Shown here: piece after piece, positions 1 to 64,000 of the stretch
Numbering within the stretch: the first letter of the stretch is position 1
Layout: the number at the start of each line of letters is the position of its first letter
Origin: an uncultured Chitinophagaceae bacterium
GTDB taxonomy: Bacteria; Bacteroidota; Bacteroidia; Chitinophagales; Chitinophagaceae
Assembly (NCBI GenBank): GCA_903870685.1
Contig: CAIQDX010000049.1
Location: 1 to 64,000 of the forward strand
DNA length: 64,000 nt
Direction: 5' to 3'
Notes under the pieces: model-generated
Databases searched by the model: none
Seen by the model: the letters and a program-made list of their open reading frames with translations, nothing else
Told to the model about the DNA's origin: nothing
Translations under genes and position numbers: made by a program

Positions 1-1101
1 ACCATGGTTGTCGCAGGTGTGTATTTAGTAGCAAGATTATTCCCAATATTTTCTGTTGATGAATTTGCATTGCAAATCGTTACTTATGTTGGATTGGTTT
101 CTGCATTAATTGCTGCAGTTATTGCTTGCACACAAACAGATATTAAAAGAGTGTTGGCATATTCAACCATGTCGCAGATTGGTTATATGATGTTTGCATT
201 GGGTGTTGCAAAACAAGGTGGTGAAGAAGGTTTGGGTTACATGGGTTCGATGTTTCATTTATTTACACACGCATTTTTTAAATCATTATTATTTCTTGGT
301 GCAGGCGCTGTTATTCATTTAGTTCACAGCAACGATATGAAAGATATGGGTGGCTTAAGAAAACTGATGCCAATAACACATCTTTCATTTTTAATTGCAT
401 GTTTGGCAATCGCAGGTATTCCGCCGTTTGCAGGATTTTTTAGTAAGGAAGAAATTTTATTGGCCGCATTCAACTCAAATAAATTAGTGTATGGTGTTGC
501 ATTGTTTACATCGGGATTAACTGCGTTTTATATGTTCCGTTTATATTATTCAATTTTCTGGAGTAAAGAAGCACATGTTCATGATTCGCATCATGGTGAA
601 GGAACATGGTCGATGAAATTGCCATTAATTATTTTAGCCATCATGGCTGTTGTTGCAGGACTCATTCCTTTCTCAAATTTTGTAACGAATGATGGTGCTG
701 CTTTAGAAACGCATATCAATTATATTTTTTCAATTGCTCCGGTTTTATTAGCAATTACTGGAATTGGACTGGCAACTGTTTTATATAAAAATGTAAATGC
801 AAAACCAGATGCAATTGCAAATGCATTTGGTGGATTTTATAAATCAGCGTACAGAAAATTTTATATTGATGAAGTTTATTTGTTCATCACAAAAAAAATA
901 ATTTTTAATTTAATTGGAAGACCAGCGGCATGGTTCGATAAAAATATTGTTGATGGTTTCATGAATTTATTAGCAACTGTTACTGCTAAATTTTCGGAAT
1001 TAATTAAAGGATTACAATCTGGTAAAGTGCAGAATTATACTTTGTATTTTTTTGGTGGAATAGTTGCTTTGGCTGTGTTGTTTATTTATGTGTGGAAGTA
1101 A
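1..1101 (+). CDS. nuoL: NADH-quinone oxidoreductase subunit L, 3' part
   Basis: C-terminal part of the antiporter-like membrane subunit NuoL of respiratory complex I. The reading frame is already open at base 1, so the gene begins outside the window; about 366 of some 620 residues are present. The visible part contains the discontinuous-helix region with the family motif HAFFKSLLFLGAGAVIH and the IPPFAGFFSKEE loop. A long C-terminal stretch follows that should form the lateral amphipathic helix and the last membrane helix (YTLYFFGGIVALAVLFIYVW). It pumps protons in the inner membrane together with NuoM and NuoN, which follow in the same direction. The 122-base gap to nuoM carries a copy of the dispersed 20-base repeat. 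Identification is secure. Confidence 0.97.
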   Translation, partial: TMVVAGVYLVARLFPIFSVDEFALQIVTYVGLVSALIAAVIACTQTDIKRVLAYSTMSQIGYMMFALGVAKQGGEEGLGYMGSMFHLFTHAFFKSLLFLGAGAVIHLVHSNDMKDMGGLRKLMPITHLSFLIACLAIAGIPPFAGFFSKEEILLAAFNSNKLVYGVALFTSGLTAFYMFRLYYSIFWSKEAHVHDSHHGEGTWSMKLPLIILAIMAVVAGLIPFSNFVTNDGAALETHINYIFSIAPVLLAITGIGLATVLYKNVNAKPDAIANAFGGFYKSAYRKFYIDEVYLFITKKIIFNLIGRPAAWFDKNIVDGFMNLLATVTAKFSELIKGLQSGKVQNYTLYFFGGIVALAVLFIYVWK

Positions 1102-1156
1102 TGAATGTGAAGATGTGCAAATTAAAAATTTGCAAATGATGAGTTGTGTGGAAAGC

Positions 1157-1176
1157 GTACAAGAGTGCGACGCCAG
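1157..1176 (+). repeat. dispersed 20-base repeat, copy 1
   Basis: GTACAAGAGTGCGACGCCAG, two mismatches from the consensus GCACAAGAGTGCGACGCAAC that recurs in four other intergenic gaps of this window (20787, 35889, 47708, 50188). It lies between nuoL and nuoM, inside an operon. The first half can fold as GCAC-AAGA-GTGC in the exact copies. Confidence 0.7.
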
Positions 1177-1223
1177 TAAAGTTGATTAAAGATTTATAGC
1201 CGGGTTTATAAAAATATTATAAA

Positions 1224-2714
1224 ATGAATTTATCGTTACTTATCATCTTGCCTTTTATCACAGCAATAATAATATTGTTTGTAAAAGGATTGAAGCAAGT
1301 GCGCAGCGTAGCTTTGACGGGTTCGTTACTTCAATTGGTTTTGGTATTTGATTTATTATTTCAATACCTGAAAGAAAGAACACACGACAGTTCGCAAATG
1401 TTATTTCAATACAATTATAATTGGTATGATAGCTTGCATATTAATTATCATGTTGGTGTTGATGGCATTTCTGTTGCGATGATTTTATTAACTTCTTTTG
1501 TTGTAGTTGCAGGTGTGCTTGTTTCGTGGACACAAGAAACATTGAATAAAGAATTTTTCTTTTTGTTGATCTTCTTAAGCATGGGTGCTTACGGATTTTT
1601 TATTTCGCTGGATTTATTTACTATGTTTTTCTTTTTAGAAGTGGCAGTAATTCCAAAATTTTTATTGATAGGTATTTGGGGAAGCGGTAAAAAAGAATAC
1701 AGTGCCATGAAGTTGGCATTAATGTTAATGGGTGGTTCTGCATTAATATTTGTTGGGTTATCGGGTTTATATTATTTCGGTGTTAATGGAAATAATTCTT
1801 TTGATCTGTTAACTATTTCGCAGGCAAATGTTCCAATGCTTGTTCAAAAAATATTTTTTCCATTTTTATTTATAGGCTTTGGTGTGTTCACTGCATTATT
1901 TCCATTTCATACTTGGGTGCCCGATGGTCACTCTTCTGCACCAACAGCTGCGTCAATGTTCTTGGCCGGTATATCAATGAAACTCGGTGGCTACGGGTGT
2001 TTGCGCGTTGCAACTTATTTAATGCCCGATGCTGCACACGAATATCAATGGATCATTATTTTATTAGCAACCATTGCAATCATCTATGGTGCATTCGCTA
2101 CGATGATGCAGAAAGATTTAAAATATATCAACGCATATTCTTCCATTAGTCATTGCGGATTTGTTTTATTAGGAATTGGAATGCTGACTCGAACATCAAT
2201 CAATGGCGCTGTAATGCAAATGGTTTCGCATGGATTAATGACAGCCCTTTTCTTCGCAGCCATTGGAATGATCTATAGCAGAGCACACACAAGAATGGTA
2301 GATCAGTTAGGTGGATTATTAAAAGTAATTCCATTCATCTCAACAGTATTTGTGATTTCAGGTTTATGTAGTTTAGGATTACCGGGCTTTAGTGGATTTG
2401 TTGCAGAGATGACGGTCTTCATGGGCTCCTGGCAAAACACTGATGGATGGTATCGATTAGCAACAATTTTATCTTGCGCATCTATTGTTGTAACGGCAGT
2501 TTATATTTTACGCGCTACCGGTAAAGCAATAATGGGACCAATAACAGATTCGCATTTTAATCATTTAACTGATGCCGCATGGAATGAAAAATTTGCTGCA
2601 GGATTATTGATCATTGCAATTGTTGTGATTGGTATGGCGCCTTTTTTATTAACCGATTTGATTGGCTCTGGAACAGATGCGATCATGAATAAAATTTTGG
2701 TAATTGTAAAATAA
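1224..2714 (+). CDS. nuoM: NADH-quinone oxidoreductase subunit M
   Basis: Complex I antiporter-like subunit, 496 residues, about 14 membrane helices, full length for the family. Seen motifs are the helix-5 glutamate in MFFFLEVAVIPKFLLIGIWG, the PFHTWVPDGHSSAPTAASM segment, and the lysine in the following GISMKLGGYG. These correspond to residues essential for proton translocation in the family. The start ATG follows a non-coding gap. nuoN begins 8 bases after the stop, so the two are co-transcribed and probably translated in sequence. No base composition change relative to nuoL or nuoN is apparent. Confidence 0.97.
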   Translation: MNLSLLIILPFITAIIILFVKGLKQVRSVALTGSLLQLVLVFDLLFQYLKERTHDSSQMLFQYNYNWYDSLHINYHVGVDGISVAMILLTSFVVVAGVLVSWTQETLNKEFFFLLIFLSMGAYGFFISLDLFTMFFFLEVAVIPKFLLIGIWGSGKKEYSAMKLALMLMGGSALIFVGLSGLYYFGVNGNNSFDLLTISQANVPMLVQKIFFPFLFIGFGVFTALFPFHTWVPDGHSSAPTAASMFLAGISMKLGGYGCLRVATYLMPDAAHEYQWIIILLATIAIIYGAFATMMQKDLKYINAYSSISHCGFVLLGIGMLTRTSINGAVMQMVSHGLMTALFFAAIGMIYSRAHTRMVDQLGGLLKVIPFISTVFVISGLCSLGLPGFSGFVAEMTVFMGSWQNTDGWYRLATILSCASIVVTAVYILRATGKAIMGPITDSHFNHLTDAAWNEKFAAGLLIIAIVVIGMAPFLLTDLIGSGTDAIMNKILVIVK

Positions 2715-2722
2715 CTAAAGAA

Positions 2723-4147
2723 ATGTTGAATGATTTTTTGATATTGATGAAACAAGAATTGGTAATTACGATTATCATTTTCATTTTGCTGTTTATTAAA
2801 ATTGGAAGCAAAGACTGGAAGAATGAAAGTCTTTTAAAACTAATAAATGTTTTATTACTCTTAAATGTTGTATTTAGTTTTATTGGAAATCAGGAAGGTG
2901 TTTTGTTCAATGAAATGTTTAGAACAAATGATCTGATCTCTTTAGAAAAAGGAATATTAAGTTTAGGCACATTAATTATCTCGCTTTCATCTTATTCATG
3001 GTTACAAAATCATAAACATGTTGCAGAGTTTTACATGTTATTACTCTCTACTTTATTGGGAATGTTTTTAATGATCTCAGGCGGACATTTAATAATGTTT
3101 TATTTAGGATTGGAATTATCAACCATTCCATTAGCCGCCATTGCAAACTTCGATTTAGATAAACGTAAATCATCAGAAGCTGCATTTAAACTAATTATTT
3201 CATCAGCCTTTTCTTCAGGATTATTATTGTTTGGTATTTCGTTGGTGTATGGCACAACAGGAACATTATTATTTTCCGAATTGGCTCAAACCCTTACCGG
3301 TACGCCGATTCAGATATTTGCATTCATATTATTATTCGCAGGTTTTGCTTTTAAAATCTCAGTCGTTCCATTCCATTTATGGACCGCCGATGTTTATGAA
3401 GGTGCTCCAGTTGCCGTAACATCCTATCTCTCCGTAATTTCAAAAGGCGCTGTGTTGTTTGTATTCGTTTCTGTTTTATATGGTGCATTCAAACCATTAG
3501 CAACAACATGGTATAATATGTTGTTCATACTTTCGGTATTGACAATTATTGTTGGAAATTTATTTGCTATTCGTCAAAATAATTTAAAACGTTTCCTTGC
3601 GTTTTCATCTATCGCACAAGTTGGTTTTATTTTAATTGGTGTATCAGGAAGTTCACAAACAGGAACTGCATCTGTTATTTATTTTATTCTCGTTTATATA
3701 TTTTCAAACCTTGCAGCATTTGGTGTTATTTCTTTTATAAGTGCAGTTACAGGTAAAGAAACGATTGATGATTATAAAGCATTGTACAAAACAAATCCTT
3801 TTTTAAGTTGGGTGATTACCATTGCATTATTTTCATTAGCCGGAGTTCCGCCAACTGCAGGATTTTTTGGTAAATATTTTTTGTTGATGGCAGGAACAGG
3901 AATTGCAGGAAGTAAAGGATTAATTATCTGGATCATTATTGCTGCATTGAATCTGGTAATTTCATTCTATTATTATTTAAGAGTAGTGAAAGCAATTTTT
4001 ATGGATGCGAATGAAACGCCAATCCAAAAATTATCTGTTCCGTTTTTACCAAAATTGGCAATGATCATTTGTGTTGCAGGTATTGTGTTAACCGGATTGT
4101 TCAGTTTTATTTACGAATATATTTTCTCATTAAGCAATGGCTTTTAA
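2723..4147 (+). CDS. nuoN: NADH-quinone oxidoreductase subunit N
   Basis: Third antiporter-like membrane subunit of complex I, 474 residues, multiple hydrophobic helices. The diagnostic segment is PFHLWTADVYEGAPVAVTSY followed by a lysine in SVISKGAV, and later LKRFLAFSSIAQVGFILIG and SLAGVPPTAGFFGKYF. It is the last nuo gene of the operon, as is usual. A small conserved protein follows 27 bases after the stop and is probably part of the same transcript. Confidence 0.97.
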   Translation: MLNDFLILMKQELVITIIIFILLFIKIGSKDWKNESLLKLINVLLLLNVVFSFIGNQEGVLFNEMFRTNDLISLEKGILSLGTLIISLSSYSWLQNHKHVAEFYMLLLSTLLGMFLMISGGHLIMFYLGLELSTIPLAAIANFDLDKRKSSEAAFKLIISSAFSSGLLLFGISLVYGTTGTLLFSELAQTLTGTPIQIFAFILLFAGFAFKISVVPFHLWTADVYEGAPVAVTSYLSVISKGAVLFVFVSVLYGAFKPLATTWYNMLFILSVLTIIVGNLFAIRQNNLKRFLAFSSIAQVGFILIGVSGSSQTGTASVIYFILVYIFSNLAAFGVISFISAVTGKETIDDYKALYKTNPFLSWVITIALFSLAGVPPTAGFFGKYFLLMAGTGIAGSKGLIIWIIIAALNLVISFYYYLRVVKAIFMDANETPIQKLSVPFLPKLAMIICVAGIVLTGLFSFIYEYIFSLSNGF

Positions 4148-4174
4148 CTTATTAATTAATACTTATAACTTGTT

Positions 4175-4558
4175 ATGGCAATCAATCAAAATCATACGGT
4201 AGAAGAATTGAATGGTGTAAGATGTGCCATTGTTGAAAAAAATATTTCTCAGGAAAGAGCAGATTTTTTAAAAACATTATTAGAATTCAATAAATACCAA
4301 GTTGTTGTTGCGGTGGCGCCTCCTCCAAAAGCTGCACCTGCAAAGCCTTTGGCCGAAGGTGAAGTTGCGCCCCCACCTCCTCTACCTGCTCCCGAAAAAT
4401 TTATTGTTGGTGTAACTGATTTTTCTTTCAATGCCATCAATGCTATTTTCAGTCGATTGTTACATTCTCTTGATGGGCACATTGTTACGCAAGCATATTG
4501 GTATCAGAAAGAATTAGTTTCACACGATGAGGTACCTTATTACGAAAGAAAGAACTAA
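4175..4558 (+). CDS. conserved hypothetical protein at the end of the nuo operon
   Basis: A 127-residue soluble protein that I do not recognise. It has a hydrophilic N-terminal part (positions 1-40), a flexible proline/alanine-rich linker at about 47-75 (PPPKAAPAKPLAEGEVAPPPP), and a C-terminal part of about 50 residues that looks folded, ending YYERKN. It has no signal peptide and no membrane helix. It follows nuoN by 27 bases on the same strand and is followed by a hairpin terminator, so it belongs to the complex I transcript. An accessory or regulatory role for complex I would be an inference from position only. Confidence 0.8.
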   Translation: MAINQNHTVEELNGVRCAIVEKNISQERADFLKTLLEFNKYQVVVAVAPPPKAAPAKPLAEGEVAPPPPLPAPEKFIVGVTDFSFNAINAIFSRLLHSLDGHIVTQAYWYQKELVSHDEVPYYERKN

Positions 4559-4587
4559 TTAAAATTTACTTACTCTCGATAAATAAA

Positions 4588-4620
4588 AAAGAACTCCTTT
4601 CGAAGTTCTCTTTTGGTTTT
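4588..4620 (+). terminator. probable terminator of the nuo operon
   Basis: Short inverted repeat AGAACT (4590-4595) and AGTTCT (4604-4609) followed by T-rich sequence, 30 bases after the last gene of the operon. The stem is only six base pairs, so strength is uncertain. Confidence 0.5.
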
Positions 4621-4820
4621 TCATTTAAAAGCTGAAGCTTTATTATTTGATTGCTTTATAAAAAAGACAACAAAACAAAAGCCATAATAATTAATGTGAT
4701 AATAATTTTCATAACAGCGGTTTTAACAAGGTTAAAAGATTTCAATTCCAAATTAAAATCTTAGCTTAATAAAGAACCTGTCGTATCATAAACGAAAGTC
4801 TGTTTCATTTATTGTAATAA

Positions 4821-4848
4821 AAAAGGAATCCGTTTAGGGATTCCTTTT
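4821..4848 (-). terminator. terminator of the pyruvate:ferredoxin oxidoreductase gene
   Basis: Perfect 11-bp stem AAAAGGAATCC / GGATTCCTTTT with a 6-base loop, 22 bases past the nifJ stop. On the minus strand it is followed by TTTTATTA. It is also T-rich on the plus side, so it could act in both directions. Between here and the nuo terminator (4621-4820) I see no supported gene. Confidence 0.75.
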
Positions 4849-4870
4849 ACATTCTATATATATGCAATCG

Positions 4871-7800
4871 TTAGAGGCCTTTTAAAGTTACTAGTCGATC
4901 CCATTTATTTTGGCGCGCAGCTTCTGCTTGATGCAAGAATTGTTCTGCTAATTCAGGATCCTTTGCTTTAATTACATTAAACCTGTTTTCATGATACATG
5001 AAATCCCCTAATGCCATTGTTGGTTCTTTTGAATCAATTACAAAACGTTGTCCTTTTTCTTTTGATGGATTGTAATGGAACAAAGGCCAGTAACCAGATT
5101 TAACTGCGAAATCTTGTTCTTCAGCACCGCGACCCATATCAATTCCATGTGCAATACAATGACTGTATGCAATAATTAATGATGGACCAGGAAATGCTTC
5201 TGCTTCCAAAATAGTTCTTACAGTATGTGCATCATTTGCACCCATTGCAATTTGTCCAACATATGCAGTACCATGTGCAATGGCTTGTAATGCTAAATCT
5301 TTTTTACCGGTCGTTTTTCCATTCACAGAAAACTTAGCACTAGATCCAATTGGTGTTGATTTAGATTTTTGTCCGCCGGTATTAGAATACACTTCAGTAT
5401 CCAACACCATGATGTTTACATTTTCACCGGTTGATAAAACATGATCCAATCCGCCATAACCAATATCATAAGCCCAACCATCGCCACCAACAATCCATAC
5501 AGATTTATCTGCAAGAAAATCTGATAAGTGAAATAAATTAAGTGCTGCAATGGATCTTTGTCCGCGTAAACGATGTTTTAATTCTTTTATAAATTCATGT
5601 TTAGCATGAATTTCAGTTTCAGTAGTTTCAGGAGTATTAATAATTGAATCAGCTAATTCATCTCCAACAATATGTCGCAATTCATTTAATAAAGAAATAG
5701 CAGAAAGTCTTTTTTGTTCGTTAGCCAATTTAATTCCTAATCCAAATTCTGCATTGTCTTCAAATAATGAATTTGCCCAAGCTGGTCCAACACCTTCTTT
5801 ATTTTTTGTCCATGGTGTTGTTGGTAAATTTCCTCCAAAGATGGATGAACATCCTGTTGCATTTGCAACGATCATTCTTTCACCAAATAATTGTGTGATC
5901 AATTTTAAATATGGTGTTTCGCCGCAACCAGAGCAAGCTCCAGAGAATTCAAATAATGGTTGGAAGAATTGCGAGCCTTTAACTGTGTTACGATTAATTT
6001 TTGTGCGATCAACTTCTGGTAATGTCAAGAAGAAATCCCAATTTAATTTTTCGTTTTCCTGAATAGGTGTTTTGTCAAACATATTAATTGCCTTATGTCC
6101 AGGATCTGATTTACTTGTCATCGGACAGAACTCAACACACATATTACAACCGGTACAATCTTCTGTAGAAACTTGTAAGGTATATGCTTCTTTTGTTTTG
6201 TCCCATTCTTTTCCAATTGGATCGACATGTTTAAATGATGATGGTGCACCAAGCAATAATTCTTTATCATAAATTTTTGGACGAATAGCAGCATGCGGAC
6301 AAATCAAGAAACATTTTCCGCATTGTGTACAAAGGTCTGCATCCCAAACAGGCACTGCATCTGCAATATTTCTCTTTTCATATTTTGTTGTACCGGAAGG
6401 AAATTGTCCATCAACAGGCAAAGCACTAACTGGTAAATCATCACCTTCGCCAGATATAATTCTTGCTAAAACATCTTTTACAAAATCAGGAGAATTGTTT
6501 GGAACAACAGTATCTAAAGCAACATCACCAACTGCCAAATGTTTATAATCTATTTGATATAAATTGGCTAATGTTTTATCAACTGCCTCATAATTTTTTT
6601 GAACTACAGCTTCGCCTTTCTTCCAATATGATTCATAAATGGCTTCTTTAATTTTTTCTATCGCTTCTTCTCTTGGTAATACATTGCTGATAGCAAAGAA
6701 ACATGTTTGCAAAATAGTATTGATGCGATTGCCCATACCTGCATCTTTGGCAACAGTATAAGCATTGATGCCATAAAACTTTAAATGTTTTTCTTTAATT
6801 TCTTCCTGAACTTTTCTTGGAAGCATTCCCCAAACTTTATCTTTTTCGTATGGTGCATTTAATAAAAATGTTGCGCCATATTCTGCATCTTTTAAAATGT
6901 CATACTTCATTAAATAATTAAAATGATGACAAGCAATAAAGTTTGCAGATTGAACTAAATAAGAAGAACGGATTGGATTTTCGCCAAAACGTAAATGCGA
7001 TGCAGTTAATGATCCGGATTTTTTTGAATCATAAACAAAATATCCTTGAACAAAAAAGTTTGTTTTATCGCCAATAATTTTAATTGAATTTTTGTTCGCA
7101 CTAACTGTGCCATCAGCACCTAAACCAAAAAACAATCCGCGGAATTTATGTTGTGAATCGAGATTAAATGTTTTATCGTAAAATAAACTTAAATGGGTAA
7201 CATCATCATCAATACCAATAGTAAAATGGTGTTTTGGATGTTTTTGTTTTAATTCTTTAAACACAGCTTTCACCATTGCGGGTGTAAATTCTTTTGAAGA
7301 CAAACCATAACGTCCGCCAATAACATGTGCATGATGATTTTCCTGAGATTCATTCAATGCATTTACAATATCCATGTATAAAGGTTCGGCCATTGCACTT
7401 GGTTCCTTACAACGATCCAACACAGCAATGTTTACAACAGATTTTGGTAAAGCTTTTATAAAATGTTCGATAGAAAAAGGACGGAATAAACGAACGTTTA
7501 ACATTCCCACTCTTTTGCCTTCAGAATTTAAATAATCAACAGTTTCCTGAACAGCAGTTCCGCCAGAGCCCATTATAATAATAACTCGATCAGGATGATC
7601 ATGTCCATAATAATCAAATAATTTATATTTTCTTCCTGTTAATGCTGCAAACTTGTCCATCATTTCTTCAACAATGCCCGGCACTTTTTCGTAATAAGTA
7701 TTAGCAGCTTCGCGATTTTGGAAAAACACATCGGGGTTTTGTGCAGTACCACGAATGAAAGAATTATTTGGAGATAACGCTCTATTACGATGTGCATTTA

Positions 7801-8443
7801 CTTCATCCATATCAATCATTTCAGAAATAACACTATCTGGAATAATGTTTACTTGAGACAATTCGTGTGAAGTTCTAAATCCGTCAAAAATATTTAAGAA
7901 AGGAACTCTTGATTTTAATGTAGCGGCCTGTGCAATTAAAGCCATATCCATTGCTTCTTGCGCGTTGTTGCCAAATAACATGGAGAATCCTGTTCCTCTA
8001 ACAGCCATCACATCACTATGATCTCCAAAAATTGATAATGCATGTGTTGCAATTGTTCTTGCGGCAATATGAAAAACAGCTGGAGTTAATTCACCGGCAA
8101 TTTTATACATGTTTGGAATCATCAACAACAAACCTTGCGAAGAAGTAAATGTAGAAGCTAAAGCACCGCCTTGCAATGCACCATGTATTGCACCGGCCGC
8201 ACCGGCCTCACTTTGCATTTCCATAATTTTTGGAACCTGACCAAAAATGTTTGTGATTCCTTTGGCACTCCATTCATCCGTCCATTCGCTCATTGCAGAA
8301 GATGGTGTAATTGGATAAATAGCACACACTTCGCTTGTTTTGTAAGCAACATAAGCAGCAGCTTCATTTCCATCCATAATTTCTTGAGTGATCTTATCTT
8401 CTGTAGGCGTAACTTCTGTTTGATGTTTTGTTGATGTTTCCAT
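4871..8443 (-). CDS. nifJ: pyruvate:ferredoxin (flavodoxin) oxidoreductase
   Basis: Single-chain PFOR of 1190 residues, the usual length. It decarboxylates pyruvate to acetyl-CoA and reduces ferredoxin or flavodoxin in the cytoplasm. The N-terminal pyrimidine domain begins around residue 25 (SEVCAIYPITPSS). The ferredoxin-like domain shows CTQCGKCFLICP near 703 and CTGCNMCVEFCP near 762, giving two 4Fe-4S clusters. A further cluster motif CSGCGETPYLK lies near 833, and the thiamine diphosphate motif GGDGWAYDIG near 985 with DTEVYSNTGGQ. The gene is monocistronic, with its own terminator. This oxygen-sensitive enzyme beside complex I fits a facultative or microaerobic lifestyle. The last codons share a 16-base identity with the repeat region at 54620. 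Confidence 0.97.
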   Translation of the reverse strand: METSTKHQTEVTPTEDKITQEIMDGNEAAAYVAYKTSEVCAIYPITPSSAMSEWTDEWSAKGITNIFGQVPKIMEMQSEAGAAGAIHGALQGGALASTFTSSQGLLLMIPNMYKIAGELTPAVFHIAARTIATHALSIFGDHSDVMAVRGTGFSMLFGNNAQEAMDMALIAQAATLKSRVPFLNIFDGFRTSHELSQVNIIPDSVISEMIDMDEVNAHRNRALSPNNSFIRGTAQNPDVFFQNREAANTYYEKVPGIVEEMMDKFAALTGRKYKLFDYYGHDHPDRVIIIMGSGGTAVQETVDYLNSEGKRVGMLNVRLFRPFSIEHFIKALPKSVVNIAVLDRCKEPSAMAEPLYMDIVNALNESQENHHAHVIGGRYGLSSKEFTPAMVKAVFKELKQKHPKHHFTIGIDDDVTHLSLFYDKTFNLDSQHKFRGLFFGLGADGTVSANKNSIKIIGDKTNFFVQGYFVYDSKKSGSLTASHLRFGENPIRSSYLVQSANFIACHHFNYLMKYDILKDAEYGATFLLNAPYEKDKVWGMLPRKVQEEIKEKHLKFYGINAYTVAKDAGMGNRINTILQTCFFAISNVLPREEAIEKIKEAIYESYWKKGEAVVQKNYEAVDKTLANLYQIDYKHLAVGDVALDTVVPNNSPDFVKDVLARIISGEGDDLPVSALPVDGQFPSGTTKYEKRNIADAVPVWDADLCTQCGKCFLICPHAAIRPKIYDKELLLGAPSSFKHVDPIGKEWDKTKEAYTLQVSTEDCTGCNMCVEFCPMTSKSDPGHKAINMFDKTPIQENEKLNWDFFLTLPEVDRTKINRNTVKGSQFFQPLFEFSGACSGCGETPYLKLITQLFGERMIVANATGCSSIFGGNLPTTPWTKNKEGVGPAWANSLFEDNAEFGLGIKLANEQKRLSAISLLNELRHIVGDELADSIINTPETTETEIHAKHEFIKELKHRLRGQRSIAALNLFHLSDFLADKSVWIVGGDGWAYDIGYGGLDHVLSTGENVNIMVLDTEVYSNTGGQKSKSTPIGSSAKFSVNGKTTGKKDLALQAIAHGTAYVGQIAMGANDAHTVRTILEAEAFPGPSLIIAYSHCIAHGIDMGRGAEEQDFAVKSGYWPLFHYNPSKEKGQRFVIDSKEPTMALGDFMYHENRFNVIKAKDPELAEQFLHQAEAARQNKWDRLVTLKGL

Positions 8444-8679
8444 AATATTATTTATTGTTCAAAAAGAAAATTAAGTGTACGAATGTACCCTGATGATATA
8501 GGGCAAAAAATGACGGATATCAGTTAGTTGTATGAGCAATCGCATTTCATAAATAGACTTACCGTACGATTTTATCGGTAAATTCAACACAGTTTATATT
8601 TGCTTCCTACTATTCTCATATCAATTCTGTATATCTTTAAACCCAAAAATTCTTTATCATATAAGTATACCTAAAAACA

Positions 8680-9750
8680 ATGTTTAGAAAAGCACCTATT
8701 TATTTTATTGGATTATTAATTATAACATCTTGCAATAACAAAAAACAAGATCCGCCAAAACAAAATGCTCCTGCTCAAAATGTAATTGTTGATGTAATCA
8801 TTGCCAATTCAAAGATTATTTCGCACACAATTGAAGCTAACGGATCGGTTGTTGCCAATGAATATGTTGAATTACATTCTGAAATTAACGGACGCATTAC
8901 TTTCTTAAATGTACCCGAAGGAAAAATGGTTACCAAAGGAACAGTGATTGCTAAAATTTATGATGAAGACCTGCAAGCGCAATTGCAAAAATCGAAAGTA
9001 CTCTTAGAATTTGCCCAGATAACAGAACAAAGAGATAAAAAATTATTATCGGTGAATGGTCTTAATCAAGCTGATTATGATGCTGCATTAAATCAGGTAA
9101 AAAGCATTAAGGCCGATATGGCATATACTCAATCATTAATTGATAAAACGGTTATCAAAGCCCCGTTTGACGGATTGGTTGGATTAAGACAAGTTAGCCC
9201 GGGTGCTTATGTTACTCCATCAACAATAATTGCAACGGTTCAGGAAATAAGCAAACTGAAAATTGATTTTACTATTCCCGAAGAATATGCTGACGTTATT
9301 AAAAAAGGAAATACTGTAGATATTGAATCTATTGCCGGAGCATCATCACGTATAAAAGCAACTATAATTGCAACCGAACCCCAGATCACACAAGCTACAC
9401 GTAATTTAAAAGTAAGGGCTATTTTACAAAATCAAAAATTAAATCCGGGTGCGTTTGTAAAAGTTTATGTTGCCGCAGGAGCCGATACAAAAGCGTTAAT
9501 GATTCCCACCAATTGTTTAATTCCGGATGATAAAAACAATCAAATTGTTTTAGTTAAAAATGGTAAAGCAACTTTTGTAAATGTAAAAACAGGATTGCGA
9601 GAATCGAATAATGTTGAAATTGCAAAGGGTTTAAATTTAGGCGATACCGTTATTGTTACAGGCGTTTTATTTGCACGACCAAAATCTCCTGTTAAAATCA
9701 GAAGTGTAAAAACATTGGAAGAAATTGCTAAGGCAAACAACAATAATTAA
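8680..9750 (+). CDS. RND efflux periplasmic adaptor (membrane fusion protein)
   Basis: Adaptor protein of 356 residues with a lipoprotein signal (FIGLLIITSCNN, Cys near 18). It has a biotinyl-lipoyl-like half around 55-90 (VELHSEINGRITFLNVPEGK), a short alpha-hairpin, and the second lipoyl half VIKAPFDGLVGLRQVSPGAY at about 155-175. A beta-barrel and membrane-proximal domain follow. It is anchored in the periplasm and couples an inner membrane RND pump to an outer membrane channel. The pump gene follows 45 bases downstream; no TolC-like gene is adjacent, so the channel must be encoded elsewhere. Substrate cannot be told from sequence. Confidence 0.92.
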   Translation: MFRKAPIYFIGLLIITSCNNKKQDPPKQNAPAQNVIVDVIIANSKIISHTIEANGSVVANEYVELHSEINGRITFLNVPEGKMVTKGTVIAKIYDEDLQAQLQKSKVLLEFAQITEQRDKKLLSVNGLNQADYDAALNQVKSIKADMAYTQSLIDKTVIKAPFDGLVGLRQVSPGAYVTPSTIIATVQEISKLKIDFTIPEEYADVIKKGNTVDIESIAGASSRIKATIIATEPQITQATRNLKVRAILQNQKLNPGAFVKVYVAAGADTKALMIPTNCLIPDDKNNQIVLVKNGKATFVNVKTGLRESNNVEIAKGLNLGDTVIVTGVLFARPKSPVKIRSVKTLEEIAKANNNN

Positions 9751-9795
9751 GAAGAATATCAATACAATTCATACAAACGATTAGATACAAATAGC

Positions 9796-12700
9796 ATGAA
9801 TATTTCCGAGTTATCATTGAAACGTCCGGTATTAGCAACTGTAATGAATTTGATGATCATTTTATTTGGCGTGGTTGGATATACTTTTTTGGCAGTAAGA
9901 GATTATCCTGCGATTGATCCTCCGGTAATTACAATTTCAACATCGTATACAGGTGCAAATCCTGATATAATGGAAAGCCAGGTAACCGAACCATTAGAAA
10001 AACAGGTTAATGGAATTCCCGGTATCAGAACTATCACTTCATCAAGTACTTTAGGCGGAAGTAACATAACAGTAGAATTTAATTTGGGTGTTGATTTGGA
10101 AGCTGCGGCCAGTGATGTTCGAGATAAAGTTGGACAGGCGCAAAGAAGTTTACCACAGGATATCGATGCACCACCAGTTGTTTCGAAAGCTGATGCTAAC
10201 AGTGATCCAATTTTAATTTTAGCCGTGCAGAGCAACACAAAAGGGTTGATGGAATTAACAGATTATGCTGAAAATGTTCTGCAACAACAATTACAAACAA
10301 TTAACGATGTTAGTTCTGTGGGCATCTTCGGACAAAAAAGATATTCGATGCATATCTGGTTGGATCCTGATCGCATGCTTGCTCATAATATTGCATACAA
10401 CGATATTTCAAGCTCTGTCAAATCAGAAAATATAGAATTACCTCCGGGGAAAATTTATGGTAACAATACCGAGTTAACAATTAGAACCTTGGGTAGATTA
10501 ACTTCTGAAAAACAATTTCGCGATTTAATTATAAAAGAAGATAGCACAGGTATTGTTAGAATGAGTGATATAGCTCGAGTAGAATTAAGCCCAGAATCTC
10601 CCGAACAAAGTTGGAAATACAATGGTGTAAATGCAGTTGGATTGGCACTCATTCCACAACCTGGTGCAAATAATATTCAGATTGCTGATGAGTTTTATAA
10701 AAAACTTGAACAGATAAAAAAAGCAAATAAATCTGATATAATAATTAATGTTCTAATTGATAATACGGTTAACATTCGTCATTCATTAGCCGAAGTAAAA
10801 GAGACACTGATCATTTCATTTAGTTTGGTTGTGTTAGTTATCTTTTTCTTTTTTAGAAATTGGTTAATTGCTATTCGACCATTAATTGATATTCCTATTT
10901 CACTAGTTGCAACATTTTTTATCATGTATGTTTCTGGATTTTCCATTAATGTATTAACCTTGTTGGGAATAGTGCTGGCAACGGGTTTGGTCGTCGATGA
11001 TGGTATTGTTGTTACTGAAAATATTTTTAGAAAATTGGAGGAAGGTTTGCCCATTCGCAAAGCGGCATTAGAAGGAAGTAAAGAAATTTTCTTTGCCGTA
11101 ATTTCTACATCATTAACATTGGCAGTTGTATTTATGCCTGTAATATTTTTACAAGGATTTGTTGGAAGATTGTTTCGCGAATTTGGTGTAACCCTTGCTG
11201 CGGCTGTTTTAATTTCTGCATTTGTATCTCTTACTATAACTCCTGTTTTAAATGTTTACTTAAACAGAAAGAATGCAAAACATGGAAAGTTTTATGAAAG
11301 AACTGAACCGTTTTTCAGAGGTATGGAAAATGGATACAAAAGTTTATTGCAATCCTTCATGAAAATAAGATGGGCTGCATGGGTAATCATTTTAGTTTGT
11401 ACCGGCATAATTTTTTTTGTAATGAAAAATTTACAAAGTGAGATTGCTCCTTTGGAAGATAGAAGTAGCATACGTTTTCAGTCTACTGCGGCTGAGGGCA
11501 CTAGCTTCAGTTATATGTTGAACATCACCGATAAAATCGCAAATTATTTGTACGATTCTATTCCGGAAAGAGATTTTGTTTTTGCAAGAGTTGGTGGTAA
11601 TGGCGGATCAGTTAATTCTTCTCAACCAAGATTAGGTTTAATTGATCCCACATTGCGAAAAAGAAGTCAAAATGAAATTGCGAATGATCTTCAAAAAAAA
11701 CTATCTCGATTTAATGATGCGAGAATATTTGCTATTCAGGAACAAACCATTTCTGTAGGGCTTGGTTCCAGAGCAGCTTTGCCTGTTCAGTTTGTTTTGC
11801 AAAATCAGGATCTTAATAAGATAAAAGATGTTCTTCCTAAATTTTTAGAAGAAGCAAGAAAGGATAAAACTTTTTCCAACGTCGATGTGAATTTAAAATT
11901 CAATAAACCTGAATTACAAATTACTGTTGACAGAATGAAAGTTAAAGATTTGGGTTTATCTACTTCTGATGTAATTTCTGCCATGCAATCTGCGTTTAGT
12001 GGTGGAAGAATGGCTTACTACATTATGAATGGCTATCAATATCAGGTAATTGCTCAGGTTGACAGAACAGACAGAAATAAACCAAACGATATTGAAAAAA
12101 TTTATGTGCGAAATAATAAAGGAGAAAACATTCCTTTAGATGCTGTAATAAAAATTGATGAAGGAAGTAATCCTTCAACATTATTTCATTTTAATCGATA
12201 TAAATCAGCAATTGTTTCCGCATCGTTAGCAGAAGGTAAAACAGTTGGCGATGGCATTGATGCTATGCAAAAAATTGGGGCAAAATTATTAGACCAAAGT
12301 TTTCAAACCGCACTAAACGGACCATCACGCGATTATGCCGAAAGCTCATCTAACATTGCATTTGCTTTTGGCTTGGCATTGATATTAATTTATTTGGTAT
12401 TAGCTGCACAATTCGAAAGTTTCTTAGATCCTTTCACTATCATGCTTACTGTGCCTTTGGCATTAGCCGGTGCGTTATTAAGTTTATATCTCTTTAAACA
12501 AACACTAAATATTTTTTCTGAAATTGGAATGATCATGTTAATTGGGTTGGTTACAAAGAATGGAATTTTAATTGTTGAATTCACCAATCAAAAACGTAAA
12601 AAAGGAATTCCAAAAATGGAAGCCGTTATTGAGGCTTCTGCACAAAGGTTACGTCCAATTTTAATGACAAGTTTAGCAACTTCATTTGGTGCATTGCCAA

Positions 12701-12864
12701 TCGCTTTAAGTTTGGGAGCTGCATCAACCAGTAGAATTCCTTTGGGAATTGTTGTTGTTGGTGGAATTATTTTTTCATTGATACTTACTTTGTTTGTTAT
12801 TCCTGCTGTTTATACTTTCATCAGTGGTAAGCACAAATCTGATGAAATAGAAATGACCGAATAA
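9796..12864 (+). CDS. RND efflux transporter, AcrB/HAE1-type permease
   Basis: Inner membrane proton-driven efflux pump, 1022 residues, typical length. The N-terminus MNISELSLKRPVLATVMNL is a classic AcrB-family start. Twelve membrane helices and two large periplasmic loops are visible. The fourth helix carries the proton-relay aspartate pair in GLVVDDGIVVTENIF, about residues 397-411. The second half repeats the pattern with GMIMLIGLVTKNGILIVEFTNQ. It forms an operon with the adaptor upstream and ends in a strong terminator. The Asp pair argues for the drug/hydrophobe (HAE) class rather than metal efflux, but the substrate is unknown. Confidence 0.95.
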   Translation: MNISELSLKRPVLATVMNLMIILFGVVGYTFLAVRDYPAIDPPVITISTSYTGANPDIMESQVTEPLEKQVNGIPGIRTITSSSTLGGSNITVEFNLGVDLEAAASDVRDKVGQAQRSLPQDIDAPPVVSKADANSDPILILAVQSNTKGLMELTDYAENVLQQQLQTINDVSSVGIFGQKRYSMHIWLDPDRMLAHNIAYNDISSSVKSENIELPPGKIYGNNTELTIRTLGRLTSEKQFRDLIIKEDSTGIVRMSDIARVELSPESPEQSWKYNGVNAVGLALIPQPGANNIQIADEFYKKLEQIKKANKSDIIINVLIDNTVNIRHSLAEVKETLIISFSLVVLVIFFFFRNWLIAIRPLIDIPISLVATFFIMYVSGFSINVLTLLGIVLATGLVVDDGIVVTENIFRKLEEGLPIRKAALEGSKEIFFAVISTSLTLAVVFMPVIFLQGFVGRLFREFGVTLAAAVLISAFVSLTITPVLNVYLNRKNAKHGKFYERTEPFFRGMENGYKSLLQSFMKIRWAAWVIILVCTGIIFFVMKNLQSEIAPLEDRSSIRFQSTAAEGTSFSYMLNITDKIANYLYDSIPERDFVFARVGGNGGSVNSSQPRLGLIDPTLRKRSQNEIANDLQKKLSRFNDARIFAIQEQTISVGLGSRAALPVQFVLQNQDLNKIKDVLPKFLEEARKDKTFSNVDVNLKFNKPELQITVDRMKVKDLGLSTSDVISAMQSAFSGGRMAYYIMNGYQYQVIAQVDRTDRNKPNDIEKIYVRNNKGENIPLDAVIKIDEGSNPSTLFHFNRYKSAIVSASLAEGKTVGDGIDAMQKIGAKLLDQSFQTALNGPSRDYAESSSNIAFAFGLALILIYLVLAAQFESFLDPFTIMLTVPLALAGALLSLYLFKQTLNIFSEIGMIMLIGLVTKNGILIVEFTNQKRKKGIPKMEAVIEASAQRLRPILMTSLATSFGALPIALSLGAASTSRIPLGIVVVGGIIFSLILTLFVIPAVYTFISGKHKSDEIEMTE

Positions 12865-12888
12865 TATTTTTAATCAATCAAAAACATT

Positions 12889-12912
12889 AAGCGGCACATG
12901 CCGCTTTTTTTA
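12889..12912 (+). terminator. rho-independent terminator of the RND operon
   Basis: 8-bp perfect stem AAGCGGCA / TGCCGCTT with a 2-base spacer, followed by a T run. It lies 25 bases past the stop of the RND permease. Confidence 0.88.
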
Positions 12913-12977
12913 TTGAATGATAAACATCAACTTTTATTTTTTTATTATCAATAACTTTGTTGTCTAAAATAATTTTG

Positions 12978-13631
12978 ATGAGCGAAACAAACGATCCCAT
13001 TGCAAGTATCAGGATAGATTATAAATTAAAATCTTTAAGCGAAGAAGACACTGCTGATAATGCTTTCGAACAATTTACGAGATGGTGGAACGAAGCACGC
13101 AACAGTCATTTGCATGAAGTGAATGCAATGACATTAGCCACTGCAGATACAAATGGGAATCCGTCGGCGCGAATAGTTTTATTAAAAGGATATGACCATC
13201 GCGGCTTTGTTTTTTTTACAAATTATAACAGTGCTAAAGGAAATGAATTAGCACAAAATCCAAAAGCATCAATATTGTTTTTTTGGAAAGAATTAGAACG
13301 ACAAATTAGAATTGATGGAACAGTAGAAAAAATTTCTGCATTAGAAAGCGATATATATTTTAAATCTCGTCCGATTGGAAGTCGCATTGGTGCATGGGCT
13401 TCACCGCAAAGCACAGTGATCGAAAATCGAAAAATAATTGAAGATAGTTTCTCGAATTATGAAGAGAAATTTGGCAACGAAAATATTCCACGTCCCGAAC
13501 ATTGGGGTGGTTATTTAGTAAAACCAAATAAAATTGAATTCTGGCAGGGCCGCAGTAGCCGTTTGCACGATCGTATTCAATATTCTTTGCAAACAGATGG
13601 TAATTGGAAAAGAGAAAGGTTAGCTCCTTAA
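12978..13631 (+). CDS. pdxH: pyridoxamine 5'-phosphate oxidase
   Basis: FMN-dependent enzyme converting pyridoxine or pyridoxamine 5'-phosphate to pyridoxal phosphate in the cytoplasm; 217 residues, normal length. The family pattern is clear: FTRWWNEARNSHLHEVNAMT near the N-terminus, ARIVLLKGYDHRGFVFFTNY, SRIGAWASPQS, and the C-terminal signature EFWQGRSSRLHDRI ending RERLAP. I chose the ATG at 12978 (MSETNDPIAS); an upstream in-frame TTG at 12957 overlaps the promoter-like TAACTTTG and would add residues unlike the family. Transcribed towards the crotonase gene. Confidence 0.95.
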   Translation: MSETNDPIASIRIDYKLKSLSEEDTADNAFEQFTRWWNEARNSHLHEVNAMTLATADTNGNPSARIVLLKGYDHRGFVFFTNYNSAKGNELAQNPKASILFFWKELERQIRIDGTVEKISALESDIYFKSRPIGSRIGAWASPQSTVIENRKIIEDSFSNYEEKFGNENIPRPEHWGGYLVKPNKIEFWQGRSSRLHDRIQYSLQTDGNWKRERLAP

Positions 13632-13652
13632 AAATTTTATTGCGAATAAAAA

Positions 13653-13690
13653 TTGCATCATTTGTTTTTGAATGATGCAATTACTTTTTT
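13653..13690 (+). terminator. terminator of pdxH, overlapping the end of the opposing gene
   Basis: 10-bp perfect stem TTGCATCATT (13653-13662) / AATGATGCAA (13671-13680) with an 8-base loop and a downstream T run. The stem overlaps the stop codon and last codons of the minus-strand crotonase gene (ends 13658), so the two convergent genes share this element. Confidence 0.8.
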
Positions 13691-14416
13691 TGTTTGTTCC
13701 GATAAAATTAATTTTCCACTCATTGCTGCTCGTTGTAATAACAATTCATTCCAATTTTCTGTTCCTCTCCAAAATATTTTTTTGATTTCTTTCATTGCTT
13801 CGCTGTTCGAACTTGCAAGGGTTGTTGCCAATTTATAAATGGCTTCATCCATTAATTCAATCGTGTCAAATATTTCAACAAATAATCCTTTTTCTTTTGC
13901 CCATTGTGCCGAGCGGAAATGAGTTGCATCAATTGCTAATTCGTATGTTGCTGTTGTTCCAATTTTTCTTTCAACTGCCGGACCAACAACAAAAGGTCCA
14001 ATGCCAATGGCGAGTTCAGATAATTTTATTTCCGAAAAAATTGTTGCAAAATTATAATCGCAACTACTCGCCAATCCAACACCACCACCAATTGTTTTAC
14101 CTTGAATTCTACCAATAATAAATTTCGGACATTGCCTCATCGCGCTTATAACATTCGCAAATCCGCTAAAAAATTCAAGTCCTTGTTCTTCATTTTCAAT
14201 TAATAATATTTCATCAAAACTTGCACCGGCGCAAAATGTTTTATTGCCGCCGCTTTGCAAAATTAATACCTTGCTTTCCCTGTCAGTGCCAGCATTTACA
14301 ATAGTTTCAGAAAGATGTGATAAAGTTTTTGCTGGCAATGAATTATGTTGTGGCGTAAAAAATTCTATTGTGCCGATATTATTTTGCACACTATATTTTA
14401 CATAAGCATCGTTCAT
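13658..14416 (-). CDS. enoyl-CoA hydratase/isomerase family protein
   Basis: Crotonase-fold acyl-CoA enzyme, 252 residues, cytoplasmic. The oxyanion-hole segments KTFCAGASFDEI (about 60-71) and GKTIGGGVGLASSCDY are present. Both catalytic glutamates of hydratases appear kept: one in KLSELAIGIGPFVVGP and one in TATYELAID about 20 residues later. This supports hydratase rather than isomerase-only activity. The related SDR gene lies directly upstream on the same strand (37-base gap), so both may act in acyl-CoA or branched-chain catabolism. Substrate is not determined by the sequence; a methylglutaconyl-CoA hydratase-like role is one option. Confidence 0.88.
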   Translation of the reverse strand: MNDAYVKYSVQNNIGTIEFFTPQHNSLPAKTLSHLSETIVNAGTDRESKVLILQSGGNKTFCAGASFDEILLIENEEQGLEFFSGFANVISAMRQCPKFIIGRIQGKTIGGGVGLASSCDYNFATIFSEIKLSELAIGIGPFVVGPAVERKIGTTATYELAIDATHFRSAQWAKEKGLFVEIFDTIELMDEAIYKLATTLASSNSEAMKEIKKIFWRGTENWNELLLQRAAMSGKLILSEQTKKVIASFKNK

Positions 14417-14453
14417 AAAATTGTTGTTATAAATTTTGAAAGACGAGATTCAT

Positions 14454-15218
14454 CTAACTATTAATTCCACCACTTACTTCAATGCGCTGACCATTAATCC
14501 ACCTTGCATCTTCAGTACAAAGAAAAGCAACAACACTTCCAATATCATCCGCTTTTCCAACTCTGCCAAACGGCGACAATGAACTGATCATAGATTTAGC
14601 TTGCTGATTATTTCTGATAAAACCATTATTAAAATCTGTTTCAACAGCACCCGGTGCAACAACATTAGCGCCAATTCCTTTTGGCCCTAATTCTTTTGCC
14701 AGATACTTTGTAAAAATTTCTATTGCTCCTTTCATCGATGCATAAACCGAATAACCGGGATTGCTAAAACGTGTTGTGCCAGATGATATATTAATAATTC
14801 TTCCGCCGGAATTAATATGTGATAAACATTTTTGTGTTAAAAAATAAACAGATTTAAAATGCACATTTAAAAATTCGGAAAAGATTTCTTCTGTTACTTT
14901 TTCAAACGGAACAGTCGCGCCCATTCCGGCGTTGTTAATTAAAAAATCGAATGTTGTTGTTTTCCATTTTGATTGAAGCGATGAAATTAATTGTCCAACA
15001 AAATTATCCAAGGAATTAAAATCGTTCATGTTTAAATGAAGCGAAAAAGCTTTTTGTCCGAGCGATTCTATTTCTTTTACAACATCATCTGCCATTGATT
15101 GATTGCCGCGATATGTAACAATTACATCGATTCCTTTTTTTGCAATACTTATGGCCATATCTTTTCCTAAACCACGACTACCACCTGTTACTAAAGCAAT
15201 TTTATTGGTTGACTGCAT
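14454..15218 (-). CDS. short-chain dehydrogenase/reductase (FabG-like)
   Basis: Classical SDR oxidoreductase of 254 residues with an N-terminal Rossmann motif TGGSRGLGKDMA (about 10-21), the NNAG motif (NNAGMG), the catalytic Ser in INISSGTTRF, and the YxxxK pair in YSVYASMKGA. The end WINGQRIEVSGGIN is typical of 3-oxoacyl-ACP reductase-like members. It probably uses NADP(H), given the SRG pattern of the glycine motif. It is followed closely by the crotonase gene; the DinB-like gene lies upstream with a 60-base gap. Confidence 0.9.
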   Translation of the reverse strand: MQSTNKIALVTGGSRGLGKDMAISIAKKGIDVIVTYRGNQSMADDVVKEIESLGQKAFSLHLNMNDFNSLDNFVGQLISSLQSKWKTTTFDFLINNAGMGATVPFEKVTEEIFSEFLNVHFKSVYFLTQKCLSHINSGGRIINISSGTTRFSNPGYSVYASMKGAIEIFTKYLAKELGPKGIGANVVAPGAVETDFNNGFIRNNQQAKSMISSLSPFGRVGKADDIGSVVAFLCTEDARWINGQRIEVSGGINS

Positions 15219-15278
15219 GATTGATTATTTATATTGATAAACAAAACTAACAATAGTAAGTTTGATTGAATTGAAAAA

Positions 15279-15752
15279 TTAATTACTTAGCAATTCAAAT
15301 TGTTTTGCATGATGAATTATGTGTTTGTAATGAAGTTGAATCCAATCTTCAAAATTTAATTCGCCAAAAACAGGATGTAGGGTTTTCTTTTCTGAATCAT
15401 TTTTAAAAAATTCAAAAAATAATTTAATCTCTTTTTCTAATTTATCAATGGCAACAGATATTGTTGCATTGCGCAATGGCAATGGTTCTGCGGGAATAAC
15501 ACTTATGGGACCTTTGGTATTTTCTTTAAATTCTTTATCACTCCACAAAAATTCTCGAAGTTTTGGAAGATGCTCTAGTGGAGTAACTAATGGAAATGAA
15601 AGTCTTTCAGTAGAAATTTTAAAAAAATCAGTAACGTGCTCCACCATTTGCTGTGCATTCATCAATCCCCATTTTCCTTTTTGTTCCCGATTTAAATTGT
15701 GCAGTAACGTGGTGAACTCATTTTTAATAAAATTCGATTTTATTTCTTGCAT
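15279..15752 (-). CDS. DinB-like (DUF1569-type) protein
   Basis: A 157-residue soluble helical protein. A histidine in QQMVEHVTDFF (about position 38) and the C-terminal HYKHIIHHAKQF pattern resemble the three-histidine metal site of the DinB/YfiT four-helix fold, as in DUF1569 proteins. The function of this family in Bacteroidota is not established; metal-dependent thiol transferase or hydrolase activity is possible. It lies between adk and the SDR gene on the same strand. The family assignment is from pattern only. Confidence 0.6.
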   Translation of the reverse strand: MQEIKSNFIKNEFTTLLHNLNREQKGKWGLMNAQQMVEHVTDFFKISTERLSFPLVTPLEHLPKLREFLWSDKEFKENTKGPISVIPAEPLPLRNATISVAIDKLEKEIKLFFEFFKNDSEKKTLHPVFGELNFEDWIQLHYKHIIHHAKQFELLSN

Positions 15753-15785
15753 ATTTTACAGTTATGCAGCTAAAGTAAGAAAATA

Positions 15786-15814
15786 AAAATCCCGTTCTGA
15801 TAATCAGAACGGGA
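15786..15814 (-). terminator. terminator of adk
   Basis: 11-bp perfect stem TCCCGTTCTGA / TCAGAACGGGA with a 3-base loop (15790-15814). On the minus strand it is followed by TTTTTATTT. It sits 37 bases past the adk stop. Confidence 0.88.
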
Positions 15815-15850
15815 CAGCAGTTGGTTATGGTTGCAAAAAGTTACTATATA

Positions 15851-16429
15851 TTATGACAGTCTTTTGTCGATTTCGTTGCACAGCGACAAAAATATTTCAT
15901 CCACCGTTCCTTCTCCTTTAATAGAAACAACCTTATTGAATTGTTTATAGTAATCGGCAACTATTGTTGTTTTTTTATGATATTCCACAATTCTTTCACG
16001 AACAATTTCTTGACTGTGATCATCACTTCTGCCACTTGTTAAACCTCTGCTTAATAAACGCTTCATCAATTCTTCTTCTCCCACTTCTAAGGCAAGCACA
16101 ACATTTATTTCCGCCTTTTCCTGTTTTAATAATTCATCGAGTGCTTCACTTTGAGCAACTGTTCTTGGAAATCCATCAAACAAAAAACCCTTTGCATGTT
16201 CGTTATTCTTCAATACCGAACCAATCATTCCAATCACAACTTCATCCGGCACTAAATGGCCTTCATCCATCACTAATTTTGCGGCTTTGCCCAATGGGGT
16301 TTCTGCTGCTATTTCCTTTCTCAACAATTCACCTGTGGAGAGATGTTTTAATTGATATTTTGTAACTAGATTTTCGCTTTGTGTTCCTTTTCCACTTCCC
16401 GGAGGACCGAACAAAATGATGTTAAACAT
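15851..16429 (-). CDS. adk: adenylate kinase
   Basis: Cytoplasmic enzyme interconverting ATP + AMP and 2 ADP; 192 residues. The P-loop GPPGSGKGTQS lies at about 7-17, the AMP-binding segment HLSTGELLRKEIA follows, then GFLFDGFPRTVAQSEAL, and the lid begins LLSRGLTSGRSDD. The lid is the short form without zinc-binding cysteines, as in other Bacteroidota. I chose the ATG at 16429 (MFNIILFGPPG); an upstream in-frame codon at 16477 would add 16 residues not seen in the family. Transcribed alone with its own terminator. Confidence 0.95.
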   Translation of the reverse strand: MFNIILFGPPGSGKGTQSENLVTKYQLKHLSTGELLRKEIAAETPLGKAAKLVMDEGHLVPDEVVIGMIGSVLKNNEHAKGFLFDGFPRTVAQSEALDELLKQEKAEINVVLALEVGEEELMKRLLSRGLTSGRSDDHSQEIVRERIVEYHKKTTIVADYYKQFNKVVSIKGEGTVDEIFLSLCNEIDKRLS

Positions 16430-16592
16430 TGTATTACTAACCTTATATGAAAGGCAAAGATAAGACTTGACTTTCAAAATGCTTTAACATAAAAACAACA
16501 GTTTTAAAATAAATTAATGTAAGATAACTTGCCCGGTATCGTCCTAACATTCGATTGAACAAAACCTAACTTTATAAACGAAATATTAAATT

Positions 16593-17153
16593 ATGAAATG
16601 GACTGTTATTTTATTTTTTACAACAACTTTGATATCGAGTTGTTATTCTCAAAACAATCAAAATAAAAATTCAAATATGGACAATGAAAAAAAGCAAAAT
16701 CCTGTTTATTCAAAAACAGATAATAATAAAGTGGTTTTGAAAGACGAAGAATGGAAAAAGATTTTAGGTCCCGATGTCTATTATATTGCCCGCCAAAAAG
16801 GCACCGAAAGGCCTTTCACCAGTAAGTTTGAGAAGTTTAGCGAACATGGAACTTATTATTGTGCAGCTTGCGGAAATGCTTTATTTAAAAGCGATACAAA
16901 ATTTGAAAGTGGTTGCGGATGGCCAAGTTTTTACGAACCTATCAGCAAAGGCTCTATCATTTATTTACCGGATAACACTTTGGGCATGAAACGTACCGAA
17001 GTTGAATGTGGCAGATGCAAAGCGCATTTGGGACATGTGTTCGATGACGGCCCACCGCCAACAGGTTTGCGTTATTGCATCAATGGAGTTGTGCTCGATT
17101 TCGAAAAAGCAAAAGAAGCCGAAAAGAAATATGATGAAAAGAATAAACAATAA
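16593..17153 (+). CDS. msrB: peptide-methionine (R)-S-oxide reductase, lipoprotein form
   Basis: Repairs methionine-R-sulfoxide in proteins. It is 186 residues: a lipoprotein signal (TTTLISSCYSQ, Cys near 17), a linker of about 30 residues, then an intact MsrB domain. Zinc ligands are CAAC and CGRC; the substrate-binding segment is GCGWPSFYEPI; the catalytic cysteine lies in LRYCINGVVLDF. The lipid anchor places it outside the cytoplasm, where it would protect envelope proteins against oxidants. It is monocistronic with a strong terminator directly after the stop. Confidence 0.95.
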   Translation: MKWTVILFFTTTLISSCYSQNNQNKNSNMDNEKKQNPVYSKTDNNKVVLKDEEWKKILGPDVYYIARQKGTERPFTSKFEKFSEHGTYYCAACGNALFKSDTKFESGCGWPSFYEPISKGSIIYLPDNTLGMKRTEVECGRCKAHLGHVFDDGPPPTGLRYCINGVVLDFEKAKEAEKKYDEKNKQ

Positions 17154-17165
17154 AATAAATTTTTT

Positions 17166-17195
17166 AAATCCCGTTTTTCACGGGATTTTTTATTT
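17166..17195 (+). terminator. terminator of msrB
   Basis: 9-bp perfect stem AAATCCCGT / ACGGGATTT with a 5-base loop and a T run, 12 bases after the stop codon. Confidence 0.9.
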
Positions 17196-17267
17196 GTTGA
17201 TTTTGCAAAAAACATCCTTTTTAAAATCAGTAGATTTGTGATTATTAGCAAGTATTAATCTTTGATC

Positions 17268-18533
17268 ATGACTGAAACAAAACTGAGTCATCTCGCTGAA
17301 ACTTTAATCGGTAGCGAAATAGTTAAATTAGGAAATGCCATCACAGTTAGAATTAATAACGGCGAAAAAATTTATAATTATACTATTGGTGATTTTGATC
17401 CAAAAATTTTTCCCATTCCACAAGAATTAGAAAATTTAATTATCGAATCTTATCAACAAAAAAATACAAATTATCCTGCCGGTGATGGTGTGTTGGAATT
17501 GCGTAAATCAGTTTCGTCATTCATCAAAGAATGGGAAGGATTAGATTATTCAACAAGCGAAATTCAAATTGCTTGTGGCGGTCGTCCATTAATTTATACC
17601 ATCTTCAAAACCTTTGTAGATAAAGGCGATAAAGTAATTTATGCAGCACCATCATGGAACAATAATCACTACACACATTTAACCGATGCGATTCATTGTT
17701 TGATTGAATGTACGCCCGAAAATAATTTCATGCCAACGGCTGAACAAATTGCACCGCATATAAAAGCTGCAACTTTACTTTGTTTATGTACACCGCAAAA
17801 CCCAACAGGCACAACACTTTCGAAAGAAGAGTTAGAAAAAATATGTGATCTAATCTTAGAAGAAAACAAACAGCGTGGTGAAGGAGAAAAGAAATTGTAT
17901 TTGATGTACGATCAAATGTATTGGATGTTGACTTATGGAAAAACGAAACATTATAATCCTGTTTCTTTACGGCCCGAAATGAAACAATACACTGTTTTTG
18001 TTGATGGAATAACGAAAGCCTTTGCTTCAACAGGATTAAGAGTTGGTTGGGCAATGGGACCAGAAAATATCATTTCAAAAATGAGAGCATTGCTAAGTCA
18101 TTTAGGTGCGTGGGCGCCAATGGCCGAACAAAAAGCTGTTGCTAAATATTTATTGCAAAAAGATGCGATTGAAAAATTTTTTCTTCATTTTAAATCCGCG
18201 ATCGAAGATCGATTACATAAAATTTATGATGGTTTTATTTCATTGAAATCAAAAGGATTTAATGTTGATGCCATTACGCCGCAGGCTGCTATTTATTTAA
18301 CGGTTAAAGTTGATTTGGTTGGAAAGAAAACTTCAGAAGGAAAATTATTAGCATCTCAATCGGATGTTACCGATTATATTTTAAGTGAAGCAAAATTGGC
18401 CATCGTTCCGTTTTCAGCATTTGGTGCAAGCAAAAATAATCCATGGTACCGGGTTAGTGTTGGTACTTGTAAATTAGAAGATTTAAAAGAATTGTTCGAA
18501 AAATTAGAAGCCGCTTTACAAAAATTGAGTTGA
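17268..18533 (+). CDS. class I/II pyridoxal phosphate-dependent aminotransferase
   Basis: Cytoplasmic aminotransferase of fold type I, 421 residues. Seen are the substrate-loop YPAGDGVLELRKSV, the CTPQNPTGTTLSKEEL motif with the conserved Asn-Pro, the YDQMYWMLTYG strand, and the PLP lysine in DGITKAFASTGLRVGWAMG (about residue 247). An Arg in the C-terminal PWYRVSVGTCKLEDL should bind the substrate carboxylate. It resembles aspartate or aromatic aminotransferases, but the amino donor cannot be read off. The ATG at 17268 is preferred over an in-frame TTG two codons upstream. Confidence 0.92.
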   Translation: MTETKLSHLAETLIGSEIVKLGNAITVRINNGEKIYNYTIGDFDPKIFPIPQELENLIIESYQQKNTNYPAGDGVLELRKSVSSFIKEWEGLDYSTSEIQIACGGRPLIYTIFKTFVDKGDKVIYAAPSWNNNHYTHLTDAIHCLIECTPENNFMPTAEQIAPHIKAATLLCLCTPQNPTGTTLSKEELEKICDLILEENKQRGEGEKKLYLMYDQMYWMLTYGKTKHYNPVSLRPEMKQYTVFVDGITKAFASTGLRVGWAMGPENIISKMRALLSHLGAWAPMAEQKAVAKYLLQKDAIEKFFLHFKSAIEDRLHKIYDGFISLKSKGFNVDAITPQAAIYLTVKVDLVGKKTSEGKLLASQSDVTDYILSEAKLAIVPFSAFGASKNNPWYRVSVGTCKLEDLKELFEKLEAALQKLS

Positions 18534-18556
18534 TTGATTCTTACTGAAATCCATGC

Positions 18557-18685
18557 CTATATTGGTTTGCGAACGGGGCACAAACATTGTTTATTGTGAT
18601 TGGATTTAGAAAATATTTTGCACGATGTGCAACCAATACCAATCAAAAACAGCAAAACGATAATTATATTTATTCTTGTTTTCAT
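18557..18685 (-). CDS. small lipoprotein of 42 residues
   Basis: A short reading frame on the strand opposite its neighbours. It begins ATG-AAA-ACA, a typical secretion-signal start, and translates as a basic N-terminus (MKTR), a hydrophobic core (INIIIVLLFLIGIG), a lipobox-type Cys at 19, a second Cys at 22, and a short tail with a CLCP motif (Cys 34 and 36). It ends TAG. The layout matches the tiny cysteine-rich lipoproteins common in Bacteroidota. It occupies most of the gap between the aminotransferase and the glycosyltransferase. Function unknown; no homology evidence. Confidence 0.55.
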   Translation of the reverse strand: MKTRINIIIVLLFLIGIGCTSCKIFSKSNHNKQCLCPVRKPI

Positions 18686-18737
18686 AAATGAACTTCTAAA
18701 TTAGTGTTTTCCATTTTGCTAATTCTTCAAAAATAAA

Positions 18738-19829
18738 TTGTCCGAAAAAATTAACATAAAAACTGTTTTAATTGCGCCATTAGATTGGGGCATGGGACAT
18801 GCTACACGCTGTATCCCCATAATTAATGCTTTATTATTTTATGAATACAAAGTTTTGATTGCAGCAACGCCGCAACAAAAAATATTATTGCAAAAAGAAT
18901 TTATAAAAGTAGAATTTATAGATATAGAAGGATACAATGTTCATTACAGCAATTCGAAGTATTTATTTGCGATAAAATTATTAATGCAAACACCTAGAGT
19001 TTTATCAGTCATAAAAAACGAACGTCTTTGGTTAGAAAAAATTATTGATGAACATAAAGTAGATTTAGTAATCAGCGATAATCGCTATGGTTTGCATTCA
19101 AAAAGAGTTCCTTGCGTTTTTATAACACATCAGTTAAATGTAAAAGCGCCGTTTGATTTGATCGAAAATTTATTGCGAAAAATAAGTTACAGCTTCATCA
19201 ATAAATTCACCGCCTGCTGGATTCCAGATGCTGCAGGAAATAAAAATGCATCGGGAATATTATCTCATCCAAAACAATTACCACTCATTCCTGTTCATTA
19301 CATTGGTTTGTTATCACGATTTGAAAAAATAATTTCAGCCGAAATAAAATACGATTACTGCATTGTTCTTTCGGGTCCCGAACCGCAGAGAACAATTTTA
19401 GAAAATAAAATTTTAAAAGACCTTCATCAGGTAAGAGGTAAAATATTATTGGTTAGAGGATTGCTATCAACAAAAGAAATCATTCCATCAACCGAAAATG
19501 TAGAAATTAAAAATCATCTGCCCGGAATGCAGCTGCAGCAGGCCTTTCAGCAAAGCGAATACATTATCAGCCGAAGTGGTTATACAACTGTAATGGAAAT
19601 TTTATCGCTCCAAAAAAAATCAATTTTAATTGCCACACCCGGACAAACAGAGCAGGAATATTTATCTAAAATTTTACTCAAACAGAATCTTTGCTTTTGT
19701 ATCTCACAAAATAATTTCAATATTATAACTGCCATTCAGCAAGCAAAAAAATTTTCTTATTCAACTATTTCATTGCCGGTATTCAAAAAAGAAACCCTGC
19801 AACAACTACTTTCACAAATACAATTTTAA
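18738..19829 (+). CDS. MurG-like glycosyltransferase family protein
   Basis: GT-B fold protein of 363 residues. The N-terminal domain opens with APLDWGMGHATRCIPIINAL, the glycine-rich sugar-donor loop of MurG-like enzymes. The C-terminal domain has the ISRSGYTTVMEIL motif and ATPGQTEQEYLSK, matching the nucleotide-sugar binding region of this superfamily. Acceptor and sugar are unknown. The start is TTG at 18738: an in-frame stop at 18720 lies upstream, and the first internal ATG falls inside the conserved WGMGHA motif, so no ATG start is possible. EamA follows with a 28-base gap. Confidence 0.82.
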   Translation: MSEKINIKTVLIAPLDWGMGHATRCIPIINALLFYEYKVLIAATPQQKILLQKEFIKVEFIDIEGYNVHYSNSKYLFAIKLLMQTPRVLSVIKNERLWLEKIIDEHKVDLVISDNRYGLHSKRVPCVFITHQLNVKAPFDLIENLLRKISYSFINKFTACWIPDAAGNKNASGILSHPKQLPLIPVHYIGLLSRFEKIISAEIKYDYCIVLSGPEPQRTILENKILKDLHQVRGKILLVRGLLSTKEIIPSTENVEIKNHLPGMQLQQAFQQSEYIISRSGYTTVMEILSLQKKSILIATPGQTEQEYLSKILLKQNLCFCISQNNFNIITAIQQAKKFSYSTISLPVFKKETLQQLLSQIQF

Positions 19830-19857
19830 AATTTAGCTTTTACATTTGTTGCATAAC

Positions 19858-20748
19858 ATGAAATCAAATACCAAAGCACATTTTGCAGTTCTTGGAACCA
19901 ATCTTTTATTTGGTATAAATTATGCAACTGTAAAATATATTACGCCATCGCATATTCTTCCTTTCGGATTAAACATGGCAAGAGTATTAACGGCTTTAAT
20001 TTTGTTCTGGATTTTATTTTTATTCAAACCAACAAATGCCGGCATTCGCAAAAAAGATATTCCTCGTTTTATAATTTGTGCAGCAAGCGGCGTTACAATT
20101 AATCAGTTATTATTTATTAAAGGACTTTCGTTAACAACATCTATTCACGCTTCATTGCTATCGCTTGGAACGCCCATCTTTATTACATTTATCGCAGCAT
20201 GGTTATTAAAAGAAATGTTGACTACTATAAAATTAATTGGATTGTTTTTAGGTGTTGGTGGCGCAACGATTTTAATTTTATTAAAAGACAATACACATAC
20301 CGGAAGCGATATTGTAACCGGTGATATTTTAATTTTACTCAACGCCATTTCTTATGCATTTTATATGGTGTTGGTTCGTCCGCTCATGCAAACTTATAGT
20401 CCGGTTCATGTAATTCGTTGGGTATTTACTTTTGGTGCAATCATGATCGCTCCATTTGCTTGGCATCAATTTGCAACAACCGATTGGAATAGTTTTCAAA
20501 CCAATCAATGGCTGGCATTGGCTCTTGTTTGTATTGGTGCAACTTTTTTTAGTTACCTGTTTAATATTTATGGTATTTCTGTTATAGGTGCATCTGCCAC
20601 CGGAAGTTATATTTATACGCAACCTTTTTTTGCTGCAGTTACTTCCATGATTTTCTTAGGCGAAGGAATTGATGCTTATAAAATAATTTCTGCGGTATTA
20701 ATTTTTGGCGGTGTTTATCTCGTAAACTGGCGAAGAATAAAAAATTAA
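19858..20748 (+). CDS. EamA/DMT family transporter
   Basis: Inner membrane protein of 296 residues with ten predicted helices arranged as two EamA repeats. The first covers about 7-140 (start HFAVLGTNLLFGINYATVKY) and the second about 155-290 (GDILILLNAISYAFYMVLV). It probably exports a metabolite or amino acid; substrate unknown. The ATG at 19858 fits the membrane start; an in-frame TTG lies four codons upstream. It follows the glycosyltransferase with a short gap and may share its transcript. Confidence 0.88.
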   Translation: MKSNTKAHFAVLGTNLLFGINYATVKYITPSHILPFGLNMARVLTALILFWILFLFKPTNAGIRKKDIPRFIICAASGVTINQLLFIKGLSLTTSIHASLLSLGTPIFITFIAAWLLKEMLTTIKLIGLFLGVGGATILILLKDNTHTGSDIVTGDILILLNAISYAFYMVLVRPLMQTYSPVHVIRWVFTFGAIMIAPFAWHQFATTDWNSFQTNQWLALALVCIGATFFSYLFNIYGISVIGASATGSYIYTQPFFAAVTSMIFLGEGIDAYKIISAVLIFGGVYLVNWRRIKN

Positions 20749-20786
20749 AAAAAATGTAGCAAATTTTTGCACTACTATGAAACCCG

Positions 20787-20806
20787 GTTGCGTCGCACTC
20801 TTCAGC
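20787..20806 (-). repeat. dispersed 20-base repeat, copy 2
   Basis: Reads GCTGAAGAGTGCGACGCAAC on the minus strand, two mismatches from the consensus. It sits between the convergent EamA and acetyltransferase genes. The match to the other copies extends past the core in the first part of the flank (CCGGGTTT, also seen near copy 1). Confidence 0.7.
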
Positions 20807-20837
20807 TTTTTGTACTTTATGCAGCTTTCTTAATTAT

Positions 20838-21392
20838 TTATTTTGTCCAATCCCATAAAACAATATCCCAACTAATTCCTCCGTAGGTTAATGTGTTTAT
20901 AATTTTAAATCCTGTTTTAAGATGCGCTTTTAAAGATCTTGGATTGGCTTGCGCAACATCGGTTAAACAATAATCAAATTCATTTTGTAAACTATCTCTG
21001 AAATGTTGATACATCATTTGAACAACACTTTTGCCACGATAATTTTTGGCAACACATAATTGTCCAACCACAACATAATTAGCATCTTTCAAATCAATGC
21101 CATCATAATTTATTTTATCAATCGCATTAAATAAATCAGCTAATAAATCGTGATGATGACGAATTTCTTTTGTAGAAACCAATGCATACCCAACAACAAC
21201 ATCTTCATCAACTGCAATTATCGAAGGACTTGCATCGTTCATGATCTTTAAAAACTCAGTAGAATAAACCGCTGATACAAATCCTTGTTCTTGTGCTTCT
21301 TCTGCACTGATATTAATATTCAAATTTTTTCCTTGTAGTTTTTTTATTCCTTCAAGCTCTGTATTATTTGTTACGCGTTTAAAGTGTATCAT
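20838..21392 (-). CDS. GNAT family N-acetyltransferase
   Basis: Soluble acyl-CoA-dependent acetyltransferase of 184 residues. The acetyl-CoA binding motif A is VVVGQLCVAKNYRGKSVVQM at about 110-130 (R-G-K-S in the pyrophosphate loop), followed by motif B (LTDVAQANPRSLKAHLKTGF). The N-terminal half is helical and variable. Substrate unknown. It is the last ordinary gene before the long non-coding stretch that precedes the nitrous oxide block. Confidence 0.85.
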   Translation of the reverse strand: MIHFKRVTNNTELEGIKKLQGKNLNINISAEEAQEQGFVSAVYSTEFLKIMNDASPSIIAVDEDVVVGYALVSTKEIRHHHDLLADLFNAIDKINYDGIDLKDANYVVVGQLCVAKNYRGKSVVQMMYQHFRDSLQNEFDYCLTDVAQANPRSLKAHLKTGFKIINTLTYGGISWDIVLWDWTK

Positions 21393-21875
21393 AATTTAAT
21401 TGAGGCTTCTTTTAGAAGAATAATATTTAGAAAACTGTTTCAAATCTAAAGGTCTTTTGCTCGCGCATGAGCTTGCTTTTAATTTGTTTTAACAAAATTA
21501 TTTACTTTTTTTGTATGCAATTTTTAATTAAGAATCTCTTATATTTATTCAGTCAAGTGTTGAAGAATATTTCAGCGGTTTTTTCTCCATATTAAGCAAA
21601 TATCGATTCTGGTGTTAACGTTATATATGCATTACTAAGTTAATTAAAAATGAGCCTTTGCATATTAAAATTAACTTTCTCGGCATTCCGGCACTTTATA
21701 AAGTCTCAAAAATGTGGTCCTTTTTTTTGACAAGTGATATATCAATAGACAGAAAATATCAGTGGAGGCCCCTTTTTTATATAACATTTTCTATTTTTTA
21801 TGATTCAACGCATAAAATTTCCTTCTCAGCATAAGTAGTTTTAATCTACAATAAATTACCCTTAAACAATTTGAT
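21393..21875 (+). other. 483-base non-coding stretch at the left edge of the nitrous oxide block
   Basis: No supported gene on either strand. It is AT-rich and contains a 10-base palindrome TGATATATCA at 21735-21744. Two CCTTTTTT-type runs flank it. It separates the acetyltransferase from the fasciclin gene and marks the left boundary of the nos-related region. No tRNA fragment or direct repeat of the tRNA at 32573 was found here. Confidence 0.6.
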
Positions 21876-22442
21876 ATGAAAAAAATAGCACTGCTATTAG
21901 TAGCAAGTTATGTGTTCACCCTCTCAGCATGTAATAGTACCGATACAGCTTCCGCCAGCAATGGATCTGCTTCAGTTACTGAAACAAAGGGAGCTGGTCA
22001 GTCAGGTGTGAAAGATGATGCCTCACAAAAAAATGTGGTTCAGGTTGCCATCGGAAGTAAAGATCATACAACATTGGTCGCTGCGGTTAAAGCTGCAGAA
22101 TTGGTAGATGCATTAAGCAATGCCGGTCCTTTTACAGTTTTTGCTCCCACCAATGCAGCTTTTGATAAACTGCCGGCAGGTACAGTGGATGGTTTATTAA
22201 AACCCGAAAAGAAAGAAGCTCTGACCGATATTTTACAATACCATGTTTCTGTTGGTGTATATAAAGCTGAAGCATTACAGGACGGTCAAAAGATCGGACA
22301 GGTAAATGGTGATAATATCGTGATTACTAAAAAGGATGGAAAAATTATGGTGAATGGCACTGCAACCATCATTGCATCCATACCTGCATCAAACGGGATC
22401 ATTCATGTTATCGATGGCGTATTACTTCCTCCAAAAAAATGA
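21876..22442 (+). CDS. fasciclin (FAS1) domain lipoprotein
   Basis: Secreted lipoprotein of 188 residues. The signal peptide ends at a lipobox (VFTLSACNST, Cys 19); a low-complexity Ser/Ala/Gly linker runs to about 50. One FAS1 domain follows with the H1 segment TLVAAVKAAELVDALSNAGP and FTVFAPTNAAFDKLPAG, plus the H2 segment GIIHVIDGVLLPP at the end. FAS1 domains mediate adhesion or matrix contacts. It is convergent with the globin gene at the end of the nos operon, and its composition resembles the nos block more than the left flank. A direct link to N2O reduction is not shown by sequence. Confidence 0.92.
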   Translation: MKKIALLLVASYVFTLSACNSTDTASASNGSASVTETKGAGQSGVKDDASQKNVVQVAIGSKDHTTLVAAVKAAELVDALSNAGPFTVFAPTNAAFDKLPAGTVDGLLKPEKKEALTDILQYHVSVGVYKAEALQDGQKIGQVNGDNIVITKKDGKIMVNGTATIIASIPASNGIIHVIDGVLLPPKK

Positions 22443-22462
22443 AACAGAACCCCCTTAAAATT

Positions 22463-22495
22463 AAAAAAGCATGAATACCAATTCATGCTTTTTTT
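22463..22495 (+). terminator. bidirectional terminator between fasciclin and globin genes
   Basis: Perfect 10-bp stem AAGCATGAAT / ATTCATGCTT with an ACCA loop, flanked by an A run on the left and a T run on the right. It therefore serves as terminator for both convergent genes. Confidence 0.9.
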
Positions 22496-22505
22496 GATTT
22501 TCTAT

Positions 22506-22901
22506 TTATAGATGATGTGGTTCCTTTTGAGATTGAAATAACTTTTCCTGCATTACAGTAGAAATACTAATCGCTCTCTGTTTGATCAGTTTTGCATTAG
22601 CGCCTTTAAAATATTCATCTACTATTGCTATGAATAGCTTATTCCATTGTTCAAAATGTTTATGGTTTAACGGTCTGATATGGTGCAGGTGGTTATGTAA
22701 ATTCATCGGGTTTCCAGAATAGGTTCCGGTAAAAAATAAAACATTCTCCCAAAAATCATACATGATGGGCAAATGCTTTTCCCAATTAATTTTTGCCACA
22801 TCATTAAAAATAAAACCGATCTCTTCATCAGCTTTTACCTTGTCGTAAAAGCTGTTTACCAGCAACTCAATATCTTTCCGGTCTGTAATATCCTTTTTCA
22901 T
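22506..22901 (-). CDS. group III truncated hemoglobin
   Basis: Small heme protein of 131 residues with the 2-on-2 globin pattern of group III: FYDKVKADEEIGFIF near the start, HLPIMYDFWENVLF, and the likely proximal histidine within LNHKHFEQWNKLF. Related globins bind O2 and NO. It is the last gene of the nos operon: its ATG overlaps the nosY stop by 4 bases, so it is translationally coupled to the ABC permease. This position suggests a role in NO or O2 protection of nitrous oxide respiration. That role is inferred; the family call is strong. Confidence 0.88.
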   Translation of the reverse strand: MKKDITDRKDIELLVNSFYDKVKADEEIGFIFNDVAKINWEKHLPIMYDFWENVLFFTGTYSGNPMNLHNHLHHIRPLNHKHFEQWNKLFIAIVDEYFKGANAKLIKQRAISISTVMQEKLFQSQKEPHHL

Positions 22902-23665
22902 AGATCTTTTCTATTGAATTTTCTTGTTGAGAAAAATACCGGAATTCCGATCCATATCAGCAACACGGTAAATGAGAATATCCCACCGATATATGTACCG
23001 AAAAAATCTTTGAATATCGCTCCGGTATATCCCATCATGGCTGAAACATCTAATTGTAATAAGATCAATATCCTTCCCAGATCGATAGGATTCAATGCAC
23101 TTATTGCGATCATTGGTTTCTCTAAGGGATAATCCGCAAACTGAAACAGTAGAAATAATACCAGCCCATCAAACAAGAGTGAAAAATATAACCATAATAA
23201 GATCGCAATTCCAATACCCTTTGCCTTGTCTCTCGTTTGAACAGCGGCAAGCATAGCTATCGCAACAAAAATCACACTCAGCAAAATACCTATACCAATC
23301 ATCATACAACCAACGCTGTTAGGTTGATACAGTAATACAGGAATACCTGCGCCGATAAAAAATGCAAAAGATAATGACGATGCAAGTCCGGTAAACAAAC
23401 TCAGCCAGATAGATTTTCTTTTCAATGGCTGACTCACCAGTAACTCAATAAATTCGGCACTGTTATACACATAGATCGTAGAAAAAATAATGCTCACTAA
23501 GGGAACTACAATTAAAATGACATTCAATAAACTTAATAAGCCTTTGCTGTTGTTGTCTTCGAGACTAAATACACTGAAAGAAGTAATTAATAGAAAAACA
23601 GTGTACACCAATACGATCCTGTTACGGAGAATATCGGTCATTACATATTTAATGATTTTTTTCAT
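22898..23665 (-). CDS. nosY: NosY-type ABC transporter permease
   Basis: Integral membrane protein of 255 residues, six hydrophobic helices, first at about 15-33 (ILRNRIVLVYTVFLLITSFS). It matches the ABC-2 permease NosY that, with NosF and NosD, supports copper-sulfur cluster (CuZ) assembly in nitrous oxide reductase. Helices include FAFFIGAGIPVLLY and VIFVAIAMLAAVQT. The segment DLGRILILLQLDVSAMMGYT is typical of NosY. It starts 2 bases after the nosF stop and overlaps the globin start, so it is tightly coupled on both sides. Confidence 0.9.
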   Translation of the reverse strand: MKKIIKYVMTDILRNRIVLVYTVFLLITSFSVFSLEDNNSKGLLSLLNVILIVVPLVSIIFSTIYVYNSAEFIELLVSQPLKRKSIWLSLFTGLASSLSFAFFIGAGIPVLLYQPNSVGCMMIGIGILLSVIFVAIAMLAAVQTRDKAKGIGIAILLWLYFSLLFDGLVLFLLFQFADYPLEKPMIAISALNPIDLGRILILLQLDVSAMMGYTGAIFKDFFGTYIGGIFSFTVLLIWIGIPVFFSTRKFNRKDL

Positions 23666-23667
23666 GG

Positions 23668-24372
23668 CTAATTTTTGGTCATTACGTTAGCGATCGCCTT
23701 TGACAATTTTTCTTCGCCCGTATCTTTTCGCAATGCTTCAATTGTTTTATGAAAACATAGTTTCCCGTCTTGCATATAAATGACCTGTGTGATCAGATCA
23801 TCCAGATCACTTAATACATGGGATGTGATCAGTACCAGTTTCCCCTTTTGCTTTTCGGTGATTATTTTCTCTTTGAAGATTTCAGAAGCAACAGGATCTA
23901 AGCCGGCGGTTGGTTCATCCAGGATCAATACTGCAGGATCAAATAAAAATGCCAATGCTGCACTTACTTTCTGTGTTGTACCTCCTGATAATGTGCGCAT
24001 TCTCTTATGCATTAACTCATTCAACTTAAATGCCTTGATCAGATCTTCATCTGTTTGTAACGAATTGCTGCGTATATCTTTCATCATATCCAATACATGT
24101 CCGATCGTCATATTATCAGGATAACGTCCAATCTGAGGCATATAGCCTATCTGTTCACGGTATTTCCAGTCGTGTAAAATATTCTTTTCGTTAAAAGTGA
24201 TAAAGCCGCTGTCGGGTACCACCATTCCCAATATACTTTTTATCAATGTAGTCTTACCGCTTCCATTCGGGCCTATCAAAGCAATACACTCACCCTTTTT
24301 ACAGGCAACAGAAACATTATCCAATGCTTTTAGTTTCCCAAACTGCTTCGATACATTGCTTGCAATAATCAT
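23668..24372 (-). CDS. nosF: NosF-type ABC transporter ATP-binding protein
   Basis: ATPase of 234 residues. Walker A is GPNGSGKTTLIKSIL at about 34-48, the Q-loop lies in YMPQIGRYPDNMT, the signature is LSGGTTQKVSAALAF, and Walker B is AVLILDEPTAGLDP. The D-loop and switch His (LITSHVLSDL) are intact. It partners NosY in the inner membrane for maturation of NosZ. It lies between nosD and nosY on the minus strand. The short ABC form with a NosD/NosY context makes the assignment firm. Confidence 0.94.
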   Translation of the reverse strand: MIIASNVSKQFGKLKALDNVSVACKKGECIALIGPNGSGKTTLIKSILGMVVPDSGFITFNEKNILHDWKYREQIGYMPQIGRYPDNMTIGHVLDMMKDIRSNSLQTDEDLIKAFKLNELMHKRMRTLSGGTTQKVSAALAFLFDPAVLILDEPTAGLDPVASEIFKEKIITEKQKGKLVLITSHVLSDLDDLITQVIYMQDGKLCFHKTIEALRKDTGEEKLSKAIANVMTKN

Positions 24373-24411
24373 AAACGAACTTTATTATTTTATTAACCCG
24401 ACGTTCCTTTT

Positions 24412-25644
24412 TTAAAACAATCTTTTCATCATAGGAAAATTATCTTTCAAATTTTCAGGTGTAAGACTGGGCAATACTTTTTCCGTTTTATCCAACAATG
24501 ATGTCATAAAGCTTCTGAACAACATCATGGCAGGTGGATTCTTTTCAACGATCATCGAAAACATGCTTACCGGTCTGTAAGGAATATCACCGATCTTATC
24601 TTTATTCAGATCATATCCATCGTATTTGTCCCAGTAATTATTATTGAAAGTATTCAATACCAGACTGCCATTTGTCCCTACGTCGAATGTGTTACCAATG
24701 AAATTATTTTTCTCCACAACAATATCCATACAACTTGCTTGTATCTTCATACCCCATCCGTTATTTTTGAAAGTGTTTTTCTGCATATGAATTCTACTAG
24801 CACCTTCCATATAAATGCCGCTCGTATTTTTTTCAAAAAAATTGCCTTCAATATAACTGTCGGAAATTTCTTTCAATAAGATACCATAGGCCGCATCTCC
24901 CCAATTTTCTTTAAAATAATTATTGAACATTTTTACACCATGTGAATACATCACAGAAACACCTGAACCATTGTTTTCGAAACTATTGCTGATATAAGCA
25001 TCATCACTGGAGAACATGAAATGCAATCCGTAGCGGATATTTTTAAAAGATACATTTCGCCAGATAACAGAATGTGTTACAAATTCAAAATAGATCCCGT
25101 CTCTGTGGCCGCTGATCGTATTGGCAATAATCTGCAAACTATCACTCTTCCAGCAATGAATGCCATTGCCGCTTTGTTGTTCTTCTGAATTATGTGCTGA
25201 GATCTGATTGTTTTTTATGAAACAATTTTTTACGTTCTGTAAGTAAATACCGAAAAAAGTATCATCCAGTATATTATTTTGGATAACCACATCTCTGCGA
25301 TTATAAATTTTAATGCCGGCAATGTCCACAATACTGGAAACACCGCTGTGTATGATCTTAAATCCATCCACAACAACTGCATCCGCTTTTATAGAAATGA
25401 TCTCATACTTTTTTTCGCCATCTAATACAGGATGATCAATTCCCTTTAAAACGATCCTTTTATTGATCACTAAGTTCTTTTCGAAATACAAACCTGCATC
25501 TACCAAAACAGTATCGCCAACGGTGGATACTGCTATCGCAGAGGTAATTGATTTGTATGATTGATTCTTACCAACGCGAATTGTCTTAGCAAAACAATTG
25601 CTGTAACATAGCGCAAACAAGAATATCATCAAAACATATCTCAT
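24412..25644 (-). CDS. nosD: NosD copper-enzyme maturation protein
   Basis: Periplasmic right-handed beta-helix protein of 410 residues. A signal peptide ends around residue 19 (LFALCYSNCFA). The rest consists of repeated CASH-type strands, such as NNILDDTFFGIYLQN, GIYMEGASRIHMQKNTF and NNGWGMKIQAS. NosD interacts with NosF/NosY and is required for CuZ cluster assembly of NosZ. The start ATG overlaps the stop of the upstream NosL fusion by 4 bases. Length and repeat pattern match NosD. Confidence 0.94.
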   Translation of the reverse strand: MRYVLMIFLFALCYSNCFAKTIRVGKNQSYKSITSAIAVSTVGDTVLVDAGLYFEKNLVINKRIVLKGIDHPVLDGEKKYEIISIKADAVVVDGFKIIHSGVSSIVDIAGIKIYNRRDVVIQNNILDDTFFGIYLQNVKNCFIKNNQISAHNSEEQQSGNGIHCWKSDSLQIIANTISGHRDGIYFEFVTHSVIWRNVSFKNIRYGLHFMFSSDDAYISNSFENNGSGVSVMYSHGVKMFNNYFKENWGDAAYGILLKEISDSYIEGNFFEKNTSGIYMEGASRIHMQKNTFKNNGWGMKIQASCMDIVVEKNNFIGNTFDVGTNGSLVLNTFNNNYWDKYDGYDLNKDKIGDIPYRPVSMFSMIVEKNPPAMMLFRSFMTSLLDKTEKVLPSLTPENLKDNFPMMKRLF

Positions 25645-26663
25645 TGGTTCAACTCTCTCCAGGTTATACTTTTGCCGGAATATTGCTGCATTAATTTTTT
25701 CATACTGTCTTCATTTGCAAAAGCCGCAATATTGCCATTCATAGGGCTTCTGAATAATTCGCTATGCAAAATGAATGCCTGATCTGCTTTTACAAAAGCA
25801 TGCTCATTGCTGAAATCAATAAAGTATACATCTGCTATTTCCTTTTGTTCTATCATTTTTGAATGGAGGAATGACAATAAACAATGCGTATCATCAAACT
25901 TATAGGCCTTACCTTTTTTTGTAACTATTTCCGCGCCAAATCGATTATCGCTGATCGTCATTTTACAAAAATCACAACTGTCCTTTCCCATATTAATGGG
26001 CTTAGGTTCGGTCTTGCAACTGCTTAAAAAAAGCAAAGAAATGATCGGGACCATCAATTTTACCGTATCAGCACTGAGCTTCATTTTTTTTACACTCCTC
26101 AGTTCGATGATCAGCAACAATAGAAGTAAAACGCCCACCAATACAAAGATCCATCCGCCTATATCAGGCATTGAGTAAGCACCAAAATTGAGTAATTGTT
26201 TATAGCCTATTAAAGGGGGCTGGTAAGACATACCCGGAACTTTAATGGCAGCTTCCGGATTCAGATCATGCCCATAATTATATTCCCATCGCCAAAAATC
26301 AACCATCGCCAACACACCAAAACTTACAAAAAGCATGAAAAGTATATATAATAATTTTCTTTTCCCTATCAATGCGGTTAACACAAATGCTGCTGCAAAG
26401 AATAAAATAAAATAAGGCAACACAGAAAATTCAACAAAATCTTTTTCATGCAAGGTCTTCATGCCGATATAATGGTTCAACCCATTGATAATATCAACAT
26501 TGCCTCCCAATCGGTTCGCATAAATGGCCAAACTTAATCCTTCGGGATACTGCGGGGCATTCAATTCAATACTCCACATCGGAACATATAAAACAGCAAT
26601 GAGCGAAAGGCCGCATAAGAATAAAATGATCCTCGTTGCTTTTTTTAATCTATTCGTTTTCAT
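25641..26663 (-). CDS. membrane protein fused to NosL copper chaperone
   Basis: A 340-residue two-part protein. The first about 200 residues form a membrane domain with helices at roughly 10-30, 80-100, 104-122 and 168-190. A second hydrophobic stretch with a lipobox-like LLFLSSCKTEP follows at about 205-220. The remaining 120 residues are a NosL domain with the copper motif CDFCKMTI, then FDDTHCLLSF. NosL normally is a separate lipoprotein that delivers Cu(I) to NosZ. The retained internal lipobox-like sequence suggests a fusion of two ancestral genes. It is 66 bases after nosZ, with a hairpin in the gap, and overlaps nosD by 4 bases. Confidence 0.85.
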   Translation of the reverse strand: MKTNRLKKATRIILFLCGLSLIAVLYVPMWSIELNAPQYPEGLSLAIYANRLGGNVDIINGLNHYIGMKTLHEKDFVEFSVLPYFILFFAAAFVLTALIGKRKLLYILFMLFVSFGVLAMVDFWRWEYNYGHDLNPEAAIKVPGMSYQPPLIGYKQLLNFGAYSMPDIGGWIFVLVGVLLLLLLIIELRSVKKMKLSADTVKLMVPIISLLFLSSCKTEPKPINMGKDSCDFCKMTISDNRFGAEIVTKKGKAYKFDDTHCLLSFLHSKMIEQKEIADVYFIDFSNEHAFVKADQAFILHSELFRSPMNGNIAAFANEDSMKKLMQQYSGKSITWRELNQ

Positions 26664-26678
26664 AACACATCATTAAAT

Positions 26679-26722
26679 AAAAAGAGAGGCATGTACCCAC
26701 GAATGGACAGACCTCTCTTTTT
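26679..26722 (-). terminator. intra-operon hairpin after nosZ
   Basis: 11-bp stem AAAAAGAGAGG (26679-26689) / CCTCTCTTTTT (26712-26722) with a 22-base loop. On the minus strand it lies just past the nosZ stop and is followed by T-rich sequence. It can act as a partial terminator or 3' stabiliser, giving more nosZ than accessory-gene mRNA. Confidence 0.65.
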
Positions 26723-26729
26723 TAGAAAA

Positions 26730-28724
26730 TTATTTCTTTGTTGTACTGTCTTCTTTTGGCAGATTAGTGCCTAAACTGTAACTGATAGGTACATTGCTTC
26801 CTGCGGGTGACACTCTTACATACCCCTGCATTTCCTGATGCAATGCACTGCAAAAATCTGTACAATAGATAGGTATAATACCCACTCTGTCCGGTGTCCA
26901 TTTCAATGTTTGTGTTTCACCAGGCATGATCAGCAATTCTGCATTACCGGCTGCTTTCACAGCAAAGCCATGCGGCACATCCCAATCCTGTTCAAGATTG
27001 GTGATATGGAAATAAACTTCATCACCGAGTTTGATACCTTCAATATTATCTGGTGAGAAGTGTGAACGAATAGCAGTCATATAAACATGCACTTTATTTC
27101 CTTCTCTCACCACTTTGGTTGTGCTTTCTCCTTTAGAAACATATTTATTTGTGTTCTCGTCGATCTTAAAGAATTTCACAGAATTATTCTTGATCACATC
27201 AGCCGCAACAGCTTGTGCATAATGCGGTTCGCCAATAGTTGGGAAGTCTAAAATCAATTGCATTTTATCGCCACTGATATCATACAACTGTGCACTTTGT
27301 GCTAATTCAGGACCTGTTGGCAAATAACGGTCTTTTGTGATCTTGTTGTATGCGATCAGGTATTTCGCATTTGGCTTTTTGGTATCTCCGCCCGGTACAC
27401 ATAAATGACCAACAGAATAATAGGTAGGCGCTCTGTCCAGCACTTTCAGATCTTTGATATTCCATTTCACCACTTCAGATGAAACGAAGAATGATGTATA
27501 AGCATTCCCTTTACCATCAAACTCTGTGTGTAAAGGTCCGAGACCCGGTTTCTTTACCTCACCGTATAAAGCAGATTCATATTTGATGATCGGAATACCA
27601 TCATAATCGCCGATATAATCTTTAGCAGCAATGGCTTTCTGTATCTTATCAAAACTGAAAACAGGAATCAATGCAGCAAGTTTACCGCTACCTACAATGT
27701 ATTCTCCGGTTGGATCAACATCGCAACCATGCGGTGATTTAGGGCAAGGAATAAAATAGCAAATATCTTTCAGCTCTTTTGTATCCAGAACAGTTACTTC
27801 TGTTTTAATTTCAGAAGTAGCAGTATGTGTTTTTTCGTCATACACATTATGCGCATATTTTACAGATTGCTTTCTTCCTTTACCTGCTTTCAAATATTCT
27901 TCTGCTTTCTTCCAGTTTACAGCCATGATAAAATCTTTATCATTCTGTGAAGCATTTACTTCCAATAAAGTATTGGCTCTTTCTGTATTATAGCAGGAGA
28001 AGAAAAACCACCCATGAGATTTTTCTTTACCGGAATGACTAAGGTCAAAATTTACACCGGGACATTGCAGTTGAAATGCAATATCCATTTTACCATTGCC
28101 TTTATCAACACTGATAAAACTGATGGTGCCTTTAAAATTTTTCTTGTACGTATTAATAGGAACATCGCCATTGGCATCATCAGGAGGTACACTGAATCTA
28201 GTGCCGGCTACAATATATTCTGTGTTTTCGGTAATGAAAGGAGAAGAGTGATTACCTGCACTATTGGGCAATTCAATGATCTCGGAAGTATGAAAAGTAG
28301 TGAGATCAACTCTTGCTACACGGGGTGTATTGTTGGCATTGGCAAATATCCAGCGACCATCGATCTCTCCATTTGTTTGAGAAAGGTCCAAATGGTGTTG
28401 ATCATCCCATGGAATAAAACCATGTGATGTGTTCAGCATCGGTTTTGTTTCTTCACTAAAGCCATATCCATTTTCAGGATTAATGGAAAATATTGGAACC
28501 ACTTTTAAAAGCCTTCCACTGGGTAATCCGTACACACTCATTTGTCCGCTGAAACCACCGGAAACAAAATTGTAGAACTCATCGTATTTACCGGGAGCAA
28601 CATAAACTTTGGCTGCCGCATCAGCACTTACAGCATTACCTGCATTTTTGGGTTTACAGGCAATGAAGCCTGTTACTAATGCAACTGCTATCAATGCCAT
28701 TGCACTTAACTTATAATTTCTCAT
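26730..28724 (-). CDS. nosZ: nitrous oxide reductase, clade II-like
   Basis: Terminal reductase of N2O respiration (N2O to N2), 664 residues. The N-terminus is a Sec-type signal with a lipobox (LVTGFIACKPK, Cys 23) rather than a Tat motif, which fits clade II. The beta-propeller holds CuZ histidine motifs FIPWDDQHHLDLS, PKSPHGCDVDP, GPLHTEFDGKG and IGEPHYAQAV. The C-terminal cupredoxin holds the CuA site CTDFCSALHQEM. I start at 28724; an in-frame upstream ATG at 28829 would place the signal peptide at position 36 and overlap the cytochrome gene. No nosR gene is present, so electrons probably arrive through the cytochrome c encoded upstream. Confidence 0.96.
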   Translation of the reverse strand: MRNYKLSAMALIAVALVTGFIACKPKNAGNAVSADAAAKVYVAPGKYDEFYNFVSGGFSGQMSVYGLPSGRLLKVVPIFSINPENGYGFSEETKPMLNTSHGFIPWDDQHHLDLSQTNGEIDGRWIFANANNTPRVARVDLTTFHTSEIIELPNSAGNHSSPFITENTEYIVAGTRFSVPPDDANGDVPINTYKKNFKGTISFISVDKGNGKMDIAFQLQCPGVNFDLSHSGKEKSHGWFFFSCYNTERANTLLEVNASQNDKDFIMAVNWKKAEEYLKAGKGRKQSVKYAHNVYDEKTHTATSEIKTEVTVLDTKELKDICYFIPCPKSPHGCDVDPTGEYIVGSGKLAALIPVFSFDKIQKAIAAKDYIGDYDGIPIIKYESALYGEVKKPGLGPLHTEFDGKGNAYTSFFVSSEVVKWNIKDLKVLDRAPTYYSVGHLCVPGGDTKKPNAKYLIAYNKITKDRYLPTGPELAQSAQLYDISGDKMQLILDFPTIGEPHYAQAVAADVIKNNSVKFFKIDENTNKYVSKGESTTKVVREGNKVHVYMTAIRSHFSPDNIEGIKLGDEVYFHITNLEQDWDVPHGFAVKAAGNAELLIMPGETQTLKWTPDRVGIIPIYCTDFCSALHQEMQGYVRVSPAGSNVPISYSLGTNLPKEDSTTKK

Positions 28725-28773
28725 ATTGGTTGTTTTGGGTTTATGAAAAACGAAATGTTTTTTTATTCTATGG

Positions 28774-29241
28774 TTATTTGATACCATCATTTTTGCGCAT
28801 GAATTCATAAATTCCTCTGGCATCTTCATCGCTTACATTCTGATTGGGCATCCTCACCAAACAGATCTCCAGAAGCGCTTGTGCTTTGGGATCTTTATTC
28901 AGCATAGCATCTGTATTGGTAACAAAATTCATGATCCATTCTGCAGAATGCCTTTTGGTAACTCCTGTCCATCCCGGACCTACTAACTTTTCTCCTGTCA
29001 ATTTGTGGCAGGCGCTGCATTTTACTGTATATACTTTTGTACCGGCCTCCAGCATTTTTGCATCAAGGCCAGATGCAACGTCTACTTTTGTAAACTTTCC
29101 CTCGCCTCTTTGAGGATCATAAGACGGATTATCGTTAGCTGTTGCTTCACTTCCCGGCGCTTTCGCAGACGATCCGCCATTTTGATTTCCACAAGCATAG
29201 GCAGTAACCACTACCAAAATCATTACCAGAACTTTTTTCAT
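28774..29241 (-). CDS. lipoprotein cytochrome c, first gene of the nos operon
   Basis: Class I monoheme cytochrome c of 155 residues. Lipoprotein signal with Cys 17 (MILVVVTAYACGNQ), a disordered linker to about 55, then a heme domain with CSACH and the distal methionine in LVRMPNQNVSDED. It probably donates electrons to NosZ in the periplasm. The ATG at 29241 gives a proper signal; an in-frame ATG at 29274 overlaps the inferred -7 element. A Crp/Fnr-type box lies 63 bases upstream of the start, at 29304-29317. The nosZ start follows its stop by 49 bases. Confidence 0.9.
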   Translation of the reverse strand: MKKVLVMILVVVTAYACGNQNGGSSAKAPGSEATANDNPSYDPQRGEGKFTKVDVASGLDAKMLEAGTKVYTVKCSACHKLTGEKLVGPGWTGVTKRHSAEWIMNFVTNTDAMLNKDPKAQALLEICLVRMPNQNVSDEDARGIYEFMRKNDGIK

Positions 29242-29303
29242 GCGACTATATTTTTTATTTATAATTGATTGCACAAGATTAGCTAACCCCCATTCGGCAT
29301 TTT

Positions 29304-29317
29304 ATGCGTGTAATCAT
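29304..29317 (-). promoter_or_regulatory. Crp/Fnr-type box of the nos operon
   Basis: ATGATTACACGCAT on the minus strand: one perfect half-site ATGAT, a 4-base spacer and a weaker second half. The first nine bases are identical to the box at 30081. The centre lies 36.5 bases upstream of the last base of a -7-like TAATCTTG (29281-29274). Confidence 0.65.
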
Positions 29318-29398
29318 AACCGGGAAAGAAAAATATTAATGTTTATAACACCAATGAAGGGCATTACCGGTAAGCCTTTAATCGTAGGAAACTAAAAC

Positions 29399-29412
29399 AT
29401 GACCATTATCAT
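29399..29412 (+). promoter_or_regulatory. Crp/Fnr-type box before the regulator gene
   Basis: ATGACCATTATCAT: ATGAC-N4-ATCAT, one mismatch from a perfect inverted repeat. It lies in the 234-base divergent region between the nos operon and the crp-family gene. Its centre is 55.5 bases upstream of the end of a TAACTTTA -7-like element (29454-29461), a more distant placement than at the other three promoters. Confidence 0.6.
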
Positions 29413-29475
29413 GAATAAGGTCTTGTATAAAAAATAGATTCGTTCAATCTTCATAACTTTAATTACTTTATTCTC

Positions 29476-30078
29476 ATGACTGAGATGATTGATATTGATA
29501 CTTTACTTGCCTGGGGCGCCGCTTATAAAAAAGTTGCCGCCGGGGAAATTCTTTACAAAGAAGGAAATCAATGTTCATTTTACTATCAATTAGTCAGTGG
29601 TAGTATCAGATGGGTAAATATTGATGATGAAGGGAAAGAATTTATTCAAACTATTGTTGAACCAGGCGAATGTTTTGGCGAAATGCCCTTGTTTGATGAT
29701 GGCCAATATGCTGCTACAGCGATCGCCGATGAAGACGCGGTCGTTATCAGATTATCAAAACCAACATTCCTGCAACTACTGAAAGAAAATTTCGATATCC
29801 ATTTTTCATTCAGTAAGCAATTGGCAAAGAGATTGAGGTTTAAATTTCTGATCCTTAAATCAATTGCCTATCATGCCCCCGAAGCAAGAATAGCTGCACT
29901 GATAAATTATCTCAAAAAAGAAAATAAGAATTTCTGTCCTAAATGCAATCAGTTACAACTTACACGTCAACAAATAGCTGATATGACAGGGTTAAGGGTA
30001 GAAACAGTGATCCGAGCTATGCGTCACATGCATGAAAAAGGTGAACTTGTGATAGACAAAGGCAAAGTATATTGTTAG
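29476..30078 (+). CDS. Crp/Fnr family transcriptional regulator
   Basis: DNA-binding regulator of 200 residues: an N-terminal cyclic-nucleotide-like sensor domain (about 10-120, with PGECFGEMPLFDDGQYAATA), a dimerisation helix, and a C-terminal winged helix (LTRQQIADMTGLRVETVIRA). The recognition helix keeps the Glu and Arg of Fnr (ETVIR versus ETISR) but has Ile for Ser. The four N-terminal cysteines of an Fe-S Fnr are absent, so a heme/NO (Dnr-like) or other signal is more likely. It lies between the nos operon and the NO-related genes, and Fnr-like boxes precede all of these units, including its own. Confidence 0.93.
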   Translation: MTEMIDIDTLLAWGAAYKKVAAGEILYKEGNQCSFYYQLVSGSIRWVNIDDEGKEFIQTIVEPGECFGEMPLFDDGQYAATAIADEDAVVIRLSKPTFLQLLKENFDIHFSFSKQLAKRLRFKFLILKSIAYHAPEARIAALINYLKKENKNFCPKCNQLQLTRQQIADMTGLRVETVIRAMRHMHEKGELVIDKGKVYC

Positions 30079-30079
30079 C

Positions 30080-30095
30080 TATGATTACAATCATA
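30080..30095 (+). promoter_or_regulatory. Crp/Fnr-type box before the membrane protein gene
   Basis: TATGATTACAATCATA, a perfect 7-bp inverted repeat around 2 bases (ATGAT-N4-ATCAT core). It starts just after the stop of the regulator gene. Its centre is 35.5 bases upstream of the end of a TAATTTG -7-like element (30117-30123). Confidence 0.75.
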
Positions 30096-30139
30096 TAGTC
30101 TGTATTTAGCTGTTTCTAATTTGCGACCAAATAAACAGC

Positions 30140-31366
30140 ATGAATGTTTCTCTGCGAAATTGGTTGAGAATTTCAATCTTTAATTTACTGCTTGTAGCCT
30201 CTATCGGAGTTATTCTTCGGTATAAAATTGCATTTTCACTCCCTTTTATAGATCAGAAACATTTATTACATGGTCATTCGCATTTTGCTTTTTCCGGTTG
30301 GATCACACAGGCATTGATGGTTTTGTTGGTTCATCATCTTTCAAAATATAAAGGCGAAATTGTCTTTAAACAATACCGAACACTTTTATTCGGAAATCTC
30401 TTTACAGCTTATGGCATGTTACTCAGTTTCCCTTTGCAGGGTTATGGACTTATTTCAATCAGCTTTTCTACATTGTCGATTATCAATTCCTATTTTTTCG
30501 CAATAAAATTCTGGAAGGATTTAAATGAGGTTAAACATAAGCAAATCAGTTTTCTATGGTATAAGGCGGCTTTACTGTTTAATGTCATTTCATCGTTGGG
30601 AGCTTTTTCACTCGCATATATAATGGCTGCCAAGATCACGAATCAAAATTTTCAATTAGCCGCTGTTTATTTTTTCCTGCATTTTCAATATAATGGTTGG
30701 TTCTTCTTTGCAGGTATGGGTTTATTGTTTTCACAATTAGAAAGAATCGATGCAATCAAAAAAGAATTAAGCATTATTTTCTGGCTATTTAGTATAGCCT
30801 GCCCGCCGGCTTATTTTTTATCTGCATTGTGGATGCCCATCCCATTTTTTATCTATTGCTTTGTTGTGATTGCTGCAATTGCACAATTGATCGGCTGGCT
30901 TTTTTTAGTTAAGCTCATGCGAAAGAATATAATCACCCTAAAGTTGTTTTTTTTTGATCAGGGAAGATGGTTATTAATGCTTTCGGGAATTGCACTTTCG
31001 ATAAAATTAATACTGCAACTGGTTTCTACTGTTCCCTCACTAAGTCAGTTGGCATTTGGATTCAGGCCCATTGTAATAGGCTATCTGCACCTTGTTTTAC
31101 TGGGTGTGACGAGCATTTTTATTATAGGCTATATTCTTTCGCTAGAATTATTATCTGTCGGCAAAGACTTCATGAAAGGCCTTTTCCTATTTATTTCAGG
31201 TATTATTATTAATGAGTTGTTTTTGATGTTACAGGGGGTTGCAGGGCTTGCTTATACGGGCATTCCGTTTATCAATGAAATATTGTTCTGTATAGCCTTG
31301 ATCATGTTCAGTGGCATTTTGATCATGAATGTGCAACTATGCCATTTTAAAAACAAGGTCAGATGA
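30140..31366 (+). CDS. polytopic membrane protein with heme-oxidase-like histidines
   Basis: A 408-residue integral membrane protein with about 12 helices; I do not recognise a named family. A conserved-looking segment LLHGHSHFAFSGWITQAL (about 42-59) and two later helices with histidines, FLHFQYNGWFFFAGMG (about 174-189) and GYLHLVLLGVTSIFIIG, recall heme-ligand positions of heme-copper oxidase subunit I. The CuB signature HPEVY is absent, so it is not a functional oxidase. Its own Fnr-type box and place between the regulator and RIC suggest a role in NO or N2O metabolism, such as NO tolerance. That role is inference. NnrS is an alternative, but its motifs are not evident. Confidence 0.6.
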   Translation: MNVSLRNWLRISIFNLLLVASIGVILRYKIAFSLPFIDQKHLLHGHSHFAFSGWITQALMVLLVHHLSKYKGEIVFKQYRTLLFGNLFTAYGMLLSFPLQGYGLISISFSTLSIINSYFFAIKFWKDLNEVKHKQISFLWYKAALLFNVISSLGAFSLAYIMAAKITNQNFQLAAVYFFLHFQYNGWFFFAGMGLLFSQLERIDAIKKELSIIFWLFSIACPPAYFLSALWMPIPFFIYCFVVIAAIAQLIGWLFLVKLMRKNIITLKLFFFDQGRWLLMLSGIALSIKLILQLVSTVPSLSQLAFGFRPIVIGYLHLVLLGVTSIFIIGYILSLELLSVGKDFMKGLFLFISGIIINELFLMLQGVAGLAYTGIPFINEILFCIALIMFSGILIMNVQLCHFKNKVR

Positions 31367-31385
31367 TCCAATTATTTATTGCAAG

Positions 31386-31399
31386 ATGATTTGAATCAT
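31386..31399 (+). promoter_or_regulatory. Crp/Fnr-type box before the RIC gene
   Basis: ATGATTTGAATCAT, a perfect ATGATT / AATCAT inverted repeat. Its centre is 36.5 bases upstream of the end of a CAACTTTG -7-like element (31422-31429), the same geometry as at the nos operon. Confidence 0.75.
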
Positions 31400-31445
31400 A
31401 AGCTTCAAAAAATAGTCATAGCAACTTTGCTAAAAATTAAACATC

Positions 31446-32153
31446 ATGGAAAATATCAAAGAACAAACATTAAAGAGTATAGCATTAGAACATCATGAAG
31501 TGATCCCTGTTCTGGAGAAATATAGTCTTGATTTTTGCTGTCGAGGTAGTAAAACATTAACTGAAGTATGCATTGAAAAAGATCTCGACATCAGCAGCAT
31601 CATTACAGAAATGCAGCAAACTGCTCCGGTAAAAGCGCAAATGCCCTTTACTGAAATGACTGCGGAACAGCTGATCTCATTTATTCTGATCCATCATCAT
31701 TTTTACGTAAAGAATTCCATCCCTACTATTTATAACCATATAGAAAAAGTAGTGATAAAACATGGCGACAAATATCCAAATATGCAGCAGGTATTGCAAT
31801 TGTTTGCAGCCGTTCGTGAAGAGTTATTACCACATATGCAAAAAGAAGAAATGATCCTCTTTCCTAGAATTAAAGAATTAGTTGCTTCTGTTGAAAATAA
31901 AGATCATCGGACATTTGTCCCTGGCTTTATAGACGGCCTCGTTATGGTAATGGAAACCGAACACGATAATGCCGGTCAGTTAATGTTTGCTATCAGGGAT
32001 CTTACCAATCATTATACAGCCCCTGAAACTGCATGCACAACACATAAGGTTTGTCTGGAAGAATTAAAAGCTTTTGAGGAAGACCTGCATCAGCATGTGC
32101 ATATAGAAAATAATATTCTTTTTCCAATGGCTAAAAAGATGATGGAACTATAG
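31446..32153 (+). CDS. iron-sulfur cluster repair di-iron protein (RIC/ScdA family)
   Basis: Cytoplasmic di-iron protein of 235 residues that restores Fe-S clusters damaged by NO or peroxide. The N-terminal ScdA_N domain has the expected double cysteine LEKYSLDFCCRGSKTL (about 24-39). The C-terminal hemerythrin-like domain has the iron ligands in ILIHHHFYVKNSIP, LLPHMQKEEMILFPRI, METEHDNAGQL and LHQHVHIENNILFP. Induction by NO is typical for the family. Here it has its own Fnr-type box, and a hairpin terminator follows. Confidence 0.95.
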   Translation: MENIKEQTLKSIALEHHEVIPVLEKYSLDFCCRGSKTLTEVCIEKDLDISSIITEMQQTAPVKAQMPFTEMTAEQLISFILIHHHFYVKNSIPTIYNHIEKVVIKHGDKYPNMQQVLQLFAAVREELLPHMQKEEMILFPRIKELVASVENKDHRTFVPGFIDGLVMVMETEHDNAGQLMFAIRDLTNHYTAPETACTTHKVCLEELKAFEEDLHQHVHIENNILFPMAKKMMEL

Positions 32154-32179
32154 TTTTAATATTAGTATATTATTTACTG

Positions 32180-32210
32180 AAAAGCTGCAAGTTTCTTGTA
32201 GCTTTTTCTT
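32180..32210 (+). terminator. terminator of the RIC gene
   Basis: Stem AAAAGCTGCAAG / CTTGTAGCTTTT with a TTT loop and one mismatch, followed by T-rich sequence, about 27 bases past the stop codon. Confidence 0.82.
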
Positions 32211-32510
32211 TGCCGAGTGAAGCTTTGATTCTCAAACAAACGTTCCTTTTGTGAGACTCATGATCATGCAATCCATTATTGTGTAAAAACTACTTCTACA
32301 AATAAACCATAATTCCCAAAAAAACGTCCCATAAATCAAAGTCCCATAAACTCAACATCGAACGTTTATTTGGGAATTAATTCCTGTGGACGATCTACGA
32401 AGGATTTTGAATTATTCTATCAAAGAGTTATGATGCGTAAGATTATATACCAACTATCTTTTACCATGTTAACCAATCAAAACTTGGCGTAAACCTGGCG
32501 TGTTCATCTC
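32211..32510 (+). other. 300-base non-coding stretch between the nos block and the tRNA
   Basis: No gene supported on either strand. It contains a direct repeat GTCCCATAAA (two copies about 18 bases apart near 32327-32355). No integrase gene or fragment can be recognised, although the position at the 3' side of a tRNA is a common integration target. Confidence 0.5.
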
Positions 32511-32550
32511 TAAAATAAAAAACCACCTACAAATTTTCATTGTAAGTGGT
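32511..32550 (-). terminator. terminator of tRNA(CAT)
   Basis: 11-position stem with one mismatch, ACCACCTACAA (32522-32532) and TTGTAAGTGGT (32540-32550). On the minus strand it is followed by a TTTTTTATTTTA tract. It lies 23 bases after the tRNA 3' end. Confidence 0.82.
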
Positions 32551-32572
32551 TCATTATCAATCCCACTTTGAG

Positions 32573-32646
32573 TGGGCCCACCAGGGCATGATCCTGGGAC
32601 CCCCTGATTATGAGTCAGGTGCTCTAACCAACTGAGCTATAGGCCC
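32573..32646 (-). tRNA. tRNA with anticodon CAT, probably tRNA-Ile2
   Basis: 74-base cloverleaf on the minus strand with acceptor GGGCCTA / TGGGCCC, discriminator A, D arm AGCTCAGTTGGTTAGAGCA, anticodon stem CCTGA / TCAGG and loop CTCATAA. CAT can be Met or lysidine-modified Ile. The acceptor pairs C4-G69 and C5-G68 match the TilS determinants known from E. coli tRNA-Ile2, so Ile2 is favoured. The T loop is ATCATGC, not the usual TTCRANY: positions 54 and 58 are exchanged (A54, T58). CCA is not encoded. It is followed by its own terminator. Confidence 0.9.
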
Positions 32647-33077
32647 TGAGTTTTTTTACTCATGAGGCGCAAAAGTATGTAAATAAAGCTCATTTTGAAA
32701 AGAACTGCTTTTACTTTTTTTATTAACTCCCCTATCTTGTTTCTGCTATTCCATTTCTTATTTGTTTTCATGATGCAACCCACTATAAAGTATAGATTCG
32801 CCTATTTTAACTTAGGCGTTCTTGCTGTTCTCTGCAATACTTGCTTATACTTTTATTGTTATTAAACCCACATTATTCACACATTACTCCCACAACAACC
32901 CACAATATTGTAGATAATTGTGGGTTTTATATATAGTTAATATGGGTTTATTATAAAGCTATTATGGAAGAGAAATAGAGCATCCGGGTAGAATGGCAAG
33001 CCAACCTGGACTAATAAATGCAGTGAAATTGCAGATTATCGCATTTTAATCTAGATCTTCCTATTAATTTTGTTTAT
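32647..33077 (+). other. 431-base non-coding stretch right of the tRNA
   Basis: No gene seen. It holds a stem-loop AACCCACAAT (32897-32906) / ATTGTGGGTT (32917-32926) followed by TTATATAT, which could be an orphan terminator. A TAATTTTG-type -7 element lies at about 33064-33071, just before the HAD hydrolase gene. Confidence 0.5.
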
Positions 33078-33692
33078 ATGAGCAGTATTAAAAATATCAT
33101 TTTCGATTTGGGCGGTGTTTTCATGAACCTCGATTATAATAAAATGGAGCGTTCTTTTATTGATTTGGGAATTGAAAATTTTTCTGAATTGTTCACCCAA
33201 CATCATTCATCGCCTTTGTTCGAAGATTTAGAAACAGGTAAAATTTCTGATGAAATATTTTATGATGGACTACGCAAAATTGCTAATGTGAATTTATCGA
33301 ACACACAAATTCGGGATGCATGGAATGCAATCCTGCTCGACTTTCCAATTGAACGAATCGATTGGCTCACTGAAATAAAGAAGAAGTATAACATCTATTT
33401 ATTTTCGAACACCAATCAAATTCATTACGACGCATTTATTAAGACCTTTAGAAAACAAACAGGAGTTAAAGACTTCAATCAATATTTTATTAAAGCTTAT
33501 TATTCGCACGAATTAGGATTACGCAAACCTTACAAAGAATCATATCAAAAAATAATTGACGAACAAAAACTTATTTCAGCAGAAACTTTATTTATAGACG
33601 ATACTTCAAAAAATATTGAGGGTGCAAAAGAAGTTGGTTTGCAAACTATTCATTTGTTAGCCCCAATGACAGTATTAGATCTTAAATTATGA
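33078..33692 (+). CDS. HAD superfamily hydrolase (YihX-like)
   Basis: Cytoplasmic phosphatase-type protein of 204 residues. Motif I is IIFDLGGVFMNLDY (about 7-20), with DLGGV replacing the classical DxD as in YihX-like members. Motif II is LFSNTNQ; the lysine motif is in LGLRKPYKESY; motif III is TLFIDDTSKNIEGAK. A short helical cap at about 20-85 makes it a subfamily IA-type enzyme. Substrate unknown, perhaps sugar phosphates. Monocistronic and convergent with the small membrane protein gene. Confidence 0.88.
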   Translation: MSSIKNIIFDLGGVFMNLDYNKMERSFIDLGIENFSELFTQHHSSPLFEDLETGKISDEIFYDGLRKIANVNLSNTQIRDAWNAILLDFPIERIDWLTEIKKKYNIYLFSNTNQIHYDAFIKTFRKQTGVKDFNQYFIKAYYSHELGLRKPYKESYQKIIDEQKLISAETLFIDDTSKNIEGAKEVGLQTIHLLAPMTVLDLKL

Positions 33693-33701
33693 TGCAATAA
33701 A

Positions 33702-33923
33702 TTATTTCACTTCTTCGTAATCAATATAATCGTCTTTGTTTGGCGCAGTAGTAGATTTTGTTTGAGATGCAGTGTGCTGCTGCGTTTGCTCTTGCTGTGT
33801 TTGCTGCATTTCTTTTATTTTATCCTGCATTTGTGAAGCAGCTTTACTTACAGGAACAACTAATTCAAATATAAATTTGTAAATGAGATAAATAATAATT
33901 CCCCAGATGATAAGCTTAATCAT
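33702..33923 (-). CDS. small DUF4834-like membrane protein
   Basis: 73-residue protein with one N-terminal membrane helix (MIKLIIWGIIIYLIYKFIFE), then a short coiled-coil, Gln-rich stretch (about 35-55) and an acidic tail DDYIDYEEVK. It resembles the DUF4834 family found in Bacteroidota. The start at 33923 places the helix at the terminus; an in-frame ATG at 33950 would add nine residues. Function unknown. It is divergent from the rimP operon. Confidence 0.7.
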   Translation of the reverse strand: MIKLIIWGIIIYLIYKFIFELVVPVSKAASQMQDKIKEMQQTQQEQTQQHTASQTKSTTAPNKDDYIDYEEVK

Positions 33924-34051
33924 AGAAACAAAGGTAAAGCGTGCAAACATTTGTTTGCTTGAGATTTTGTTAAATGGTTAATGATTTTTTTCAATCATAA
34001 ATTTGGAACATAACTCTTCATTGCATTACATTTGCAGCGGACAAAGAATAA

Positions 34052-34079
34052 AAGAAGGGAACGAATTCGTTCCCTTCTT
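34052..34079 (+). promoter_or_regulatory. perfect 28-bp palindrome in front of rimP
   Basis: Perfect inverted repeat of 14-base arms (left arm AAGAAGGGAACGAA) with no spacer, ending 10 bases before the rimP start codon and followed by CTTTATACC. In RNA it forms a long hairpin directly upstream of the start, which could attenuate transcription or affect translation of the rimP-nusA-infB operon. Confidence 0.7.
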
Positions 34080-34089
34080 CTTTATACCT

Positions 34090-34560
34090 ATGGCAACAGA
34101 CACGCAAATACAACAAATAGAACAATGGATAAAAACATTGTTAGATGCTGAAGCAGAATATTTCTGCGTAAGCATTAAAGTAAAGCCTGTTAATAATATA
34201 AAGATTTTTTTAGACGGCGATAATGGTTTGCCAATTGAAAAATGTGTGCAGTTCAATCGCAAATTATATAAGATGATTGAAGAGAGCAATCATTATCCCG
34301 ATGGAGATTTTAGTTTGGAAGTTTCTTCTCCCGGTTTGGAAGAACCGTTGAAACTTCATCGTCAATATTTAAAAAATATTGACCGGATAATAGAAGTGGT
34401 TTTTACAGATGGGTCTAAAAAAGAAGGAAAATTAATTGCCGTTGCAGAAGCCGATATTATTATAGAACACAGTGAGGGCAAGGGAAAGAAGGCAATTACA
34501 CAACAATTGGTTATTCCGTTTAATCATATAAAATCAACAACTGTTCAAATTAAATTTTAA
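34090..34560 (+). CDS. rimP: ribosome maturation factor RimP
   Basis: Cytoplasmic protein of 156 residues needed for 30S subunit maturation. The N-terminal domain includes AEYFCVSIKVKPVNNIKIFLDGDN, the family signature is FSLEVSSPGLEEPLK (about 78-92), and the C-terminal Sm-like barrel follows. The ATG at 34090 (MATDTQIQQ) is chosen; the frame remains open to 34003, but this would run through the palindrome and add 29 residues not seen in the family. It heads the conserved rimP-nusA-infB cluster. Confidence 0.93.
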   Translation: MATDTQIQQIEQWIKTLLDAEAEYFCVSIKVKPVNNIKIFLDGDNGLPIEKCVQFNRKLYKMIEESNHYPDGDFSLEVSSPGLEEPLKLHRQYLKNIDRIIEVVFTDGSKKEGKLIAVAEADIIIEHSEGKGKKAITQQLVIPFNHIKSTTVQIKF

Positions 34561-34575
34561 AAATTAATTACGAAA

Positions 34576-34595
34576 TACATTTATTGCTAAATGTA
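34576..34595 (+). promoter_or_regulatory. hairpin between rimP and nusA
   Basis: Perfect 8-bp stem TACATTTA / TAAATGTA with a TTGC loop, 27 bases before the nusA start. It is one of three hairpins that precede the three genes of this operon. Confidence 0.55.
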
Positions 34596-34622
34596 AATTG
34601 TAAATCGAAAATTGTAAATAGT

Positions 34623-35870
34623 ATGGCAAGTATCAATCTGATCGACGCATTTCAGGATTTTAAAGACGCAGAAAACTTAGATCGTCCAACGATGATGAAA
34701 GTAGTGGAAGATGTTTTCAAAACTTTGTTACGAAAAAAATATGGCAGCGATGAAAACTTCGACGTAATCGTGAATGCTGAAAAAGGCGATTTGGAAATCA
34801 TTCGTCGTCGCATGATTGTTGAAGATGGTGAAGTAAACGATCCTTTGGCTGAAATTGCTTATTCTGAAGCCGTAAAGATCGAACCCGATTTTGAAGTGGG
34901 CGAAGAATTATACGAAGAAGTTGATATGCTAGATTTTGGTCGCCGCGCTATTCTTGCTGCCAAACAAACTTTGGCTAGCCGCATCAGCGATTTGAAGAAA
35001 AATGTTTTGATCAAAAAATATGGTGATAGAATTGGTGAAATTATTTCGGCCGAAGTCTATCAGGTCTGGAAAAAAGAGGTTTTGTTATTAGATGACGAAG
35101 GCAACGAATTAATTCTTCCAAAATCCGAACAAATACCACAGGATTATTTTAAGAAAGGCGAAAATATTCGTGCCGTTATTGCCAGAGTAGACATTAAAAA
35201 TAATACTCCTGTAATTATTTTATCAAGAACAAGTCCTTTGTTCCTTGCTAAATTATTGGAAATAGAAGTTCCTGAAATTTTCGACGGGTTGATTGCAATT
35301 AAAAAGATTGTTCGTGATCCGGGAGAAAGAGCAAAGGTTGCTGTTGAATCTTATGACGATCGCATCGATCCTGTTGGCGCCTGCGTAGGTATGAAAGGAA
35401 GCCGTATTCACGGAATTGTTCGTGAATTGAAAAACGAAAACATTGATGTAATTAATTACACTGCTAATATTCAATTATTAATTCAACGCTCATTAACTCC
35501 TGCCAAGATCAGCTACATGAATATTGATAACGAAAAGAAACAGGCAGATGTGTATTTGAAAGCAGATCAGGTTTCTTTGGCAATTGGTCGTCGTGGCGTT
35601 AATATTAAATTAGCTTGCGAATTAACCGGATACGAATTAGATGTATTTAGAGAAGATGAAGAAAAGGCAGATGAATTTGATATTGATCTGGATGAATTTA
35701 GTGATGAAATTGAAACGTGGATTATTGATGAATTTAAACGTGTTGGTTGCGATACGGCAAGAAGTGTATTGAACTTAACCGCCGAAGAATTAGAAAGAAG
35801 AACAGATTTGGAAAAAGAAACAATTGATGATGTTAGAAATATTTTGCAAGCTGAATTTGATAAAGAATAG
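34623..35870 (+). CDS. nusA: transcription termination/antitermination factor NusA
   Basis: RNA polymerase-associated protein of 415 residues. An N-terminal domain (about 1-130) is followed by an S1 domain (about 130-200, GEIISAEVYQVWKKEVLLL) and two KH domains, the first with DPVGACVGMKGSRIHGIVRE and the second with VSLAIGRRGVNIKLACELTG. A short helical C-terminus follows. The ATG at 34623 fits the family; 13 extra upstream codons (from 34584) are unlikely. NusA may regulate its own operon, where hairpins precede each gene. Confidence 0.95.
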   Translation: MASINLIDAFQDFKDAENLDRPTMMKVVEDVFKTLLRKKYGSDENFDVIVNAEKGDLEIIRRRMIVEDGEVNDPLAEIAYSEAVKIEPDFEVGEELYEEVDMLDFGRRAILAAKQTLASRISDLKKNVLIKKYGDRIGEIISAEVYQVWKKEVLLLDDEGNELILPKSEQIPQDYFKKGENIRAVIARVDIKNNTPVIILSRTSPLFLAKLLEIEVPEIFDGLIAIKKIVRDPGERAKVAVESYDDRIDPVGACVGMKGSRIHGIVRELKNENIDVINYTANIQLLIQRSLTPAKISYMNIDNEKKQADVYLKADQVSLAIGRRGVNIKLACELTGYELDVFREDEEKADEFDIDLDEFSDEIETWIIDEFKRVGCDTARSVLNLTAEELERRTDLEKETIDDVRNILQAEFDKE

Positions 35871-35888
35871 TTGAATAAAGTATTGAAA

Positions 35889-35908
35889 GCACAAGAGTGC
35901 GACGCAAC
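35889..35908 (+). repeat. dispersed 20-base repeat, copy 3
   Basis: Exact consensus GCACAAGAGTGCGACGCAAC in the nusA-infB gap. The first 12 bases form the mini-hairpin GCAC-AAGA-GTGC. Confidence 0.75.
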
Positions 35909-35954
35909 GATGCAACATTAAAGTGCCGAAGTTGGTCTCACTAATAATAAAATA

Positions 35955-35984
35955 AATGATCATGAAAATTAAATCATGATCATT
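35955..35984 (+). promoter_or_regulatory. hairpin in front of infB
   Basis: Perfect 11-bp stem AATGATCATGA / TCATGATCATT with an 8-base AT loop, 20 bases before the infB start codon. It could slow translation initiation or attenuate read-through. Confidence 0.6.
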
Positions 35985-36004
35985 GGACAAAATAAAAAAA
36001 CTGA

Positions 36005-38989
36005 ATGTCAGAACTGAAATTACCGAGATTATTAGCCGCAGCTAAAGAGTTCAATGTTGGACAAGATACCATCATTGATTTTTTGGCAAAGAAAGGATTT
36101 AGTAAAGACGACCTGAAGCCCACGGCAAAGCTTTCGGAAGACATGTATTATGCTTTGCAGGCTGAGTTTCAGGGCGACAAGGTTGCAAAAAATAAAGCAG
36201 ATCTTGTAGAAATCCCGAAAGGTGGCAGTGGAGAAATGAAGAAGAAAAAAGATGAAGAAGAAATAACATTCAGAAAAGAAGAAAAAAAACCTGCTGTTAA
36301 AGAAGAACCAAAAGTTGAAAAACCAGTTGTTGTTGAAGAAGTAAAAGAAGTTGTTCCAGCTCCACCACCGCCACCAGTAAAAGAAATAAAAATTGAAGAG
36401 CCTGAATTAACTAAAATAGAAATACAGGAAATCGAAAGTCCGAAAGTTTTAGATAAAATTGACTTAAGTACGATAGATTCTTCAACACGTCCTAAAAAAA
36501 CCACTAAGAAAAAAGAAGAGCCTGTAACAGAAAAAATAGTTGAAGAACCAAAAAAAGAAAAGAAAAAAGAGAAGGAAGCTGTAGTAGAAATAAAACCAAC
36601 TGCAAAAATTAAGGAAGAACCTATAGAAATTATTTCGGAAGAAGATGCTTCTCCCCAAATTGAAAATATTGAAATCGAGAAATTAACCGGTCCAAAAATT
36701 CTTGGTAAGATTCAATTACCAATTGATAGCGATACACGTCCTAAACCACCAACAAGAGAAGAAAAACGTAAACGCAAACGTATTCCGGTTGATAAAAAAG
36801 GAAATGATCAACCTCAACAAAGAGCCCCACATCAAGGTGGCGGATTTAATAGAGATAACAGAGGTTCACAAGCTGCTCCTGCAGCAGGAACAGGTGGCGG
36901 ACCAAGCAGACCGATAGTTCCTGCAAACAATCGCACTAATCAATCTGGCGGAGGAGGAGGATTTAATAGAGGCGCAGCTGGTGGTGGTCAACAACGATCA
37001 GCAGGCGGCGGCAGTCAACAACGTGGTGGAAATAGAACAGGGGGCAGAGATGTTCGCCGTGAAGACAAAGAAATTGACGCAAAAGAAATTCAAGAAAAAA
37101 TACGCGAAACACAAGCTAAGCTTGCAGGATCCGGAGGTCGCGGTAAGAGCTTAAAAGCAAAATACCGTCGTGCTAAAAGAGATGAAGCCGCAGATGCTTT
37201 GGGTGATATAGTTGAAGATAATAAACTTCATGTTACAGAATTTGTTACAGTAAGCGAATTGGCAAACTTGATGGATGTAAGCTTTGCTGATGTAATTGGA
37301 AAGTGTATGGGATTGGGTATCATGGTTTCAATTAATCAACGTTTAGATGCAGAGGTAATTGAATTAGTGGCTAGTGAATTTAATTTTGAAGTTGAGTTCA
37401 TTAACTTGGATGATGTTGATGAAATGGAAGAAGAAGAGGAAGAAGAAAATACAGAAGATTTAGTTGGTCGTCCTCCAATAGTAACTATAATGGGTCACGT
37501 AGATCATGGTAAAACTTCTTTACTGGATTATATACGTAATGCAAATGTTGTAGCCGGTGAAGCTGGTGGTATTACTCAACACATTGGTGCTTACGAAGTG
37601 ACATTACCAAGTGGAAAACATATTACTTTCTTAGATACACCTGGTCATGAAGCATTTACTGCGATGCGTGCCCGTGGTGCAAAAATTACAGATATCGCTG
37701 TGATAGTTGTTGCAGCTGACGATGCAGTAATGCCTCAAACAAAAGAAGCCATCAGCCATGCACAGGCCGCTGCTGTTCCAATGATATTTGCAGTAAATAA
37801 AATTGATAAAGACGGTGCTAATCCTCAAAAAATTTATGAGCAATTATCTCAAATGAATATTCTTGTAGAAGAATGGGGTGGTAAATTTCAATCGCAAGAA
37901 TTAAGTGCGAAGAAACATATCAATATAGATTTATTATTAGAAAAAATATTGTTGGAGGCTGAAGTTTTAGATCTAAAAGCCAATCCTAACAAAGAAGCAA
38001 CAGGAACTATTATAGAGGCATCATTAGATAAAGGTCGTGGTTATGTTGCTACTATTCTTGTTCAAAATGGCACTTTAAAACTAGGTGATTTGATCGTATC
38101 CGGTCAACACTTCGGTCGTATCAAAGCCATGTTCAACGAACGCAATCAACGTGTGACAGAAGCGCCGCCATCAACACCTGTTGTAATCTTAGGTTTGAAT
38201 GGAGCTCCTCAAGCTGGTGAAAAATTCAAGGTTTATGAAGATGAATCTGAAGCAAAAGAAATTGCTGCAAAAAGAGGACAGATCATGCGAGAACAAGGAT
38301 TGCGTGCAAGAAAACATATTACTTTAGATGAGATCGGTCGTCGTTTAGCATTGGGTAATTTCAAAGAATTAAATATCATTATCAAAGGTGATGTGGATGG
38401 ATCTGTTGAAGCATTGAGCGATTCATTACAAAAATTATCTACTGCTGAAATTGCCATAAATGTTGTTCATAAAGCAGTTGGTCAAATTTCTGAAAGTGAT
38501 GTTTTGTTAGCTACTGCATCAGATGCTATTTTAATTGGTTTTAATGTTCGTCCTTCTTTACAAGCAAATCGATTGGCACAAAATGAAGGTGTTGAAATTA
38601 AAATGTACTCTATCATCTATAATGCAATCGAAGAAGTGAAAAGCGCTATGGAAGGTATGTTAGAGCCTAAGATTCAGGAAAAAGAAGTTGCCACTGTTGA
38701 GATACGTGAAGTTTACAAATTCGATAAAGCAACTGTTGCTGGTTCATTTGTTTTGGATGGAAGAATTAAACGCGATGCAAAAATTCGTTTATTCCGCGAT
38801 GGTATTTTATTATATCCAAGACAAGAAGGTGCTTTTGCAGAATTGGGAAGCCTGAAACGTTACAAAGATGACGTGAAAGAAGTTCCAAGTAATATGGAAT
38901 GCGGATTAACAGTTAAAAACTTCACAGATCTTTCTGTTGGCGATAGTATCGTTGCTTACGAAGAAGAAGAAGTAAAAAGAACATTATAA
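36005..38989 (+). CDS. infB: translation initiation factor IF-2
   Basis: GTPase that brings initiator tRNA to the 30S subunit; 994 residues. It has an N-terminal IF2N-like segment (1-60), a long charged Lys/Glu linker (70-260), a Gly/Arg-rich stretch (about 275-350, a likely RNA-contact region) and a second IF2N domain. The G domain follows with [14 protein letters not shown] (about 496-509), [15 protein letters not shown], and NKID. The C-terminal beta-barrel and fMet-tRNA domains are intact. The acidic run [13 protein letters not shown] just before the G domain is notable but common in Bacteroidota. It ends the operon with a terminator. Confidence 0.97.
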
Positions 38990-39006
38990 ACTATAATAAT
39001 TAACAA

Positions 39007-39058
39007 TTAGCTTCAAGTCATCCCGTATAACGGCAAATAGCTTGAAGCTAATTTTTTT
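39007..39058 (+). terminator. terminator of rimP-nusA-infB
   Basis: 11-bp perfect stem TTAGCTTCAAG (39007-39017) / CTTGAAGCTAA (39041-39051) with a 23-base loop and a run of seven T. Confidence 0.85.
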
Positions 39059-39124
39059 GTTAAAAGCATTATATAATAACTGTTGCACCTCTTGAAAGAG
39101 TAATTTTGAACTCATTTATTGATT

Positions 39125-40498
39125 ATGAAAAAATTTTTGATTTTCTTTTTAATTGTGATGATTGTTGTTGGGCGTTCGTCTGCACAACTTGTAAAAAAAG
39201 TTATAGCCGATAAAATTGTTGCTCAGGTTGGAGATAAAATTATTCTTCGTTCTGATGTGCTAAACGCGATTTCTGATGCCAAGCGCCAAGGCACTGAAGC
39301 ACAATTACCACCCAATCCTGAATGTGCTTTCCTGGAAGGACAATTAATTCAAAAGGCCTTGGTATTACAAGCAGAAAAAGATTCGCTTATTGTTACTGAA
39401 GATGAAATTGATGCAGCTTTAGAAAATCAGGTTAGAGGATTCATTAGAGAATACGGTTCTAAAGAAACGCTGGAAGAAATTGCAGGCAAAACTATTTATC
39501 AAATCAAAGAAGATTTTAAACCGGCTTTCAAAGAAAGAAAGTTGGCCGATCAAATGAGGAATAAGGTTCTTGAGAATATTAAAATAACACCAACAGAAGT
39601 AAAAGGTTTTTTTAATAAAATTTCGAAAGACAGTTTACCATATTACGAAACTGAAATTGAAGTAAGTCAAATTCTTTTAATTCCAAAATCTAATAAGGAT
39701 GTTGACGAATATGTGATCAAGCAATTGTATGATTACAGACGACAGGCAGAAGCTGGTACAAAAAAGTTTGAGCAATTAACTAAATTATATTCAGACGATT
39801 TGGGAACAGAAAAACAAGGTGGTACACTTTCTTTAAATAGAAATGATAAGGGTATGTGGGATCCAACATTTCTTTCTGCGGCTTTTAAATTAAAAGAAGG
39901 TCAGATATCTCCTGTTATAAAATCAAAGTTTGGATACCATATTATTCAAATGGTTAGTCGCGCAGGCGATGATGCCGTTGTTCGTCACCTTTTAAAAATC
40001 CCGCCTGTTACCGATGATGAAATAAAATTAGCAACACAAAAATTAGATTCTATAAGAGTAAAATTATTGTCAAACGAAATGTCGTTTGGAGAAGCAATAA
40101 ATAAATACAGTGAAGATGAGAATAGTAAATTTAATGGTGGCGCAATTCAGGCAAGAGATGGTTCAACATATATAACCATCGATCAATTAGATAAGGACAT
40201 GGTTGTCGCAATTAAAGATTTAAAACCCGGAGAATATTCAAAACCGCAATATTATGTTGATGAAAGAGGTAGAAAATTGGTTCGTTTAATTTATTTAAAA
40301 ACCAGAACAACTCCTCATCGTGAAAATATAAAAGAAGATTATAATAAAATTGCTCAGAGAGCTTTGGAAGATAAAAAACAAGAAAGATTAGAAAAATGGT
40401 TCAAAGAACATTTGCCTAGTTATTACATTTCTATCGACAAAGAATTTGAAGGATGTACAAGTCTTGCCGATTGGTGGAAATATGCAGCAAAAAACTAA
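39125..40498 (+). CDS. SurA-like periplasmic peptidyl-prolyl isomerase
   Basis: Periplasmic folding factor of 457 residues for outer membrane proteins. Signal peptide of about 20 residues (FLIFFLIVMIVVGRSSAQ). The N-terminal SurA-like helical domain includes ADKIVAQVGDKIILRSDVLN. Two parvulin domains follow: the first at about 170-280 (EVSQILLIPKS ... FGYHIIQMVSR) and the second at about 285-385 (RHLLKIPPVTDDE ... KLVRLIYLK). The C-terminus has a short extension ending WWKYAAKN. Start ATG 39125; an in-frame TTG lies two codons earlier. Monocistronic with flanking terminators. Confidence 0.92.
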   Translation: MKKFLIFFLIVMIVVGRSSAQLVKKVIADKIVAQVGDKIILRSDVLNAISDAKRQGTEAQLPPNPECAFLEGQLIQKALVLQAEKDSLIVTEDEIDAALENQVRGFIREYGSKETLEEIAGKTIYQIKEDFKPAFKERKLADQMRNKVLENIKITPTEVKGFFNKISKDSLPYYETEIEVSQILLIPKSNKDVDEYVIKQLYDYRRQAEAGTKKFEQLTKLYSDDLGTEKQGGTLSLNRNDKGMWDPTFLSAAFKLKEGQISPVIKSKFGYHIIQMVSRAGDDAVVRHLLKIPPVTDDEIKLATQKLDSIRVKLLSNEMSFGEAINKYSEDENSKFNGGAIQARDGSTYITIDQLDKDMVVAIKDLKPGEYSKPQYYVDERGRKLVRLIYLKTRTTPHRENIKEDYNKIAQRALEDKKQERLEKWFKEHLPSYYISIDKEFEGCTSLADWWKYAAKN

Positions 40499-40515
40499 GT
40501 TTTTATAAAACAACC

Positions 40516-40544
40516 AATCCCGCAAGTTTGCGGGATTTTTTATT
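40516..40544 (+). terminator. terminator of the SurA-like gene
   Basis: 10-bp perfect stem AATCCCGCAA / TTGCGGGATT with a GT spacer and a T run, 18 bases after the stop. Confidence 0.9.
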
Positions 40545-40569
40545 TAACAATTTAAATTTGAAAAATTGA

Positions 40570-40585
40570 ATGTATGTACATACAT
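40570..40585 (+). promoter_or_regulatory. operator-like palindrome before the MarR gene
   Basis: Perfect 16-bp palindrome ATGTATGTACATACAT immediately upstream of the MarR-family gene. A related shorter palindrome precedes the pirin gene (41072), so the MarR protein plausibly binds both. Confidence 0.7.
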
Positions 40586-40592
40586 TTGTGTT

Positions 40593-41051
40593 GTGAAATT
40601 AGAAACAGCCATACAAAGTAATAAATTTAAAAACGAAATTCATAAAGCCGGTCTAAATATTTTATATACGGCCTGGTGGATAAAAACCATTACTGTAAAA
40701 GAATTGAAAGAGTTTGGAATAACACATGAACAATACAATGTGCTACGGATTTTAAAAGGAAAATACCCTGATCAGATTTGTGTTAGAGATATTGCCTCAA
40801 GAATGATTGAGAAAAACTCAAACGTGCCAAGGATCATAGACAGATTAGAATTAAAAAAATTAGTTAAACGCTCTAACTGCTCGGCTGATAAAAGAGAAAC
40901 GGTAATTATTCTAACACAGGCCGGAATCACCATTCTTGAATCATGTACAAAAAAAATAAATGAATTAATGGATAAGTCTTTGCCAATAAATAATCAAGAG
41001 GCCATTGCAATAAATGAGTTGCTTGAAAAAGTAAGACAAAACGAAGAATAA
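40593..41051 (+). CDS. MarR family transcriptional regulator
   Basis: Winged-helix repressor of 152 residues. The helix-turn-helix lies in QICVRDIASRMIEKNSNVPRI (about 66-86) and the wing in KRSNCSADKRETVIILT (about 96-112); flanking helices dimerise. Start GTG at 40593: the frame is open to a TTG at 40566, but that codon precedes the 16-bp palindrome and would put the operator inside the gene. Regulators of this type often respond to phenolic or quinone compounds or oxidation. It is followed 38 bases later by pirin, with a similar palindrome between them. Confidence 0.88.
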   Translation: MKLETAIQSNKFKNEIHKAGLNILYTAWWIKTITVKELKEFGITHEQYNVLRILKGKYPDQICVRDIASRMIEKNSNVPRIIDRLELKKLVKRSNCSADKRETVIILTQAGITILESCTKKINELMDKSLPINNQEAIAINELLEKVRQNEE

Positions 41052-41071
41052 AAATTTTTTATCAAATTATA

Positions 41072-41081
41072 TGTATATACA
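41072..41081 (+). promoter_or_regulatory. second MarR-type palindrome before the pirin gene
   Basis: TGTATATACA within ATGTATATACAC, sharing the core of the operator at 40570. It lies 8 bases upstream of the pirin start codon, in the MarR-pirin gap. Confidence 0.55.
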
Positions 41082-41089
41082 CTTAAAAA

Positions 41090-41800
41090 ATGAAAACAAT
41101 AATTCACAAAGCAAATACAAGAGGTCATCTAAACTTTGGTTGGCTTGACGCTCATCATAGTTTCAGTTTCGGCGAATATTATGACCCTGCAAAAATTCAC
41201 TTTGGAGCGCTTAGAGTATTGAATGACGATATTATAAAAGGTGGTATGGGCTTCGGAAAACACCCACACGATAATATGGAAATAGTAACCATTCCGCTTG
41301 AAGGTGCCCTGGAACACAAAGACAGCACAGGTGGCCATGGTGTTATCAAAAAATACGATGTACAAATCATGAGTGCTGGTTCTGGTGTGTACCATTCAGA
41401 ATTCAATCATAATAAAAACGAAGACGCAAACATTTTACAAACATGGATTTTCCCTAGAGAAAAAAATGTTACGCCTCGTTACAATCAAAAAACATTTTTA
41501 CCCGAAGAGAGAATAAACAAATTGCAAACCATTGTTTCGCCTGACAATAAAGATGGCTTGTGGTTACATCAGGATACTTGGTATTCATTGGGAGATCTTT
41601 CAAAAGATTCCAAAATATCTTATACAATTCATTCAATTAAAAATGGCGTTTATGTTTTTCTGATTTCGGGAGAAGTAACAATCAACGATGTCATTTTAAA
41701 TAAGAGAGATGCCGTTGGTATTTCTGAAACCGAAAATTTTTCTATCAAAGCAAATGCAGATTCGGAAATTTTATTAATTGAAGTTCCGATGACATTTTAA
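41090..41800 (+). CDS. pirin family protein
   Basis: Bicupin protein of 236 residues, close in layout to YhhW-type pirins with quercetinase activity. Metal-binding residues are visible in the N-terminal cupin: GFGKHPHDNMEIVTI (two His, about 57-71) and YHSEFNHNKN (two His plus Glu, about 102-111). The C-terminal cupin lacks a metal set, as usual. It lies directly after MarR and before YceI and a flavin reductase, suggesting a response to oxidised aromatics or quinones. Confidence 0.92.
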   Translation: MKTIIHKANTRGHLNFGWLDAHHSFSFGEYYDPAKIHFGALRVLNDDIIKGGMGFGKHPHDNMEIVTIPLEGALEHKDSTGGHGVIKKYDVQIMSAGSGVYHSEFNHNKNEDANILQTWIFPREKNVTPRYNQKTFLPEERINKLQTIVSPDNKDGLWLHQDTWYSLGDLSKDSKISYTIHSIKNGVYVFLISGEVTINDVILNKRDAVGISETENFSIKANADSEILLIEVPMTF

Positions 41801-41834
41801 ATAGTATAATAAATTAAAAATAAAATAAACAATC

Positions 41835-42362
41835 ATGGCAACTTACAAAATTGACGCAGCGCACAGCGAAATTACTTTTAAAGTAAAACATTTAATGATT
41901 ACCAACGTAACTGGAAGCTTTACAAAATTTGATGCAATATTAGAATCATCAAAAGAAGATTTTACAGATGCTAAAATTTCTTTTAATGCAGACGTAACAA
42001 GCATTTCAACTAACAACGAACAAAGAGATGGTCATTTAAAAAGTGATGATTTTTTTGCAGCAGAAAAATTTCCTGCACTTACTTTTAATTCATCATCACT
42101 TAAAAAAATATCTGATGAAGAATATAAATTGATTGGTGATTTAACTATTCGTGATGTTACCAAACAAATTGAATTGTCTGTAGATTATGGCGGCACAGCA
42201 ACAGATCCTTATGGTCAAGTAAAATCTGGTTTTGAAATTAGCGGAAAAATAAATCGTAAAGATTTTGGTTTGGTTTGGACCGCAACAACCGAAGCCGGCG
42301 GCATTGTTGTTAGTGACGAAGTAAAATTAAATCTGGCTGTTCAAATGATTAAACAAGCATAG
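41835..42362 (+). CDS. YceI family lipid-binding-fold protein
   Basis: Beta-barrel protein of 175 residues of the YceI/polyisoprenoid-binding fold (TYKIDAAHSEITFKVKHLMI at the start, RDGHLKSDDFFAAEKFPALT in the middle, ISGKINRKDFGLVW near the end). YceI itself is periplasmic, but here no signal peptide is present, so a cytoplasmic location is expected. It probably binds a hydrophobic molecule such as an isoprenoid or quinone, which would fit the MarR-pirin-flavin reductase operon. Confidence 0.92.
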   Translation: MATYKIDAAHSEITFKVKHLMITNVTGSFTKFDAILESSKEDFTDAKISFNADVTSISTNNEQRDGHLKSDDFFAAEKFPALTFNSSSLKKISDEEYKLIGDLTIRDVTKQIELSVDYGGTATDPYGQVKSGFEISGKINRKDFGLVWTATTEAGGIVVSDEVKLNLAVQMIKQA

Positions 42363-42395
42363 ATTTTGTTTATTAGAATAAATAAAAAATATAAA

Positions 42396-42962
42396 ATGAA
42401 TATTTCAATTGTTTCTGGAAGTCCGAGAAAAGATAGTATAACTTTTAGAGTGGCTTTGTTTTTAAAAAAAATATTGGAAGAAAAAACAAATCACAATATC
42501 AACATAATTGATGTTAGAGATTATAATATTCCGATGCTTTTGCAAAGTGTGATTACATCTGTAGAAAAAGCTCCTGAAGATTTAAAAGATTTGGCAGAAA
42601 AAATGTTTTCTTCCGATGCTTATATTTTATTAACGCCAGAATACAACGGAAGTTACACACCTGCATTAAAAAATTTATTTGATCATTTTCCAAAACAATT
42701 GCATAAAACATTTGGAATAGTTTCCGCTTCTCCCGGCGCGATGGGAGGCATGCGCGCAACACAACAATTGCAATTATTAATTAATGCATTGTTTGGTATC
42801 GGCTCTCCATACATGTTAGTAACACCATTTGTTGATAAGAAATTTGACGAGAGGGGAAATCTCCTGGATGCCGCATTCCAGGCGAGTATCGACACTTTTA
42901 TTCATGAATTTTTATGGCTTGCAGAAAGTGTGAAGCCGGAGCTTCAACCTGTATATAATTAA
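42396..42962 (+). CDS. NADPH-dependent FMN reductase family protein
   Basis: Flavodoxin-fold oxidoreductase of 188 residues. The FMN phosphate loop is VSGSPRKDSITFRVA (about 5-19), followed by LLTPEYNGSYTPALKNLFDH, the classical NADPH-dependent FMN/quinone reductase motif. It is expected to reduce quinones or flavins with two electrons. Start ATG 42396; ten in-frame codons upstream are non-family. Last gene of the MarR-pirin-YceI operon, followed by a strong terminator. Confidence 0.92.
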   Translation: MNISIVSGSPRKDSITFRVALFLKKILEEKTNHNINIIDVRDYNIPMLLQSVITSVEKAPEDLKDLAEKMFSSDAYILLTPEYNGSYTPALKNLFDHFPKQLHKTFGIVSASPGAMGGMRATQQLQLLINALFGIGSPYMLVTPFVDKKFDERGNLLDAAFQASIDTFIHEFLWLAESVKPELQPVYN

Positions 42963-42968
42963 CTTTAA

Positions 42969-43010
42969 AAGAAAGTGGCGCTGTTGTAACTTCGCCACTT
43001 TCTTTTTTAA
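42969..43010 (+). terminator. terminator of the MarR operon
   Basis: 12-bp stem AAGAAAGTGGCG (42969-42980) / CGCCACTTTCTT (42993-43004) with a 12-base loop and a T run. It lies 9 bases before the start of the next gene. Confidence 0.9.
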
Positions 43011-43018
43011 TACATACC

Positions 43019-44866
43019 ATGAGTGACGAAATTAAACATGAATGCGGACTTGCTTTTATCCGCCTAAAAAAACCTTTCTCATATTATTTACAACAATATG
43101 GCTCGGTGATGTATGGTTTAAATAAACTATACCTTCTCATGGAAAAACAACATAACCGCGGACAAGATGGTGCTGGTATTGCTGCAGTTAAATTAAATGT
43201 TGAGCCGGGTTATCCATTTTTACATCGCATTAGAAGTAATGCTCAACAACCCATTGCTGATATTTTTTTTAAGATAGGACAAGATGTTTTAGAATTAGAA
43301 AAATATCAGAGCGACATGAAATCACATCCCGGATTAATGAAAGGTCATCTTCCATTATTGGGCGAATTATTAATGGGTCATCTTCGGTACGGCACACAAG
43401 GAAAAAATAATGTTGAGTTTTGTCATCCTTTCATTAAAAGAAATATTCAGCCCGGAAGAAATTTAGCATTGGCTGGAAATTTTAATTTAGTAAACACGGA
43501 CGAATTGTATGATCTGTTGAATATGGAGCCGGGTGAATTTCAAAAGCAAAGTGATCTTGCGGCGATGATGGAAGTGATCCATCACTTTTTAGTAAAGGAA
43601 GATGAAGAAAATCCTAACAGCGCAAATGTTGCAAATGTTTTAAAAAAATCGGTTCCATTATTTGATGGTGGATATACTTTTGGTGGATTGATTGGAAACG
43701 GTCACAGCTTTGTAATGCGTGATGCACATGGTATTCGTCCTGCATATTATTTTGTAAACGATGAATTTATAGTTGCTGCGAGTGAACGTGCTGCTATCAG
43801 AACAACTTTTAATGTTGGAGAAAACGAAGTACTGGAACTCATGCCGGGCAATGCTTTGATCGTTGATGACAAAGGAAATTATTCTATCAATCAAATTATT
43901 GAACCAAAAGAAAGAAGAGCATGTTCTTTCGAAAGAATTTATTTTTCACGTGGTAGTGATGAAAAAATTTATAGAGAAAGAATTGCGCTTGGTTATCATT
44001 TAAGCAAACGCGTTTTAGAAAATATCAACAACGATTTAAAGAATACTATTTTCTCATACATTCCAAATACCGCAGAGGTTGCATTTTTTGGTTTGGTAAA
44101 AGGAATGGAACATTTTCTTAATCAAATTAAAGTACAAAGAATTTTAAGTTGGGGTAATGATATTACTGAAGAGAAGTTGCAGGAAATGATTACCAGAAAA
44201 ATTCGTCAGGAAAAAATTGCGATCAAAGATGTAAAACTTCGAACTTTTATTACAGAAGATGCCAACAGAAACGAAATGGTGCAACACGTTTACGATATTA
44301 CTTATGGCACTGTTCGCAAAGGGTTAGATACACTGGTTGTAATTGATGATAGTATTGTTCGCGGTACCACTTTACGTGAAAGTATTGTAAGAATGTTATC
44401 GAGATTAGGCCCAAAGAAAATTTTAGTTCTTTCTTCTGCACCGCAAATTCGTTATCCCGATTGTTATGGAATTGATATGAGTAAATTGGGCGATTTCATT
44501 GCATTCCGCGCTGCAATTGAATTGTTGAAAGAAAGGGGAATGGAAGATCTTTTAAAAGACCTCACAGAAAAATGTAAAGAACTGCAACGCAACAATCAAT
44601 TGCATGTTGAGAATGTTGTTCGACAAGTTTATAAACCTTTTACAACAGAAGAGATTTCAAATAAAATTGCGCAACTCATCACACCACCTGAAATTGATTT
44701 GCCTGTTGAAGTAATTTATCAAACAATTGAAGATTTACACGACTCTTGTCCAACTAATACCGGCGATTGGTATTTTACCGGCAACTATCCAACACCCGGC
44801 GGTAACAAAGTTTGTAACAAGGCTTTTCTAAATTATATGGAAGGAAAAAATGTGAGGGGATATTAA
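43019..44866 (+). CDS. amidophosphoribosyltransferase-like protein (PurF paralogue)
   Basis: 615 residues, about 120-140 longer than classical PurF. The glutaminase domain has its nucleophile as Cys 9 (HECGLAFIRL), so an eight-residue propeptide would have to be removed. MEKQHNRGQDGAGI and SFVMRDAHGIRPAYY follow. The PRPP site is VVIDDSIVRGTTLRESIVRM (about 442-461). Two of the four Fe-S cysteines of Bacillus PurF have counterparts (RACSFERIYFSR and PDCYGID), but the CxxCFTGxYP pair is replaced by NTGDWYFTGNYP, so no cluster is expected. It may be the housekeeping enzyme or a paralogue of unknown role. Confidence 0.85.
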   Translation: MSDEIKHECGLAFIRLKKPFSYYLQQYGSVMYGLNKLYLLMEKQHNRGQDGAGIAAVKLNVEPGYPFLHRIRSNAQQPIADIFFKIGQDVLELEKYQSDMKSHPGLMKGHLPLLGELLMGHLRYGTQGKNNVEFCHPFIKRNIQPGRNLALAGNFNLVNTDELYDLLNMEPGEFQKQSDLAAMMEVIHHFLVKEDEENPNSANVANVLKKSVPLFDGGYTFGGLIGNGHSFVMRDAHGIRPAYYFVNDEFIVAASERAAIRTTFNVGENEVLELMPGNALIVDDKGNYSINQIIEPKERRACSFERIYFSRGSDEKIYRERIALGYHLSKRVLENINNDLKNTIFSYIPNTAEVAFFGLVKGMEHFLNQIKVQRILSWGNDITEEKLQEMITRKIRQEKIAIKDVKLRTFITEDANRNEMVQHVYDITYGTVRKGLDTLVVIDDSIVRGTTLRESIVRMLSRLGPKKILVLSSAPQIRYPDCYGIDMSKLGDFIAFRAAIELLKERGMEDLLKDLTEKCKELQRNNQLHVENVVRQVYKPFTTEEISNKIAQLITPPEIDLPVEVIYQTIEDLHDSCPTNTGDWYFTGNYPTPGGNKVCNKAFLNYMEGKNVRGY

Positions 44867-44897
44867 TTTATTATTCTAAACTTTTTAGATTCGATTA

Positions 44898-45392
44898 ATG
44901 AAACAATTGTTAGTCATTCGTCACGCGAAAAGCAGTTGGGATTATTCTGTTTTGAATGATTTTGACAGGCCATTAAACGAACGTGGCCATCACGATGCAA
45001 TGATGATGGCAAGCCGATTGTTAGAAAGCAACATTACAATTGATGCTTTTATTTCAAGTTCCGCCAACAGAGCTTTTACAACCGCAACATATTTCGCCGA
45101 AATTTTTGGAGAAAAAGAGAACTGTATTATTAAAGTTCCCGAACTATATCATGCACCGGCCGCCGTTATTTATAATGTAATAAGTAAAATAGACGGTGCG
45201 TTCAATACAATTGCTATTTTTTCACACAATCCTGGCATTACAGAATTTGTAAACGAATTAACCGATCGTCAACTAGATAATATGCCAACATGTGGTATTT
45301 TTGCTGTAAAAGCCAATATTAACCATTGGAAATTATTTGCTTCCTCCAAAAAAGAGTTCCTATTTTTCGATTTCCCAAAACATAGTTCGTAA
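44898..45392 (+). CDS. SixA-like histidine phosphatase
   Basis: Small histidine phosphatase superfamily protein of 164 residues. The catalytic motif is VIRHAKSSWDY (about 5-15), followed by NERGHHDA; the second histidine lies in IAIFSHNPGITEFV (about 109-122). The RHAKSSW form resembles SixA, a phosphohistidine phosphatase. Substrate not known here. It follows the PurF paralogue with a 31-base gap and may be co-transcribed. Confidence 0.9.
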   Translation: MKQLLVIRHAKSSWDYSVLNDFDRPLNERGHHDAMMMASRLLESNITIDAFISSSANRAFTTATYFAEIFGEKENCIIKVPELYHAPAAVIYNVISKIDGAFNTIAIFSHNPGITEFVNELTDRQLDNMPTCGIFAVKANINHWKLFASSKKEFLFFDFPKHSS

Positions 45393-45576
45393 AGAATTCG
45401 AATTTCAAAGAATATTTTATTAATGGATTACAAATAATGACCATTTTTAAACGGTTTTTCTTAATTAAACGGCAATCTTTAAATCTTTTGCTAATTTTTA
45501 ACCCTTGAAGTGCTTCCATTTCTACTATTTTTGTCACTCTTTCTAAAAAGGATACAATTCCTTACAACTAAAAACA

Positions 45577-46383
45577 ATGAAAAAAACGTTTATATTACTG
45601 CTTAGTATTATTTGTATTGTTTCGGCAAACGCACAGATTAGTAGCCTTTTTACAAAAAAGAAGAAAACAACAGAAACACAAAAAACTGTAAAACCTGTTG
45701 TTGTACAAGAGCCAAAAAAAATTGCTACTCCAAAAAAAGATTGGACTAAAATTGATTTTAGCAAAAGACCTGCCGATCATTTTATGTTTCAGTACGGAAG
45801 CGACTTTTTGCTAAGTCATCCCGATAGTATTAAAACAAAAGGCTCAAGTCGTCATTTTAATTTTTATGCAATGATCGACAAGCCGATGAAAAATAATCCA
45901 AAATTCAGTATTGCTTATGGACTTGGGCTTGGAAGCAGTAACATGTTTTTCGATCGCGAATATGTAAAAGTTGCCGGTGCGGGTTCTACTTTGGCATTTG
46001 ATAGTACCACGACATTCAAAAAATCGAAGGTCACAACTTTTTATGTTGAAGCACCTATAGAAATAAGATATTATTCTGATCCAGAACATCCCGGAAAATC
46101 TTGGAAAGCTGCGCTGGGCATAAAACCAGGGCTGTTATTAAAATCTTATTTTAAAGGAAAAAATCTTCAGGACAGAAACGGTAGTTCTGTTTATGGTCCA
46201 ACGTATATTCTTAAAGAAAGCAGCACAAGGTTCATCAACAACACATTGGTTGCCTTTACTGCTAGAGTTGGATATGGAAATATTTCGCTTCATACAGATA
46301 TTCAACTTACTTCTCTTCTAAAATCTTCTGCTGGCCCCGATTTGCATACAATGTCAATTGGTATAACGGTAAGCGGTTTATAA
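45577..46383 (+). CDS. outer membrane beta-barrel protein
   Basis: 268 residues with a signal peptide (ILLLSIICIVSANAQ), a Lys/Thr/Pro-rich linker (about 22-50) and a region of alternating strands ending in an aromatic-poor GITVSGL. Strands such as FYAMIDKPMKNNPKFSIAYG and TARVGYGNISLHTDIQL alternate polar and hydrophobic residues, as in the PorT/OmpW-like barrels of Bacteroidota. No enzymatic motif. Function unknown, perhaps an outer membrane structural protein. Confidence 0.75.
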   Translation: MKKTFILLLSIICIVSANAQISSLFTKKKKTTETQKTVKPVVVQEPKKIATPKKDWTKIDFSKRPADHFMFQYGSDFLLSHPDSIKTKGSSRHFNFYAMIDKPMKNNPKFSIAYGLGLGSSNMFFDREYVKVAGAGSTLAFDSTTTFKKSKVTTFYVEAPIEIRYYSDPEHPGKSWKAALGIKPGLLLKSYFKGKNLQDRNGSSVYGPTYILKESSTRFINNTLVAFTARVGYGNISLHTDIQLTSLLKSSAGPDLHTMSIGITVSGL

Positions 46384-46402
46384 TTTTATAAAAATATTTT
46401 TG

Positions 46403-46439
46403 AAGCCTTGCTTAAATCTTTTGAGTAGGGCTTTTTTAT
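46403..46439 (+). terminator. imperfect terminator after the barrel protein gene
   Basis: Stem beginning AAGCC and ending GGCTT with an interrupted interior, followed by TTTTTTATT. Located 20 bases past the stop. Confidence 0.6.
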
Positions 46440-46463
46440 TGAACGATTGCGGATGAATTACAT

Positions 46464-47669
46464 TTGCAAAAAATAAAAAGCTTGATAGAGAAACAACATA
46501 AAATTAGAAGTGAAGAAAAAGCAGTGTTGGTTGGGTTAATTCAAAAAGAACAAACCGATGAACAGGTTCAAGAATATTTGGATGAGCTTGCTTTTTTAGC
46601 AGAAACCGCCGGCGCAATTACTGTAAAAAGATTTACTCAAAAAATGCTTCATGCCGATAGTAAAACATTTGTTGGTAAAGGAAAATTAGAAGAAATAAAA
46701 AATTATATCGCTGCAAAAAATATCGACCTCGCCATTTTTGATGATGAATTAACAGGATCTCAAATTAGCAATATTGAAAAAGTAATTGGTATAAAAACTA
46801 TTGACCGCAGCGATTTAATTCTCGACATATTTGCACGTCGTGCAAGAACTGCACAAGCTAAAGTGCAGGTGGAGCTTGCACAATATCAATATTTATTACC
46901 ACGCTTAAAAGGAATGTGGCAACACTTGGAACGACAAGGTGGTGGCATTGGAACTCGTGGCCCGGGCGAAACAGAAATCGAAACCGATCGTCGTATCGTA
47001 AAAGATAAAATTTCTTTATTAAGAAAAAGATTGGGCGATATCGATAAACAATCTTTTACACAAAGAAAAGAACGCGGCGAATTTATTCGTGTTTCTCTGG
47101 TTGGTTATACCAATGTTGGCAAAAGCACGTTGATGAATTTATTAAGCAAAAGCGATATTTTTGCCGAGAATAAATTATTTGCAACACTCGACACCACTAC
47201 AAGAAAAGTTGTTTTCGAAAATACTCCATTTTTATTAAGCGATACTGTTGGTTTCATTCGCAAATTGCCGCATCATTTAATTGAAAGTTTTAAAAGCACA
47301 TTAGATGAAGTTCGTGAAGCCGATATTTTATTGCATGTTGTTGATATTTCTCATCCGCAGCACGAAGAACAAATGGGTACTGTAAATAAGACCTTGCAGG
47401 AACTGAAAGCTTTCGAAAAGCCCATCCTTACTGTGTTTAACAAGATGGACATGTACGAAGAAAAAAATTTCGACGAGTGGTTGGACGAAAGTGTACAACA
47501 AGATATTTTACGAGAACTAAAAGAAAGATGGGAACGCGAAACAGAAAATAATTGTGTTTTTGTATCGGCGCTCGAAAGAAAAAATATTGATGCCCTGCGT
47601 GAATTTATTTTAAACAAGGTTCGCGAACTATATAAAATTCGTTATCCGTACCGCGAAGTTCATTTTTAA
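46464..47669 (+). CDS. hflX: ribosome-associated GTPase HflX
   Basis: GTPase of 401 residues that splits stalled ribosomes. The N-terminal HflX domain includes ERQGGGIGTRGPGETEIETD (about 153-172), then a coiled linker, then the G domain with VGYTNVGKSTLMNLL (about 213-227), DTVGFIRKLPHHLIESFKST and NKMD. Start is TTG at 46464: an in-frame stop lies at 46440, with no ATG between it and the conserved part of the protein. A non-ATG start is therefore required. Convergent with the helicase gene. Confidence 0.93.
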   Translation: MQKIKSLIEKQHKIRSEEKAVLVGLIQKEQTDEQVQEYLDELAFLAETAGAITVKRFTQKMLHADSKTFVGKGKLEEIKNYIAAKNIDLAIFDDELTGSQISNIEKVIGIKTIDRSDLILDIFARRARTAQAKVQVELAQYQYLLPRLKGMWQHLERQGGGIGTRGPGETEIETDRRIVKDKISLLRKRLGDIDKQSFTQRKERGEFIRVSLVGYTNVGKSTLMNLLSKSDIFAENKLFATLDTTTRKVVFENTPFLLSDTVGFIRKLPHHLIESFKSTLDEVREADILLHVVDISHPQHEEQMGTVNKTLQELKAFEKPILTVFNKMDMYEEKNFDEWLDESVQQDILRELKERWERETENNCVFVSALERKNIDALREFILNKVRELYKIRYPYREVHF

Positions 47670-47707
47670 TTTTTTGTTACAGGCTTTTGTATTTCAATTA
47701 AGCTTCA

Positions 47708-47727
47708 GTTGCGTCGCACTCTTGTGC
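47708..47727 (-). repeat. dispersed 20-base repeat, copy 4
   Basis: Exact reverse complement of the consensus (GTTGCGTCGCACTCTTGTGC on the plus strand), between the convergent hflX and helicase genes. Confidence 0.75.
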
Positions 47728-47736
47728 TCCTTAACA

Positions 47737-50082
47737 CTATTCAACAATTCTTAGCTTCGCATAATTCAACATAATTTTTTTCTCGCCATTGTGTTCAAAT
47801 AAAATTGTTGCGATAGGATTATGTGCACTGCCTTCTAATTTTTTTACCACACCAAAACCAAATTTTTGATGTTCTACTTTATTTCCTTCTTCTAAAAAAC
47901 TTGTGTCGCTTGCAACAAAATTTTCTGAAGGAACATGCGCCACCACTTTATTTATTTGCGGAGTAATTGGTAAATATTCCGGTTTTTTATTTTCTTTCTT
48001 TGGTGGCGGACCATATCTTTTTTCTGCATTCGCCGCATCGCCAAAACCTCTTTGCATTTTTTGGAACGCATTTCCATTACTCCATTCATTAGTTGAATTA
48101 TTTCTTGCACCACCGCCTGCATAACTTTTATCAATATGTTCTTCCGGCACTTCTTCTAAAAATCTGCTTGGTTCATTTTGTACTAATTGACCAAAACGAT
48201 ATCGTGCATTTGCATACGTAAGCCACAATCGTTGCTTGGCGCGGGTTACAGCCACATAAAATAATCTTCTTTCTTCTTCCAATTCTTCGCGGGTGTTAAT
48301 ACTCATCGCATTGGGAAACAATGTTTCTTCAATGCCACCAACAAATACACAAGCAAACTCTAAGCCTTTTGCTGCGTGTATCGTCATCAACTTAACAGAA
48401 TCAGAATCTTCTTTATCATTATCTGCATCAGTCAACAAAGTAATTTGTTGCAAATAACTTCCTAAACTTTTACTGCCTACTTCGCCATCTTCATTATCCG
48501 GACTCTCTGTCCATTCTTTAATTGAGTTCAATAACTCCTGAATATTTTCGTATCGTGCTAACCCTTCTGTTGTTTTATCGTTGAACAATTCTTTAACCAA
48601 ATTAGTATGCTTGCCTACTTGTGTTGCCACATCATAAGCATTCTTATCGGTTAGCATCGTCTGAAAATATTTTATCATCGTTACAAAATTTTGTAACGCT
48701 TCTAATGTGCCTGCTTTAAAACCATATTTCGCAGCTTCTGCAATAACTTCAAACAAAGTAATTTTTTGTTCGTTGGCAACTATCACACATTTTTCAATCG
48801 TTGTTTTACCAATACCGCGAACGGGATAATTAATAATTCTTTTCAATGCTTCTTCATCTCTTGTATTTACGATTACCCGCAAATAAGCAACAATGTCTTT
48901 TATTTCTTTACGCTGATAAAAACTTAAGCCGCCATAAATTTTATACACGATTCCCATTCTGCGCAAACTCTCTTCAAATGCACGGCTCTGTGCATTGGTT
49001 CGATAAAGAATTGCAAAATCTTTATTGTAATAATGATTGCGGAGTTTTTGTTCCTGAATAGTATCGGCAACAAATTTCCCTTCTTCATTATCCGTCATCG
49101 TGCGCACCAATTTTATTTTTTCGCCCGTTTCGTTTTCTGTCCAGAGATTTTTAGGAATTTGTCCTTTGTTATTTTTTATCACTTCATTCGCAACACCCAA
49201 AATACTTTGACTACTTCTGTAATTCTGTTCCAGCTTTATCACTTTCACATCATCATAATCTTTTTGAAACTGTAAAATATTTTCAATCGTTGCTCCTCGA
49301 AAACTATAAATGCTTTGTGCATCATCGCCTACCACACAAATATTTTCACTAACTGCTGCTAATAATTTTGTGATCTGATATTGCACCGCATTTGTATCCT
49401 GATATTCATCAATCAAAATGTATTTAAACTTATGCTGGTATTTGTGTAATGCTTCGTTATGAAACTTTAATAATTCATACATTTTAAATAACAGATCATC
49501 AAAATCCATTGCTCCATTTTTAAAACATCTTGCTGCATACGCCGCATAAATTTGCGCAATGGCAGGACGATTGGCTCTTGTATCCTCTTGTTGAATATAA
49601 TAATCCACCGCATATTCTGCTGGACCAACCAATGCGTTTTTTGCAGATGATATTCTGTTATGAACAACGTTTGGTTTATAATGTTTATCATCTAAATTCA
49701 TTTCGTTGATAACGGTTTTTAAAACGCTTCGGCTATCATCGGTATCATAAATTGTGAAGTTGCTTGGATAACCAATGCGATGCGCTTCGCCTCTTAATAT
49801 TCTTGCAAACACGCTGTGAAAAGTTCCGATGTATAAATTTCTTGCTTCGCTGTTGCCGAGAATTTTTTCAATGCGTTCTTTCATTTCGGCAGCAGCTTTG
49901 TTAGTAAACGTAAGCGCCAAAATATTAAATGCATCAACGCCTTTGTTCATTAAATGAGCAATGCGTGTAGTTAACACTTTTGTTTTACCGCTGCCAGCAC
50001 CAGCAACGATCATCAACGGTCCGTTCATGTGCAATACCGCTTCTTTTTGCGGCTCGTTCAATCCACTTAAATAATCCTGCAT
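47737..50082 (-). CDS. ATP-dependent DNA helicase, PcrA/UvrD type
   Basis: Superfamily 1A 3'-5' helicase of 781 residues. Motif I is IVAGAGSGKTKVLTTRIAHL (about 25-44), Ia is LALTFTNKAAAEMKERI, II is YILIDEYQDTNAVQYQIT, III is CVVGDDAQSIYSFRGA, IV is LEQNYRSS, V is LMTIHAAKGLEFACVFVGG, and VI is EERRLFYVAVTRAKQRL. The C-terminal 60 residues form a Tudor-like element (HQKFGFGVVKKLEG) that contacts RNA polymerase in PcrA. Roles are repair and clearing of replication conflicts. Full length; single gene. Confidence 0.95.
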   Translation of the reverse strand: MQDYLSGLNEPQKEAVLHMNGPLMIVAGAGSGKTKVLTTRIAHLMNKGVDAFNILALTFTNKAAAEMKERIEKILGNSEARNLYIGTFHSVFARILRGEAHRIGYPSNFTIYDTDDSRSVLKTVINEMNLDDKHYKPNVVHNRISSAKNALVGPAEYAVDYYIQQEDTRANRPAIAQIYAAYAARCFKNGAMDFDDLLFKMYELLKFHNEALHKYQHKFKYILIDEYQDTNAVQYQITKLLAAVSENICVVGDDAQSIYSFRGATIENILQFQKDYDDVKVIKLEQNYRSSQSILGVANEVIKNNKGQIPKNLWTENETGEKIKLVRTMTDNEEGKFVADTIQEQKLRNHYYNKDFAILYRTNAQSRAFEESLRRMGIVYKIYGGLSFYQRKEIKDIVAYLRVIVNTRDEEALKRIINYPVRGIGKTTIEKCVIVANEQKITLFEVIAEAAKYGFKAGTLEALQNFVTMIKYFQTMLTDKNAYDVATQVGKHTNLVKELFNDKTTEGLARYENIQELLNSIKEWTESPDNEDGEVGSKSLGSYLQQITLLTDADNDKEDSDSVKLMTIHAAKGLEFACVFVGGIEETLFPNAMSINTREELEEERRLFYVAVTRAKQRLWLTYANARYRFGQLVQNEPSRFLEEVPEEHIDKSYAGGGARNNSTNEWSNGNAFQKMQRGFGDAANAEKRYGPPPKKENKKPEYLPITPQINKVVAHVPSENFVASDTSFLEEGNKVEHQKFGFGVVKKLEGSAHNPIATILFEHNGEKKIMLNYAKLRIVE

Positions 50083-50187
50083 GCGGCGAAGTTAATTGTT
50101 GCGATTGTGATTATGAATGAATGTGAAGAATCTAATTTATGCACAATAATTTTTTGTAGCGAGCAGAAGTTTTTTATGGCATCGCCT

Positions 50188-50207
50188 GTTGCGTCGCACA
50201 CTTGTGC
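50188..50207 (-). repeat. dispersed 20-base repeat, copy 5
   Basis: Reads GCACAAGTGTGCGACGCAAC on the minus strand, one mismatch from consensus. Located in the gap between the helicase and the PhnA-like gene, which are divergently transcribed. Confidence 0.72.
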
Positions 50208-50266
50208 GGTTGGGTTTTATGGCAACAAAATAAAATCACTTACATTCGCCGCCTCAAAAATCAATC

Positions 50267-50845
50267 ATGAGCATAGAAAAAGAATTAATTGAAAGAAGCA
50301 ACAACGAATGTGAATTATGTAAATCAACAACAGAACTAAAAGTTTACGAAGTTCCTCCTGCATCAAATAACAATGCCGATATTAATATTTTCATTTGTGA
50401 TAAATGCAAACAACAATTAGATAAAAAAGAAGAGCTCGATAGTAAACACTGGCAATGTTTAAATGAAAGTATGTGGAGCGAAGTTCTTGCTGTGCAAGTT
50501 GTTTCTTGGCGTATGCTAAACAGATTTAGAAACGAAACTTGGGCTTCAGAAAAATTAGACATGATGTATCTCGACGAAGAAAATCTGGCTTGGGCAAAAG
50601 AAACCGGCGACCATGAAAACTCTGCTGCTGTTGATTTACACAAAGATGCTTATGGCGCTTTGCTACAAGATGGCGACACTGTTGTTCTTACAAAATCGTT
50701 GGATGTAAAAGGCTCAACAATAAATGCAAAACTGGGAACTGTTGTAAGAAATATAAAACTAGTAAAAGATAATACCGAACAAATTGAAGGAAAGATCGAA
50801 ACACAAACCATTGTTATCTTAACTAAATATCTCAGAAAAAAATAA
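50267..50845 (+). CDS. PhnA-type zinc-ribbon protein
   Basis: 192 residues. The N-terminal zinc ribbon has two cysteine pairs, CELC (about 16-19) and CDKC (about 46-49). The C-terminal PhnA domain begins near 120 with the typical DAYGALLQDGDTVVLTKSLD and VKGSTINAKLGTVVRNIKL. It belongs to the YjdM/PhnA family, whose role is not settled despite the phn name. The middle helical region (60-115) is longer than in the short E. coli form. A terminator follows. Confidence 0.88.
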   Translation: MSIEKELIERSNNECELCKSTTELKVYEVPPASNNNADINIFICDKCKQQLDKKEELDSKHWQCLNESMWSEVLAVQVVSWRMLNRFRNETWASEKLDMMYLDEENLAWAKETGDHENSAAVDLHKDAYGALLQDGDTVVLTKSLDVKGSTINAKLGTVVRNIKLVKDNTEQIEGKIETQTIVILTKYLRKK

Positions 50846-50867
50846 ATCACTTTGCATATTATTATTA

Positions 50868-50896
50868 AATGCCGAACTTGTTTCGGCATTTTTTAT
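50868..50896 (+). terminator. terminator between PhnA-like and beta-lactamase genes
   Basis: 9-bp perfect stem AATGCCGAA / TTCGGCATT with a 5-base loop and TTTT tail. Its end is only a few bases before the next start codon at 50900, so it is also the 5' region of that gene. Confidence 0.82.
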
Positions 50897-50899
50897 TGT

Positions 50900-51646
50900 A
50901 TGAAACATTCAATCAAATATTTTACGCTACTGATCTCAATTTTATTTTCTTCCGCACTATTTGCGCAGCAAAATAAGCCCGGCATAACTATCACACATTT
51001 AACCGGAGACTTTTATGTGTGTACCAGTTATAAATTTTTTAATGGTGCATCTTTTCCTTCAAACAACATGTATCTCGTAACAGAAAAAGGTGTTGTGTTA
51101 TTTGATACGCCGTGGGATAGTTCTGACTTTCAACCATTGCTCGACAGCATCAACAACAAACATCACAAAAAAGTTATTCTTTGCATTGCCACACATTTTC
51201 ATGACGATAAATCTGCAGGACTTTCCTATTATTCATCCAAAGGAATTAAAACTTATTCGTCTACACTTACAAGAGAATTGTGTAAAGATGATGTTGAAAA
51301 GAAAGCTGCATTTGTTTTTAAGAATGATACAACTTTTAAAGTTGGCGATTATACTTTTACAACTTTTTATCCCGGCGAAGGACACACAAAAGACAATATT
51401 GTTATTTGGTTTGAGAAAGAAAAAATTTTATACGGCGGTTGTTTTGTAAAAAGCACTGAAACAAATGATATTGGAAACATAGCTGACGCCAATGTAAAAG
51501 CATGGCCACAATCTGTAAAAAACACAATAAAAAAATTTACTAATGCCAAATATATAATTCCCGGCCACTTCGCATGGGCTGATAATAAAAGCCTAGAACA
51601 CACATTAAAATTATTAGAAGAAAATTCAAACAAGATTAATCGTTAA
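50900..51646 (+). CDS. subclass B1 metallo-beta-lactamase family protein
   Basis: Secreted zinc hydrolase of 248 residues with a signal peptide ending SSALFAQ (about 20). All six B1 zinc ligands are present: the HxHxD set in IATHFHDDKSAG (His 116, His 118, Asp 120 in BBL numbering), His 196 in GEGHTKDNIVIWF, Cys 221 in LYGGCFVKSTE, and His 263 in IIPGHFAWAD. The stretch GNIADANVKAWPQSVK also matches chromosomal B1 enzymes of Bacteroidota. Such enzymes hydrolyse penicillins, cephalosporins and carbapenems; the actual spectrum here is inferred. The ATG at 50900 is chosen because it gives a clean signal peptide; an earlier in-frame start at 50852 runs through the terminator. Confidence 0.92.
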   Translation: MKHSIKYFTLLISILFSSALFAQQNKPGITITHLTGDFYVCTSYKFFNGASFPSNNMYLVTEKGVVLFDTPWDSSDFQPLLDSINNKHHKKVILCIATHFHDDKSAGLSYYSSKGIKTYSSTLTRELCKDDVEKKAAFVFKNDTTFKVGDYTFTTFYPGEGHTKDNIVIWFEKEKILYGGCFVKSTETNDIGNIADANVKAWPQSVKNTIKKFTNAKYIIPGHFAWADNKSLEHTLKLLEENSNKINR

Positions 51647-51657
51647 TGAAATAAAAT

Positions 51658-52248
51658 TTATTCTCTTACAATATTAATTATTCCAACAGGCGGATCGAAA
51701 TATTGGTTGTCTTCATTTTGTTTATAAATTTTTCTTACAACATCCATTCCTTTAATCACTTTTCCAAATGCTGCATAGCCTTGGTGGTCTTCAATATTTT
51801 CGCCACCATAATCTAATCCCGGTTGATTACCAACACAAATAAAAAATTCTGTTGTGGCCGTGCCGGGTGCTAATCTTGCTAAAGATATCATTCCACTCTT
51901 GTGTAATATTTTTGTTTGTTGTGTTGTTTCGTGCGGAATACCTTTTAATGATGATGCAATTTTATTTTTTGTTTTCCAAATACCACCTTGTATCAATTCT
52001 GTTTTTGGTGCGTTGCTTGGTTGGTTATCATCACTCAACACTCTGTAAAAACTGCACCGTTTATAATAACCCGAATCGATGTACGATAAAAATGCAGCAA
52101 CTGTTTTTGGTGCCTGATCGGGATACAATTCTATTTCAATATCACCAAACTGTGTTTGTATTTCAACATGCGGATTTTTATATTTTGGAGAACATGCAAT
52201 TATCCAAAAAGTAAAAACAAGAAAAATATTTTTCATCATCAGTTTCAT
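51658..52248 (-). CDS. cyclophilin-type peptidyl-prolyl isomerase lipoprotein
   Basis: 196 residues: lipoprotein signal (FLVFTFWIIACSPKY, Cys near 19) and one cyclophilin domain. The family pattern GDIEIELYPDQAPKTVAAFL opens it and the central motif is TTEFFICVGNQPGLDYGG. The domain is preserved, with an insertion at about 75-110 (NAPKTELIQGGIWKTKNK). It accelerates proline isomerisation in the periplasm or at the membrane. Convergent with the beta-lactamase gene (12 bases apart), with no visible terminator in between. Confidence 0.9.
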   Translation of the reverse strand: MKLMMKNIFLVFTFWIIACSPKYKNPHVEIQTQFGDIEIELYPDQAPKTVAAFLSYIDSGYYKRCSFYRVLSDDNQPSNAPKTELIQGGIWKTKNKIASSLKGIPHETTQQTKILHKSGMISLARLAPGTATTEFFICVGNQPGLDYGGENIEDHQGYAAFGKVIKGMDVVRKIYKQNEDNQYFDPPVGIINIVRE

Positions 52249-52293
52249 TATTCCAAATTACAAAGTTCTTTCTATGGGGTGATGAAAATAAAA

Positions 52294-52319
52294 AAGAGCG
52301 ATATTAATTTATCGCTCTT
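52294..52319 (-). terminator. terminator of the small membrane protein gene
   Basis: 10-bp perfect stem AAGAGCGATA / TATCGCTCTT with a 6-base loop. It lies downstream of the gene ending at 52344 and upstream of the cyclophilin gene; flanking A and T runs fit minus-strand termination. Confidence 0.8.
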
Positions 52320-52343
52320 GAAATTTTTCTATTTAATTATTGG

Positions 52344-52781
52344 TTAAGATTTTTTTCCCCAGCTATTGGCCCAAGCAACTGCGGCACCCGCAACTGCACT
52401 TACAACAACATTACCTAAAACATCGGCGCAGAAAGAATATTTAGAAAGCAGCATGCTTGTTCCGTACATAGAGAAGTCGTATGACAATGCAATCAACAAG
52501 CCTAATACCGCACCGGCCATTGCACCAGCGACAACAGTTGTGATGTTTGCCCATTTGTTGAAAATGTAAGAAAGCGTTAATCCACTAAAAACATTTCCAA
52601 GAACTAAGGCCCACCAAACAAAGTCGGCCATTTGACGATTAACCATTTTGGGATCAGCAAGTCCTGGATGACTGTTCATATAATTCATCAGTAATAAACC
52701 ATAAACAACATAACCAGCTACAAAAGAAGCAATGCCTCCGACTATGCCGGAGATAATAAATTTTTGAGTGTTCATATGCAA
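52344..52781 (-). CDS. small four-helix membrane protein
   Basis: 145 residues with four predicted membrane helices at about 10-33 (FIISGIVGGIASFVAGYVVY), 53-72 (FVWWALVLGNVFSGLTLSYI), 78-98 (glycine/alanine rich) and 117-138. No catalytic motif. I do not recognise the family with confidence. An in-frame ATG two codons later (52775) is an equally good start. Single gene with its own terminator. Confidence 0.75.
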   Translation of the reverse strand: MHMNTQKFIISGIVGGIASFVAGYVVYGLLLMNYMNSHPGLADPKMVNRQMADFVWWALVLGNVFSGLTLSYIFNKWANITTVVAGAMAGAVLGLLIALSYDFSMYGTSMLLSKYSFCADVLGNVVVSAVAGAAVAWANSWGKKS

Positions 52782-52884
52782 TCGTTTTTGGGGTAAAAAA
52801 TTAAATTACTCCTAAATATAATTTTTCTATTTCGTATTTACAATAGCAGAATAAAGATTGTGAACAACGTTTACAGTAAATAAA

Positions 52885-54444
52885 CTACGAGGGATAAATT
52901 CTCTTTCTCGTTTTCTTGAATTTATTATGAATGATCTCGCTCATGCGTTTTTTATACACCTTACTTTCAATCCATGAAATAATGTCGAGGTAAGCAAATG
53001 ATCTTGTTTCGAAACGATTTTTTTCTAAGTGTTTGATGCTGTTTAAAAATTTTTCTAATTCGGGTTGTAATTCTTTTGGCGAAACATTAAAAGAGCTTCT
53101 TAAAAACTTAAACATTGTTTCTTCAACCACTGTTAAGTTTTTCATTTTCGCCATAAAACGATAAACAGATTTTATTAACGATTCTATTATCTCTGTGTTG
53201 CCTAATTCGTAATGTGCCATCAAATGCAGTACACGAGCATAGCATTGCAGATCGATTCTTAGATCTAGCGGGCCATTAATTATTTTTTGTAAATAATCTA
53301 TCGATGCGTTTATGTTTCCATTTCCGAAATGCAGTGTGGCAAACTTGTAATTAAAAACAAGAATGCGATGTCGGTCAACATACAAAGAATACTCTTCTAG
53401 ATTTTTTTCAATTTCAGGAATTAATGCTACACCTTCTTTAAATGTGCCTTGCATTAAATGCAAATTAATTTTTGCACTGTTGATATAAATAGATGTATGT
53501 GTTCTAAAATTATCATGCTGATTAGCTTCCACGGTTTTTGCAAAAGCTTCAAATCTTTTTAATGTTTTATCAAACAGTTGAAAATTACGAAGATCAAAAT
53601 GTGCATTTAATAAATTATGCATGCCTTTAATAAAATGGCCTGTTTCAACCGCCACCATTTGTGGCTCTTCATCAAATATATCAATCCACTTTTGACTATA
53701 TCGATAATACATTAAAAAATCCTGACGAATAAATGCATACCAACAATAACATTGATATAGATATAATTTTTCGTAGAAACCATTTACAGCGTGAAGATCA
53801 TCCGGAAGATGTTTTTTGAAATACACTTTAATATCTTCTTCGTCCAATTCGTTTCTTGCATGGCCGTTTAAAACATACCATCGATACAAAAGCAACGCAA
53901 GGTTTGATAATCTTGTAACACGATTAATATGATTGCTGATGACCAAAGCTTCTTGTGCCATCAGTTCTGTTTTTTCTGTTGAGCTTCTTGTGATGTGAAG
54001 TGTTTCTATTTTTTTTTCTAAAGAAATTACTTGCACTAAAAAATTAAATTTCTGATTTGCTTTTGCTAATTCTTTTGCTCTTTCTAAAATGCGAAGAGCT
54101 TGTAGCTTAAGTCCTTTGTTATAAAGTAGTCTCGCATTATCTAAGTGTTCACTTAATTGAAGATCTATATTTTCAGTTGTCTTCAATAATCTAAGACTTG
54201 CTAATAATTGTTTATAAAGATGATTTTTTAAATTGGCCAACTGTGGCTTAGTTACACCGGGTAATTTTTTTAATAATAATTTTTCATCATACTCAGGAAG
54301 TTTGTCCAAAACATCGAAGAGTTGAATGATTTTTAGGTCTTCTTTTCCTGAACTTCTTTTAATATATAATTTAAAGTGGCGTTTTTCTGACTTTTCCAGT
54401 GTATGAATCAATTGAAATAATATGTCGGAAAAACGGTTGGACAT
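52885..54444 (-). CDS. all-helical TPR-like protein, unknown function
   Basis: 519 residues, predicted helical throughout, with repeated helix pairs of TPR/HEAT character (for instance KGLKLQALRILERAKELAKA near 113-132 and NGNINASIDYLQKIINGP near 374-391). The N-terminal 90 residues (MSNRFSDILFQLIHTLEKSE) are basic and end with a linker. No signal peptide, membrane helix or catalytic motif. Probably a cytoplasmic scaffold. The upstream intergenic region contains the AATCGTTAG repeats and a putative promoter pointing into this gene. Confidence 0.75.
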   Translation of the reverse strand: MSNRFSDILFQLIHTLEKSEKRHFKLYIKRSSGKEDLKIIQLFDVLDKLPEYDEKLLLKKLPGVTKPQLANLKNHLYKQLLASLRLLKTTENIDLQLSEHLDNARLLYNKGLKLQALRILERAKELAKANQKFNFLVQVISLEKKIETLHITRSSTEKTELMAQEALVISNHINRVTRLSNLALLLYRWYVLNGHARNELDEEDIKVYFKKHLPDDLHAVNGFYEKLYLYQCYCWYAFIRQDFLMYYRYSQKWIDIFDEEPQMVAVETGHFIKGMHNLLNAHFDLRNFQLFDKTLKRFEAFAKTVEANQHDNFRTHTSIYINSAKINLHLMQGTFKEGVALIPEIEKNLEEYSLYVDRHRILVFNYKFATLHFGNGNINASIDYLQKIINGPLDLRIDLQCYARVLHLMAHYELGNTEIIESLIKSVYRFMAKMKNLTVVEETMFKFLRSSFNVSPKELQPELEKFLNSIKHLEKNRFETRSFAYLDIISWIESKVYKKRMSEIIHNKFKKTRKRIYPS

Positions 54445-54591
54445 GATAATGATTTTGGCCTAAAAAGCAATACCCGCAAGGGTTTTATGAAAATTTTTTC
54501 ACTTTTGCCATAAACAAAACAGCATAATTCTGTTTTGAAAACCACAAAATTGATAAGTACTTTCACATTATCAATTAAGGCAAAAGTTATA

Positions 54592-54740
54592 GCAAGCAAT
54601 CGTTAGATCAAACAAAGAGAATCGTTAGAGGCCTTAATTCGAAAAACTGTTTAGCGCAGTTAAACACTACTACTAAGAATTTTCATATGGCAAGCAATCG
54701 TTAGGGGTCAGTCCGTTTCTACGGAAGGGCCTATTTTTTT
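54592..54740 (+). ncRNA. candidate structured RNA or regulatory region with AATCGTTAG repeats
   Basis: An intergenic stretch with three copies of a motif: GCAAGCAATCGTTAG at 54592-54606 and 54690-54704, and the core AATCGTTAG at 54620-54628. An inverted repeat GTTTA-N7-TAAAC lies at 54649-54665. A small hairpin TCCGT-TTCT-ACGGA (54712-54725) is followed by AGGGCCTATTTTTTT, like a terminator on the plus strand. Read in the other direction, the repeats precede a TAACTTTTG promoter-like element for the helical protein gene. Whether it is an RNA gene, a leader or a protein-binding array is open. Confidence 0.35.
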
Positions 54741-54791
54741 ATACGCGGCGCTAATATAGTCGATTAATTAACAAAATCATCATATTCATAA

Positions 54792-54822
54792 AAAATCCTG
54801 AAAATTATTTTCAGGATTTTTT
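54792..54822 (-). terminator. terminator of tRNA-Gln
   Basis: 13-bp perfect stem AAAATCCTGAAAA / TTTTCAGGATTTT with a 3-base loop, immediately downstream of the tRNA 3' end on the minus strand. The flanking A and T runs make it usable in both directions. Confidence 0.88.
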
Positions 54823-54824
54823 TG

Positions 54825-54895
54825 TTACCCGACCTGGATTCGAACCAAGACAATCAGAACCAGAATCTGAAGTACTACCATTATACTATCGGGCA
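54825..54895 (-). tRNA. tRNA-Gln (anticodon CTG)
   Basis: 71-base cloverleaf on the minus strand. Acceptor TGCCCGA / TCGGGTA with the weak T1-A72 pair typical of tRNA-Gln, discriminator A. The anticodon stem is TCAGA / TCTGA with loop TTCTGGT, giving anticodon CTG. The T arm CTTGG-TTCGAAT-CCAGG is standard. No encoded CCA. A strong terminator follows directly. Confidence 0.9.
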
Positions 54896-54959
54896 ATAAA
54901 ATGCAAATTTAAGAATTCTCATTTTCAAAATCTCTTTTGTATTTATAAATTTAGTCTTG

Positions 54960-55541
54960 TTACAATAAATGCCCCATTCCAAAGCCGGGTATTTTTCCTT
55001 GTATTGGCGCAAAGAATTCAATTATCTTCTGTAAATCTTTTTCTTGGTTTTCAGTTGTATAAAAAGGCTCGGAAATAATCAGTCGTTTATTTTTGAAATC
55101 AAGTCCCACCATTACTATTGGGACATTTGCCCCCCTTGCAATATGATAAAAGCCCGTTCTAAGTTTATCGACTTTTTTTCTTGTTCCTTCGGGCGATAAT
55201 GCCAACATAAATATTTCGTTTCGGTTGAACAACTCCACAACCTGTTCAACAACATTGTGTTTATTAAATCTATCAACCGGCGTTCCTCCAAGTGACCTGA
55301 AAACAAAACCAAAAGGCCCGTTAAATAATTCTTTTTTTCCTAAAAATTTTGTTTCGCTTACTCCAACAGCACTTCTGTAAAGCACGCCTACGATCACATC
55401 CCAGCCACTTGTGTGAGGACCAACCGCAATTACACATTTTTTAATTCCGGCAGGAAACCTTGCTGAGGTGTTCCATCCAAACAATCGTAACAAAAAGGAA
55501 GAAATAAATTTTGACAAGCTGAAATCTTTTAGCGCCCTCAA
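54960..55541 (-). CDS. PlsC-like 1-acylglycerol-3-phosphate acyltransferase
   Basis: 193-residue lysophospholipid acyltransferase family protein. The catalytic HX4D is in VGPHTSGWDVIVG (about 47-59); the acceptor-binding motif is LGGTPVDRF and motif III is ALSPEGTRKKVDKLRTG. It lacks the long N-terminal membrane region, so it is a short soluble or peripheral form. Likely in membrane lipid synthesis, acting on the cytoplasmic face. Divergent from the next gene; the shared region holds a Fur/PerR-like inverted repeat. Confidence 0.88.
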   Translation of the reverse strand: MRALKDFSLSKFISSFLLRLFGWNTSARFPAGIKKCVIAVGPHTSGWDVIVGVLYRSAVGVSETKFLGKKELFNGPFGFVFRSLGGTPVDRFNKHNVVEQVVELFNRNEIFMLALSPEGTRKKVDKLRTGFYHIARGANVPIVMVGLDFKNKRLIISEPFYTTENQEKDLQKIIEFFAPIQGKIPGFGMGHLL

Positions 55542-55624
55542 GATACTATTTTGTTTAATCGGTTTGAAGGAGATTATTAACTTTTGTTTTTGCCATTTTA
55601 AATAAACGACCCTTTTTGGCGTTA

Positions 55625-55647
55625 TTAATTAGAATTATTCTAATTAA
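55625..55647 (+). promoter_or_regulatory. Fur/PerR-like inverted repeat in a divergent promoter region
   Basis: A perfect inverted repeat with 11-base arms around one central base (left arm TTAATTAGAAT). The inner 15 bases, TTAGAATTATTCTAA (55629-55643), form the 7-1-7 layout of Fur-superfamily boxes and differ from the PerR consensus TTATAATNATTATAA by one symmetrical base pair. It lies between the divergent genes at 55541 and 55669. Confidence 0.5.
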
Positions 55648-55668
55648 ATTAAGCAATAAACTAAAAAG

Positions 55669-56142
55669 ATGATCAATATTCGCACTTTCAGCATGTCTGA
55701 CGTTGCCATAATCATGCAAAATTTTTCCGGCATTAAAATGATGTTGCCCAACCATGTTAAGCTAAAGCCTCACGAAAGAAGAAGCATGTTTAAACTAAAT
55801 TCAAAAAAACAGGCGTTTGTTGAAGCTGCATTGAAATTTATGCAAACGAAGCCCGACACGGTTCCTCATCATATCAATGTCACAACCTGCAATAATTATT
55901 TGCAATTATATCTGCAATATGTTGAACTAATTGCCGAATTAGAAAAAATTAAGCGCTTAATGGAAGATGTAAAACTACAGCTTGGCAGCGAAGTAATGAA
56001 TATGACAAAAAGTTATTTTCACAATGCTCGTTTTGCTTCTCAATCAGGGGTTAAAACATCAGAAACAATCTATCAGCAACTCAAAAAAAATTATGCAGTT
56101 GGTAGAAACAGTAAAAAAATTAACGCAAAAGAGTCTCTATAG
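55669..56142 (+). CDS. hypothetical protein with coiled coil
   Basis: 157 residues, basic, no signal peptide. The N-terminal half is mixed; a helical segment at about 85-110 (QYVELIAELEKIKRLMEDVK) is coiled-coil-like; the C-terminus is rich in Lys and Asn. I do not recognise a family. It is transcribed towards the ompA-like gene and ends before the 54-bp palindrome. Low conservation is possible, but the frame is clean and its promoter region holds a symmetric box. Confidence 0.65.
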   Translation: MINIRTFSMSDVAIIMQNFSGIKMMLPNHVKLKPHERRSMFKLNSKKQAFVEAALKFMQTKPDTVPHHINVTTCNNYLQLYLQYVELIAELEKIKRLMEDVKLQLGSEVMNMTKSYFHNARFASQSGVKTSETIYQQLKKNYAVGRNSKKINAKESL

Positions 56143-56184
56143 TATTTTTAGCCTAATTATTTTATATCTTAAAAGAAGGATCGT

Positions 56185-56238
56185 TGATAAAAGCGAAACG
56201 CCATTCATTAATTAATGAATGGCGTTTCGCTTTTATCA
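56185..56238 (+). terminator. perfect 54-bp palindrome between convergent genes
   Basis: Two 27-base arms with no spacer and no mismatch; the left arm begins TGATAAAAGCGAAACGCC and the centre is TTAATTAA. It ends 8 bases before the stop of the ompA-like gene on the other strand and starts 42 bases past the hypothetical gene. It can act as bidirectional terminator. The arm length is far above that of the other terminators here (8-13 bp). Confidence 0.75.
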
Positions 56239-56246
56239 GGAATAAA

Positions 56247-57146
56247 TTATTTCTTCTCTAACAATTTAAAGAATTGATCGAGTTGTGGTAGAATTACAAT
56301 TCTTGTTCTTCTATTTGCTGCGCGGCCTTCTGCTGTTGAGTTATCAGATAGTGGCAAATATTGACCACGGCCAGCGGCGGTTATGTGTTTTGGATCTAAT
56401 CCATATTGGTCCTGCAAAACACGAACAACCGTTGTTGCACGTTTAACACTTAGATCCCAATTATCGATTAAGGCGCCATTTTTAAAGGCAACACTGTCTG
56501 TATGGCCTTCTACCATAAACTCAAGGTTAGGTTGCGCAGCTAAAACTTTAGCAACTTTTCCTAAAATTGTCTTTGCCCTGTCGGTCACATCATAACTGGC
56601 GCTTTTGAATAATAGTTTATCAGAAATATCAATGTATACAACGCTTTTATCAACTTTTATATTTATGTCTTTATCATCCAAATTTCCTATCGCTCCTTTT
56701 AAATTCATTACTAAAACCATATTCAATGAATCTTTTCGCGCTATTGATGATTGAAGGTCTTTAATGTAAACATCTTTTGATCCAATATTATCCAAAGATT
56801 TTTTAATGCTTTCGGCTTGTGCGCCAGTAACAACAGATAGGTCTTTCAATTGATTTAAAACTTGATTATTGTTTTGTTTCAAATAATCAATTTGGTTATT
56901 TAAATCTTTAATCTTTGCGTCTGACTCGGCCTTTTGTTTTGTTAATTGACTTGTTAAGTCGGCGTTTTGATTTTTAGATGCAGCAAGATCGCCTTGCAAT
57001 TCTCTGTACTTATTTTGCACATCAAGATATGCGCCATTTAGTTGCGTATATTTTTCTTCGGCTTGTTGAAGTTTCTTAGGACTAACACACGAGATAGTTA
57101 ATAGAACAACAGCAGTTAATAAAACCAGGGAGTAATTAATTTTCAT
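56247..57146 (-). CDS. OmpA family lipoprotein
   Basis: 299 residues: lipoprotein signal (VVLLTISCVSPKK, Cys 20), a long coiled coil at about 25-120 (with repeated Q/N/L, e.g. QLTKQKAESDAKIKDLNNQI), then a C-terminal OmpA peptidoglycan-binding domain. That domain shows LEFMVEGHTDSVAFKNGALI, DNWDLSVKRATTVVRVL and the final GRAANRRTRIVI. It links the outer membrane to the cell wall. Strand and order suggest an operon feoA-nadD-ompA-like, with short gaps. Confidence 0.92.
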   Translation of the reverse strand: MKINYSLVLLTAVVLLTISCVSPKKLQQAEEKYTQLNGAYLDVQNKYRELQGDLAASKNQNADLTSQLTKQKAESDAKIKDLNNQIDYLKQNNNQVLNQLKDLSVVTGAQAESIKKSLDNIGSKDVYIKDLQSSIARKDSLNMVLVMNLKGAIGNLDDKDINIKVDKSVVYIDISDKLLFKSASYDVTDRAKTILGKVAKVLAAQPNLEFMVEGHTDSVAFKNGALIDNWDLSVKRATTVVRVLQDQYGLDPKHITAAGRGQYLPLSDNSTAEGRAANRRTRIVILPQLDQFFKLLEKK

Positions 57147-57189
57147 ACGATTTTTGTTTATTGATATTTATAACGATTTATTGATAAAA

Positions 57190-57777
57190 TTATTTGATTT
57201 CTGATTTATAATACCCGCTCTTTTCAATCTCTTCTCTTACTTTTTCGGGAACCAAATATCTTATTGATTTGCCCCGCTTAATATTTTGTCTTATTGTCGT
57301 TGCGGATATTTCTAATAAAGGTGCTTTTAATAATTTAATTCTGGTTCCTTTAATCTCCTCCTCTCTAATTTTGTGTCCGGGTCTCTCATAAACAATAATT
57401 GAATATTTTTTTAAAATTAAATCTGTATTTTTCCACTTGTGCAAATTTTGATAGCTGTCGCTACCCATAATAATCGAAAATTCGTTTTGCGGGAACTTTT
57501 CTTCCAAATAGATTAATGTGTCTATGGTATATGATGGTTGCGGCAATTTAAACTCTACATCCGAAACCTTTAATCGTGGCTCGTCTTCTACCGCTATTCT
57601 TGCTAAAAAGAGGCGATCATATTCGTTTAATAAAACAGCTGATTTTTTAAAGGGGTTTTGCGGACTAACCACCAACCACACCTGCTCTAGTTCTGAATTA
57701 TTGGCAATATAATTTGCAATAATCAGGTGGCCATTATGTATGGGATTAAATGATCCAAAATATAAACCAATTTTCAT
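57190..57777 (-). CDS. nadD: nicotinate-nucleotide adenylyltransferase
   Basis: 195-residue nucleotidyltransferase of NAD synthesis that joins nicotinate mononucleotide and ATP. The HxGH motif is in GLYFGSFNPIHNGHLIIANY (about 3-22); the ISSTxIR counterpart is EISATTIRQNIKRGKSIRYL; FSIIMGSDSYQNLHKW is the middle motif. Full length. It is 15 bases downstream of feoA on the same strand. Confidence 0.95.
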   Translation of the reverse strand: MKIGLYFGSFNPIHNGHLIIANYIANNSELEQVWLVVSPQNPFKKSAVLLNEYDRLFLARIAVEDEPRLKVSDVEFKLPQPSYTIDTLIYLEEKFPQNEFSIIMGSDSYQNLHKWKNTDLILKKYSIIVYERPGHKIREEEIKGTRIKLLKAPLLEISATTIRQNIKRGKSIRYLVPEKVREEIEKSGYYKSEIK

Positions 57778-57792
57778 TTATATAATTGATAA

Positions 57793-58023
57793 TCAGATAT
57801 TTATGTTTTCTACAAAAATGCTATTTGCTTCGTTCAATCGCAGGCTAAGACTATAGCCTGATACAGAAATTGAAATTGGATCTCCAAGAGGAGCAATTTG
57901 GTCAACCCTAATCATTTCTCCGGGCACGCACCCCATTTCCATTAATTTTATAAAAATTTCGTCCTTTTCAAAAGACGAAATTGTTGCTCTGTCTCCAATA
58001 TTCAATTCACTTAGTCTTTTCAT
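57793..58023 (-). CDS. FeoA-domain protein
   Basis: 76-residue SH3-like protein of the FeoA family (MKRLSELNIGDRATISSFEK at the start, MEMGCVPGEMIRVDQIAPLG in the middle, SVSGYSLSLRLNEANSIFVE at the end). In most genomes FeoA regulates the FeoB ferrous iron channel. Here no feoB is adjacent; nadD follows. The start overlaps nothing, and ybeY is divergent with 71 bases between the starts. No Fur-type box is evident in that gap. Confidence 0.9.
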   Translation of the reverse strand: MKRLSELNIGDRATISSFEKDEIFIKLMEMGCVPGEMIRVDQIAPLGDPISISVSGYSLSLRLNEANSIFVENINI

Positions 58024-58094
58024 TTGTCATTATATCCGCAAAAGTAAATTTAGCTTTTGGCTTTTTGTTACGAATTTTGGAGCAAGACAATAAT

Positions 58095-58526
58095 ATGCAA
58101 AAGATCTCCTTTCATTCTGCAACTAACTCTTTTCGGTTGCCTCAAAAAAAGAAGGTTCGTTTTATAATTGATTCCATTTTTGCTAATGAAGGATTTTTCC
58201 TTGGGACTTTAAATATTGTGTTTTGTTCCGATAGTTATTTATTAAAAATCAATAAAAACTTTCTCAATCACGACTTTTATACCGACATTATTACATTTGA
58301 TTTATCTGAGGATAGCTCTGAAATAATTGTTGGTGAGGTTTATATCAGCATTGATAGAGTTAAAGAAAATGCTTTGACTTTAGGCCTTCCGTTTAAAGAA
58401 GAGCTTTTGAGAGTTATTTTTCATGGTGCACTTCATTTGTGCGGTTATAAAGACAAAAAGAAAGGAGAGATAGCAGAAATGCGAAAACAGGAGGAAACCT
58501 ATTTAAGACTCCTTAATAAAACCTAG
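58095..58526 (+). CDS. ybeY: endoribonuclease YbeY
   Basis: 143-residue metalloprotein for 16S rRNA 3'-end maturation. Family segments are LNIVFCSDSYLLKINKNFLN, YTDIITFDLSED and the metal site VIFHGALHLCGYKDKKKGE. The first two ligand histidines (HGALH) are present, but the usual third histidine (GYDH) is replaced by Lys/Asp (GYKD). I believe this form occurs in other Bacteroidota. The ATG at 58095 (MQKISFHS) is chosen over an in-frame codon at 57981 that would run through the divergent feoA start region. Confidence 0.88.
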   Translation: MQKISFHSATNSFRLPQKKKVRFIIDSIFANEGFFLGTLNIVFCSDSYLLKINKNFLNHDFYTDIITFDLSEDSSEIIVGEVYISIDRVKENALTLGLPFKEELLRVIFHGALHLCGYKDKKKGEIAEMRKQEETYLRLLNKT

Positions 58527-58545
58527 CCAAGCCATCCGCTCCTTC

Positions 58546-58561
58546 CGTTCCACGTGAAACA
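58546..58561 (+). other. parS-like site 1
   Basis: CGTTCCACGTGAAACA matches the Bacillus-type parS TGTTCCACGTGAAACA at 15 of 16 positions. It lies in the 304-base gap between ybeY and mnmG. ParB binds parS and nucleates origin segregation. Confidence 0.8.
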
Positions 58562-58731
58562 TTTCCCCTTTTTGTTACAATTTTCGGGCTTTATTCGGGT
58601 TTCTTTATAAAATTGTTGCTTAAATTGGGTTTTCAAATAATGCCCGAATAGGCTGTCTAAAAAATTTCGCGGATTGCACAATGTAAAACCACGGTCGCCA
58701 TTATTGTTCGTTCGTCTCCCCAAACCATATA

Positions 58732-58747
58732 CGTTCCATGTGAAACA
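58732..58747 (+). other. parS-like site 2
   Basis: CGTTCCATGTGAAACA, 14 of 16 positions to the parS consensus, 186 bases after the first site and in the same orientation, just before mnmG. The rest of the gap (58562-58731 and 58748-58830) shows no gene. Confidence 0.72.
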
Positions 58748-58830
58748 ATTTTTCCGTTTCCCGTTAATCCAAAAAACCCGGTCGAGCGACTCGTGATTAT
58801 CTTTGTCCCTATTTTAAACCTGTTTACAGA

Positions 58831-60699
58831 ATGTTTCCAGAATATGATGTTATTGTTGTTGGTGCCGGCCATGCGGGCTGTGAAGCCGCAGCCTCTGCTG
58901 CAAACCTAGGTAGTAAAGTTTTGTTGGTTACAACAAACCTACAGACCATCGCACAAATGAGCTGCAATCCGGCAATGGGGGGAATTGCAAAAGGTCAAAT
59001 TATAAGAGAAATTGATGCCATGGGCGGATATAGCGGCATTGTAACAGACAAAAGCATGATTCAATTTCGCATGTTGAATAGAAGTAAGGGGCCTGCAATG
59101 TGGAGCCCTCGTGCTCAAAACGACAGAATGCTTTTCTCTGCAACTTGGCGTGAGATGTTAGAAAATACACCTAATGTAGATTTTTATCAAGATACGGTAC
59201 ACTCAATTATAATAACGGGGGATCGGGTGTGTGGGGTTATAACCGGACTTGGTAATAAAATTCGTTCTTCATCAGTAATCATAACAAGTGGGACTTTTTT
59301 GAACGGCATAATTCATATTGGCGAAAAACAATTTGGTGGCGGAAGGGTGGCGGAAAAAGCGGCACATGGAATCACGGAGCAATTGGTTGAGTTTGGTTTT
59401 GAAAGCTCTAGATTAAAAACAGGTACACCACCAAGGGTTGACAGTAGAAGTTTGGATTATTCTAAAATGGAAGAACAAAAGGGGGATGAAGAAATTGTTG
59501 GATTTTCCTATTTGGATTTTAAAAAAATTAATCCAGCTAAACAGAAAAGCTGCTTTATTTCATATACAAACACACAAGTCCATGATATCTTAAGAACCGG
59601 CTTTGATAAAAGTCCGATGTTTCAGGGAAGAATTGAAGGGGTTGGTCCAAGATATTGTCCAAGTATAGAAGATAAAATAAATCGTTTTTCTGAAAGAGAA
59701 AGGCATCAATTGTTTGTAGAACCAGAAGGCTGGAACACCGTCGAAATCTATGTTAATGGATTTTCTTCATCATTGCCAGAATACGTTCAGTTTCAAGCAC
59801 TTAGGTCCGTTGTTGGATTTGAAAACTGTAAATTTTTTAGACCCGGCTATGCTATAGAGTATGATTATTTTCCCCCTACCCAGCTTAAACATACGTTAGA
59901 AACAAAATTGTTGGGCGGTCTGTTTTTTGCCGGGCAAATTAATGGAACAACTGGATATGAAGAAGCTGCTTGTCAGGGTTTAATGGCTGGTATAAATGCT
60001 CACCAGAAATCAAAAAACCTAGAGCCTGTTATTTTAAAAAGAAGTGATGCTTATATTGGTGTTTTAATCGACGACTTAATCAGCAAAGGAACCGAAGAGC
60101 CTTATAGAATGTTTACAAGCAGAGCCGAGTTTAGAACTTTGCTTCGGCAAGATAACGCCGACTTAAGATTAACAGAACTTAGCTATCGTCTTGGGTTGGC
60201 GTCGCAAGAAAGAATGGATGCGGTTCTCGCCAAGAAATCTAATACAGAAAAAATTAAAGTTGCCTTATTAAATTTAAATATTGAACCGGAAGAAATAAAT
60301 CCTTATTTAAATAGTATTGATTCTACTATACTTTTAGAAAAACAAAGGGCTGCAAAAATTATTCTTCGCCCAAATGTTTCACTTCAATCGTTACTTGAAA
60401 ACATTCCATCTGTTTCAGCCAGCTTATCTTCTTATTCAAAGCAATGTATTGAGCAAGCTGAAATCCAAGTTAAATATGAACGATATATTGAAAAAGAAAA
60501 GGAGCTTGTTGTTCGAATGAGCCAATTGGAAGAATTAATTATTCCCGATTCCTTTGACTATAATAAAGTTTCCGCTTTGTCAAATGAGGCACTTCAAAAA
60601 TTTAAGCGCATAAAACCGAGAACACTTGGACAAGCAAGCAGAATAAGCGGTGTTAACCCGAGTGATGTTCAAATCCTCATGATTTTTATGGGACGATAA
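58831..60699 (+). CDS. mnmG: tRNA uridine-5-carboxymethylaminomethyl modification enzyme MnmG
   Basis: FAD-dependent tRNA wobble-uridine modification enzyme (also GidA), 622 residues, normal length. The FAD dinucleotide fold is VIVVGAGHAGCEAAASAANL (about 6-25), followed by SCNPAMGGIAKGQIIREIDA, MWSPRAQNDRMLFS and GTFLNGIIHIGEKQFGGGR. The C-terminal tRNA-binding domain is complete (RLKTGTPPRVD earlier; RTLGQASRISGVNPSDVQIL at the end). It works with MnmE. It follows two parS-like sites, as often seen near chromosomal origins. Confidence 0.97.
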   Translation: MFPEYDVIVVGAGHAGCEAAASAANLGSKVLLVTTNLQTIAQMSCNPAMGGIAKGQIIREIDAMGGYSGIVTDKSMIQFRMLNRSKGPAMWSPRAQNDRMLFSATWREMLENTPNVDFYQDTVHSIIITGDRVCGVITGLGNKIRSSSVIITSGTFLNGIIHIGEKQFGGGRVAEKAAHGITEQLVEFGFESSRLKTGTPPRVDSRSLDYSKMEEQKGDEEIVGFSYLDFKKINPAKQKSCFISYTNTQVHDILRTGFDKSPMFQGRIEGVGPRYCPSIEDKINRFSERERHQLFVEPEGWNTVEIYVNGFSSSLPEYVQFQALRSVVGFENCKFFRPGYAIEYDYFPPTQLKHTLETKLLGGLFFAGQINGTTGYEEAACQGLMAGINAHQKSKNLEPVILKRSDAYIGVLIDDLISKGTEEPYRMFTSRAEFRTLLRQDNADLRLTELSYRLGLASQERMDAVLAKKSNTEKIKVALLNLNIEPEEINPYLNSIDSTILLEKQRAAKIILRPNVSLQSLLENIPSVSASLSSYSKQCIEQAEIQVKYERYIEKEKELVVRMSQLEELIIPDSFDYNKVSALSNEALQKFKRIKPRTLGQASRISGVNPSDVQILMIFMGR

Positions 60700-60800
60700 T
60701 TCACCCCTCAAAAAATATTTTATACCGAAAATATGATGAATGGCTTTTACCATTCATTCTATTCAGTAGCTTTAATCCTTTCCAAAACAATTCATGTATT

Positions 60801-63800
60801 ATGAGAAAAATTAAGCTTCTGTTTTTCGGGCTGCTTTTTGTATTGGTAGTGCAAGCTCAAGAAACATTTCCTGTAAACGGAGTAGCAGATAGTCGAATCG
60901 GCTGTTATGCTTTTACTAACGCTACTATTGTTAGAGATGCACAAACCACAATTACAAATGCAACTCTTGTCATTAAAGAGGGTAAAATTATTTCTGTTGG
61001 TACAAATATTACTATTCCAAAATATGCAATAGTAATAGATTGTAAGGATAAATATATTTATCCTTCTTTCATAGACATCTACACCGATTACGGTCTTACA
61101 ACACCTCAGCGACAACTGGGTGCCGGAGGGTTTGGCGGCGGCTTTAATCAGCCTGCACAAATTAATTCAAATACAAAAGGTGCTTATGGATGGAATCAGG
61201 CAATCAGACCAGAAGTAGATGCTTCGAAATTGTTTTCTATAGACGATAGTAAAGCGAAGCCACTACGTGAATCTGGTTTTGGTACCGTTCTTTCACATGT
61301 GAAAGATGGTATTGCAAGGGGAAGTGGAACTGTTGTAACATTAGCAAATACAAAAGACAATTTTGTTATAGTAAAAGAAAAAGCTTCTGCACATTATTCA
61401 TTAAGCAAAGGAACTTCATCTCAAAGCTATCCAAGTAGTATGATGGGAACAATAGCATTGTTACGTCAAACTTATTTAGATGCACAATGGTATAAAAACA
61501 AACCAGCAAAAGAAGGAATAAATATCTCTTTACAAGCGTGGAATGATATTCAATCCTTACCACAAATTATTGAGGCAGATGATAAATGGAATGATTTACG
61601 TGCCGATAGAGTTGGTGATGAGAATGGTGTTCAATATATTATTAAGGGCGGTGGTAACGAATATCAAAGAATAAAAGATATTGCTGCAACAAAAGCAATA
61701 TATATTTTATCATTGAACTTTCCGCAAGCCATGGATGTTGAAGATCCTAATGATGCAAGGTTTGTTTCTTTGGGGGACATGAAAAACTGGGAGTTGGCGC
61801 CTACAAATCCTGGGGCTTTCGAAAAAGCAAATATTTCTTTTGCTTTAACCACCGCAGATCTTAGAGATCCAAAACTTTTCTTGACGAATCTTAGAAAGGC
61901 TCTAGATTATGGGTTAAGCGAAACAAGAGCCCTAGAAGCTTTAACAAAAGTTCCTGCTACATTATTAAATGTTTATGATAAAGTTGGAAGTATCGATGAG
62001 GGTAAGTTGGCCAACTTTATTATTACAACCGGTCCTGTTTTTAAAGAAACGTCAACTATTCTACAAAATTGGGTACAGGGCGAAAAATATGGTATCAATG
62101 AGACCAATTGGAATGACATTAAGGGCTTATACAATCTTACTATTAATGCTTCTAGCGGAGCAATTAATTATACTGTTGATGTAAAAAATGCAACATCAGC
62201 AAGCGTAATTGGAAAAGATACCTTAACAGGAAAATTTGCTTATGATGGTAAAACAATTAAATTAAGTTTCTCTACAACCCCTCAGCGTAGAGGCTTTGGG
62301 GGGGGTGGTTTTGGTGGAGGCGCAAGAGGCAACGCAAGTAATCTTGTTGTAGCGCAGTCTGTCTTTCGTTTAAGTGGTTTTGCAAACGGAGATACCTGGA
62401 ATGGAAACGGAGAAGATACTTTAGGAAATAGATTTACTTGGATGGCAACATCATCAAAATCTTCGGTATCGACTTTAGACACAGTTAAAAGAAAAATAAA
62501 CACTCCTAAAAACTTAGCAAAGGTCACCTTTCCTTTTGATGGATATGGTTTTGAAGAATTACCAAAACAAGAAACTATCTTAATTAAAAACGCAACCGTT
62601 TGGACAAATGAAAAAGATGGTGTTTTGCAAAACACAGATGTTTTATTAAAGAACGGAAAGATTTCAAAAATTGGAAAAGATGTTTCTGCTGATGGTGCCA
62701 AAATAATAGACGGTACTGGTAAACATGTAACCCCGGGAATCATTGATGAGCATTCGCATATAGCAGCTGCTTCAATTAACGAAGGGGCACAATCTGTAAC
62801 TTCAGAAGTAAGAATCGGAGATAACTTAAATCCAGAAGATATTAATATCTATCGTCAATTAAGCGGTGGCGTTACGTCCTCCCACATCTTACATGGTTCT
62901 GCTAATACAATTGGGGGTCAAACGCAGTTAATTAAATTACGTTGGGGAAGCAATGACGAAGAATTAAAATTTAAGGGCGCTGATCCTTTCATAAAATTTG
63001 CATTGGGTGAAAATGTAAAAAGAACTACATCTCAGAGCAACAATCGTTTTCCTGACACAAGAATGGGTGTTGATCAAGTGCTGGATGATGCTTTTGCACG
63101 AGCAAAAGATTATGAAGCCGCTATGAAAATAGATCCTTCTCATACAAGAAGAGATCTTGAATTAGATGCTTTGGTTGAGATCATAAATAAGAAGCGTTTT
63201 ATCACTTGTCACTCATATGTACAAAGCGAAATTACCTCCGCAATGAGAATCGGAGAAAAATATGGATTTAAATTCAACACATTCACTCACATCCTTGAAG
63301 GTTATAAGGTTGCCGATAAAATGAAAACACACGGGTCAAATGTTTCTACTTTCTCTGACTGGTGGTATTATAAGCAAGAAGTTATAGATGCTATGGCTTA
63401 CAATGCTGCGATTATGCAAAAAGTTGGCTTAAATGTTTGTATTAATTCTGATGACGCCGAACAAGCTCGCAGATTAAATCAGGAAGCTGGTAAGATTGTA
63501 AAATATGGTGGTGTTAGCGAAGAAGAGGCCTTAAAAATGGTAACATTAAATCCCGCAAAAGCTTTACACGTTTCTGATAAAGTTGGAAGTATTAAAGTTG
63601 GAAAAGATGCAGATATTGTTGTTTGGAGTGAAAACCCTTTAAGTATTTATGCAAAGGCAGAACAAACAATTGTTGATGGTATAATTTATTTCGACAGAGG
63701 AAAAGATCTTGAAACAAGAAAGAAAATTGCAACAGAAAGAAATCGTTTGATTCAAAAAATGAATGGCGAAAAAAGAAGTGGTTCTCCCGTTCGCACAGCA

Positions 63801-63899
63801 GAACCAAGCTGGCAATATATTTTAAGCTGTGGTGATCATGATCATCACGATGGTTTAATTACTATCGATGTTCAAGAAGATGATATCATAAACAATTAA
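60801..63899 (+). CDS. secreted double amidohydrolase-domain protein
   Basis: 1032 residues with a signal peptide (LLFFGLLFVLVVQAQ). Two amidohydrolase-like modules are visible. The first (about 35-430) has the composite-domain start YAFTNATIVRDAQTTITNAT and the end AKVGSIDEGKLANF-type pattern but lacks HxH metal ligands (PSFIDIYTDYG). A linker domain follows (about 440-590, Gly-rich GFGGGGFGGGARG). The second module is complete: DEHSH metal ligands in TPGIIDEHSHIAAAS, a histidine in FITCHSYVQSE, another in FTHILEGYK, and Asp in NVCINSDDAEQARR. A C-terminal GDHDHHDG tail adds possible metal binding. Peptide or imide hydrolase role is likely; substrate unknown. Confidence 0.88.
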   Translation: MRKIKLLFFGLLFVLVVQAQETFPVNGVADSRIGCYAFTNATIVRDAQTTITNATLVIKEGKIISVGTNITIPKYAIVIDCKDKYIYPSFIDIYTDYGLTTPQRQLGAGGFGGGFNQPAQINSNTKGAYGWNQAIRPEVDASKLFSIDDSKAKPLRESGFGTVLSHVKDGIARGSGTVVTLANTKDNFVIVKEKASAHYSLSKGTSSQSYPSSMMGTIALLRQTYLDAQWYKNKPAKEGINISLQAWNDIQSLPQIIEADDKWNDLRADRVGDENGVQYIIKGGGNEYQRIKDIAATKAIYILSLNFPQAMDVEDPNDARFVSLGDMKNWELAPTNPGAFEKANISFALTTADLRDPKLFLTNLRKALDYGLSETRALEALTKVPATLLNVYDKVGSIDEGKLANFIITTGPVFKETSTILQNWVQGEKYGINETNWNDIKGLYNLTINASSGAINYTVDVKNATSASVIGKDTLTGKFAYDGKTIKLSFSTTPQRRGFGGGGFGGGARGNASNLVVAQSVFRLSGFANGDTWNGNGEDTLGNRFTWMATSSKSSVSTLDTVKRKINTPKNLAKVTFPFDGYGFEELPKQETILIKNATVWTNEKDGVLQNTDVLLKNGKISKIGKDVSADGAKIIDGTGKHVTPGIIDEHSHIAAASINEGAQSVTSEVRIGDNLNPEDINIYRQLSGGVTSSHILHGSANTIGGQTQLIKLRWGSNDEELKFKGADPFIKFALGENVKRTTSQSNNRFPDTRMGVDQVLDDAFARAKDYEAAMKIDPSHTRRDLELDALVEIINKKRFITCHSYVQSEITSAMRIGEKYGFKFNTFTHILEGYKVADKMKTHGSNVSTFSDWWYYKQEVIDAMAYNAAIMQKVGLNVCINSDDAEQARRLNQEAGKIVKYGGVSEEEALKMVTLNPAKALHVSDKVGSIKVGKDADIVVWSENPLSIYAKAEQTIVDGIIYFDRGKDLETRKKIATERNRLIQKMNGEKRSGSPVRTAEPSWQYILSCGDHDHHDGLITIDVQEDDIINN

Positions 63900-63910
63900 A
63901 TCTATCAATC

Positions 63911-64000
63911 ATGAAAAAAATATTTTTATGTGTTTCGGTTTTTTTGTTGCTTGCCGATTTTTTAAAAGCACAAGAAACTGTTTATCCTACAAAAGAGTTT
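63911..64000 (+). CDS. secreted protein, 5' end only (probable second amidohydrolase)
   Basis: Starts with ATG 11 bases after the stop of the previous gene and runs off the window. The first 30 residues are a signal peptide (MKKIFLCVSVFLLLADFLKA) followed by QETVYPTKEF. The QET pattern resembles the mature start of the preceding protein (AQETFPVNG), which suggests a paralogous amidohydrolase, as tandem pairs of such genes are common in Bacteroidota. That is inference; only the signal region is present. Confidence 0.6.
   Translation, partial: MKKIFLCVSVFLLLADFLKAQETVYPTKEF

Follow-up and report, generated by a model that had tools for sequence, protein, structure and literature searches.

The window analyzed here, the whole stretch of 64,000 nucleotides from an uncultured Chitinophagaceae bacterium, contains two groups of genes that diverge from a common intergenic region, with the genes for a c-type cytochrome, NosZLDFY and a globin on the minus strand and those for a regulator, a membrane protein and RIC on the plus strand. 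The genes considered are as follows.

21876..22442, plus strand, fasciclin-domain lipoprotein of 188 amino acids, a predicted regulon member (PF02469, E 1.7e-35)
22506..26663, minus strand, nosL, nosD, nosF, a nosY-like gene and a truncated globin gene, in an order conserved in relatives
26730..28724, minus strand, nosZ, clade II Sec-dependent N2O reductase (TIGR04246, E 2e-278)
28774..29241, minus strand, gene for a c-type cytochrome, at the head of the nos operon (PF00034)
29476..30078, plus strand, Crp/Fnr-family regulator of 200 amino acids with the recognition helix RVETVIR (PF00027, PF13545)
30140..31366, plus strand, membrane protein of 408 amino acids with a heme-copper-oxidase-like fold in a predicted model
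31446..32153, plus strand, RIC/ScdA/YtfE di-iron Fe-S repair protein (TIGR03652, PF01814, PF04405)

The divergent arrangement of cytochrome c/nosZLDFY and regulator-membrane protein, with or without RIC, was found in most of 53 relatives, the regulator gene being fixed in the cluster. The RIC protein matched TIGR03652 with an E value of 7e-59 and 199 bits, slightly under the cut-off of 205. The 408-residue membrane protein had no match in Pfam or NCBIfam; the predicted structure (pLDDT 92) is similar to NorB and to CcoN of cbb3 oxidase, with a Foldseek E value of 3e-7, a TM of about 0.75 and 12% identity. The invariant histidines are H46, H48, H181 and H317, fewer than a complete heme-copper site requires, so that the protein may have a degenerate heme-copper fold and a role in N2O/NO metabolism. 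A search of the genome with TIGR02376 did not reveal nirK, the only nir gene searched for, and the module thus looks like one for removal of NO and N2O rather than complete denitrification.

The regulator belongs to the Crp/Fnr superfamily, with matches to PF00027 (3.5e-22) and PF13545 (1e-8), and its AlphaFold2 model (pLDDT 94) showed the CRP fold with CRP as the best fold match. In the recognition helix R174, E176, T177, V178, I179 and R180 were the same in all 52 homologs, with V175 almost invariant, which bears out the initial annotation that Glu and Arg of the Fnr helix (E176 and R180) are kept and Ser is replaced by Ile (Ile179). The contact differing from Fnr is this Ser to Ile change, together with Thr to Arg before the Val. 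Residues 180 and 181 have been reported by Rodionov et al. to correlate with bases 3 and 6 of the site, respectively (PMC1274295). The corresponding helix residues of the regulator in CRP numbering are V180, E181, Ile184 and R185.

The N-terminal cysteine cluster of Fnr is absent, since the regulator starts at the beta-roll and its first cysteine, C33, is not invariant; the Fnr model PRK11161 gave 43 bits against a cut-off of 228. The CRP model PRK11753 gave 84 bits against a cut-off of 266, and the positions aligned with the cAMP-binding Arg82/Ser83 of CRP are A79/A80, where almost every ortholog has A, P or V. No match was obtained to a DNR/NnrR model of NCBIfam, and the DNR structure 3dkw was recovered as a distant relative (E 2.6e-24 with a profile), weaker than CRP. 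A CxxC before the helix-turn-helix (C154, C157) is frequent, the two cysteines being present in 38 and 34 of 46 sequences, although not invariant. Orthologs, defined by at least 34% identity over the whole length and separated from Crp/Fnr paralogs by E value, were sought in 149 genomes of the family. An ortholog or close relative was present in about 53 of the 149, about 51 of these with nosZ, and orthologs also occur in Sphingobacteriales, for example Daejeonella and Arcticibacter. Among cultured relatives, Hydrotalea flava and strains of Niastella and Flavihumibacter have the ortholog.

Five inverted repeats (boxes) were located in the window. Scores are those of a position weight matrix (PWM) of 25 positions, which was also trained without the genus of the window to give left-out scores.

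21800..21813, plus strand, fifth box, before the fasciclin gene, ATGATTCAACGCAT, PWM 23.7 with the genus left out
29304..29317, minus strand, nos-operon box, ATGATTACACGCAT when read in the direction of nos, PWM 27.1 (26.6 with the genus left out)
29399..29412, plus strand, box of the regulator gene, ATGACCATTATCAT, one mismatch, matrix score 17.7-18.8
30081..30094, plus strand, box of the membrane-protein gene, ATGATTACAATCAT, exact motif, PWM 25.1
31386..31399, plus strand, box of the RIC gene, ATGATTTGAATCAT, exact motif, PWM 26.2

The initial annotation had listed four repeats of the form ATGAT-N4-ATCAT at 29304, 29399, 30080 and 31386. All four are present, that at 30080 starting at 30081, but only those at 30081 and 31386 have the exact motif; the box at 29304 reads ATGCGTGTAATCAT on the plus strand, equivalent to ATGATTACACGCAT in the nos direction, with two mismatches. 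Neither was the set complete, the box at 21800 having been missed. With the left-out matrix four sites in the window reached at least 20 (nos 26.6, RIC 25.8, membrane protein 24.3 and fasciclin 23.7) and the regulator box scored 17.7, while the number of sites of at least 18 expected per window from 8 Mb of order-2 Markov sequence was 0.016.

Plain counting of the motif in the window and genome was rejected as a discriminator, the copies in the window being only weakly above expectation and many of the exact copies in the genome being coding. Matches with one mismatch numbered 15 in the window against an expected 7.4±2.9, and pattern searches of the genome returned 26 exact sites, 15 of which were within long open reading frames. 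By count the bare motif is unremarkable and near chance, and the specific signal is the box together with a -7 element at fixed spacing.

Footprinting was performed with the regions upstream of the nos, membrane-protein, RIC and regulator units in about 50 relatives from Chitinophagaceae, and revealed the common motif tATGATT-N2-AATCATa. The N4 spacer was exclusive, with 97 matches versus 0-4 for other spacers. A nos box scoring at least 20 was present in 43/43 relatives, and sites of at least 16 were found upstream of the membrane-protein gene in 39/47 and of RIC in 15/19. The regulator upstream was the least uniform, 20/43 scoring at least 16 at the -41.5 register. When a second collection of 56 non-duplicate loci was scored with the matrix built on the first, the nos box reached 20 in 50/50, with sites for the membrane protein in 41/49 and for RIC in 13/23. 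None of 178 reversed upstreams of this collection passed 16. Random windows of the same loci gave 5.8% of at least 20 but are contaminated by true sites, for which reason the reversed upstreams are preferred as control. Outside the family, the nos box was found in Daejeonella (L266), Arcticibacter (L275) and a Sphingobacteriales metagenome-assembled genome (L298), and the membrane-protein box in L266 and L298. The scan of relatives that had been recommended for nos, ric and nor genes thus returned boxes at all three (nos 43/43, RIC 15/19, norB loci 6/11), and conservation in related nos loci held in both sets. These comparisons strongly support the view that the boxes mark a real Crp/Fnr-type regulon, conserved with the clade II nos genes of Chitinophagaceae and having a distinct half-site.

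The promoter-proximal half-site at nos is ACGCAT in 24/43 genomes and GCGCAT in 3/43. In the window ACGCAT replaces AATCAT in the nos box (29304-29317) and the fasciclin box (21800-21813), with the outer CAT kept and the inner bases changed, and it may be a weakened half-site.

Downstream of each box a -7 element was identified, the distances being those from the box center to the end of the element.

21836..21843, plus strand, -7 element of the fasciclin gene, TAGTTTTA, 36.5
29274..29281, minus strand, -7 element of the nos operon, TAATCTTG, 36.5
29435..29442, plus strand, -7 candidate of the regulator gene, TAGATTCG, 36.5
30117..30124, plus strand, -7 element of the membrane-protein gene, TAATTTGC, 36.5, in the register aligned with relatives
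31422..31429, plus strand, -7 element of the RIC gene, CAACTTTG, 36.5

Across relatives the nos distances peaked sharply at 36.5 (at least 5/6 matches in 39 boxes), TAATCTTG itself standing at equal distance in 27/43 nos promoters, and the same peak was obtained with 30/38 membrane-protein boxes and 13/17 RIC boxes, adjacent offsets being near background. The distances of 36.5 given earlier for nos and RIC were reproduced, while that of 35.5 for the membrane protein was corrected to 36.5, the former ending at the G of TAATTTG and the latter using TAATTTGC in the register of the relatives. In Flavobacterium psychrophilum TAnnTTTG occupies -12 to -5 (PMC9723704). A distance of 36.5 to the end of this element consequently places the box center at -41.5, the class II position. 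On these Flavobacterium -7 coordinates the dimer site lies where expected of class II Crp/Fnr-dependent promoters (near -41.5), and the class II position first proposed for the nos, membrane-protein and RIC boxes is upheld and conserved in relatives, with the transcription start taken to lie as in Flavobacterium. The box would then stand in for a -33 element, and the predicted starts would be near 29269 (nos), 29447 (regulator), 30129 (membrane protein), 31434 (RIC) and 21848 (fasciclin).

The promoter of the regulator gene had been described as class I on account of a distance of 55.5, at which a second -7 candidate, TAACTTTA, is present in the window. Family-wide, 55.5 was found for 3/85 boxes, compared with 13/85 for 36.5 and 23/85 for 58.5. 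Only the latter two stand out across relatives, and the class I assignment at 55.5 was therefore rejected as unsupported. In the congeners L075 and L076 the box is at the same place before the regulator gene, and the genus keeps the -7 candidate at 36.5, which reads TAGTTTCG in one congener and TATTTTCG in another. Tandem boxes exactly 22 bp apart (-63.5/-41.5) were found in 14/43 regulator promoters, the next most common spacing occurring in 3.

The adjoining units do carry boxes, as first described, but the regulon so delimited is incomplete. The fasciclin lipoprotein is a predicted further member. In the comparison of its box, from which genes truncated at the edge of a locus, with apparent distances of thousands of bases, were left out, boxes were found before free-standing fasciclin genes near nos in L052, L078, L100 and L340, and the fasciclin genes located between nosZ and nosL in other genomes had no box of their own, as expected inside the nos operon. 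A norC-norB-like operon on contig C67 of the same genome (L332, G000:C67; 2103 and 325-1686, minus strand) has a box scoring 20.6 with the right -7 spacing, and norB loci of regulator-bearing genomes had a box of at least 18 in 6/11, suggesting that norCB probably belongs to the regulon. In L087 boxes stand before an additional RIC of greater length, in which residues 92-315 match TIGR03652, and before a short gene that by eye looks MIP18/PaaD-like.

Boxes were also seen at other kinds of genes. In the genome of the window (L072, G000:C94:57000-67000), genes of the 4Fe-4S, cytochrome c and ethylbenzene-dehydrogenase-like (EB_dh) types are clustered with three TCTGAY-N4-ATCATY boxes of the same -7 spacing, probably forming another Crp/Fnr regulon. 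Boxes of the same spacing precede NuoE/NuoF-like genes (C102 of the window's genome; G123) and, within a hydrogenase cluster of G025, a hypA-like gene; the loci are L329, L337 and L336.

From the observed boxes, geometry, conservation and co-occurrence we infer, with a probability of about 0.75, that the local Crp/Fnr regulator is a class II activator of an NO/N2O regulon. The regulator belongs to a Crp/Fnr lineage that accompanies the clade II nos clusters of Chitinophagaceae and of some Sphingobacteriales, and most likely binds as a dimer to tATGAYT-N2-ARTCATa sites centered at -41.5 of Bacteroidota -7 promoters. Class II activation would extend to nos and the globin gene that follows, the membrane protein, RIC, the fasciclin lipoprotein and, where present, norCB. 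The regulator would also activate its own gene, in many relatives via the tandem boxes at -63.5/-41.5. The signal would be NO or a related N-oxide, and neither cAMP nor O2 sensed through an Fnr-type Fe-S cluster.

The identity of the binding protein was considered with respect to two other Crp/Fnr proteins of the genome, the Fnr-like C109, which has an N-terminal cysteine cluster and is clustered with a heme-copper oxidase gene, and the receiver-fused C120. The boxes could be sites of either one, the local regulator being one user among several or having another role, a reading that is less probable but deserves serious weight. Both proteins have E..IR helices; the Ser to Ile change is therefore no proof of private specificity, and Ile may instead reflect a lineage-wide preference for ATGAY. 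This weakens the proposal that a private half-site follows from the Ser to Ile change, while the box set common to nos, membrane protein, RIC and regulator stands. Similar boxes with identical spacing at anaerobic-type genes of the genome or its congeners (C94, the NuoEF-like genes of C102, the hydrogenase cluster of G025) are also compatible with C109 or C120 as users, as are ATGAY-N4-RTCAT boxes in the same register in 10/27 nos clusters without the local regulator. Given these 10/27 clusters, there was no clean swap of half-sites (TTGAY without the regulator, ATGAY with it). However, the C94-type boxes start with TCTGAY and not tATGAT, and membrane-protein or RIC genes beside the regulator have boxes even in loci from which nos is missing or in which it lies at another place (L049, L050). 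Moreover, the strength of the nos box follows the local regulator: a score of at least 20 was obtained in 43/43 genomes with a linked regulator versus 9/27 nosZ-bearing genomes without it (Mann-Whitney p 4e-11, uncorrected for phylogeny). Against this, G020 has the regulator without linkage to nos, and its nos promoter lacks a box of this kind (L085, L238). Overall, box strength favors the local regulator as the binding protein and leaves room for the paralogs.

The direction of control is not revealed by sequence, and Crp/Fnr proteins also repress; a negative relation to nosZ has been inferred for a Crp/Fnr protein of Nitrosophilus labii (PMC11539149). A repressor or dual regulator is nonetheless improbable, as the -41.5 center at nos, membrane protein, RIC and fasciclin and the tandem -63.5/-41.5 arrangement are activator geometries. 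Chance inverted repeats near AT-rich promoters might be suspected from the weak excess of the bare motif in the window and the many exact genome copies that are coding, but this explanation has practically no probability left and is refuted by the comparative data: the boxes are conserved in many genera, the spacing is fixed, and the sites were recovered with the genus-left-out matrix and in the second set of loci. A bolder extension of the preferred reading, rather doubtful at present, is that the regulator is an undescribed N-oxide sensor lineage (for NO or N2O itself, perhaps via the CxxC) and, in Chitinophagaceae, a master switch dedicated to clade II N2O reduction; the ACGCAT half-site would tune the response of nos, and the heme-copper-fold membrane protein would be part of the module.

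Activation of the NO/N2O regulon by the local regulator, as by DNR/NnrR in Proteobacteria, is the best reading by analogy. DNR/NnrR are likewise Crp/Fnr proteins without the Fnr cysteines that act over nor, nos and NO-defence genes via an N4-spaced palindrome (PMC1274295). The same regulon logic is seen in the predicted boxes at nos, RIC and norCB, although the DNR box is CTTGATnnnnATCAAG versus tATGATTnnAATCATa here, where the promoter is of the Bacteroidota -7 type. HcpR/NssR of nitrosative stress are also non-Fnr Crp/Fnr proteins tied to NO metabolism, but have the motifs TTGACnnnnGTCAA, GTAACnnnnGTTAC or TTAACnnnnGTTAA in place of ATGAT. Fnr of E. coli and its relatives share the VET.xR helix with E and R kept, a similar half-site and the class II position; they differ in that here the N-terminal cysteine cluster is lacking, the equivalent of Ser212 is Ile and the half-site begins with A. 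Crp/Fnr control of clade II nosZ has likewise been proposed for Wolinella and Nitrosophilus (NssA/NssB type), with Campylobacterota proteins and TTGA-N6-TCAA sites unlike those found here (PMC11539149). In the literature searched, no regulator or operator was described for the nos genes of Bacteroidota clade II N2O reducers, organisms that are regarded as natural N2O sinks. With regulator, operator and promoter geometry defined, induction of nos becomes directly testable, and the membrane protein and fasciclin lipoprotein become predictable from sequence as members of the regulon.
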